29,119 nucleotides of DNA from positions 1-29,119 of the IMG/VR virus record IMGVR_UViG_3300037427_000046; one strand, given 5' to 3'. Shown one piece after another: positions 1 to 29,119 of this stretch. The stretch comes from a virus. A program made the translations under genes and the position numbers. Under the pieces are notes generated by a model, which saw only the letters and a program-made list of their open reading frames with translations, did no database searches and was not told the origin of the DNA. Numbering within the stretch: position 1 is the stretch's first letter; each line of letters begins with the position of its first letter.

Positions 1-128
1 GTAAGCAGCGTAAGAAAAACCGTTACAGCAAAAGACTTTCCAGATCCTCTACCCCCTGTGATTATAAAGTAACGAGCATCAGATTCAAATAAAGGATTGT
101 ATTTCTTATTCAGTATCAGTTTCTACAA
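1..128 (-). CDS. Large terminase, N-terminal fragment (second copy, cut by the contig end)
   Basis: This is the first ~42 codons of the large terminase, repeated at the start of the contig and truncated at base 1. It includes the Walker A motif GGRGSGKS. The protein is identical to the copy beginning at 28954 except at the very start. There the TTG-TTG pair of the other copy reads TTG-TAG, because base 124 is T instead of A. The annotated TTG start therefore cannot be used in this variant, and translation must begin further in, for example at the CTG at 117-119 or the CTG at 111-113. Confidence 0.85.
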
Positions 129-293
129 ATGTTATAACAGGCATATTAATAGCTTTATCTCCAGAGGTTACATCTAATCTATTCGTTTCATTCCATCCTA
201 GTCTAGTCTTTGCTGCGTGTATTACAACTGAAGGCACTTTATCTTTTACACATTCATAATACTTTGACTTGATAAAGTCTTTTTGTATGTTTT
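1..293. repeat. Terminal direct repeat, copy 1 (contig circularisation overlap)
   Basis: Bases 1-293 align without gaps to 28827-29119. There are 7 substitutions, at positions 18, 33, 45, 99, 124, 136 and 166. Each change is silent in the protein that covers it (large terminase for 18-99, small terminase for 124-166). This is the signature of two natural variants, not of sequencing error. The simplest reading is an assembled circular or circularly permuted genome of 28,826 bp whose two ends come from different co-existing strains. A genuine packaged terminal repeat would be expected to be identical. Confidence 0.93.
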
Positions 294-459
294 CTATTTC
301 TTGTACTTTGTCTGCAAATTCTTGATCCTCTTTTACCCACTTGTAAAAGTTTGTTCTGCTTAAGTCAGTTGCTTTTAAAGCTGTTGTTATTACTCCTAGT
401 GAACTTTCTAATGCTTTGAGTAATCTCTCTTTGTTAATCTTTGTTCTATTCTGTTCCAT
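106..459 (-). CDS. Terminase small subunit-like protein
   Basis: A 117-residue protein with an N-terminal helix-turn-helix (about residues 20-45, containing ATDLSRTNFYKWVKED) and a C-terminal part with VIHAAKTRLGWNETNRLD. This arrangement is typical of small terminase subunits of Bacteroidetes phages. By family, it would recognise packaging-site DNA and load the large subunit. Its start overlaps the end of the methyltransferase gene by 14 bases. Its end overlaps the large terminase start region by about 23 bases once the contig is closed into a circle, as expected for a terS-terL pair. The family is inferred from the HTH, size and position; no enzymatic motif is visible. Confidence 0.78.
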   Translation of the reverse strand: MEQNRTKINKERLLKALESSLGVITTALKATDLSRTNFYKWVKEDQEFADKVQEIENIQKDFIKSKYYECVKDKVPSVVIHAAKTRLGWNETNRLDVTSGDKAINMPVITFVETDTE

Positions 460-1615
460 TCTTTATTGCTTTTTGTCCTGTAAATTGTTCCCATCTTTCT
501 ATTATAACATCACAATACTTTTCATCTAACTCCATACCATAGCATTTTCTTTTAAGTTTCTCTGCTGCTATTAGTGTTGAGCCACTTCCTAAAAATAAAT
601 CAGCTACAATATCTGCTTTATGATTTCCTATTGCTCTTAATGGAACTTCTATTGGTTTTTGTGTTGGGTGTAGTTTATTTACTCTATCTTTTTTTATCTC
701 CCAAGTTGTATTTTCTGTGGTACTCCCTATAAAATTTGTCTTACTTCCTACTTTACAATATACAAAAGGTTCATATCTATTTTTATAATGGCTATTCATA
801 TCAGCATATCCTGTGTTAATTTTTACCCAAGCCAAAACACTCATTATATCTATATTGTTATCTTTTAAAGGTTTGTAGATTTCATAAGAATATTTAATGG
901 CATAAAAAATATAAATTGCTCCATTATCAATAATTAAAGGTATAAGAGGAATAAAATCTGAATAAATATCTATCTCATCATTTTTGAGCATATCCCTTTT
1001 ATTATTAGTGTTAATTGTATTTCCGTGAATTACTCCACCTCTATAGCTTACTCCATAAGGAGGGTCTGTAAATACCATATCTGCTTTTTCTCCATTCATT
1101 AGTTTCTCCACATCATCTGAGCTTGTGCTATCTCCACACATAACTCGGTGTTCTCCTAGCTGCCAAATATCGCCACGCTTTACTTTGCTTTCTTTTACTT
1201 CAGGTATTTCATCATCATCTATTAATCCTGCTTCAGGTTCTTTATCATCCTCGTTTTCCCACACATCCAAACCCCATTCAGCAAGTTGTAAACTATCCCA
1301 TTCATTAGCTAACATATCCCATTCCCATTCGCCAAAGCCTACATTATCCTTTACTATAAACTCTTTCTTTTGTTCATCAGTTAATCCTTCTGCTATTTCA
1401 ATCCATACTTCTTTTAGTCCTGCATCTTTACTTGCTTTAAGTCGCATATTACCACCTAAGACAATCATGTCCTCATCTACAACAATAGGTCTTAGCTTTA
1501 GCATCTCAGGAAAGTCTTGTATTGATTTTACTAACTTCTTGAATTTATCGTTCTTAATAATTCTAGGATTATTAGGATTTCCTTTGACTTGACTGATCTT
1601 AACTTGTTGCCTCAT
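446..1615 (-). CDS. ParB-like domain fused to beta-class adenine-specific DNA methyltransferase
   Basis: A 389-residue protein with two domains. Residues ~1-115 form a ParB/Srx-like N-terminal domain (NPRII near 16-20; VVDEDMIVLGGNMRLKASKD at 45-64). The rest is a DNA methyltransferase with the catalytic motif DPPY at 184-187 and the SAM-binding motif DLFLGSGSTLIAAEK starting at 339. Catalytic before SAM-binding motif marks the beta class, and DPPY favours N6-adenine methylation. An acidic linker (about 120-145) joins the domains. ParB-MTase fusions are common in phages and usually lack a partner nuclease, as here, so protection from host restriction is the likely role. The gene starts 3 bp after a TTCTATTATATA motif and overlaps the small terminase gene downstream. 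Confidence 0.9.
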   Translation of the reverse strand: MRQQVKISQVKGNPNNPRIIKNDKFKKLVKSIQDFPEMLKLRPIVVDEDMIVLGGNMRLKASKDAGLKEVWIEIAEGLTDEQKKEFIVKDNVGFGEWEWDMLANEWDSLQLAEWGLDVWENEDDKEPEAGLIDDDEIPEVKESKVKRGDIWQLGEHRVMCGDSTSSDDVEKLMNGEKADMVFTDPPYGVSYRGGVIHGNTINTNNKRDMLKNDEIDIYSDFIPLIPLIIDNGAIYIFYAIKYSYEIYKPLKDNNIDIMSVLAWVKINTGYADMNSHYKNRYEPFVYCKVGSKTNFIGSTTENTTWEIKKDRVNKLHPTQKPIEVPLRAIGNHKADIVADLFLGSGSTLIAAEKLKRKCYGMELDEKYCDVIIERWEQFTGQKAIKNGTE

Positions 1616-1617
1616 AG

Positions 1618-1629
1618 TATATAATAGAA
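1618..1629 (-). promoter_or_regulatory. Recurrent TTCTATTATATA motif before the ParB-methyltransferase
   Basis: Read on the minus strand, this is TTCTATTATATA, ending 2 bp before the ATG at 1615. It is one of six near-identical copies in the window, all near gene starts. The function is unknown: it could be a phage-specific promoter element or a translation leader. Confidence 0.5.
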
Positions 1630-1644
1630 TTTGTTATTATTTAT

Positions 1645-1902
1645 TTAATTAAAAGGTTCATTAATACCACGTTCTCCACATAGCTTTTCTTTTGCACTAT
1701 CCCAAAGCTTATCCCCTCTTTTCTTTTTACTTAAAGATGCTTCAGTTCTTTTAAGACTAGGCATACCATCCTCTGGCTCTGAATCCATCCACTTGCCGCA
1801 ATCACATAGAGCTTGTATGGTTACCCATTTCTTTTCTCTATAAGCGATAGTTGATTTACCTATCTCTTTAGTTTCTCCACATTCGCATTTGTATAATGTC
1901 AT
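1645..1902 (-). CDS. Small cysteine-rich (zinc-ribbon-like) protein
   Basis: An 85-residue protein of unknown function. The N-terminal half has two Cys pairs, CECGE (residues 6-10) and CDCGK (33-37), which could form a zinc ribbon. The C-terminal half is charged and lysine-rich. It is unusual in this genome for having a clear Shine-Dalgarno sequence, AGGAGG, 9 bases before the ATG. Upstream of that lie a small hairpin and one TTCTATTATATA motif. It sits between the Mom-like gene and the methyltransferase, so it may belong to the DNA-modification cluster, but nothing in the protein proves this. Confidence 0.72.
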   Translation of the reverse strand: MTLYKCECGETKEIGKSTIAYREKKWVTIQALCDCGKWMDSEPEDGMPSLKRTEASLSKKKRGDKLWDSAKEKLCGERGINEPFN

Positions 1903-1911
1903 TGCGCTAGT

Positions 1912-1939
1912 CCTCCTGTTATAGATTGATTATTCAATC
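1912..1939 (-). promoter_or_regulatory. Shine-Dalgarno AGGAGG with upstream 6-bp hairpin
   Basis: The minus strand carries AGGAGG at 1917-1912, 9 bases before the ATG at 1902. Immediately upstream is the inverted repeat GATTGA-ATAA-TCAATC (1939-1924). Most other genes here have A-rich leaders and no Shine-Dalgarno. The combination could be a translational control element or a binding site for a dimeric protein. Confidence 0.5.
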
Positions 1940-1944
1940 CGTAT

Positions 1945-1956
1945 TATATAATAGAA
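1945..1956 (-). promoter_or_regulatory. Recurrent TTCTATTATATA motif after the Mom-like gene
   Basis: An exact copy of TTCTATTATATA, 42 bp before the ATG at 1902 and directly after the Mom-like stop codon. It is the only copy far from its start codon, which favours a transcriptional role over a purely translational one. Confidence 0.5.
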
Positions 1957-1957
1957 A

Positions 1958-2608
1958 TTAAAACAATTTGTTTTGTATAAGAGGTTTATAGGTAGCATCA
2001 TATTTTTTATTAATTCCTTTTGGATATTTTTTTATTTTCATTTTTAATTCTTTAGTCATCTTTTTAATTTCTTTTTTATTCCCATTAAAATATAAATATC
2101 TATGAGTGGGCTTTATTAAAATCTTTTCTACTACTTTGGCTTTATTATCTAACCCCCTTCTAATATCAAATTCAGTTCCATCTTCAAGTATGTATTTATG
2201 CTTAGGAGTGCTTTCGCCTGTATATTTCCAATTAGTAGCCTGATAAATATAACCATTGTGTCCAAAATTTGGGTCTGCATAAGATACTACACAATTTGGT
2301 TTTGGTAACATTTTTAAGCATTGTGAAACAAAATAAGATAATGAATTTTTATTTAAGTCATCATTTGTGATTAATCTATTGAGTTCAATCGTTAAACATC
2401 TATAATTGTTAAATACACATTTTCCATTATTATAGTTATAATTAGGAGGATAACCAAAAGTGCAAACACCTTTTAAAATATTATCAATATACAATCCAAA
2501 AGCAAAAGAAACACTACACATTCTTTTAGCATAGTGTTTTTTTAACAACCATTCTTTACACAAATAATTATCTATTGGTTCAACTTTATATATATCTTTT
2601 ATACTCAT
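1958..2608 (-). CDS. Mom-like DNA adenine modification protein
   Basis: A 216-residue protein resembling phage Mu Mom and its relatives, GNAT-fold enzymes that convert adenine in DNA to an N6-carbamoylmethyl-type base and so block restriction enzymes. Family-like features are HYAKR (25-29), FGLYIDNILKGVCTFGYP (37-54), ELNRL (75-79), SYADP (109-113), GHNGYIYQATNW (116-127), and HRYLYF (169-174) followed by a lysine-rich tail ending in a YPKG segment. The assignment rests on motif recognition only. The gene is visibly more AT-rich than its neighbours, especially at its 3' end (about 1980-2100), which suggests recent acquisition. It starts 4 bp after the DUF3310 gene and precedes the zinc-ribbon protein and the methyltransferase. 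Confidence 0.75.
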   Translation of the reverse strand: MSIKDIYKVEPIDNYLCKEWLLKKHYAKRMCSVSFAFGLYIDNILKGVCTFGYPPNYNYNNGKCVFNNYRCLTIELNRLITNDDLNKNSLSYFVSQCLKMLPKPNCVVSYADPNFGHNGYIYQATNWKYTGESTPKHKYILEDGTEFDIRRGLDNKAKVVEKILIKPTHRYLYFNGNKKEIKKMTKELKMKIKKYPKGINKKYDATYKPLIQNKLF

Positions 2609-2611
2609 TAC

Positions 2612-2863
2612 TCATATTCGTTTTGTTTCACTTGATTCATATAATCTGTCTAGCTCAAAGTGCAAGACATTTATTGCTTTCTGTATATCTTGTTGAGCTG
2701 AGCTTCCTTCTTTTTTACCTGCTCTTAAAATATATTGTGCTGCCTGTGCAGTCCAAGGGCTTAGTTGAAAGTCATCTACTATTTTTCTAGCAGAATAACC
2801 GTACTTGTTTCCTATATAGTATTGAGGTTCAGGAGTTTGCTTGTAATCTGTTTTCTTTGTCAT
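2612..2863 (-). CDS. DUF3310 protein (small phage protein)
   Basis: An 83-residue protein matching the DUF3310 (SaV-like) pattern: YYIGNKYGYSARKIVDDFQL (16-35), the PWTAQAAQYILRAGKKEG core, then QQDIQKAINVLHFELDRL. DUF3310 proteins are widespread in phages and sometimes labelled nucleotide kinases, but their function is not established. The gene overlaps the 3' end of its upstream neighbour by 35 bases and is followed 3 bases later by the Mom-like gene, so the two are probably co-transcribed. Confidence 0.8.
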   Translation of the reverse strand: MTKKTDYKQTPEPQYYIGNKYGYSARKIVDDFQLSPWTAQAAQYILRAGKKEGSSAQQDIQKAINVLHFELDRLYESSETKRI

Positions 2864-3044
2864 TTTCTAGTATTTTAATTAATCCTTCTTTTGTGTTTAG
2901 TTTTCTTGATCTTGATGATTTTCTGTACTCATCTGGAGAATATATTAGTTTGACCTCTCTTACCAAACCTTCATCATCATACTTTACAATCCATCTACTT
3001 TTATAGTGATGCTTTTGTCTTTTTAAGTGTGTTAAGTAACTCAT
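2829..3044 (-). CDS. Small basic protein, unknown
   Basis: A 71-residue, highly charged protein (LKRQKHHYKSRW near the N-terminus; RKSSRSRKLN in the middle) with no family I recognise. It is packed into the operon: its ATG overlaps the end of the zinc-finger gene by 4 bases, and it overlaps the DUF3310 start by 35. The basic composition would fit nucleic-acid binding, but that is a guess. Confidence 0.6.
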   Translation of the reverse strand: MSYLTHLKRQKHHYKSRWIVKYDDEGLVREVKLIYSPDEYRKSSRSRKLNTKEGLIKILENDKENRLQANS

Positions 3045-3439
3045 TCGCTGTATTTTTTATATAGTTTTTTTATTCCATCAAAGCACGTAGATATACAAGA
3101 TCCGCAATTTGTAGTAGGACTGTAATTAGTTCCATGTATTACATTATAAGTTTCTATCATTCTTTTTTTAGCTGCTTGATTTTTTGCTCTGCCTGTTTTT
3201 AAGTCTTTCCACATATCTAATATTTCATCTATAATCTCTTGGGGTAAATCCTCTGGTGTTTCTATTTCTGTGGTCTTTTGCCATTTACCCTGACTGCAAC
3301 CCATAGGAGCTAAACGTGCTTTCACTTTCATAAAACAGCCGCAGTCCTTACACGTTCCTGTTGGCTTAAAATAATAAACGCAGGACTTACAGATTGCTAT
3401 CCTATCCTCGTATATTTTGTTTGGTACAAAGAACTTCAT
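3041..3439 (-). CDS. Zinc-finger protein, unknown
   Basis: A 132-residue protein with an N-terminal zinc-ribbon-like region: RIAICKSCVYY (14-24), then TCKDCGCFMKVKARLA (29-44) and CSQGKW (48-53). Proteins with an R-x-A-x-C-x-x-C start and a CGCFM-KARL core are common in phages and have no settled function. A second Cys cluster, NCGSCISTC, lies near the C-terminus before a lysine-rich tail. The gene sits just downstream of the sigma-like regulator and overlaps a 49-codon small gene upstream. A role in transcription or DNA binding is plausible but unproven. Confidence 0.7.
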   Translation of the reverse strand: MKFFVPNKIYEDRIAICKSCVYYFKPTGTCKDCGCFMKVKARLAPMGCSQGKWQKTTEIETPEDLPQEIIDEILDMWKDLKTGRAKNQAAKKRMIETYNVIHGTNYSPTTNCGSCISTCFDGIKKLYKKYSE

Positions 3440-3551
3440 TTTTTTGATATATTCTAATTAAATCTTTTTGTTTCTTAGGCATTGATTCAGGATATGGAAA
3501 TCCAAACTGCATGACAAAGCTGTCTTTCTTTTTTGGATCATACAGTTTCAT
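3402..3551 (-). CDS. Small basic protein (49 aa), unknown
   Basis: A 49-codon reading frame in the gap between the sigma-like gene and the zinc-finger gene. The protein begins MKLYDPKKKDSFVMQFGFP and is lysine-rich, with a proline-containing centre. Its ATG (3551-3549) overlaps the 3' end of the sigma-like gene by 14 bases, and its 3' end overlaps the next gene by 38. Support is positional, since it fills an otherwise empty ~100-bp gap in a genome with almost none, and compositional. I do not recognise the family. Confidence 0.5.
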   Translation of the reverse strand: MKLYDPKKKDSFVMQFGFPYPESMPKKQKDLIRIYQKNEVLCTKQNIRG

Positions 3552-4119
3552 TCAATTCCTTTTTAATTATTTCTCTTACTTTGTCTATTGTCGTGAATAA
3601 GCTATTTCTACTGATCTTTGTCTTAGCTGCTAATGAATCTAATGTATTGCCTTCATAGTAATACAACTTAAATAATTCTGCATCATACCAATGTAAAGTA
3701 TCAAGAACACAATCAATCTTTTCTAGCTTGTTAAGCCTTTCGTGATCTATTTTCTCATTTGGCAAATTTGATATATCTTTATAGTGATTACTACCAGATA
3801 CTGTATAATCATCAACGCTGGTACAATTAGTAGAATAAATAGTGCTGTCAATATGCGTATAGTATTTTTCATACTTATAATAAAAATTACTTCTTTTACT
3901 TGTTAAGGCTCTACGTAATGCAACTGCTCCATATCTTATTATTCCATTCACTCCATCCTTTTGCCATATATCTGTTAAGTTCTGCCTGTTCATCTGAAGG
4001 AAGTATATCATTAATTCCTGAACAGCTTCATGTATTTTATTTTCATCTTTAGTAATACCGTAAGCCATAGTCCTAAATTTATCTGTCAGCTTTGATATTT
4101 CTATATATATATCAGTCAT
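3538..4119 (-). CDS. Sigma-70-like regulator
   Basis: A 193-residue protein with the layout of a small sigma factor. The N-terminal ~80 residues resemble region 2 (KIHEAVQELMIYFLQMN near 28-44). A variable linker follows, and the C-terminal ~45 residues contain a region-4-like helix-turn-helix (YYEGNTLDSLAAKTKISRNS, then an amphipathic helix IDKVREIIKKEL). Similar proteins are common in flavobacterial phages and are usually annotated as sigma-like or terminase-like HTH proteins. It is the best candidate in this genome for redirecting host RNA polymerase to late genes, possibly through the recurrent TTCTATTATATA motif. The link is inference. It overlaps its upstream neighbour by 8 bases. Confidence 0.62.
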   Translation of the reverse strand: MTDIYIEISKLTDKFRTMAYGITKDENKIHEAVQELMIYFLQMNRQNLTDIWQKDGVNGIIRYGAVALRRALTSKRSNFYYKYEKYYTHIDSTIYSTNCTSVDDYTVSGSNHYKDISNLPNEKIDHERLNKLEKIDCVLDTLHWYDAELFKLYYYEGNTLDSLAAKTKISRNSLFTTIDKVREIIKKELNETV

Positions 4120-4474
4120 TTGTTGGTTCTAGTTTGTCTAGCTTATTTACCGTTTCTTGCAGCATTTGATCTAGCACCACTTTATAGGCTCTAACTACTG
4201 CGGCATTTCCTTTAGTTTCTATACCTGCAAAAAAACCGCTAGTCATAACTGATACATTTATAGGCATAATCATTATCCAATCATAAAAATTATTCTCTCT
4301 AACCCCTGTGCCATATCCATTGGAATAGTCTATTATTAATTGTAATACTTCTAAATAATTATTGTATTTTGCTTTCGTTGCTATTTCCTGAGCAAACTGT
4401 CTACACATCTCTATATATATTTCTATGATCTGCTTATGCTGTTCGCTTGAATATATTGGATTTTGCATTTTCAA
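4112..4474 (-). CDS. Hypothetical early protein
   Basis: A 120-residue protein with no family I recognise. It has an amphipathic helical N-terminal half (YIEMCRQFAQEIATKAKYNN), a hydrophobic middle segment (WIMIMPINVSVMTSGFFAGI, about residues 66-85) and a charged C-terminus. The middle segment is not long or clean enough to call a membrane span with confidence. The gene lies between NinG and the sigma-like gene and overlaps the latter by 8 bases, so it is part of the same transcription unit. Confidence 0.6.
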   Translation of the reverse strand: MKMQNPIYSSEQHKQIIEIYIEMCRQFAQEIATKAKYNNYLEVLQLIIDYSNGYGTGVRENNFYDWIMIMPINVSVMTSGFFAGIETKGNAAVVRAYKVVLDQMLQETVNKLDKLEPTND

Positions 4475-4489
4475 ATCTATAAAAAAACA

Positions 4490-4897
4490 TTACTCAATTC
4501 CCTTTTCTTTTTTTAAGTTATCAACAGCCTTTTTGTAATAAACTATCTTTTCATCATAATCAGATCTAGAAAATTTTACTATTGTCCTAGCTTGATATTG
4601 CAATTCTAATGCTGTTCCATCCCCATACTTTGCATCTATCCATAAAGCAAATTTAAACTGTTCCCCTTGTTTAAACATATTACACCCCACGCATTGCGGT
4701 TGGCAGTTTACTTCATCAAATCTTGTAGGCAAAAAGCTTCTTGACTGAAAATGCCCACATTGCATTCCTGATTTATAATGTGATACCTTAGTACAAGTAA
4801 AGCATTGCACCATGCCTTCAGCAGTTGCATCTCTTAGCCTTATATAAAGACTAAACCATTTATCTAGTTCTTTCTTGAGTTTACTAATAGACTTCAT
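4490..4897 (-). CDS. ninG: NinG-like (Rap) recombination protein
   Basis: A 135-residue protein matching lambda NinG/Rap in layout. An N-terminal helix (LDKWFSLYIRLRDA, 11-24) is followed by a first Cys pair C32/C35, then CGHF (47-50), SRSFLPTRFDEVN (52-64) and a second Cys group C69/C72 (QCVGCN), a zinc-binding HNH-like arrangement. In lambda, Rap is a structure-specific nuclease that cuts branched DNA and promotes phage recombination. The gene belongs to the replication/recombination block and overlaps the preceding gene by 14 bases. It is shorter than lambda NinG but keeps the core. Confidence 0.88.
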   Translation of the reverse strand: MKSISKLKKELDKWFSLYIRLRDATAEGMVQCFTCTKVSHYKSGMQCGHFQSRSFLPTRFDEVNCQPQCVGCNMFKQGEQFKFALWIDAKYGDGTALELQYQARTIVKFSRSDYDEKIVYYKKAVDNLKKEKGIE

Positions 4898-5192
4898 ACC
4901 CTAAGTCTTGTTTCCATTTATCTTGTATCTTACCCTTTCTTGCAGCATATATCTTACCCCTTAATTCTGGGTAATCCTCTTGTAGTTTTCTACGCATTCT
5001 TTCAATAGTCTTAATGTTTGTCAGCTTGTTATTAGCAAACATCTGCATAAATTCTAAGCCATTCATTTTATTAGGATCTATTTCTTTTTGCTTTAATTCT
5101 CTCCACCAATAAGAACAAATCAACATATTATCATTATCTCTTAAATGTGGTTTAATGGTAAGTAATTCTCTTACGATTTCTTTAGTTTTCAT
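4884..5192 (-). CDS. Conserved phage protein of the replication block, unknown
   Basis: A 102-residue protein of a type often seen beside phage replication genes: LRDNDNMLICSYWWREL (17-33), a SIxRxRRKLQE-like helix (TIERMRRKLQEDYPELRG), and RKGKIQDKWKQDLG at the end. No catalytic motif is visible. The ATG forms an ATGA overlap with the stop of a 20-codon membrane peptide upstream, which suggests coupled translation. NinG follows with a 14-base overlap. Confidence 0.65.
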   Translation of the reverse strand: MKTKEIVRELLTIKPHLRDNDNMLICSYWWRELKQKEIDPNKMNGLEFMQMFANNKLTNIKTIERMRRKLQEDYPELRGKIYAARKGKIQDKWKQDLGYEVY

Positions 5193-5251
5193 TCTTTTAA
5201 TTTATAATTAATGTGAAGTAAAATTGCTATTATTATTGCCCAACCGATCAT
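5189..5251 (-). CDS. 20-residue single-span membrane peptide
   Basis: A 20-codon frame, MIGWAIIIAILLHINY plus KLKE, i.e. a hydrophobic span followed by a basic tail. It is joined to both neighbours by ATGA: its ATG overlaps the stop of the gene at 5248, and its own TGA overlaps the ATG of the gene at 5192. Without it there would be a 55-bp gap in a genome that has almost no gaps. The double coupling is the main reason to think it is translated. The function is unknown. Confidence 0.5.
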   Translation of the reverse strand: MIGWAIIIAILLHINYKLKE

Positions 5252-5616
5252 TTGAGTAGCTTTATTGGTTCTTGATAGTAAGGCACTTTGTCTTTTGGCA
5301 TATCTAATTTTTCTACTTGATAAGTTGCAGAGTCGCACATCTTTTTCATGGCATATACCCATTTGTAAAAAGTTCTTATATTTAAAAACGGTTCATCTTT
5401 TGCAAATCTTACACCGTAATGAAAGGCATCCTGAATCTGGTTGAAGGTCATGTTTCCGAATCTATTTTCTTTAATTAAATCTTGAGCAAATATCTTGCTA
5501 AGTGTAGCCATTGTCTGCGGATCTGTTTTATGCCCTATTTCAACAGATGTCTTAGCAACTAAGTCTAATACTTTTTCAGTCAAGTCTTGTACGTTTTCTT
5601 GTTTAAGTGGTTTCAT
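5248..5616 (-). CDS. Hypothetical replication-block protein
   Basis: A 122-residue, mostly helical protein (KVLDLVAKTSVEIGHKTDPQ early; FNQIQDAFHYGVRFAKDEPF and IRTFYKWVYAMKK later). I recognise no family. A conserved-looking 'FLNIRTFYKWV' segment and a short C-terminal tail recall accessory replication proteins of flavobacterial phages. The gene starts within the TAATG-type junction with its upstream neighbour, which ends at 5616, and ends in an ATGA overlap with the 20-residue membrane peptide. Confidence 0.6.
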   Translation of the reverse strand: MKPLKQENVQDLTEKVLDLVAKTSVEIGHKTDPQTMATLSKIFAQDLIKENRFGNMTFNQIQDAFHYGVRFAKDEPFLNIRTFYKWVYAMKKMCDSATYQVEKLDMPKDKVPYYQEPIKLLK

Positions 5617-5885
5617 TAATCTTTACTTTTTAAATTATATAAAAAATCTGTACTCTTTCCATACCTAATACACTCAGGAATATCCTCATCTTTAATTCTT
5701 TGACGAATATAATGTTTTACTTTATGTATAGCAGAAATTCTATGTCCAATCCTTATCAACATTCTGCCATCATTACATTTACTTTCTTTTTCTTGTAGTT
5801 CTAATTTCATTTTATCTAATAAAAAAACTACACTTTCTAAAAATCTTATTTCTTTTTTCATAATAATTTTTTTGCTTCTTGCCAA
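5616..5885 (-). CDS. Small basic helical protein, unknown
   Basis: An 89-residue protein, lysine/arginine-rich, with a likely coiled or helical N-terminal half (RFLESVVFLLDKMKLELQEKES) and a second helix (ISAIHKVKHYIRQRIKDEDI). No known family. It overlaps the 3' end of the replication initiator by 28 bases and the next gene by 1 base. Its first in-frame ATG codons are at residues 1 and 9, so the true start could be either. The A-rich leader does not decide between them. Confidence 0.58.
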   Translation of the reverse strand: MARSKKIIMKKEIRFLESVVFLLDKMKLELQEKESKCNDGRMLIRIGHRISAIHKVKHYIRQRIKDEDIPECIRYGKSTDFLYNLKSKD

Positions 5886-6475
5886 GCACTAATCTGTGAA
5901 TCTAACTTAGACATTGTTGGCTTTTTAGTTTCTCTGCGTTCCCAAGTCCGAACAGCAGCTTTCCAGTCTTTCATTTTATTCTTTCCGATTTTCCAATCTT
6001 TGCTTTCATAAAAATCTATAAATGCTTCTGCATCTATATTATTATTACGTTCTTTACAATAATCTTTAACTTCATCAACGTTGGGCTTTTTAAAGTATTT
6101 ATTTATTGTTATTATTTTTTTATTCTTATTAATAGTTGTTAAGTTTATTTCTGACAAGTTGTTAAGAAACTTAATAACTAGTTGTTCATTTATTTTGAAA
6201 TATTGTTTAGCTGGTATTCCCCTTCTTTGTGTTTCAATTAAGCCTTTTTCTTTTAAATTTTTAAGGCATTTTCTTTGCTGAAAAGCTGTTAAGGTTGTAT
6301 CTTTCTCTATATTAGCTTCAGTATTAAAGAACCAACCATCTGTCATTCCATTAGCTATGAAATACTCCTCTTTACTTATTAGGTCAGCAAGTAGGACTGC
6401 TGAATTTAATCCTACCTGCCTAGCTAATTCTTTATTCAACACCAAGAAAGCTGTACTGCTTAAAAGGTGCTTCAT
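5858..6475 (-). CDS. Winged-helix replication initiator/primosome-like protein
   Basis: A 205-residue protein. Residues ~1-100 form a winged helix like that of phage replication initiators (LARQVGLNSAVLLADLISKE, then the recognition part TTLTAFQQRKCLKNLKEKGL and the wing IETQRRGIPAKQYFKI). A polar, AT-rich linker (about 110-130) leads to a C-terminal domain with PNVDEVKDYCKERNN, AEAFIDFYESKDWKIGKNKM and DWKAAVRTWER. This C-terminal pattern is common in DnaD/initiator-type phage proteins. It probably binds origin DNA or loads host helicase. It lies just after the DnaA-like gene with a 4-base overlap. Confidence 0.72.
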   Translation of the reverse strand: MKHLLSSTAFLVLNKELARQVGLNSAVLLADLISKEEYFIANGMTDGWFFNTEANIEKDTTLTAFQQRKCLKNLKEKGLIETQRRGIPAKQYFKINEQLVIKFLNNLSEINLTTINKNKKIITINKYFKKPNVDEVKDYCKERNNNIDAEAFIDFYESKDWKIGKNKMKDWKAAVRTWERRETKKPTMSKLDSQISAWQEAKKLL

Positions 6476-6999
6476 ACGATCTCTAAATTATATTTACAAT
6501 TCACGAGGGCTAACTTACAATTTTCTAATTGATTGTAGAAGTTTTTGTAAGAAACTTTAATATCAACACCAACCTTTCCAGATTGAATACGTATAGTAGT
6601 CTGATGTGGTTCACTATTTTGAACACCATTATCTTTTAAAAAGTCTCTTAATTCAACACGATCTACAAAAATTCTTTTTGATCCTTGTATGCTTTGATAA
6701 GCATTGTAAACCTTGTTAAATGTTTCTCTATATTTAGGAAAAGTACGATAGTTTGAACTATGTATTCTTTCGTAATGATATATAGAAGCTCTATTTCTTT
6801 TTAATACTTTAGCTATTACTGTTGGATGTGTTTTGTCTATCATTCTAGCTACTACACTTACAACACTTCTCGGAATTTGAAATTCACTTTTTCTGCTTTT
6901 ATATGCTAGTGAACCCTTACGCATATCTAACAACCTAGTTGTTAAGTCGCATAAGTTTTGAAAGTTATCCTCTGCTATCATATTAGAAAGGTGTGTCAT
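6472..6999 (-). CDS. DnaA domain IV-like DNA-binding protein
   Basis: A 175-residue protein. Residues ~28-95 look like the DNA-binding domain IV of the replication initiator DnaA: SRKSEFQIPRSVVSVVARMI, then THPTVIAKVLKRNRASIYHY, which parallels the DnaA 'R.K.E...PR' helix and the 'IG..F..RDHSTV.HA' signature. It lacks the AAA+ ATPase part, so it is not an intact DnaA. The C-terminal ~60 residues are unassigned. It may recognise DnaA-box-like sequences. Two such 9-mers sit in the non-coding region at 9063-9080. The gene overlaps the SSB-like gene upstream by 17 bases. Confidence 0.66.
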   Translation of the reverse strand: MTHLSNMIAEDNFQNLCDLTTRLLDMRKGSLAYKSRKSEFQIPRSVVSVVARMIDKTHPTVIAKVLKRNRASIYHYERIHSSNYRTFPKYRETFNKVYNAYQSIQGSKRIFVDRVELRDFLKDNGVQNSEPHQTTIRIQSGKVGVDIKVSYKNFYNQLENCKLALVNCKYNLEIV

Positions 7000-7306
7000 C
7001 AGAAGTTATAAAATCAGGCCCAGTAGTTTCTTTAGAATTATTAAGACCTATTCTCCAGCAGTCTATATTATTGTAAAACCTACCTTTGTATTCTCTTGAA
7101 TATACATTGCAATTCGCAATCACATTATCCCCTTCTTTTAGATTATCTAATAGACTGATCTTATCTCCCATAAATTTAAGTGCTACTTGATTGTTGTAGT
7201 CTGATTCAGTTTCTATTATACAAACTTGACTCTCCCATGTTTTACCAGCTTTAGAAGTTCCTGCTTCTGCTTGTAGTTTTTTACTTAGTTTTCCTTTAAT
7301 TTCCAT
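6983..7306 (-). CDS. DUF3127-type single-stranded DNA-binding protein
   Basis: A 107-residue OB-fold-type protein matching DUF3127. It has MEIKGKLSKKLQAEAGTSKA at the N-terminus, GKTWESQVCIIETE, then NLKEGDNVIANCNVYSREYK and IDCWRIG near 82-88. It ends in an acidic tip, SDDTPF (residues 102-107), nearly the same as the DDIPF tip of bacterial SSB that recruits replication and repair proteins. The position between the candidate annealing protein and the DnaA-like gene supports an SSB role. The DUF3127 family itself is annotated as of unknown function, so the SSB assignment rests on fold-like sequence, the tip and context. Confidence 0.8.
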   Translation of the reverse strand: MEIKGKLSKKLQAEAGTSKAGKTWESQVCIIETESDYNNQVALKFMGDKISLLDNLKEGDNVIANCNVYSREYKGRFYNNIDCWRIGLNNSKETTGPDFITSDDTPF

Positions 7307-7326
7307 TTTTATTTATTTAATTATTA

Positions 7327-7707
7327 TTATTTTTTAAAATCCTCTGACTCATCCTCTCCAAATACTCCAAGCTCGTAAAAGCCTGTCAGTTTAAGTACTG
7401 CTCTAGACATTGCTCTTTTCTCTGCCATTTCCATAACGTACCAAGTATTGCAGTTTCCATCTTTAAATCCACCTTTTAAAGCTGATCCAAAAGTCTGTAT
7501 TGATGTTTCGCCTTTTAATGCATTTGCTTTTACTACGCAAAAATCCTTTTCACAATTAATTACTTCATAGTCAATAGTTATATTTTCCATTGCTTGAATC
7601 TTGTCAATTCCAGATCTTGTGATAATTACATAGTGCTGGTGCTTAAATACATCATCTTTGTCTAGATTATAATGTAAGTATTTTTCTTTAATCTTTTCTG
7701 TTTTCAT
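7327..7707 (-). CDS. Candidate recombination/single-strand annealing protein
   Basis: A 126-residue protein. The second half contains TWYVMEMAEKRAMSRAVLKL followed by TGFYELGVFGEDESEDF. This resembles the C-terminal signature of ERF/RecT-type annealing proteins, where a TYA-KRYSL-like helix is followed by an acidic segment, but the match is loose. The N-terminal part (KHQHYVIITRSGIDKIQAME) looks like a mixed alpha/beta domain. It lies directly upstream of the SSB-like gene, the usual place for an annealing protein. I recognise the sequence type from flavobacterial phages but not a settled function. Confidence 0.5.
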   Translation of the reverse strand: MKTEKIKEKYLHYNLDKDDVFKHQHYVIITRSGIDKIQAMENITIDYEVINCEKDFCVVKANALKGETSIQTFGSALKGGFKDGNCNTWYVMEMAEKRAMSRAVLKLTGFYELGVFGEDESEDFKK

Positions 7708-7749
7708 ATTCTTTTTTTAGTGTTAATAATTTGGTTAAAAATAATAAAT

Positions 7750-8136
7750 TTAATTTAATTCATTAATAATTTCTTGTAATTGATCATCATTTAATTTGTG
7801 ATCCCATAATCTACTTAGGGTTTTACTTTCGTGTAGAATCTCCTCACCTTTTATGTAAACATACATATTGCACACTCTCTCTGAACTCGAAAGATCTGTT
7901 GTTACTTCTCCAAAATTAAATTTTTCATAAGTTTGTATTTCTCTTATAGCTTCAAAAGATCCTACATTTTTATCAAGCCATCTTTCAGCTTCAGCATATC
8001 CAATTATAAAATAATCAGTATTAAATATTTCATGATGTACTTCAGATGCTTCAGGGCTTGTTCCTTTTAAGTTTTCTAATCCTTCAATCGTGTAGTCTAT
8101 CAAAGAGATCGGGGTGTCTGTAGTTAATTTATTCAT
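7750..8136 (-). CDS. Hypothetical early protein
   Basis: A 128-residue acidic protein with no recognised family. Visible features are DYFIIGYAEAERWLDKNVGS near residue 41, KFNFGEV, and an acidic helical C-terminus (LNDDQLQEIINELN). No membrane span or metal-binding motif. Its ATG overlaps the preceding stop as ATGA, so translation is probably coupled. The role is likely early host takeover or replication support by position only. Confidence 0.6.
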   Translation of the reverse strand: MNKLTTDTPISLIDYTIEGLENLKGTSPEASEVHHEIFNTDYFIIGYAEAERWLDKNVGSFEAIREIQTYEKFNFGEVTTDLSSSERVCNMYVYIKGEEILHESKTLSRLWDHKLNDDQLQEIINELN

Positions 8137-8336
8137 TTCGTTTTTATGTGTTTAATTAGTTGATCTTTTATATATTCTATTTGATCTGAGTCAATCCATT
8201 CTAAAAAGTTGTAAGCATCAAAACACACCTGAAAGTCTTTGCCATATTCATCTGTACCTCTTAAATACAATTCCCCCTCACAACATTGGAATGTATTTAG
8301 ATTGTTCATTGCTTTGTGTATTAATTCTTTATCCAT
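8133..8336 (-). CDS. Small hypothetical early protein
   Basis: A 67-residue protein with no recognised family: CCEGELYLRGTDEYGKDFQV (18-37) in the middle and a helical C-terminus ending KHIKTK. Its start is directly preceded by a degenerate form of the AT-rich TATTATAT-type leader seen at other genes. It ends in an ATGA overlap with the next gene. Confidence 0.55.
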   Translation of the reverse strand: MDKELIHKAMNNLNTFQCCEGELYLRGTDEYGKDFQVCFDAYNFLEWIDSDQIEYIKDQLIKHIKTK

Positions 8337-8340
8337 TATA

Positions 8341-8775
8341 TTATATTAGATTTATTATTATTGCTCTATTTCTATTAAGCTCATTTCCTTTGTGAAAATT
8401 AAATAACGAAAATATTTCATTCTTTTTTAAGTATATGTTTGTATACCTTGTTAATGCTTTTTTAATTTCATCATTTTCATCCTTGCAGTAAAAGCGAGAA
8501 CTCTCAGCTTCTGGCTTATAATCATATGCTTCATCAACATTAAGATTATACATTAAACAATAATCATCAAGAGCTTTATCTATTTGTTCTTGTGTTCCAT
8601 AGATTCTTATTGCTGTGCTTACTTGTTTTAAATCAGTAAAGTAAGTGTCTGTGATAGAATCTAAAACCTTAACAAGTGCCAGTCCTTTTGCATTTGTTTT
8701 TGGGTAAAAATAAAAAGTTTGACACTTTGTACGTGATTCTATTTTAGTTATCCAATCGTGTGTTAGTAGTTCCAT
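8341..8775 (-). CDS. Hypothetical early protein (start moved to internal ATG)
   Basis: I choose the ATG at 8775 (144 residues, beginning MELLTHDWITKIESRTKC). A longer frame from 8826 would overlap the preceding gene by 64 bases and add a hydrophobic stretch that looks like antisense-frame read-through. With 8775 the overlap is 13 bases, in line with the rest of the genome. The protein has an alternating basic/acidic composition, YFYPKTNAKGLALVKVLDSI early, and an ELNRNRAII tail. No recognised family. Confidence 0.55.
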   Translation of the reverse strand: MELLTHDWITKIESRTKCQTFYFYPKTNAKGLALVKVLDSITDTYFTDLKQVSTAIRIYGTQEQIDKALDDYCLMYNLNVDEAYDYKPEAESSRFYCKDENDEIKKALTRYTNIYLKKNEIFSLFNFHKGNELNRNRAIIINLI

Positions 8776-8990
8776 TGTAAGTGTAATAAGATTGATCCAA
8801 TAGCTAATAAAGTCATACCAACACATCCTAAGAAAAACTTAACTTGACTAACATTGTCTTGTTGATCTATATAGTAGTCCTCTAATAAGTTAATATATTC
8901 CCCTCTTGCATTTTTGGCAAACACAAAGTCAGCAGCAGACTTTCCACTTATTATAAATGACTTTCCTGTTTTTTTACTTGTAAATTTCAT
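8763..8990 (-). CDS. Small membrane protein, first gene of the early operon
   Basis: A 75-residue protein. The N-terminal part is basic (KFTSKKTGKSFIISGKSAAD). The C-terminal part has one clear membrane span, FFLGCVGMTLLAIGSILLHL (about residues 52-71), ending QWNY. It is the first gene downstream of the early promoter at 9016-9046, with a leader rich in A (AAAAAAGAATT before ATG). First-expressed membrane proteins of phages often act on host defence or superinfection, but nothing here shows that directly. Confidence 0.65.
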   Translation of the reverse strand: MKFTSKKTGKSFIISGKSAADFVFAKNARGEYINLLEDYYIDQQDNVSQVKFFLGCVGMTLLAIGSILLHLQWNY

Positions 8991-9015
8991 AATTCTTTTT
9001 TATTGATTAATAGTG

Positions 9016-9046
9016 CAAATGTAAAAAGATTATTTTAATTGACAAA
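9016..9046 (-). promoter_or_regulatory. Bacteroidetes-type early promoter
   Basis: On the minus strand TTTG (9046-9043) is followed after exactly 19 bp by TACATTTG (9023-9016), a perfect match to the Bacteroidetes consensus TTTG-N19-TAnnTTTG (-33/-7). Transcription would start near 9010, about 20 bases before the ATG at 8990. It lies in the main non-coding gap of the genome and points to the early genes. It also supports the host phylum. Confidence 0.82.
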
Positions 9047-9062
9047 CATATTGACATATTTT

Positions 9063-9188
9063 TTATCAAAGTTATTAACAAAGCCTAATAATGTATCTAG
9101 AAGCTATTGTAATACGCTTACAGTATATATGTATTAAAAAGATGTGAAAGTGGCTTAGAAGCTATACAGATAGGCTTAAAATAGCTAT
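9063..9188. other. Putative replication origin/operator region
   Basis: Upstream of the early promoter lie two back-to-back 9-mers resembling DnaA boxes on the plus strand (TTATCAAAG at 9063-9071, TTATTAACA at 9072-9080). There is also a 10-bp direct repeat TAGAAGCTAT (9098-9107 and 9156-9165), with a third AGCTAT at 9183-9188, and GGCTTA repeats nearby. The part at 9162-9188 overlaps a small gene. A DnaA-like protein is encoded in the same operon. Origin or operator function is inference. Confidence 0.4.
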
Positions 9189-9239
9189 TATGATGAGCAT
9201 GTATAACAAGTAAAGTTGCCAAGAGATTTTGTCTTTCAT
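9162..9239 (-). CDS. 25-residue single-span membrane peptide
   Basis: A 25-codon frame starting at a TAATG overlap with the metallophosphoesterase stop. It begins MKDKISWQLYLL and continues with a hydrophobic stretch ending LSLSV. The layout is a short basic N-terminus followed by one membrane span. As the last gene of the lysis-like cassette it could be an accessory lysis peptide or small membrane regulator. The coupling and the clean hydrophobic profile are the only support. Confidence 0.5.
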   Translation of the reverse strand: MKDKISWQLYLLYMLIIIAILSLSV

Positions 9240-9985
9240 TATAATGGCATCAAAAGATTGATGGGTAGAGTTCCGTTATTGAGTACAACTGCACAACCTA
9301 TTGCTTGTCGCTTAAAGTTTCTAGCGTAAGCAGCAGCGTATGTATTAGCATTTACACCACAACCAACTTGCATTCCAAAGACTCTGAATCTTTTTCCAAC
9401 ATACCACCGAGTGTATGCTTCAGTATGTGTATGACCGCAAACAGATGACATTAGATTATTCTTTGCTTTGGTTTGTGCTTGACCGCCTTCTCCATGTTCA
9501 TAAAGCACATCATCATACACTACTGATTCTGTCCAGTTCCAATTAGCAGTTCCTAAGACTTCGTTGTATGATCTTATCCAAGCAGCAGGAATACCGCCTG
9601 TCATAGCTTTCCTAGAAGCCATGCGATCATGATTTCCAATACAAACATCAGCAACAGGAAAAGCTTTATACCAGTCAGCTACTTTTTCTATGGTCTTTTC
9701 TAGTTCTAAACCTGCAGCCATGCCATCAGGATCAGGCTCATGGTAAGAAAACGCATGATTATCCAGTATATCTCCGATAAATATTACTTGATTGCAGTTA
9801 TAAGTTTCGTATTGCTCTAGGCAGAAGTCTAAGTAACCTTCTAAGCAAAAGGGTTCATGCAAGTCACCGATCACTAGAACATTCCTAGTGTCGGATTCTC
9901 GCATTTTTTGTATTGCCACAACTTCATGCGGCTTTAATCTGTATCTGTTATTTTTTAGCAACGTCTGCAATTCCTTGTCCAACAA
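9239..9985 (-). CDS. Calcineurin-like metallophosphoesterase
   Basis: A 248-residue protein carrying all metallophosphoesterase motifs: GDLH (40-43), GDILDN (71-76), GNHD (117-120), EHGEGG (163-168) and GHTH (184-187). These ligate two metal ions for phosphodiester or phosphomonoester hydrolysis. The substrate is unknown. It follows the holin-like gene with a 38-base overlap, in the lysis-like cassette. The start is uncertain: the frame opens with TTG-TTG at 9985, with no ATG until 9904 (MRESDTRNVLVIGD). The intervening residues look like real protein (NNRYRLKPHEVVAIQKM), so a TTG start is preferred. Confidence 0.85.
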   Translation of the reverse strand: MLDKELQTLLKNNRYRLKPHEVVAIQKMRESDTRNVLVIGDLHEPFCLEGYLDFCLEQYETYNCNQVIFIGDILDNHAFSYHEPDPDGMAAGLELEKTIEKVADWYKAFPVADVCIGNHDRMASRKAMTGGIPAAWIRSYNEVLGTANWNWTESVVYDDVLYEHGEGGQAQTKAKNNLMSSVCGHTHTEAYTRWYVGKRFRVFGMQVGCGVNANTYAAAYARNFKRQAIGCAVVLNNGTLPINLLMPL

Positions 9986-10139
9986 CTAAAGTTAGAAGGG
10001 CATAGTATAGGTTCTGAGCAGTTTCAACATCAACTCCTAAAAACTTTACTAATGCAGGTACAACTATTGAACTAACTGCGTACCAGAATTTCTTTGATTT
10101 AAACATCTGACCGATAAGGTACTTCTCTAAAAATTTCAT
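9948..10139 (-). CDS. Holin-like small membrane protein
   Basis: A 63-residue protein with two hydrophobic segments, about residues 18-33 (KFWYAVSSIVVPALVKFL) and 43-58 (LYYALLTLVVGQGIADV), short charged ends and a C-terminal AKK. Size, topology and position directly after a DUF5675 gene fit a phage holin that permeabilises the inner membrane. It begins 1 base after the DUF5675 stop. No other evidence of holin activity is visible, and a related short membrane protein is also encoded at 10677-10835. Confidence 0.65.
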   Translation of the reverse strand: MKFLEKYLIGQMFKSKKFWYAVSSIVVPALVKFLGVDVETAQNLYYALLTLVVGQGIADVAKK

Positions 10140-10140
10140 A

Positions 10141-10626
10141 TTATTTATTTTTGATTATTAAATTCATTTCTGTGACTCCCAAATTTATGACTTCTTTAAG
10201 TAATAAATCCAATGCTAAAGTTGAATTATGAACAATGTCTTGTTGGCTTTTTAATCCTACTAGGATGCACCCCCTTGAATCTTTAGCGGTATTACCCCTA
10301 TGAAAAAGGATATAGTCTCTATTTGGTACGTCTTTTACTAATATGTGCAAGTAATCTCTACTTCCACTTTCTCTTGGGTATCTTAATCTTGCTGAATATT
10401 CTCCTGCTGGTATGCAAGATATACTCCTTTGATTATCTTTATAAGGCAGCTCTAAAGTATCACACATCTTTTCTCCATTTAAAAACAATTCCCCAATGGT
10501 AGATTCATCAGTAAATGTCTTTCTAATAATAAGAATATTTGCTTGGCTCAAACTAGATGAAGTATGATTTGTAGATTTTACAGCCCTTAACTTCTTTAAC
10601 AAATTCTTTACGCATTTTAGGTTCAT
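10141..10626 (-). CDS. DUF5675 protein, candidate lysis-associated enzyme
   Basis: A 161-residue protein whose core matches DUF5675: ILIIRKTFTDESTIGELFLN, CDTLELPYKDN, CIPAGEYSARLRYP, HILVKDVPNRDYILFHRGNT and DSRGCILVG. DUF5675 proteins are common in phage lysis cassettes and in Bacteroidetes, with a beta-rich domain and conserved His/Cys. The catalytic role is not established, though peptidoglycan-directed activity is often suspected. The core starts near residue 31, and the first 30 residues overlap a separate 43-codon frame. A later start such as the TTG in SSSLSQAN is therefore possible. Holin-like and metallophosphoesterase genes follow. Confidence 0.75.
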   Translation of the reverse strand: MNLKCVKNLLKKLRAVKSTNHTSSSLSQANILIIRKTFTDESTIGELFLNGEKMCDTLELPYKDNQRSISCIPAGEYSARLRYPRESGSRDYLHILVKDVPNRDYILFHRGNTAKDSRGCILVGLKSQQDIVHNSTLALDLLLKEVINLGVTEMNLIIKNK

Positions 10627-10684
10627 CCTTTAGATTTTTGTTATACTTAGGATTTGTGCTGTTCAGCTTACGTTTCTTAGGCAT
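10553..10684 (-). CDS. Small lysine-rich protein overlapping the DUF5675 start
   Basis: A 43-codon frame beginning MPKKRKLNSTNPKYNKNLKD. It overlaps the stop of the 52-residue membrane protein gene by 8 bases and the annotated DUF5675 start by 74. Its very basic composition and the tight junction upstream suggest a real gene. If so, the DUF5675 start probably lies further downstream. No family recognised. Confidence 0.42.
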   Translation of the reverse strand: MPKKRKLNSTNPKYNKNLKDEPKMRKEFVKEVKGCKIYKSYFI

Positions 10685-10835
10685 CTTTATTAAATTTAAC
10701 AAATTTATAAACAGTAAAACTTATAGCGAGTATAAGTGAAACTAGGGTTAGGTATTCGTTGCAATCCGTAATACTAAAACCAATAGCCGATCCGTTAGCT
10801 ATTCCTACTTGTATTGTGTCTTTTAGATCTGTCAT
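10677..10835 (-). CDS. Small single-span membrane protein in the lysis cassette
   Basis: A 52-codon frame beginning MTDLKDTIQVGIANGSAIGF, with a membrane span near residues 29-43 (LTLVSLILAISFTVY) and a basic tail KFVKFNKDA. The leader is A-rich (AAATAAAAATG). The N-terminal amphipathic stretch, single span and basic end resemble small phage holins or lysis accessory proteins, and it lies just before the DUF5675 gene. It fills most of an otherwise empty ~290-bp interval. Confidence 0.62.
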   Translation of the reverse strand: MTDLKDTIQVGIANGSAIGFSITDCNEYLTLVSLILAISFTVYKFVKFNKDA

Positions 10836-10917
10836 TTTTATTTGATTTAGGCTTAGCTTCTAAGTAAGACTTCAGCTTAATTATATTTGTTGTTTTAGTT
10901 TTGTAATGTTTTTTCAT
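10795..10917 (-). CDS. Small basic protein (40 aa), unknown
   Basis: A 40-codon frame whose ATG overlaps the connector stop as TAATG. It is very basic (MKKHYKTKTTNIIKLKSYLE, then lysine/arginine/asparagine-rich). It overlaps the next small gene by 41 bases. The start coupling is attractive, but low complexity leaves the call uncertain. Confidence 0.4.
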   Translation of the reverse strand: MKKHYKTKTTNIIKLKSYLEAKPKSNKNDRSKRHNTSRNS

Positions 10918-11486
10918 TAATCTCCTGCACTTAAAAAGTCACGTAATGTTAATTCAGTTCCCTGTTCTGGTCTTTCTAGATTCATTCCTGCATAATAATT
11001 TTCAGTAGTTGGGCTAACATCTGCACCAGAGTTGGTAGAGTATTCTGGGAAACTTGATATGTTATTTCTTATGTAGTCTATTAGCCTTTCTCTGTAATAA
11101 GAAGCTGTGTTAAGCACTTCCTCTCTAAAATGTTGAGCTTCCTCTGTACTAAGGGCTGTTCCAGTTTCACTTGACTTAGAATATATATTGCCATTCTCCA
11201 CCTTAAATCTAAGGTATGGCAAAGCGTGGTATAGAGAATATCCTGGCAACATGTCGCCAACATATTCATCAACTAAAGTCTTATAGGCTTCATTCCCTAC
11301 ATTTCCAATCGTTCCTGCTGTAATTAAGTCTTTGATCTTTTGAGTCAGATCTGTTCCTAATACTGTTTCAACATACAGCTTCTGTGCTTCTCTGACAAAT
11401 GGTAACAATAAATCAACATCCACATTTAGGTTGATTGCTGTGCTGTCTTTTAGTTTCTGTTCTGATATAAATAATACGTATGCCAT
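10917..11486 (-). CDS. Head-tail connector-like protein
   Basis: A 189-residue protein of the type found after portal or capsid genes in Bacteroidetes phages. It has an N-terminal LFISEQKLKDSTAINLNVDV, then LLLPFVREAQKLYVETVLGT (27-46), a helical core, YLRFKVENGNIYS and a polar C-terminal tail. The multi-helix pattern with an early 'AQ...VLGT' helix resembles head-completion/adaptor proteins (gp6-like). It begins 2 bases after the portal stop, which fits a protein that binds under the portal ring. No enzymatic motif. Confidence 0.65.
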   Translation of the reverse strand: MAYVLFISEQKLKDSTAINLNVDVDLLLPFVREAQKLYVETVLGTDLTQKIKDLITAGTIGNVGNEAYKTLVDEYVGDMLPGYSLYHALPYLRFKVENGNIYSKSSETGTALSTEEAQHFREEVLNTASYYRERLIDYIRNNISSFPEYSTNSGADVSPTTENYYAGMNLERPEQGTELTLRDFLSAGD

Positions 11487-11488
11487 TT

Positions 11489-13471
11489 TTATACATTTTT
11501 ATATTTAGCAATTAACTCAGGGTTTACAAAACCGTGATCAGGCATATCGTGTGGTGCTACTGACACTTCTTTAGCATTTCTTGGCAATTTAACCCCCCTG
11601 CTTTTTGCTTCTGTTGATGTGATTATTTTGTCCGAATTTTTAGGTCTATTCCCTTCTTGTACTAGAATAACTCTGTACCACCGATGCTTACAGAGTGCGC
11701 CACCTTTCCACTTCCATATTGAGTAAGTGTTTGCACCATATTCCCCCCAGCCTGGGTTCACTTTTTTGCTACCCATAGCAATAATATCCTCTTTACGGTA
11801 TATCTTATCTGCATTAGTCATCTTTTTGCAAAAATCTCTTTCGCCTACCTTACTACCCACATATCTATACCTTACCCTGTAAATATCATCTTGATACTTT
11901 TCTTGTTTACTTCTTTGGTCTTGACCTGATTTTCTATTAGGGTAGGCTGAACCTGTACTGGCAAATTCATAGTAATCACTATTTAATTCTTTTTGAAAGT
12001 CAAAATCCTCTGCTTCATCCTCAGCATCTTGTTCCCCTAAAATCTCCCACCCTTCTGGAATATCCTCTCCAAATTCTGCTATGAATTTAGATAATTCAGT
12101 AGCTTCCTCGTGTCCATCACAAGCCATGTAGACTTTCTTGCCTTCTAATTCATGCTCATGATAACCTTCGCATCCTTTAATTTTTGCTTGTGCTTCTGCT
12201 TCAGCTATTGTGCTGAATACAGGCTGTCCATCTATCATTCCTACTTTGCTAAAGTCCTCTCTCACTTCTACATCTAATGGCTCAAGCCCAAGCTCCTCTC
12301 TGATCTCTGCCTCTGTCATTACTGCCTTCAAGTCTTGTGATGTAAAGTCTAAAGTGATAGGTTTAAGCTGTACAAAGTTAACAGGCATATCCATACTGTT
12401 AACTTGGAATATCTTTCTCAGTTGTTTTACTATCTGGTCTTGGAATGGCTTAACAACGGTATTTAAGTAAAAGTTACTAGCCGAGTTAAGTTCATCTACA
12501 TTACTGCCAAGCCCTGTATCATTCTTGATTCCCATAAGCATAGGAGATGTAACTCTATGCCCTGACAGTATATTTTGAGTTAAAAGCTCTTGTAGGGCTA
12601 AGTATTCTTTTGATAATTCACTTGTGCTTATTGGTGTTATTTCTGGAGTTCTTGTTTTATCATCTGAAAATGTTAATACAAATTTTCCTGCATTACTCGC
12701 ACCTGTAAACTTATCAGTCAAGCTTTGTTCTATTTGCATTCTCTCCTCTCTAGTTGGTACACCGTTTGCAAAGGAGATCATAAAAGAGCCAGAGAATCCG
12801 TTAGATATATTATTAAGATGGTATTCAGACACTCTAGAATCTATTAACGCCCAGTTATTACAACTAACGTAGTCAGGTGTATAATAAGAGTTCATGTTAG
12901 GACTATAAAGACCTGAGTACATTATCTGATTTGCAGATGTTCTATCATTAGCATTAAAAGCAGGAACGTAATAAGGCTTATTCTGTCTAGTATTTGTCCA
13001 GTCAGCACTTATGTAGTAACCCCTTGTCTTTCCAAATTCATCAGGTCTAGCACATCTTATCTTAGAAACATCCACATGATAGATTTCAGCAATTTGAGTC
13101 CTGTCTTTACTCCAAACTATATTAAGAGCAAAAGCTCCCTGTAATTTAAAATCAAAAGCTACCTTTTTTATTACTTCATGTAAGCTTTCATTCCCATTAA
13201 CTCTATTGATAAAATTCTCTAGCTTTACTCTAGCTTCTAGATCTCTTTCATCCTCATTCTCTATTATAAGAGCTTCCCCTGCGATCATTTCGCTAGTGGC
13301 GTTGATAATTGCAGCAGAGATACTACTAGAATAATACAAGTCTATAAGGAACTGAGGGTATAAATTTTTCCAGTCATCTGTTCCGTATTCTATCCAATCT
13401 CTACCCCTTACTTCTTGAACCGTTGGAGATGTGCTAGTTGATAATTCAATGTTAATTATATTGTCTTTCAT
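11489..13471 (-). CDS. Portal protein with long C-terminal extension
   Basis: A 660-residue protein. Residues ~1-410 resemble tailed-phage portals: WIEYGTDDWKNLYPQFLIDL (26-45), YYSSSISAAIINATSEMIAG, a DPKTEIVSKI-like segment (QIAEIYHVDVSKIRCARPDE, 126-145), and the clip/stem region with LSGHRVTSPMLMGI (302-315) and FYLNTVVKPFQDQIVKQL (334-351). After it come a Cys/His patch (C434, H438, H440, C451, H454), an acidic linker (480-500) and a separate C-terminal domain (505-660) with YRVRYRYVGSK, ERDFCKKM, YRKEDIIAMG, YSIWKWKGGALCKHRWYR. The extra domain recalls C-terminal domains on other Bacteroidetes phage structural proteins; its function is unknown. The portal would form the packaging vertex. 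Confidence 0.82.
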   Translation of the reverse strand: MKDNIINIELSTSTSPTVQEVRGRDWIEYGTDDWKNLYPQFLIDLYYSSSISAAIINATSEMIAGEALIIENEDERDLEARVKLENFINRVNGNESLHEVIKKVAFDFKLQGAFALNIVWSKDRTQIAEIYHVDVSKIRCARPDEFGKTRGYYISADWTNTRQNKPYYVPAFNANDRTSANQIMYSGLYSPNMNSYYTPDYVSCNNWALIDSRVSEYHLNNISNGFSGSFMISFANGVPTREERMQIEQSLTDKFTGASNAGKFVLTFSDDKTRTPEITPISTSELSKEYLALQELLTQNILSGHRVTSPMLMGIKNDTGLGSNVDELNSASNFYLNTVVKPFQDQIVKQLRKIFQVNSMDMPVNFVQLKPITLDFTSQDLKAVMTEAEIREELGLEPLDVEVREDFSKVGMIDGQPVFSTIAEAEAQAKIKGCEGYHEHELEGKKVYMACDGHEEATELSKFIAEFGEDIPEGWEILGEQDAEDEAEDFDFQKELNSDYYEFASTGSAYPNRKSGQDQRSKQEKYQDDIYRVRYRYVGSKVGERDFCKKMTNADKIYRKEDIIAMGSKKVNPGWGEYGANTYSIWKWKGGALCKHRWYRVILVQEGNRPKNSDKIITSTEAKSRGVKLPRNAKEVSVAPHDMPDHGFVNPELIAKYKNV

Positions 13472-13692
13472 ATTTCTAATTCTTTAGACCATTCATCACT
13501 TTTCATTATTGGTAAGATTTCAGAATGAGTATGTTGTTGCAAACCTACTAAAAAATCAGGAGTTTCCCCTTCAAATTTTAGAACTGTTTTAGTTCCATTA
13601 ACTGAAAGCCTTAATGTATCAACACTATCCTCTAGCACTTGCGTAAAGTCTATTGTGTCTACATTTTCCATATTATAAATTACATATTTCAT
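13468..13692 (-). CDS. Small structural-region protein, unknown
   Basis: A 74-residue acidic protein with the start placed at MKYVIYNMENVDTIDF. This ATG follows an A-rich ACTAAAA leader, 10 bases after the LamG stop. A longer frame would start at 13713 inside the LamG gene. It has alternating beta-like segments and HTHSEILPIMKSDEW near the end, with no known family. It overlaps the portal start by 4 bases, so it is probably co-expressed with portal and may be a minor virion protein. Confidence 0.6.
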   Translation of the reverse strand: MKYVIYNMENVDTIDFTQVLEDSVDTLRLSVNGTKTVLKFEGETPDFLVGLQQHTHSEILPIMKSDEWSKELEI

Positions 13693-13702
13693 TTTTAGTG
13701 TT

Positions 13703-14488
13703 TTAAGGTACATTCGCTACTATATCTCCAGAAGCCATGTTAGTCATTGTAGCATTGTTGCTGTTAGTACTCTGATCTATAATTGTAGGATAAGCAGCAG
13801 TTCCATTTGGATCTCCCATTCTCCACCAGCCTATTAATCCAGATTCTCCTGATAAGTTTGTTGGTTCACCACTATTATATATTGCTGTAATAGTACCACT
13901 AGAAAGCTCTTTATTCCACATACTAGCTTCATCTAAATTCCCTGTAAAATTATAGCTATCGAGTAACATCCCTACCTTTAAAGGGTAAGCTGTATTCTCC
14001 ATAGCAACATACGCTCCACTTCCTATTGTTCCTGATGCTCTTGTTAGAGTTTGATTTACACCGTTAATGTAAATTGTCTGACCTGTATTTGCTCCGCTAC
14101 CATCATAAGTAGCAGCAATATGTGTCCATGATCCCTGAGTAGAAGTTAGCGTAGCATTTGTGTAAGAATAAACATATCCCCCAGTACTCTCATCCCACAA
14201 AGTGAAGTACAGTTTATCATTACCACCGATATACAAATAATACTCTCTTTCTGCGCTTACAGTACCAGTTTTAGTAATTACACCACTACTTGTTACATCT
14301 GGGCTATTATACCATATAGACAAAGAGAAAGGAGTGTCAGCACTTCCATTACCAAAAGAAAAAGTATTAGAATCTCCTAAGTTTAAATAGTCATCAGTAC
14401 CATCAAATTCAATAGAATATCCATTAGTAAATGAAGTTCCCTGATTATTAGATGAACACAAGCTTTGCCCTAGTTTTAGTACTTTCAT
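13703..14488 (-). CDS. LamG/concanavalin-like jelly-roll protein
   Basis: A 261-residue protein with a LamG-type jelly-roll: YSIEFDGTDDYLNLGDS (24-40), FSLSIWYNSPD, SWTHIAATYDGSG, TIYINGVNQT, GNLDEASMWNKELSSGTI and GLIGWWRMGD near 217-226. Such domains bind carbohydrates or glycans. In a virion it would decorate the capsid or tail and help attach to polysaccharide at the host surface. It sits among head genes rather than tail genes, so a capsid decoration role is as likely as a fibre role. Cys and signal-peptide features are not evident. Confidence 0.8.
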   Translation of the reverse strand: MKVLKLGQSLCSSNNQGTSFTNGYSIEFDGTDDYLNLGDSNTFSFGNGSADTPFSLSIWYNSPDVTSSGVITKTGTVSAEREYYLYIGGNDKLYFTLWDESTGGYVYSYTNATLTSTQGSWTHIAATYDGSGANTGQTIYINGVNQTLTRASGTIGSGAYVAMENTAYPLKVGMLLDSYNFTGNLDEASMWNKELSSGTITAIYNSGEPTNLSGESGLIGWWRMGDPNGTAAYPTIIDQSTNSNNATMTNMASGDIVANVP

Positions 14489-14490
14489 GC

Positions 14491-14766
14491 TTATGTAGTT
14501 ACACCTTCATGATAACCTATACCAACGCCGCTAGTTAGCTGTATCTGTGTTATATTCATAAATATTGTAGTTCCTGCTGCCATTGTCTTTTCATGTAGAG
14601 CAGATTCTCCTGTGGCATCTGCCGCAGTTATTGTTAAGATAACACTTTCAACAGGAAAGAAAACGCAGTACCAGTCTTTGCTTGTTTGGTTAGCTGTTGT
14701 AAAGACTTCTGTTCCACCATTTTTTCCTAGTTGTTCTGTTAATAGTTGTTGTACGTTTTCTATCAT
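14491..14766 (-). CDS. Small structural-region protein, unknown
   Basis: A 91-residue protein with beta-strand-like segments (WYCVFFPVESVILTITAADA; TIFMNITQIQLTSGVGIGYH) and a helical N-terminus (IENVQQLLTEQLGKNG). Size and composition recall small decoration or head-completion proteins. No family recognised. It is separated by 2 bases from the LamG gene and shares its operon. Confidence 0.58.
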   Translation of the reverse strand: MIENVQQLLTEQLGKNGGTEVFTTANQTSKDWYCVFFPVESVILTITAADATGESALHEKTMAAGTTIFMNITQIQLTSGVGIGYHEGVTT

Positions 14767-14778
14767 TTTAATTGTTTT

Positions 14779-15264
14779 TTATTGTCCGTAATATATATAG
14801 TTAGTGCCACCTGTTGGCTCTTGCCTTTGAGTGTACTGAACTTGTGCAGTTCCTGACTTATCAGCAACATACATTTTTCCTTTGGTTACAAGCCCTTGAA
14901 CCACCCCATGAGTAGGTCCTACTGGTAATACATCATTCTCTGTTACAGGTGCATTTCCTGTGCTTATAGCGACTGCTCCAGTCCAGCTTACCTCATAGAC
15001 TTCATATTTCCAATATCCTGCTGGTTTAAAGTCTATCTTGCCTGTATAAACGTCAGTAGTTCTTGCACTATAATCAAATACAAACTTAGTGTATCTATCA
15101 TAGATCAAATGCTCAGTAGAATAAGCATATTGAATTGACTTATCCATGTCATTACTAAACTTTACTAAGTGCCTAATCTTGTCAGAACCAACCGAAGTAT
15201 CTATGCGATTATCCTCAGTTTGTAAGTAAGTAGTCAGGTTAGTTTCTGTGATTGCTTGTATCAT
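14779..15264 (-). CDS. Structural-region protein, unknown
   Basis: A 161-residue, beta-rich protein (YSTEHLIYDRYTKFVFDYS; DVYTGKIDFKPAGYWKYEVY; GLVTKGKMYVADKSGTAQV). Proteins of this sort follow the capsid and tail genes in several Bacteroidetes phages, but I know no assigned function. It is the first gene after the terminator at 15311-15329. A TTCTATTATATA motif lies only 4 bases before its ATG, which suggests it begins a new transcription unit. Confidence 0.62.
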   Translation of the reverse strand: MIQAITETNLTTYLQTEDNRIDTSVGSDKIRHLVKFSNDMDKSIQYAYSTEHLIYDRYTKFVFDYSARTTDVYTGKIDFKPAGYWKYEVYEVSWTGAVAISTGNAPVTENDVLPVGPTHGVVQGLVTKGKMYVADKSGTAQVQYTQRQEPTGGTNYIYYGQ

Positions 15265-15268
15265 CTAC

Positions 15269-15280
15269 TATATAATAGAA
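15269..15280 (-). promoter_or_regulatory. Recurrent TTCTATTATATA motif after the terminator
   Basis: An exact copy of the 12-mer, between the terminator (15311-15329) and the ATG at 15264. The terminator-motif-gene order suggests re-initiation of transcription here. Confidence 0.55.
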
Positions 15281-15310
15281 AAGTGCTGATTTTATTTGGA
15301 ATAAAAGAAA

Positions 15311-15329
15311 AGAGGGCATTAAGCCCTCT
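15311..15329 (-). terminator. Rho-independent terminator after the putative major tail protein
   Basis: The minus strand shows AGAGGGC-TTAAT-GCCCTCT, a perfect 7-bp GC-rich stem with a 5-base loop, followed by TTTTCTTTTATT. It lies ~30 bp after the stop of the gene ending at 15362. Confidence 0.85.
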
Positions 15330-15361
15330 AATCAAAGAATATATGAAAACTACTAATTATT

Positions 15362-15943
15362 TTAAGAAGTTGTCGGGAAAGTTCCTGCTTCATTGATGAA
15401 CCCACTTTGATCCCAAGGATTTGTAGTATAGTCCTCTAAGAAAGCAAAAGGAATTGCTTCTAGGCCATCAAAGGTAAGAGTGTAACCATTACGATCTCCG
15501 AATGCTGCTCCGCTATCCATTGTTCCTGCATTTAATTCTAATCCATTAGCCATTCCTAATGCAATAAACACATCGTGTCCATTGGCTAGTTGTTGATTTA
15601 ATTGTGCAAAAATTCTTACTTTACTTTTTCCTAATAGCTTAATCTCGTTCTGATCCTCTTTAGTCAGACGGTTAAGTATAATATTTACTGTAGGAGTGTA
15701 AAAAATCGTGCCATTTTCTCTAGATCCAGTAATAGTATCAGTAATACTAGCCACACCTAAAGGCATGACATATTCATAAATCGTAGTAGCATTCCAATCA
15801 ATCGCATCAATTTCTAATGGATTTGATCCATCATAAGTATAAGACACATCCTCATCATATACTGAGAAAAATATTTTTTTTACTCCACCGCTAATTCTAT
15901 TACAATCAAGTCCTCTACCTCGTGTAAGTGCTGTACATGCCAT
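15362..15943 (-). CDS. Putative major tail (tube) protein
   Basis: A 193-residue beta-rich protein (GGVKKIFFSVYDEDVSYTYD; YEYVMPLGVASITDTITGS; YTPTVNIILNRLTKEDQNEI; YTLTFDGLEAIPFAFLED) of the kind annotated as major tail protein in flavobacterial phages. It stands directly after the major capsid gene with its own strong leader (AAAAAATAAAATAAAATG) and is followed by a terminator, as expected for a highly expressed tube subunit. A second hairpin separates it from the capsid gene. The assignment is from sequence feel and position, not a definite motif. Confidence 0.62.
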   Translation of the reverse strand: MACTALTRGRGLDCNRISGGVKKIFFSVYDEDVSYTYDGSNPLEIDAIDWNATTIYEYVMPLGVASITDTITGSRENGTIFYTPTVNIILNRLTKEDQNEIKLLGKSKVRIFAQLNQQLANGHDVFIALGMANGLELNAGTMDSGAAFGDRNGYTLTFDGLEAIPFAFLEDYTTNPWDQSGFINEAGTFPTTS

Positions 15944-15965
15944 TTTATTTTATTTTTTAAGGTTA

Positions 15966-15997
15966 AAGGAGCAGAGGTTTTTACACCCCTGCTTCTT
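15966..15997 (-). terminator. Hairpin between capsid and putative tail-tube genes (possible partial terminator)
   Basis: On the minus strand AAGAAGCAGGGGT and ACCTCTGCTCCTT pair into a 13-bp stem with one mismatch and one G-U pair around a GTAAAA loop. No long T-run follows, so it may be an attenuator or an RNA-stabilising/processing element that sets the capsid-to-tail expression ratio. Confidence 0.45.
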
Positions 15998-16009
15998 GAA
16001 TTAAGTTAA

Positions 16010-16927
16010 TTATGACTGTCTAACAATATCAGCTCCAACTCCAGTCTGAACAGCTCCAGAATATCTAGCTACTACTCTCACGTTGTCACTCCCATCCAAT
16101 AAACTCATATCCATTAATTGGATTCTAGTTGCATCAGAAAGTAAGTCAGTTCCAAAGAATAAATTAGACTTTTCTGCCGCTACCACTTGGTTGTCAACCA
16201 TCCCAGGACAAACTGCAATTTTATAACCTTCGAATACAGGCTCATAGTCTCCATTCATGTTATAAGCGTTTACATATCCTAAAGTCGATACAGCAGACAC
16301 ATAGAAAGCGTAAGTCTTAGCATTCATGTAAATATGCAAGTCCTCTTTTCTTAATACAGGAGATATGTTAGCTGCCATGTCAGCAGTTAAAGTTTGTAAG
16401 TTAGCTATGATGTTAGCTGCTGTATAAGCACCAGAAGCTGATGATTGGATTACTGTTGCATCTACTCCAGGTAGAAGGTAACCAGTTGCGGTTCCTAAGA
16501 AACCAGCGAACTCTCCATTAGTTGCAGCAACACCACTCCATATAGAGTTTTCAGTTGCTTGTGCTATAATTTCCCCCATATAAGAGATTACGTAGTCCTC
16601 AAAAGATACTGGTGGCATAGCACCTGCACCAGCTCTCATTTCTAACGCTTCCCAAGATGTAAGTAAAGTTTTCTTACAAAGGTCAATGTTGATTTGTAGG
16701 TTCTTAGGTTCTAATACTTTTTCAGTTAAAGCTAAAGTTCCGTGATCAGTAAAGTCACAAGTAGCATCTCTTACCACTGTACTTCCTGCCATTCTTTGAA
16801 TATTAGACTTATACTTAACATTTTCCATAGTTGTTAAATAGTCTAATGATGTTGCTTGTTTAAGTGCTGCCGAGATGTAGAATCCAGCCGCCTTCCCAGC
16901 AAAATTTGATGTTACATTAAATGCCAT
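16010..16927 (-). CDS. Major capsid protein
   Basis: A 305-residue protein fitting a HK97-fold capsid subunit: an N-terminal arm (KAAGFYISAALKQATSLDYL), a long central helix with SFEDYVISYMGEIIAQATEN (107-126), the HIYMNAKTYAFYVSAVSTLG beta/alpha segment, EPVFEGYKIAVCPGM and a C-terminal beta region RVVARYSGAVQTGVGADIV. It follows the protease and scaffold genes, the usual order, and has a clear A-rich leader (AACTAAAAAAAATG). It would build the icosahedral head. Identification is by overall pattern and neighbours. Confidence 0.82.
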   Translation of the reverse strand: MAFNVTSNFAGKAAGFYISAALKQATSLDYLTTMENVKYKSNIQRMAGSTVVRDATCDFTDHGTLALTEKVLEPKNLQINIDLCKKTLLTSWEALEMRAGAGAMPPVSFEDYVISYMGEIIAQATENSIWSGVAATNGEFAGFLGTATGYLLPGVDATVIQSSASGAYTAANIIANLQTLTADMAANISPVLRKEDLHIYMNAKTYAFYVSAVSTLGYVNAYNMNGDYEPVFEGYKIAVCPGMVDNQVVAAEKSNLFFGTDLLSDATRIQLMDMSLLDGSDNVRVVARYSGAVQTGVGADIVRQS

Positions 16928-16953
16928 TTTTTTTAGTTTTTAAGTTATTATTT

Positions 16954-17655
16954 TTATTTATTTAAATCGTGTAAAAATTTAGCTCTACTGTCTAGCTTTC
17001 TGTAATCTTTTCTTGATAACACAGGTCTATCAGCACTAAATTTGTTAGTATTAACTGGTGCATCAGCAGGACTTTCTGCTAATTCAGTTTTTAATTTTTC
17101 ATTCTCAGCTTTCAATTTTTCAATTTCATCCTCTGCTGAAAATTCAACTACCTCAGTAGTCTTTATAGTTTTAGGATTTGTAGATGGTTCTGCTGCTTCC
17201 TCAGACATTTCCTCAACATCATCATCTCCACCTACCTTGTCTCTTTTAAGATCAGCTACTGCATCCTCTAAGTTTTTGATACGTTTCTCCATACCAGCCC
17301 AGTCATATACTGCCGCTTCATCATCCTCAGCTAATTCAGTATTCTCAGCTTCATCAGATAATTCAGTTTCATCAGATGCTTCAACCTCCTCCTCAGTTTC
17401 TGATTCGATTACTTCAGCAACAATACCTTCAGTTTCCACACGAAAGCTTACTCCATCCTCAGTTTTATACGTGCCAACTGGTAATAGTATTGTAGTGCCA
17501 TCCTCAGTAAGGACTGATATGTCCACCCCTGATTCTAGTTCCTCAGCAGTAGAAACGAAAATAGTTCCATCCTCGCTTTTAGACTGCCAAGCCAATGTAA
17601 TTTCTTTTTCTTTGTTTAGCCCTAAAGCTATTAGTATTTGTTCTTTAATATCCAT
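16954..17655 (-). CDS. Putative scaffold protein (acidic, coiled-coil)
   Basis: A 233-residue, strongly acidic protein. Residues 1-80 form a beta-like domain (TIFVSTAEELESGVDISVLT). Residues 81-115 are nearly all acidic. Two coiled-coil helices follow, WAGMEKRIKNLEDAVADLKR (119-138) and EDEIEKLKAENEKLKTEL (175-192). A basic C-terminus (SRKDYRKLDSRAKFLHDLNK) could bind capsid subunits. Acidic body, coiled coils and a basic tail between protease and capsid genes are the marks of a phage scaffold. A TTCTATTATATA motif lies 20 bases before its ATG. Confidence 0.75.
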   Translation of the reverse strand: MDIKEQILIALGLNKEKEITLAWQSKSEDGTIFVSTAEELESGVDISVLTEDGTTILLPVGTYKTEDGVSFRVETEGIVAEVIESETEEEVEASDETELSDEAENTELAEDDEAAVYDWAGMEKRIKNLEDAVADLKRDKVGGDDDVEEMSEEAAEPSTNPKTIKTTEVVEFSAEDEIEKLKAENEKLKTELAESPADAPVNTNKFSADRPVLSRKDYRKLDSRAKFLHDLNK

Positions 17656-17675
17656 GATTTCTTTTTTAGGTTCAT

Positions 17676-17687
17676 TATATAATAGAA
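17676..17687 (-). promoter_or_regulatory. Recurrent TTCTATTATATA motif before the scaffold gene
   Basis: An exact copy, starting directly after the protease stop codon and ending 20 bp before the scaffold ATG. Confidence 0.5.
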
Positions 17688-18410
17688 TTACTTTGATTCT
17701 GTTTGATTTTCACGTATTATCTCATTTAAAGCAGATAATATCTCTTGATCTGTTGGCTGTCTTTCTGACATCTTTTCCATACGATCAGTAAAGTAACCTT
17801 CAATGCTTAGACCTTTCAAAGAGCCATCCTTAACTTTAGCCCAGAGTTCATCATTGTTTATTTTCATAGAAACCATCCATGTGCCTTTTGGTAAATCGTA
17901 GCCAAAAAGTCTAGACTTGTCCATTTTAGGATCCTCTATGATCCAAGATTCAACTGTTAAAACACCAGATACTCTATCTTGATGCTCATAAGTTGCTTTG
18001 TGATGATTGTTATGTTTTAAATATAACTCAGATGCTTGTCTAACAGTTTCAGGGCTAAAGTAAACGTAGTATTCTGAATCTGTATTTGGATCGTATCTAA
18101 AAATATTCTTGTTAGGGATAAGCGCAGGAGATAATAAGCATTTTTTCTCATCATCTACTTTAGCAAAAGTCAAGTTATTCTTTTCTTTTCCAAAGTAAAC
18201 GAAGTCCTGTTCTATGGCTGGTGCTGCAACTAAACTTATAGCATCAATTGCCAATTCTTGAGAACTTTCATCTATGACTAATTCTTTTATAGATGTGGTC
18301 TTTTCGTAATAGTCTTTATTAGCAGCTTCACATTCAGCTATTGTTTCATATTCACAGCTTCCTGTTTCTCCCCACTTTACATTTCCGTCTTTACATTTTT
18401 TACAAGGCAT
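17688..18410 (-). CDS. XkdF-like prohead protease
   Basis: A 240-residue protein matching the XkdF-type phage serine protease: LVAAPAIEQDFVYFG (60-74), LIPNKNIFRYDP, YYVYFSPETVRQASELYLKH (114-133), H143 in YEHQ, VESWIIEDPKMDKSRLFG, LPKGTWMVSMKINND (173-187) and KGLSIEGYF with the likely catalytic serine S202. It would mature the prohead. The N-terminus carries an extra Cys-rich segment (CKKCKDGN, TGSCEYETIAECEAAN). It starts directly after a TTCTATTATATA-like motif and stands immediately before scaffold and capsid. Confidence 0.88.
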   Translation of the reverse strand: MPCKKCKDGNVKWGETGSCEYETIAECEAANKDYYEKTTSIKELVIDESSQELAIDAISLVAAPAIEQDFVYFGKEKNNLTFAKVDDEKKCLLSPALIPNKNIFRYDPNTDSEYYVYFSPETVRQASELYLKHNNHHKATYEHQDRVSGVLTVESWIIEDPKMDKSRLFGYDLPKGTWMVSMKINNDELWAKVKDGSLKGLSIEGYFTDRMEKMSERQPTDQEILSALNEIIRENQTESK

Positions 18411-18412
18411 AT

Positions 18413-18424
18413 TATATAATAGAT
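18413..18424 (-). promoter_or_regulatory. Recurrent TTCTATTATATA-like motif before the protease gene
   Basis: Reads ATCTATTATATA (11 of 12 matches), ending 2 bases before the protease ATG. Confidence 0.5.
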
Positions 18425-18440
18425 TTAATTAATATTTATT

Positions 18441-20021
18441 TTATATTGTAGCTCTCCTTCTAATGGTAGCTAATTTATCTTGGTTATTCGTTATGTCATC
18501 ACTTACTACATAGGCTTGTACTGGCTCTGGCTTAACCCCACCTGTTAATTCAAAAGATCCCCCCATTGTCTGAGGTGCAGGGCCTTGTGCATTTGCGGTA
18601 GGTACTGATCCACCACCCCCACCACCAGGAACTGGAGTAGACATTATTTTCTTAACATTAGCTAATCCCTGTACAATAATAGCTGCACCTGTAACAAAGC
18701 CCAGAGTACCCCCCTGCTTAAATGCCTTATTAGCACCTGCATAAGTGTCCATAATTGCTTGTGCTACTGCAAGTTCTTTGCTTTCTCCTGCTAAACTCAT
18801 TAAAGCTCCTGCTAATTGTGAGTATGCACCAAGCTGTGTGGCTACATTTTCTGCAACCACCATAGATTTTTGTCTTTCAAATTCTTTTGTTATAGCAGTT
18901 GTTTCCATTCCTGACTTTCTAGCCATATCTAGCTTTAACTTGTAAGCAGCATCTAGCTCCTCTAACTCTCTTTCTAGACCTGACATACCTTCTGCTCTTA
19001 TTTCATTTTGAGATTCTAGTAATTCTTTATTTAAAGCTACTTCATTAGTTTTTTGCTCTGATAATTGCCCTGTGATAGTTTCCTCTAATTCAAGCATAGC
19101 AACTTTCTGTTCCTCTAATGCAATCCAATTTTCCTCACTAGCATTTATATCATATTGAGCTTGTGCAGCATCTATTTGAGTTTGAACTTGCTCTTTTTGT
19201 AGTTTTTGTTGTTCAGCTAAAATCTTATCAAGTTCTTTATTGGCTTCAATTCTTTCTGCAAAAGTCTTAGTTTCATCATCTCTTATTTGTCTTTGTACCT
19301 CTGCATCTTTTAAGTATTGAGCATTTAATCTAGCAAACTCTACTGCTGCTCTGTTTGCTGCTTTAGTTGTTTCTGTGATTGACTTTGCCTGATCTACTGT
19401 ACTTTTCGTGTAATCTATTACAGCAGCTGTTCCCTCTTTTACTGTTTTAGTCAGCTTATCAACGCTATTATCTACACCAGTCCAAGTATCTACCATTTCT
19501 TTTCCTGCGTTTACAGCTTCATCTTTAGCTGCTGCAAATTCTCCCTTAAATAAATGTCCGATAGCTTTACCTAAATGACCAATGACATCTAAAAAAGACA
19601 TCATTCTTTCAATTAAATTATCTTTGATAGCATTTGCAAAGTCTGTTAGAGCTTCTTTTGGATTTTCAAAAATATCTTTGAACCATCCTGTAACCTTGCC
19701 AACATTATTGCTTATAAAAGTAAATAAATCATTAAACGCTATTTCTAAAGCTGTCATAGCAGTATTGAAAGTATCAACTACTTTTTGGTTTTTACTAAAT
19801 ACTTCCATGAGTTTAGCAAGTAAAGCTACTGCTAAACCAATCCCTGCTGCTTTTAATGCAGTACCAATGCCTTTAATTGCTGTTCCCATACCCTTAAAGC
19901 CCTTTGTACCTTTATCTGTTGCTGGTTCTATCTTTTTTGTTTCTTTTACTAAACCTTTTACATCTTTAGTAACATCTCCAACATTTGCATCTATTTTAAA
20001 ACTTAACTCTGTATCTGCCAT
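18441..20021 (-). CDS. Tail tape measure protein
   Basis: A 526-residue, largely helical protein. It has an N-terminal glycine-rich/hydrophobic segment (GTAIKGIGTALKAAGIGLAV, about 47-66), a long charged coiled-coil region (about 215-400), a second hydrophobic section (LGAYSQLAGALMSLAG and FVTGAAIIVQGLANV) and a Gly-rich tail (PVPGGGGGGSVP). This is typical of tape measure proteins, which set tail length and enter the cell during DNA injection. By the usual ~0.15 nm per residue rule the tail would be about 80 nm. It is the last tail gene before the head block, which is unusual. Confidence 0.87.
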   Translation of the reverse strand: MADTELSFKIDANVGDVTKDVKGLVKETKKIEPATDKGTKGFKGMGTAIKGIGTALKAAGIGLAVALLAKLMEVFSKNQKVVDTFNTAMTALEIAFNDLFTFISNNVGKVTGWFKDIFENPKEALTDFANAIKDNLIERMMSFLDVIGHLGKAIGHLFKGEFAAAKDEAVNAGKEMVDTWTGVDNSVDKLTKTVKEGTAAVIDYTKSTVDQAKSITETTKAANRAAVEFARLNAQYLKDAEVQRQIRDDETKTFAERIEANKELDKILAEQQKLQKEQVQTQIDAAQAQYDINASEENWIALEEQKVAMLELEETITGQLSEQKTNEVALNKELLESQNEIRAEGMSGLERELEELDAAYKLKLDMARKSGMETTAITKEFERQKSMVVAENVATQLGAYSQLAGALMSLAGESKELAVAQAIMDTYAGANKAFKQGGTLGFVTGAAIIVQGLANVKKIMSTPVPGGGGGGSVPTANAQGPAPQTMGGSFELTGGVKPEPVQAYVVSDDITNNQDKLATIRRRATI

Positions 20022-20025
20022 AATT

Positions 20026-20847
20026 CTATACTTTTAATTCGTAAAAATCAAGTGTAGCTGTCCAGCTAATACTTGTTTCATTTGCACCTGTCACTTGAAT
20101 AAACATATCTCCACCACTAAACGCTGCTTCTCCTGTCCACCCTGTAACCGTTCCAAATTCTCCTATTTTATAAGTGGTCTGATCTACTGCTTCTAAATAT
20201 ATTAAGCCATAAGTCTTAACAGCTTTTCTATCATTAACAGCTCCTGAGCTTCCGCCACCTGTTCTAACTCCTACTATCATTACTTCAAAAGATTCAAAAG
20301 TTCCTGTTCCATCTCTTGCAATAGCTGTTACGTTTGGATCTCCATTGACAAATAGATTAGTAGGAGTAGCATCAGTTGTTGTGCCTGTTAGAGTTATTGT
20401 AGAGCTTTGAGCTTTACCCACAGCAACACCATTAAAACCACCACCACCGAATACTACTTCTCCATCTCTTGTTGCTTTTCCATAATTACCTAAGACCGTT
20501 GCATTGTTTACTCCATTTGCTATTTCATTTGAATCTCCTATGATAATATTGTTTCTGTTGTTTCCCTTTGTTGTATTACTTTCGCCCATTATGAAAGTAT
20601 TTGTAGTATTAAATTCAGTTGTATTATTAGCACCTCTGACTACATTCTTTTCATTGCTTATAGCTTGTTGTGTTTTCCCTGAATACCTGTAAGCAACGCA
20701 ACTTCTAGTAGCTGTATCAAAAGTATAACCATAGGCTTCACAAGCAGCTTGATTAGGCAAGACATCAGTTGTTCCATCTGTGAAAACTACTTGTCCACTT
20801 CTTAGAACTTCTTTAGGCTTTATTGTATATCCGTTTCTAAATTCCAT
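20026..20847 (-). CDS. Tail fibre-like protein with beta-roll repeats
   Basis: A 273-residue protein. A middle region (about 65-130) has short repeats of the form N-x-V/I-x-G-x-x-N (NVVRGANNTTEF, NTFIMGESNTT, NNIIIGDSNEI, NNATVLGNYG). They resemble the left-handed beta-roll of YadA-type trimeric adhesins and some phage fibres. N-terminal CEAYGYTFDTATRSC is a Cys-flanked motif. The C-terminus is a beta-rich domain (KTYGLIYLEAVDQTTYKIGE, TSISWTATLDFYELKV). It likely forms a trimeric fibre or tail-tip attachment. It lies between the tail hub and tape measure genes, 4 bases before the latter. Confidence 0.66.
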   Translation of the reverse strand: MEFRNGYTIKPKEVLRSGQVVFTDGTTDVLPNQAACEAYGYTFDTATRSCVAYRYSGKTQQAISNEKNVVRGANNTTEFNTTNTFIMGESNTTKGNNRNNIIIGDSNEIANGVNNATVLGNYGKATRDGEVVFGGGGFNGVAVGKAQSSTITLTGTTTDATPTNLFVNGDPNVTAIARDGTGTFESFEVMIVGVRTGGGSSGAVNDRKAVKTYGLIYLEAVDQTTYKIGEFGTVTGWTGEAAFSGGDMFIQVTGANETSISWTATLDFYELKV

Positions 20848-23645
20848 TATCCTATTAATATAAATTCAACTGTTGATAAATCTTTCGGTTTGTAGTCAAT
20901 TCTATTTACTCTGTAAGATCTATTCTTAATCATACACAAGTCTGAAAACTCAAATTGAGCAATATCTCCAGCAGTTAGATTGACTTTTATAAGCATAGTC
21001 TTAGTATCTGGGTTGTAAAGCTCATTGTAATAAGGAAACCAATAAGTGTTAAATAGATTAAGTGGCGTTGTTTGACCTATTGGCTGAATATACTGACATT
21101 CTCCAAAGTTATAGTCTACCGTAGGATTGGCAGATGTTAGATCAGTAGGTATATCTGTTAAGTGAGAAAAAGAAAAGAAATTAGATGAATTTTCACTACT
21201 TCCACCGTTTTGACTTGGTATATAGTATGATGTAGATCCCATAGCAACAGGGCTGCCACCTGTATGATTATAGAGTATTCTAGGCATATTATCAAATGGG
21301 CTTGTAGTACCATCATCATTCATAGAATAAATAGTCGGTACGATCATCTCATTAAAGCCCTGACCTAATGGCTTAGATACTGTTGCAGCAAAAGGACTAG
21401 CTACAATTTCATCCTCTCCTTCTAATAATGTTAAAGTTCCTGCACTAAATACTTTACTTCCGTATAGATGACCTCTAGTTGATTTTCTGTACATATTAAA
21501 AATATAATCATCATCATCTTGCTCATACTTAAAAATAGTTCTCTTTTTTAAATCATTCAAAGGCGTTAATGTAACATCTTTTAAATCCACTTTATCTGTC
21601 CAATCAAAGTTAATACTTCTATCTTTCAAAGTTGTGCCTTTAGTATTTTTAATAAATACATCTGAATATGTTTCTATGATAATATTAGCAGGATCAGATT
21701 TGTCTTGCAAAGTTACTAAGTTAAACATAGTAAAAATACCTTTAAGAAAATCCCATTGATTAACCTCTCCCCGTAAACTATTTAGAGTTGCGGATGTTAC
21801 ATTTGCACTCATTATATTAAAAGTCATTGTAGCAGTTGGTCCAGATGCTATTCTTTGTTTAATAGTACCACCGCCACTAGTACAGGCAAATTCAGGATAT
21901 AATTTATCTCCATCATTTAAAAGCCTTGATATGTTTCCCGAAAAAGTTTCACTTTGATTTGCATTAATAGGTTGTGTATCTGAATTAAAAGTAGTTGTTA
22001 TACCAGTTGCTGCTACATAATGAGCCCATCTTAAAGTTGCTTCTGTATTAGGATCACTTGAATTGTTATAAAACTCAATACTATAATCTATCTCATAAAA
22101 TCTATTGTCTGATGTATTAACTATTTTATAAATATCAGCAGCCACAGGGCTTGTAGTGTCTTGATATTCTGCTGGTGTATTTGAATTAACATTTCCCGAA
22201 GGCTGTGTTCTATCTATTACTGCTGCTGTAATATAAGCAGTTGTTGTTGATCTTACTGGCGGACCTACTCCCGATTGTACTTTCGGATAAGTTGCTGTTG
22301 TAGTAGTATCAGGAATAACAGTAGGCATATTATCACCCCCCCAGTTAAAGTCCATAAACAACCTCTTGAACTTTCCTGTATCAAATAAAGTGCAAGTATA
22401 TGTATAACCTGCTTCACTAAATATTCTATCAATTAAATATTTGATCTGTATAAAAGGTCTAAAGGCTTGTTCTAATGATGTTAGTTCTGGAAAACCATCA
22501 GTAGAGTTGTTACCTGTTGCATCATTTGCTATTAGTATCTGACCTGTCCAATCTACAAAAGGATATTTTAAAACATCTGTAACAGTAGCACCAACAGGAC
22601 CAGCGAACTCATTAGGATTAGTTAAGGCATTTGATAAAGGTAGCCCATCTGTATACCAGCTTCCTTTAATAGCCACTTTAGAATAAGTATGCTCTAACTC
22701 CGAAAAGTCTATAAAATCAAATGTTCTGTCTTTTAAGGTGTCGGCTAATGCTATTGTCTGAGCATATAGATTCACATTGTAGCTTATCTCCCCATCTCTT
22801 TCTTGTATGTCTAATAGCTTTAAAAAGCCATCAAATAAAATAAAACCATCTTGCTTTAAAACTGATCTAGTCCTTGCGTAAGGATTAAAGTCATAAGGAT
22901 TTCCAAAGCTTCTAGTGATTTCAAATATGTTTCCAAATATTTTATTATTTCTTTTTGTTGCTGGTAAATTAAAGTCCTTTGAATATGACTGTATCTTTTC
23001 AGCTACATTCTTAAAATCATCTACGCTTAAAGTCAAAGGGATCTCCTCATGCTCATATAAGTCACAAATCACTTGACCTTCCCAGTCTGTAATACCAGCA
23101 GTTCCTGTTATTGAAATATTATTGACCACTAAATTGTCAGCAGTATTATTATAATAAGCAATGAAAAGAGTATCAGAGTCAGACATAGCAGTAAAAGTAA
23201 AAACTTTTTGAGTTGTACTACTAGCTGAAAATGATGTCTGAACACCACTCTGCCCATTTTGATTTCTTACAGCAAGATATCCTGGTGCATTAGCTATATT
23301 TATAGTAGCAGTATAACTTTCTCCAATAATAAGCCCAGACAGTTGTTGATAAACTCCACATCCACTTCCATACATACTATTAGCAGTAGATGCTACTACT
23401 GAATTTAAAACTAGATTACCCCCTGAAGTAGTTGCTTGTGCAGCAGTTGCATTAACTGTACCTCTAAATCTATACCAAGCACCAGCAATTGTAGGCGGTG
23501 CAGTACTCATTATTGAACCGTAAATATTAGAATTAGATGCATTATCAGTATTTGTAGCAGTATCGACAGTAGTAAATTCTAGTGCATCTACTATAAACTG
23601 GCTAAGGCTTGTGATTTGCGGATATACTATTAGCTCTACACTCAT
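20847..23645 (-). CDS. Large tail hub/tip protein
   Basis: A 932-residue protein, the largest in the window. An N-terminal short domain (MSVELIVYPQITSLSQFIVD) is interrupted at ~35-180 by a Ser/Thr/Ala-rich beta sandwich resembling a carbohydrate-binding module (AGAWYRFRGTVNATA; SGLIIGESYTATINIANAPG; SITGTAGITDWE). A hub-like region follows (FKNVAEKIQSYSKDFNLPAT; GFILFDGFLKLLDIQERDGE; YNVNLYAQTIALADTLKDRT), then long virion-type beta regions. The C-terminus with FSDLCMIKNRSYRVNRIDYK resembles baseplate/tip proteins of Bacteroidetes siphophages. It shares its boundaries by 1-base overlaps with the genes on both sides. Confidence 0.7.
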   Translation of the reverse strand: MSVELIVYPQITSLSQFIVDALEFTTVDTATNTDNASNSNIYGSIMSTAPPTIAGAWYRFRGTVNATAAQATTSGGNLVLNSVVASTANSMYGSGCGVYQQLSGLIIGESYTATINIANAPGYLAVRNQNGQSGVQTSFSASSTTQKVFTFTAMSDSDTLFIAYYNNTADNLVVNNISITGTAGITDWEGQVICDLYEHEEIPLTLSVDDFKNVAEKIQSYSKDFNLPATKRNNKIFGNIFEITRSFGNPYDFNPYARTRSVLKQDGFILFDGFLKLLDIQERDGEISYNVNLYAQTIALADTLKDRTFDFIDFSELEHTYSKVAIKGSWYTDGLPLSNALTNPNEFAGPVGATVTDVLKYPFVDWTGQILIANDATGNNSTDGFPELTSLEQAFRPFIQIKYLIDRIFSEAGYTYTCTLFDTGKFKRLFMDFNWGGDNMPTVIPDTTTTATYPKVQSGVGPPVRSTTTAYITAAVIDRTQPSGNVNSNTPAEYQDTTSPVAADIYKIVNTSDNRFYEIDYSIEFYNNSSDPNTEATLRWAHYVAATGITTTFNSDTQPINANQSETFSGNISRLLNDGDKLYPEFACTSGGGTIKQRIASGPTATMTFNIMSANVTSATLNSLRGEVNQWDFLKGIFTMFNLVTLQDKSDPANIIIETYSDVFIKNTKGTTLKDRSINFDWTDKVDLKDVTLTPLNDLKKRTIFKYEQDDDDYIFNMYRKSTRGHLYGSKVFSAGTLTLLEGEDEIVASPFAATVSKPLGQGFNEMIVPTIYSMNDDGTTSPFDNMPRILYNHTGGSPVAMGSTSYYIPSQNGGSSENSSNFFSFSHLTDIPTDLTSANPTVDYNFGECQYIQPIGQTTPLNLFNTYWFPYYNELYNPDTKTMLIKVNLTAGDIAQFEFSDLCMIKNRSYRVNRIDYKPKDLSTVEFILIG

Positions 23646-25099
23646 TAGGCAGGTTGTGTTTTTTGTGTTTTATTTCTTTCTAACTCAAATGTGTATTGAA
23701 TCAGTTTATCATTTGCTACTGTCTTTCTTGTATAGCTTGAAGTTGTTATTAAAACAGGCTCTACATATTTATTTGTTATTGTGAAATTTGATTCTGTTGC
23801 ATTATAACCATTAAGAATGTAAACAGATTGACTATTCATTAATTCCTCAAACCATACAGCATCAGCTTCTGTAAGAAAGTCACTATTAATTTGTATTCTC
23901 TCTGTTGAATTAACTCTAAAATTTTTCTTGCCACCTTTATATCCTTCTATTTCATAAACACTATTATTCCAAGTTCCACCCATTTGAGTATAGGTAGTTC
24001 TATTAGTTGTTGTTGATCTGACAGATTTCATAGTAAAAGTATAGTAATCCCAAGCACCCCACTGATTAAGCCAAGTAAGTCTTATGCTTTCATATCCTTT
24101 AGCAGTAGGACAATTTAAGTTTATAGTGTACGTTTGCTGCTGTTGAGGTACTGAATTCTGCTGTGCTGTAACTGTGTAATAGCCGCCTTGTATAGTTCCA
24201 GCAGCTACAAGAGTCTTAAATGTAGTAGATGTATTCTGCAAGTTTCCAGGAAAAGCACCGACAAATAAATATTTCGTAGGAGCAAAGGCACTACTAGTAG
24301 GTCCAACCCCCCCTCTAGCATTATCATTATATAAAATGTCACTCCCAAGGAAAACACCTGCACTATTATAATAATAAAAATAGATTTGTTTCATTCTATC
24401 TGCTTGAGTAGGCATTTGATTAAAGAAAGCGAAAGTTCCATAGTCATTTATATTTGCATACTGAGTAGTAGGTGCATTAGTTAAGAACTTAGAGTTAGCT
24501 GTTGTGCTGCCTAAATAAAACAAGTTAGCATCTAAGTCAAAGCCATAATTAGCACCCTGAACTAGAGTTCCAGTTGCATTTATTCTCCCTCTAGTTAAAT
24601 AGTTTTCCTTTTGTAAAACACCATTAAAGAAAAGATATGATTCTGAATTGATAGTCTGACCTGATATGATAGATACAGGACCGTCTTGAGTTGATGAGCC
24701 TTCTACTTTATATTGAATAGCAAAGTAGTATAGCCCTTCTATGTTTCTAGCATATTGATCTATCAAATGAATTGGATGTGGCTGATCGTAGACAGAAACA
24801 CCTTTGTACTTACTCCCAACACCACTTTCTCCCCCTCTATTTTGAGGACCAACATAGCCTTCTAGTAAAGACTGAAAATCAAATATTCCCACCCCTGCAT
24901 TGTTAGGGGTTGTTTTAAAAGTTCCTATCACATCTGAACTGCTTGAAAGGTTTATCGGAAGTCTGCTTACATGCAATTCTGCTAAAAATTTAACATTCCA
25001 ATAGTTATTCACTATACTAGAATTTTCTATTGTAAAGATTATCTGCTGCCCGACTGGCAGAATATTGTATAAAGGTTTTTGTGCTATGTTATTTGCCAT
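23645..25099 (-). CDS. Distal tail (Dit-like) structural protein
   Basis: A 484-residue beta-rich protein: NILPVGQQIIFTIENSSIVN at the start, IFDFQSLLEGYVGPQN, a middle domain of virion type with GYYTVTAQQNSVPQQQQTYT, then LNQWGAWDYYTFTMKSVRST and a C-terminal SQSVYILNGYNATESNFTIT and VANDKLIQYTFELERNKT. Proteins with the 'W.N.WGa.DyytF' segment precede tail hub proteins in flavobacterial phages and are probably the distal tail ring. It overlaps both neighbours by 1 base. The assignment rests on pattern and order. Confidence 0.62.
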   Translation of the reverse strand: MANNIAQKPLYNILPVGQQIIFTIENSSIVNNYWNVKFLAELHVSRLPINLSSSSDVIGTFKTTPNNAGVGIFDFQSLLEGYVGPQNRGGESGVGSKYKGVSVYDQPHPIHLIDQYARNIEGLYYFAIQYKVEGSSTQDGPVSIISGQTINSESYLFFNGVLQKENYLTRGRINATGTLVQGANYGFDLDANLFYLGSTTANSKFLTNAPTTQYANINDYGTFAFFNQMPTQADRMKQIYFYYYNSAGVFLGSDILYNDNARGGVGPTSSAFAPTKYLFVGAFPGNLQNTSTTFKTLVAAGTIQGGYYTVTAQQNSVPQQQQTYTINLNCPTAKGYESIRLTWLNQWGAWDYYTFTMKSVRSTTTNRTTYTQMGGTWNNSVYEIEGYKGGKKNFRVNSTERIQINSDFLTEADAVWFEELMNSQSVYILNGYNATESNFTITNKYVEPVLITTSSYTRKTVANDKLIQYTFELERNKTQKTQPA

Positions 25100-25653
25100 T
25101 AGTTTACTGTTGTTAATCCATTAATAATATCATCTTTTACTGCTCTTAACATTTCTTTTGGTAAGTTTTTCATTCCTAATTGTAAAGGTCTTTGAAAGAA
25201 ACTAATGCCCTGTATTCCTTTACTATATATACTTCTTGCTATTAAATACCCCATACTTTTATGACTCATAAATTTCCCTGTTTCTTTATCTTTCCACTGA
25301 AAACCTTTTCTTTTTGCCCATTTAGCCATAATGCCTGACATACCCCCTTTTGACTTCCCTACTTTTGCCGAGCCAGTTCCAAACCTATAAGGACTTATAA
25401 TTGACCTACCTTCATAGTTTGTAAACTTCCTTTGTTTATTTGTTCCTGAAACTCCCTTATCTACAAAAGTACCGTAATCTTGCATAAAAAATTGAACACT
25501 AAAACCTTGAGCATTTTGTGTTACTTTGAAACTTATAGAGTTATATAAGTCTTTAGTATCGTTTTTTTTAGCTTTCGTAAGATTAGTTCGTGCTTGTTTA
25601 ACTATATATTTGCCAAAACTTTCTAAGTATCTTTCTATATTGTCTGTTTTCAT
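25099..25653 (-). CDS. HK97 gp10-like tail-completion protein
   Basis: A 184-residue basic protein. It opens with a helix (IERYLESFGKYIVKQARTNL), then DLYNSISFKV and FFMQDYGTFVDKGVSGTNKQ (about 56-75), matching the 'Y..FvdkG' core of gp10-like neck/tail-completion proteins. Glycine/lysine-rich loops follow, and a C-terminal segment ISFFQRPLQLGMKNLPKEML resembles the 'pFl.pAl' end of that family. It would sit at the head-tail joint. It is encoded between a small virion protein and the distal tail gene. Confidence 0.7.
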   Translation of the reverse strand: MKTDNIERYLESFGKYIVKQARTNLTKAKKNDTKDLYNSISFKVTQNAQGFSVQFFMQDYGTFVDKGVSGTNKQRKFTNYEGRSIISPYRFGTGSAKVGKSKGGMSGIMAKWAKRKGFQWKDKETGKFMSHKSMGYLIARSIYSKGIQGISFFQRPLQLGMKNLPKEMLRAVKDDIINGLTTVN

Positions 25654-26102
25654 TAGACTGATGCCACAAATATTTCTACATCTACATCAGTTGTATCTCT
25701 TGGTCTAACCTGTATGCTTGTTATGTCCTCTAATGTAGGAAAGTTAGGAGTAGTGTCAGCTTCAGCAATTGCAGCAGTATCAGCTTGGCACAATAAATGT
25801 GAAGTACCTGCTGTCATTACTACTTGATAGTTAGTGTTCTCTGTTACGATTGCTATATCCATATTTGCTGAATCACTTAAATTTGTAATCCTAATATATT
25901 TACAATTCTCTAAGTCTAAAGCACCTGCACTTCCGTAAACATTACTGTTGAATGTTGCTATTGTAGTGGTGTTAGAATGAGGACAAGTTACTACTCTTTC
26001 AAATGTATCTGTAATACTTGCAACTGTTAATGTGTTTGATGATCCTCTTAAAGCACCATTGATTGTGACACTCTCACTTATTGTTACCGTTAAATCTGCC
26101 AT
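25653..26102 (-). CDS. Small virion-type protein, unknown
   Basis: A 149-residue beta-rich protein beginning MADLTVTISESVTINGALRG, with CKYIRITNLSDSANMDIAIV and a C-terminal PRDTTDVDVEIFVASV. Similar proteins are seen in marine phages near tail genes. No function is assigned; a decoration or tail accessory role is plausible. It overlaps the tail-completion gene by 1 base. Confidence 0.6.
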   Translation of the reverse strand: MADLTVTISESVTINGALRGSSNTLTVASITDTFERVVTCPHSNTTTIATFNSNVYGSAGALDLENCKYIRITNLSDSANMDIAIVTENTNYQVVMTAGTSHLLCQADTAAIAEADTTPNFPTLEDITSIQVRPRDTTDVDVEIFVASV

Positions 26103-26104
26103 AT

Positions 26105-26308
26105 TTATTTATTTTTTATTAATTCTAATATTTTATTTATTTTGTCTTTTATTTCACTCACATTGTCAGCATTCTTTTCATGATGCTTTTCAAAAGTGCT
26201 TTTCACTTCTCTTACACTAAAAAAAAAGAATTGATATAAAGCATAAAAGCAGCCTACTAACAAAACTAAGGTCACTCCGTATCTCTCTATTAATTCAAAT
26301 ATTTCCAC
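26105..26308 (-). CDS. Small membrane protein with C-terminal coiled coil (holin-like)
   Basis: A 67-residue protein starting with GTG in a TAGTG overlap with a 29-codon frame upstream. One membrane span (GVTLVLLVGCFYALYQFFFF, about residues 11-30) is followed by a charged coiled coil (VREVKSTFEKHHEKNADNVS, then EIKDKINKILELIKNK). This is the layout of BhlA/UviB-type holin-like proteins. Here it lies among tail genes, so a role in tail assembly at the membrane or in lysis cannot be told apart. Confidence 0.55.
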   Translation of the reverse strand: MEIFELIERYGVTLVLLVGCFYALYQFFFFSVREVKSTFEKHHEKNADNVSEIKDKINKILELIKNK

Positions 26309-26397
26309 TATAATTTAATTTTTATTGTTGGCGGTATTATTTTTATTTCTACTTTGCCTATCTTTATCTTATTTAATCTCATTAATATCTTTAACAT
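26308..26397 (-). CDS. 29-residue basic peptide, unknown
   Basis: A 29-codon frame beginning MLKILMRLNKIKIGKVEIKI, rich in K and I. Its ATG overlaps the upstream stop as TAATG, and its TAG overlaps the next gene's GTG as TAGTG. The double coupling suggests it is translated. Nothing is known about its role. Confidence 0.45.
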   Translation of the reverse strand: MLKILMRLNKIKIGKVEIKIIPPTIKIKL

Positions 26398-26945
26398 TAG
26401 TACCCTGCTCCTGCATCTGTAACAGGTATTATGCAAGTATCAAAGTCATTCATTACTTTCACTCCCATTTGAAAAACCCATCCACAGCAAAGATTATCAA
26501 ACCTTTCTTGAAAAGGCTCTATTGTAAATTGATCTTGTGTAAAGTATAATGGTGCATTAATATCGTTTGTTCCTGCTTGTGATTGTCTTGAACTATGCCT
26601 TAACATTCCAATGAAGTCAGTACATATTTCTAGAGTCTGATTAAATACTTCTTGTTCATTATTTTTCATATCAACCAGCTTAGTCAATTGCTCATGCTGT
26701 TTAGTCTGCCAGTCTTTCTTTTCACTTACCATATCCATAATAAAAAGCTGAAAGTTATATACTAATTCTGACTCTCCTGTTGTTACATTAACTGGATTGA
26801 TATGCAGTAAAGGAAACTTCTCCATCTTTTCCAAGTTGATGTCATATATATCCCCAACAGAAACGGTAGATATTTGGTCATGATATTGACCTAATCTAAT
26901 TAGTGTATTTACTACGTTGTTATATGTCTTATTGCTGACTGCCAT
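26397..26945 (-). CDS. Tail-region protein (possible tail terminator), unknown
   Basis: A 182-residue protein of a type common in Bacteroidetes phages: TYNNVVNTLIRLGQYHDQIS (7-26), FPLLHINPVNVTTGESELVY, FQLFIMDMVSEKKDWQTKQH and a C-terminal FDNLCCGWVFQMGVKV. The 'YNFQLFIMD' plus 'GWvFq..vkv' pattern recalls tail terminator/minor tail proteins. It sits after the tail assembly chaperone. Its ATG lies inside the C-terminal end of the -1 reading frame of that chaperone. Confidence 0.55.
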   Translation of the reverse strand: MAVSNKTYNNVVNTLIRLGQYHDQISTVSVGDIYDINLEKMEKFPLLHINPVNVTTGESELVYNFQLFIMDMVSEKKDWQTKQHEQLTKLVDMKNNEQEVFNQTLEICTDFIGMLRHSSRQSQAGTNDINAPLYFTQDQFTIEPFQERFDNLCCGWVFQMGVKVMNDFDTCIIPVTDAGAGY

Positions 26946-27186
26946 GTTTTACTTTGTTTTGTAAGTTTAAATCTATTTCATAACTCAGCCAAGTTAAGCA
27001 TTCTAACAGGCTAAGGTTTGTAATTCTTTCTAAGTTTACTATCTCCCCATTTGTCAATCTGTACATCACTCCGAACCATCCCCATTTTTCTGCGAAGGAT
27101 TCTGTTGCAATAGCTGATTCATTTCCTTCAGCTGATCCATCAAAACAGATGGCAAAGTCGTTAGCAATCCTTTCCCTAAATGATAA
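26929..27186 (-). CDS. -1 frameshift extension of the tail assembly chaperone (GT-like)
   Basis: The -1 frame of the chaperone gene is open without a stop from the slippery run at 27186-27192 to a TAA at 26929-26931. This would add 85 residues after chaperone residue 175 (260 in total). The extension includes ESFAEKWGWFGVMYRLTNGE, then IVNLERITNLSLLECLTWLS and YEIDLN. From memory, this matches a conserved type (KWGW..iY.L..GD..., ...LECL..L.yE) found in Bacteroidetes phages at this position. The motif straddles the ATG at 27066, so a stand-alone gene starting there would lack the KWGW part. That favours frameshifting. In lambda, G and GT chaperones load the tape measure protein. Confidence 0.68.
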   Translation of the reverse strand, partial: LSFRERIANDFAICFDGSAEGNESAIATESFAEKWGWFGVMYRLTNGEIVNLERITNLSLLECLTWLSYEIDLNLQNKVKHGSQQ

Positions 27187-27710
27187 AAAAAAACCAGTGC
27201 ATTTTGCACTTGCTGAGCTGACATCTTTTTCATCTGTTCGGCTCGTATGCTTATATTACCATCATAGGCTGCAATAGTATAAACTCCATTCTCTCCTTTC
27301 TCAGTAATAGGTCTATATAAGATTGCCATTACTTCTGGTAGGCTTTTCTCTACATCATTCTTAATTAGAGTTTCCAAATCTGCATACTCTCCTAAGGAAA
27401 TATCATCTAAATTAGGATGAAAGCCATACTCCTTTCCATCTACTTCTATTATCTTTTTTAAAGAACTATCTTGCTCTTGTTGTAACTCTGAGATCTTACT
27501 CATCATTACTGCCACATCTCTTAAAGACAATTCATCAATCAACTTCTTAGGAATATCTGACAAAGCAGCTATTGTTTCTTTCGCTTCTTTTGCCTTACTC
27601 TTGGATGAAAACTCTATCAGCTTAAGCCACTTTTCAAGAGTAACATCACTCCACTTGCTGATTAATTTGAACTGCTTTACCTTGCCTTGCTTCTTAATCT
27701 TTACCTTCAT
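27066..27710 (-). CDS. Tail assembly chaperone (G-like)
   Basis: A 214-residue, mostly helical protein: FKLISKWSDVTLEKWLKLIE (14-33), YGFHPNLDDISLGEYADLET (95-114), LPEVMAILYRPITEKGE, YTIAAYDGN, MKKMSAQQVQNALVFFYHLG (160-179) and a polar end KEMNQLLQQNPSQKNGDGSE. The residues before the slippery T-run (174-175) are the conserved part. The position right after terL, followed by a -1 frame extension, fits the lambda G/GT system. A TTCTATTATATA motif lies 4 bases before its ATG. Confidence 0.68.
   Translation of the reverse strand: MKVKIKKQGKVKQFKLISKWSDVTLEKWLKLIEFSSKSKAKEAKETIAALSDIPKKLIDELSLRDVAVMMSKISELQQEQDSSLKKIIEVDGKEYGFHPNLDDISLGEYADLETLIKNDVEKSLPEVMAILYRPITEKGENGVYTIAAYDGNISIRAEQMKKMSAQQVQNALVFFYHLGKGLLTTLPSVLMDQLKEMNQLLQQNPSQKNGDGSE
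27186..27192 (-). other. Candidate -1 programmed frameshift site (T TTT TTT)
   Basis: On the minus strand a run of nine T (27193-27185) is read GTT TTT TTT TAT, giving the in-phase heptamer T TTT TTT. It is 40 codons before the zero-frame stop. A GGGAAAG further downstream is out of phase. A downstream stimulatory structure was not evaluated. Confidence 0.66.
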
Positions 27711-27714
27711 CTAA

Positions 27715-27726
27715 TATATAATAGAA
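27715..27726 (-). promoter_or_regulatory. Recurrent TTCTATTATATA motif before the tail chaperone
   Basis: An exact 12-mer copy, 4 bases before the ATG at 27710 and 16 bases after the large terminase stop. It marks the start of the tail gene block. Confidence 0.55.
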
Positions 27727-27742
27727 AAATTCATAATTTAGT

Positions 27743-28954
27743 TTACTGTACAAAATACCTTCCTGCGTTTGGATTATCTAAGTGATAAATAACGTTATAT
27801 CTTACACCATCAATAGCGTGATTGTAATTATCTACATAGAGCTTTGATCCTTTGTCTGCGTAAACATAGTTGTTTAATTCTTTGGCTATGTTTGTTGATT
27901 CTGGGCTTACTATTAATTCATAGTCTTGCATTCTAGTTATACCGCTTTCAATAGTTCCTTTTTTAACTGGCTTAATGTTTACACCTAAATGCTTTAAATC
28001 TGCTATTAGTCTAGGCTCTGCTGAATCTGCTATGATTAACTTATCACTTATCTTGCTTAATATAATCTCAGCAAGTTGATTAGACTTTAATCCATTCTGA
28101 TAGATATGTTCTTTTAGATAGATCTTACGCTTAGACTTATCAATGGCTACTTCTGTTAAGCTGTCTGGATCAACGCTAAACCCAAAGTCCATTCCACAAG
28201 ATGTCTGTAAGCCATCAGGATTAAATTCTCCAAATGTCCAATTCTCAAACACAACACCCTCTGCTTTGTCTAACCAGCCACCAAGTATCTTATGCTGATA
28301 CTTTTTAAAGTTTCTATGCTTTATAGTGTTAATACGCTCTAGGAAGCTCTGTGAGAGATTTTCTCTGTTGTCTAGGTATGTACTATGGATATAGCATACA
28401 TTGTCTCTAACGCCATTAAAACCAGCTTCTACGCCTTTGTCTTGAAAGAACCTATTGTATATCCAATGCTCTTTAGTGACTGGGTTTAATATTAAGATGA
28501 TTCTGTTCTGCACATCTTTTTCCCTAATACTTAAATCAATCGTATCGAATATATCCTCATCAATCAATTCCTCAGCTTCATCTAATACCCACGTGCTTAT
28601 TCCTTGTAATGATTTAAGACTAGCTGTTTGATTACCTGCTGATGTCTTTATACCTCTAAATAGTATATCTGATTTATTGCCTAAGTTTACAACCTCAGCT
28701 TTGTTTACGCTAAAGATATTATCAAAACCTAATAAACTGATCTTTTCTAAGAATTCAGGAATAATTGAGAGATGTGCTGACACCATTGTGAATCTTGTAA
28801 ATAATACTCTAATGTTCTTAGACATTGTAAGCAGCGTAAGAAACACCGTTACAGCAAATGACTTTCCAGAACCTCTACCCCCTGTGATTATAAAGTAACG
28901 AGCATCAGATTCAAATAAAGGATTATATTTCTTATTCAGTATCAGTTTCAACAA
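27743..28954 (-). CDS. Terminase large subunit
   Basis: A 403-residue packaging ATPase/nuclease of the PBSX/terminase_3 type. Walker A GGRGSGKS is at 25-32, Walker B VLDEAEE at 123-129, a coupling-like ILILNP at 153-158, and RNase H-like nuclease acidic residues at D256 (CGMDFGFSVDPD), D310 (IADSAEPR) and D382 (HAIDGVRYN). It would translocate DNA into the prohead and cut the concatemer. The start is uncertain: the listed TTG at 28954 is followed by a second TTG, which is TAG in the other contig-end copy. A start at the nearby CTG codons is therefore more robust. It partners the small subunit, which overlaps it across the contig join. Confidence 0.94.
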   Translation of the reverse strand: MLKLILNKKYNPLFESDARYFIITGGRGSGKSFAVTVFLTLLTMSKNIRVLFTRFTMVSAHLSIIPEFLEKISLLGFDNIFSVNKAEVVNLGNKSDILFRGIKTSAGNQTASLKSLQGISTWVLDEAEELIDEDIFDTIDLSIREKDVQNRIILILNPVTKEHWIYNRFFQDKGVEAGFNGVRDNVCYIHSTYLDNRENLSQSFLERINTIKHRNFKKYQHKILGGWLDKAEGVVFENWTFGEFNPDGLQTSCGMDFGFSVDPDSLTEVAIDKSKRKIYLKEHIYQNGLKSNQLAEIILSKISDKLIIADSAEPRLIADLKHLGVNIKPVKKGTIESGITRMQDYELIVSPESTNIAKELNNYVYADKGSKLYVDNYNHAIDGVRYNVIYHLDNPNAGRYFVQ

Positions 28955-29119
28955 ATGTTATGACAGGCATATTAATAGCTTTATCTCCAGAAGTTACATC
29001 TAATCTATTCGTTTCATTCCATCCTAGTCTAGTCTTTGCTGCGTGTATTACAACTGAAGGCACTTTATCTTTTACACATTCATAATACTTTGACTTGATA
29101 AAGTCTTTTTGTATGTTTT
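28827..29119. repeat. Terminal direct repeat, copy 2
   Basis: This is the partner of bases 1-293, with 7 substitutions and no gaps. It holds the start of the large terminase and the 3' half of the small terminase gene. Confidence 0.93.
28932..29119 (-). CDS. Small terminase, C-terminal fragment (second copy, cut by the contig end)
   Basis: This is the last ~62 codons of the small terminase, truncated at the window end. It encodes the same amino acids as residues ~56-117 of the gene at 106-459. The three base differences are silent (GTA/GTT, GTT/GTC and ACC/ACT). Confidence 0.88.
   Translation of the reverse strand, partial: NIQKDFIKSKYYECVKDKVPSVVIHAAKTRLGWNETNRLDVTSGDKAINMPVITFVETDTE

Follow-up and report, generated by a model that had tools for sequence, protein, structure and literature searches.

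A conserved run of at least nine thymines probably yields two products of a tail-module gene in phages of aquatic Bacteroidetes

Organization of the locus

The window, that is, the whole stretch of DNA analysed here, is the 29,119-nucleotide IMG/VR record IMGVR_UViG_3300037427_000046. The source virus, a virus of marine bacteria, appears to make two versions, short and long, of one probable tail-building protein. The short-product gene is a zero-frame open reading frame (ORF) of 214 codons on the minus strand (27710-27066, stop TGA at 27068-27066). Within this gene lies a run of nine Ts (T9, 27193-27185), read as GTT TTT TTT TAT. On the same strand, the -1 frame runs uninterrupted from 27255 until its TAA at 26931-26929. 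Residues 1-175, up to T9, are common to the short and long products. Past T9, the -1 frame specifies an extension of 85 residues, LSFRERIAND...KWGWFGVMYRLTNGE...LECLTWLSYE..., and the predicted fusion of the two frames has 260 residues and 29.6 kDa. The relevant features, in the order of the minus strand, are the following:

27743..28954, minus strand: terminase large subunit (Pfam Terminase_3, E 2.7e-34), directly upstream in the window and in the Nonlabens phages
27066..27710, minus strand: zero-frame ORF, short product (G-like part); phrog_32199 match at E 3.8e-13, AlphaFold pLDDT 82
27185..27193, minus strand: T9, candidate slippage run, within which T_TTT_TTT (27192-27186) is in phase; 9-11 Ts long in all 326 contexts
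26929..27186, minus strand: -1-frame extension (KWGW domain), 85 codons plus stop, under purifying selection and aligned across 60 relatives; predicted all-helical, pLDDT 77
27064..27066, minus strand: -1-frame ATG, in a TGATG overlap with the zero-frame stop; missing in several relatives and hence dispensable
26397..26945, minus strand: next gene downstream, weakly phrog_30964-like, function unassigned; shares 17 nt with the end of the -1 frame
18441..20021, minus strand: probable tape-measure protein of the same tail module (phrog_3336, E 6e-10; phrog_1538, E 4e-6)

A preliminary description of this DNA had placed a slippery T_TTT_TTT at 27192-27186, in phase, and had the -1 frame open to 26929, occupying the 120-bp gap ahead of the next gene (ATG 26945). 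These coordinates hold. The heptamer is part of the longer T9, and the conserved unit, which that description missed, is nine Ts and not seven. It is also correct that the sole ATG of the -1 frame (27066) lies after KWGW; the adjacent GTG (27069) and TTG (27057) are likewise 3' of this motif. Another family, phrog_38404, matches 17 members of the extension's family alignment.

Relatives and conservation of the layout

Relatives were collected from five broad IMG/VR scans, which confirmed 298, 578, 520, 594 and 565 stretches and of which the best 80 each were kept, together with smaller IMG/VR scans. One scan was queried with the -1-frame part alone and therefore carries no bias towards the T run. 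The two-frame layout recurs, at identities as low as about 25%, in 326 distinct sequence contexts that comprise IMG/VR loci, the isolated Nonlabens phages P12024L and P12024S and two Bacteroidetes MAG contigs. Among annotated phages (tblastn) the matches were the two Nonlabens phages only, whose annotation gives the pair as two hypothetical genes immediately following the terminase, with a T9 at the equivalent place. Of two scans of bacterial genomes, one returned 0 relatives and the other the two MAG contigs.

A slippery run at the same place, for which the preliminary description proposed to test related genomes, is kept in all intact relatives as T9 to T11 (the sequences of L359 and L365 stop short of it). 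The layout is not a matter of chance: it is conserved, together with the run and the -1-frame protein, in all intact relatives examined. The run could also be conceived as a phase-variation tract, in which DNA replication slippage toggles the long form. Long homopolymers mutate easily, but the relation between the zero and -1 frames is identical in every intact locus examined, T10 and T11 variants retain both frames, and only the degenerate fragment L066 departs from the constant relation. This reading is highly improbable, and at the level of differences between genomes the constant frame relation in intact loci rules it out.

The fragment of L066 (1399-2073) carries a T10, an internal deletion and an in-frame stop, and was set aside as a degenerate or decayed copy or a misassembly. 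Six BFVD models (A0A6J5SVK3, A0A6J5N0W0, A0A6J7XA66, A0A6J5MY57, A0A6J5N3F3 and A0A516L611) match the zero-frame part and the extension in a single polypeptide (Foldseek). It is possible that these are distant relatives with one frame, or that some of the records contain homopolymer errors.

Genome neighbourhood

The conserved gene order is terminase, two-frame pair, phrog_30964-type gene, small tail-type gene, two large structural genes, tape measure, protease, capsid-like gene and portal. The phrog_30964 neighbour is found at the equivalent place in L338 and L340, and L338 has a clear tape measure where the window has its probable one. The two-frame gene is the first of the tail module and is not adjacent to the tape measure.

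Other observations concern transcription and the ends of the record. A promoter-like element (ACGTTATATAA or TTATATATTAG) is located immediately 5' of the gene's ATG in the window (27711-27730) and in L181, L184, L227, L252 and others, and in several relatives it is preceded by a terminator-like T run. This element may be a late promoter of the tail operon, with a leader that would be very short; a sigma-70 promoter scan within the window found nothing. According to PMC8710568, Shine-Dalgarno sequences are rarely used in Bacteroidetes. A small protein encoded at 3538-4119 of the window is sigma-factor-like by eye and might drive late promoters, and P12024L has an annotated Sigma-70 region 2 protein upstream of the terminase. 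Positions 1-293 and 28827-29119 of the window form an imperfect terminal repeat (286/293 identical). The genome behind the record is probably circular or terminally redundant, and the record was probably closed over two strains that differ slightly.

Coding capacity of the -1 frame

The share of codon differences that alter the residue was determined over 522 pairs of close relatives. In the zero frame 5' of the run this share is 47%. In the overlap it is 59% for the -1 frame and 83% for the zero frame, and past the zero-frame stop it is 55% for the -1 frame versus 84% for a control frame. By this comparison, purifying selection acts on the -1 frame after the run but not on the zero frame. Because the two shares in the overlap differ (59% versus 83%), the selected protein is taken to continue in the -1 frame straight after the run. 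The position of the zero-frame stop varies among relatives, and the zero-frame tail is free to drift.

The same data bear on a reading in which translational coupling at the TGATG overlap starts a small gene of its own in the -1 frame. In the window the ATG at 27066 does overlap the zero-frame stop, as it does in many close relatives. However, the conserved KWGW and the purifying selection on the -1 frame are located 5' of this ATG, the Met of the putative start is not invariant across the family, and the -1 frame has no ATG whatever in L006, L012, L024, L025, L030-L032, L035, L047, L067 and L069. Since selection begins right after the run and several relatives lack a -1-frame ATG, a separate gene is excluded for the family, and this reading is barely credible. 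In none of the relatives examined does KWGW belong to a gene of its own with a conserved start. The programmed frame change that the preliminary description had proposed to join the two ORFs gains support from the conserved layout and from the selection on the -1 frame, and the comparison of relatives demonstrates coding in both frames.

Length, phase and codons of the T run

Of the 326 distinct contexts, 287 have T9, 37 have T10 and 2 have T11, and the run is never T7 or T8. Its start occurs in all three codon phases (for example, GTT TTT TTT TAY, TTT TTT TTT GCT and GGT TTT TTT TTG), and on a tree of 75 rows the phase changed at least 7 times. The two Ts beyond the heptamer shift accordingly: both are 5' in phase 0, both are 3' in phase 2, and one is on each side in phase 1. 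Only the total length of the run is constant across phases, which is what an enzyme blind to phase would require.

The flanking codons compensate for each other. The codon before the central TTTs is TTT in 6/6 rows when the following codon does not begin with T, versus 1/69 otherwise (Fisher 3e-8); among independent pairs 5 agree and 0 oppose (sign test p 0.06, from five informative pairs only). The central Phe codons are TTT in 75/75 rows. At two control Phe sites of the same gene TTC is present in 18/71 and 18/69 rows, with at least 17 and at least 11 TTT/TTC changes on the tree, in a setting where TTT is already the preferred Phe codon (83%). From the comparison of relatives, selection for a run of at least nine is evident. 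Conserved V/L/I and Y/W residues are another possible reason for the outer Ts in the commonest phase.

Runs of this length are scarce elsewhere. In 423 other genes from 98 representative loci among L001-L419, A9 was observed 3 times versus 18 expected (ratio 0.17), A8 30 times versus 45 expected (ratio 0.67), and T9 0 times versus 2.9 expected. The drop from A8 to A9 suggests that slippage readily occurs on runs of nine in the hosts of these phages. For transcriptional slippage in many bacteria a threshold of nine has been described (PMC1088944), and the depletion at nine agrees with it. The window contains a second, unrelated T9 (26219-26227) inside a 67-codon ORF with a GTG start; there, T9 is present in 4/89 relatives and, unlike the run of the tail gene, is not kept.

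Slippage by the ribosome or by the polymerase

The -1 ribosomal slip, as put forward in the preliminary description, is only partly supported by these data. An in-phase heptamer of the X_XXY_YYZ type (T_TTT_TTT) is present in all sequences, and a ribosomal contribution is possible for this reason, although the heptamer is an automatic consequence of T9. U_UUU_UUC and U_UUU_UUY are among the efficient -1 ribosomal motifs in E. coli (PMC4066793), and tail chaperones of the lambda type are known to use -1 ribosomal frameshifting (PMC5009743). In its full form this explanation attributes the fusion mainly to programmed -1 frameshifting of the ribosome on T_TTT_TTT and the extra Ts to conserved hydrophobic and aromatic residues. 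Seven Ts would then suffice, yet T7 or T8 is seen in 0/326 contexts, and the length stays constant while the phase and the flanking residues change. T_TTT_TTC would also serve the ribosome, yet it is absent, whereas the control Phe sites change 11-17 times. Nor was a signal for a downstream RNA stem detected in 75 representatives (mean z -0.06 and -0.09, in a model restricted to stems), and runs of nine are depleted in the other genes. Ribosomal frameshifting as the main route is thus considered unlikely.

Transcriptional slippage is favoured because the length and not the phase of the run is kept, the central TTT codons are invariant, no stem is detected and runs of nine are depleted elsewhere. 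A run of at least nine in three phases, with no TTC, no downstream stem signal and depletion in other genes, bears the hallmarks of this process. Poly(T) is also the preferred slippage template of the E. coli polymerase (PMC6260861). Under transcriptional slippage, faithful transcripts with nine Us would be translated in the zero frame into the short protein of 214 residues. In a fraction of the transcripts the polymerase would slip on T9 and add one U (U10) or omit two (U7), and normal translation of these transcripts would give the fusion of 259-260 residues with the KWGW domain. On transcripts with U8 or U11, translation would end two codons after the run and the short form would be truncated. 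The ratio of short to long product would then be set mainly at transcription by the length of the run, with -1 ribosomal slippage as a possible contributor. A U10 transcript and a -1 ribosomal slip lead to the identical protein of 260 residues, and RNA polymerase as the main slipping machine is inferred, as are the product ratio and the chaperone function. On the genomic comparison, the two-frame locus is real, programmed and widely conserved, and transcriptional slippage is the more likely of the two mechanisms.

Identity of the two products

The designation of the gene as a tail assembly chaperone, given in the preliminary description, agrees with the two-frame layout and with the position in the tail module, and finds no significant match to a known chaperone family in sequence or fold. 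The searches of Pfam, PHROG and PDB returned no significant sequence match to known chaperone families, which are often unrecognisable between phages. Structure models built for each part on its own (AlphaFold) predict the zero-frame part with fair confidence and the extension as a helical domain. A fold comparison with the PDB (VIA-align) gave no row with Z of at least 5 and listed no chaperone row. Against BFVD (Foldseek), one weak match bears the name tail assembly chaperone (E 0.14), and the others are uncharacterised phage proteins, a P12024S protein among them.

A chaperone role is plausible from the layout and the position in the tail module. The pair could instead be another tail or neck factor that needs a long form, which would be compatible with either slippage mechanism. 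The lack of a Pfam, PHROG or PDB match to known chaperones and the several genes that separate the pair from the tape measure (in the window, L338 and L340) speak for such a factor. Against it stand the position of the pair at the head of the module that contains the tape measure, the two-frame architecture typical of tail chaperones and the weak fold match just mentioned. The alternative factor is judged possible but the less probable of the two. The two products are most likely a tail assembly chaperone pair, which by layout and genome position would be analogous to gpG/gpGT of lambda. Taken as a whole, a G/GT-like tail assembly chaperone whose long form arises mainly through slippage of RNA polymerase is a fairly probable interpretation of these sequences.

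Implications

It is an evenly balanced proposition that, throughout a large and mostly uncultured family of tailed phages of aquatic Bacteroidetes, polymerase slippage on T9-T11, instead of ribosomal slippage, sets the short/long ratio of the chaperone. If the polymerase slips at this site, tail assembly depends on the fidelity of transcription, and the length of a homopolymer alone encodes the ratio of two products. Annotation that seeks ribosomal heptamers would then misread or split the gene, as in P12024L/S, where two hypothetical genes are given. PHROGs divides it likewise into two families, phrog_32199 and phrog_38404. The family would also offer several hundred natural variants for the measurement of slippage in Bacteroidetes.

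Comparison with known systems

The recoding of tail chaperones is the textbook case of ribosomal frameshifting in DNA phages. In lambda, the tail assembly chaperones gpG and gpGT are made by a -1 ribosomal frameshift (PMC5009743). The T9 gene resembles this pair in having two overlapping ORFs, a long form obtained via the -1 frame and a place in the tail gene module, and the coding and selection evidence points to two products that share their N-terminal part through a frame change. In contrast, no sequence or fold relation between the two systems was detected. The lambda site is GGGAAAG, whereas here there are nine Ts with no signal of downstream structure, and the gene is not directly upstream of the tape measure (window, L338 and L340). 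The resemblance to G/GT is thus one of layout, and membership by descent would be conjectural.

Phage P2 makes E and E+E' by a -1 ribosomal shift on T_TTT_TTG. The likeness lies in the U-rich site, the tail gene and the -1 direction. The P2 site has seven bases and ends in G, whereas the run described here always has at least nine Ts. Given P2 E/E', a U-run site as such is not novel.

The Nonlabens (Persicivirga) phages P12024L/S (Inhavirus) carry the same gene pair as gp40/gp41, with T9 and the same position after the terminase. They differ in having about 30% identity and in the annotation of the pair as two separate proteins.

Genes with transcriptional slippage include mxiE and spa13 of Shigella, dnaX of Thermus (A9) and IS elements with A9 or T9 (PMC5009743, PMC1088944). 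The open literature searched (subscription papers lay outside the search) reports the process in bacterial and IS genes, and no case was found for a phage tail chaperone. The T9 gene shares with these examples about nine A or T inside the gene, two products and a conserved run, and it has both an A/T run of at least nine with conserved length and the avoidance of such runs in other genes. The known cases are bacterial or belong to IS elements, whereas the present one is a gene of a phage tail module.
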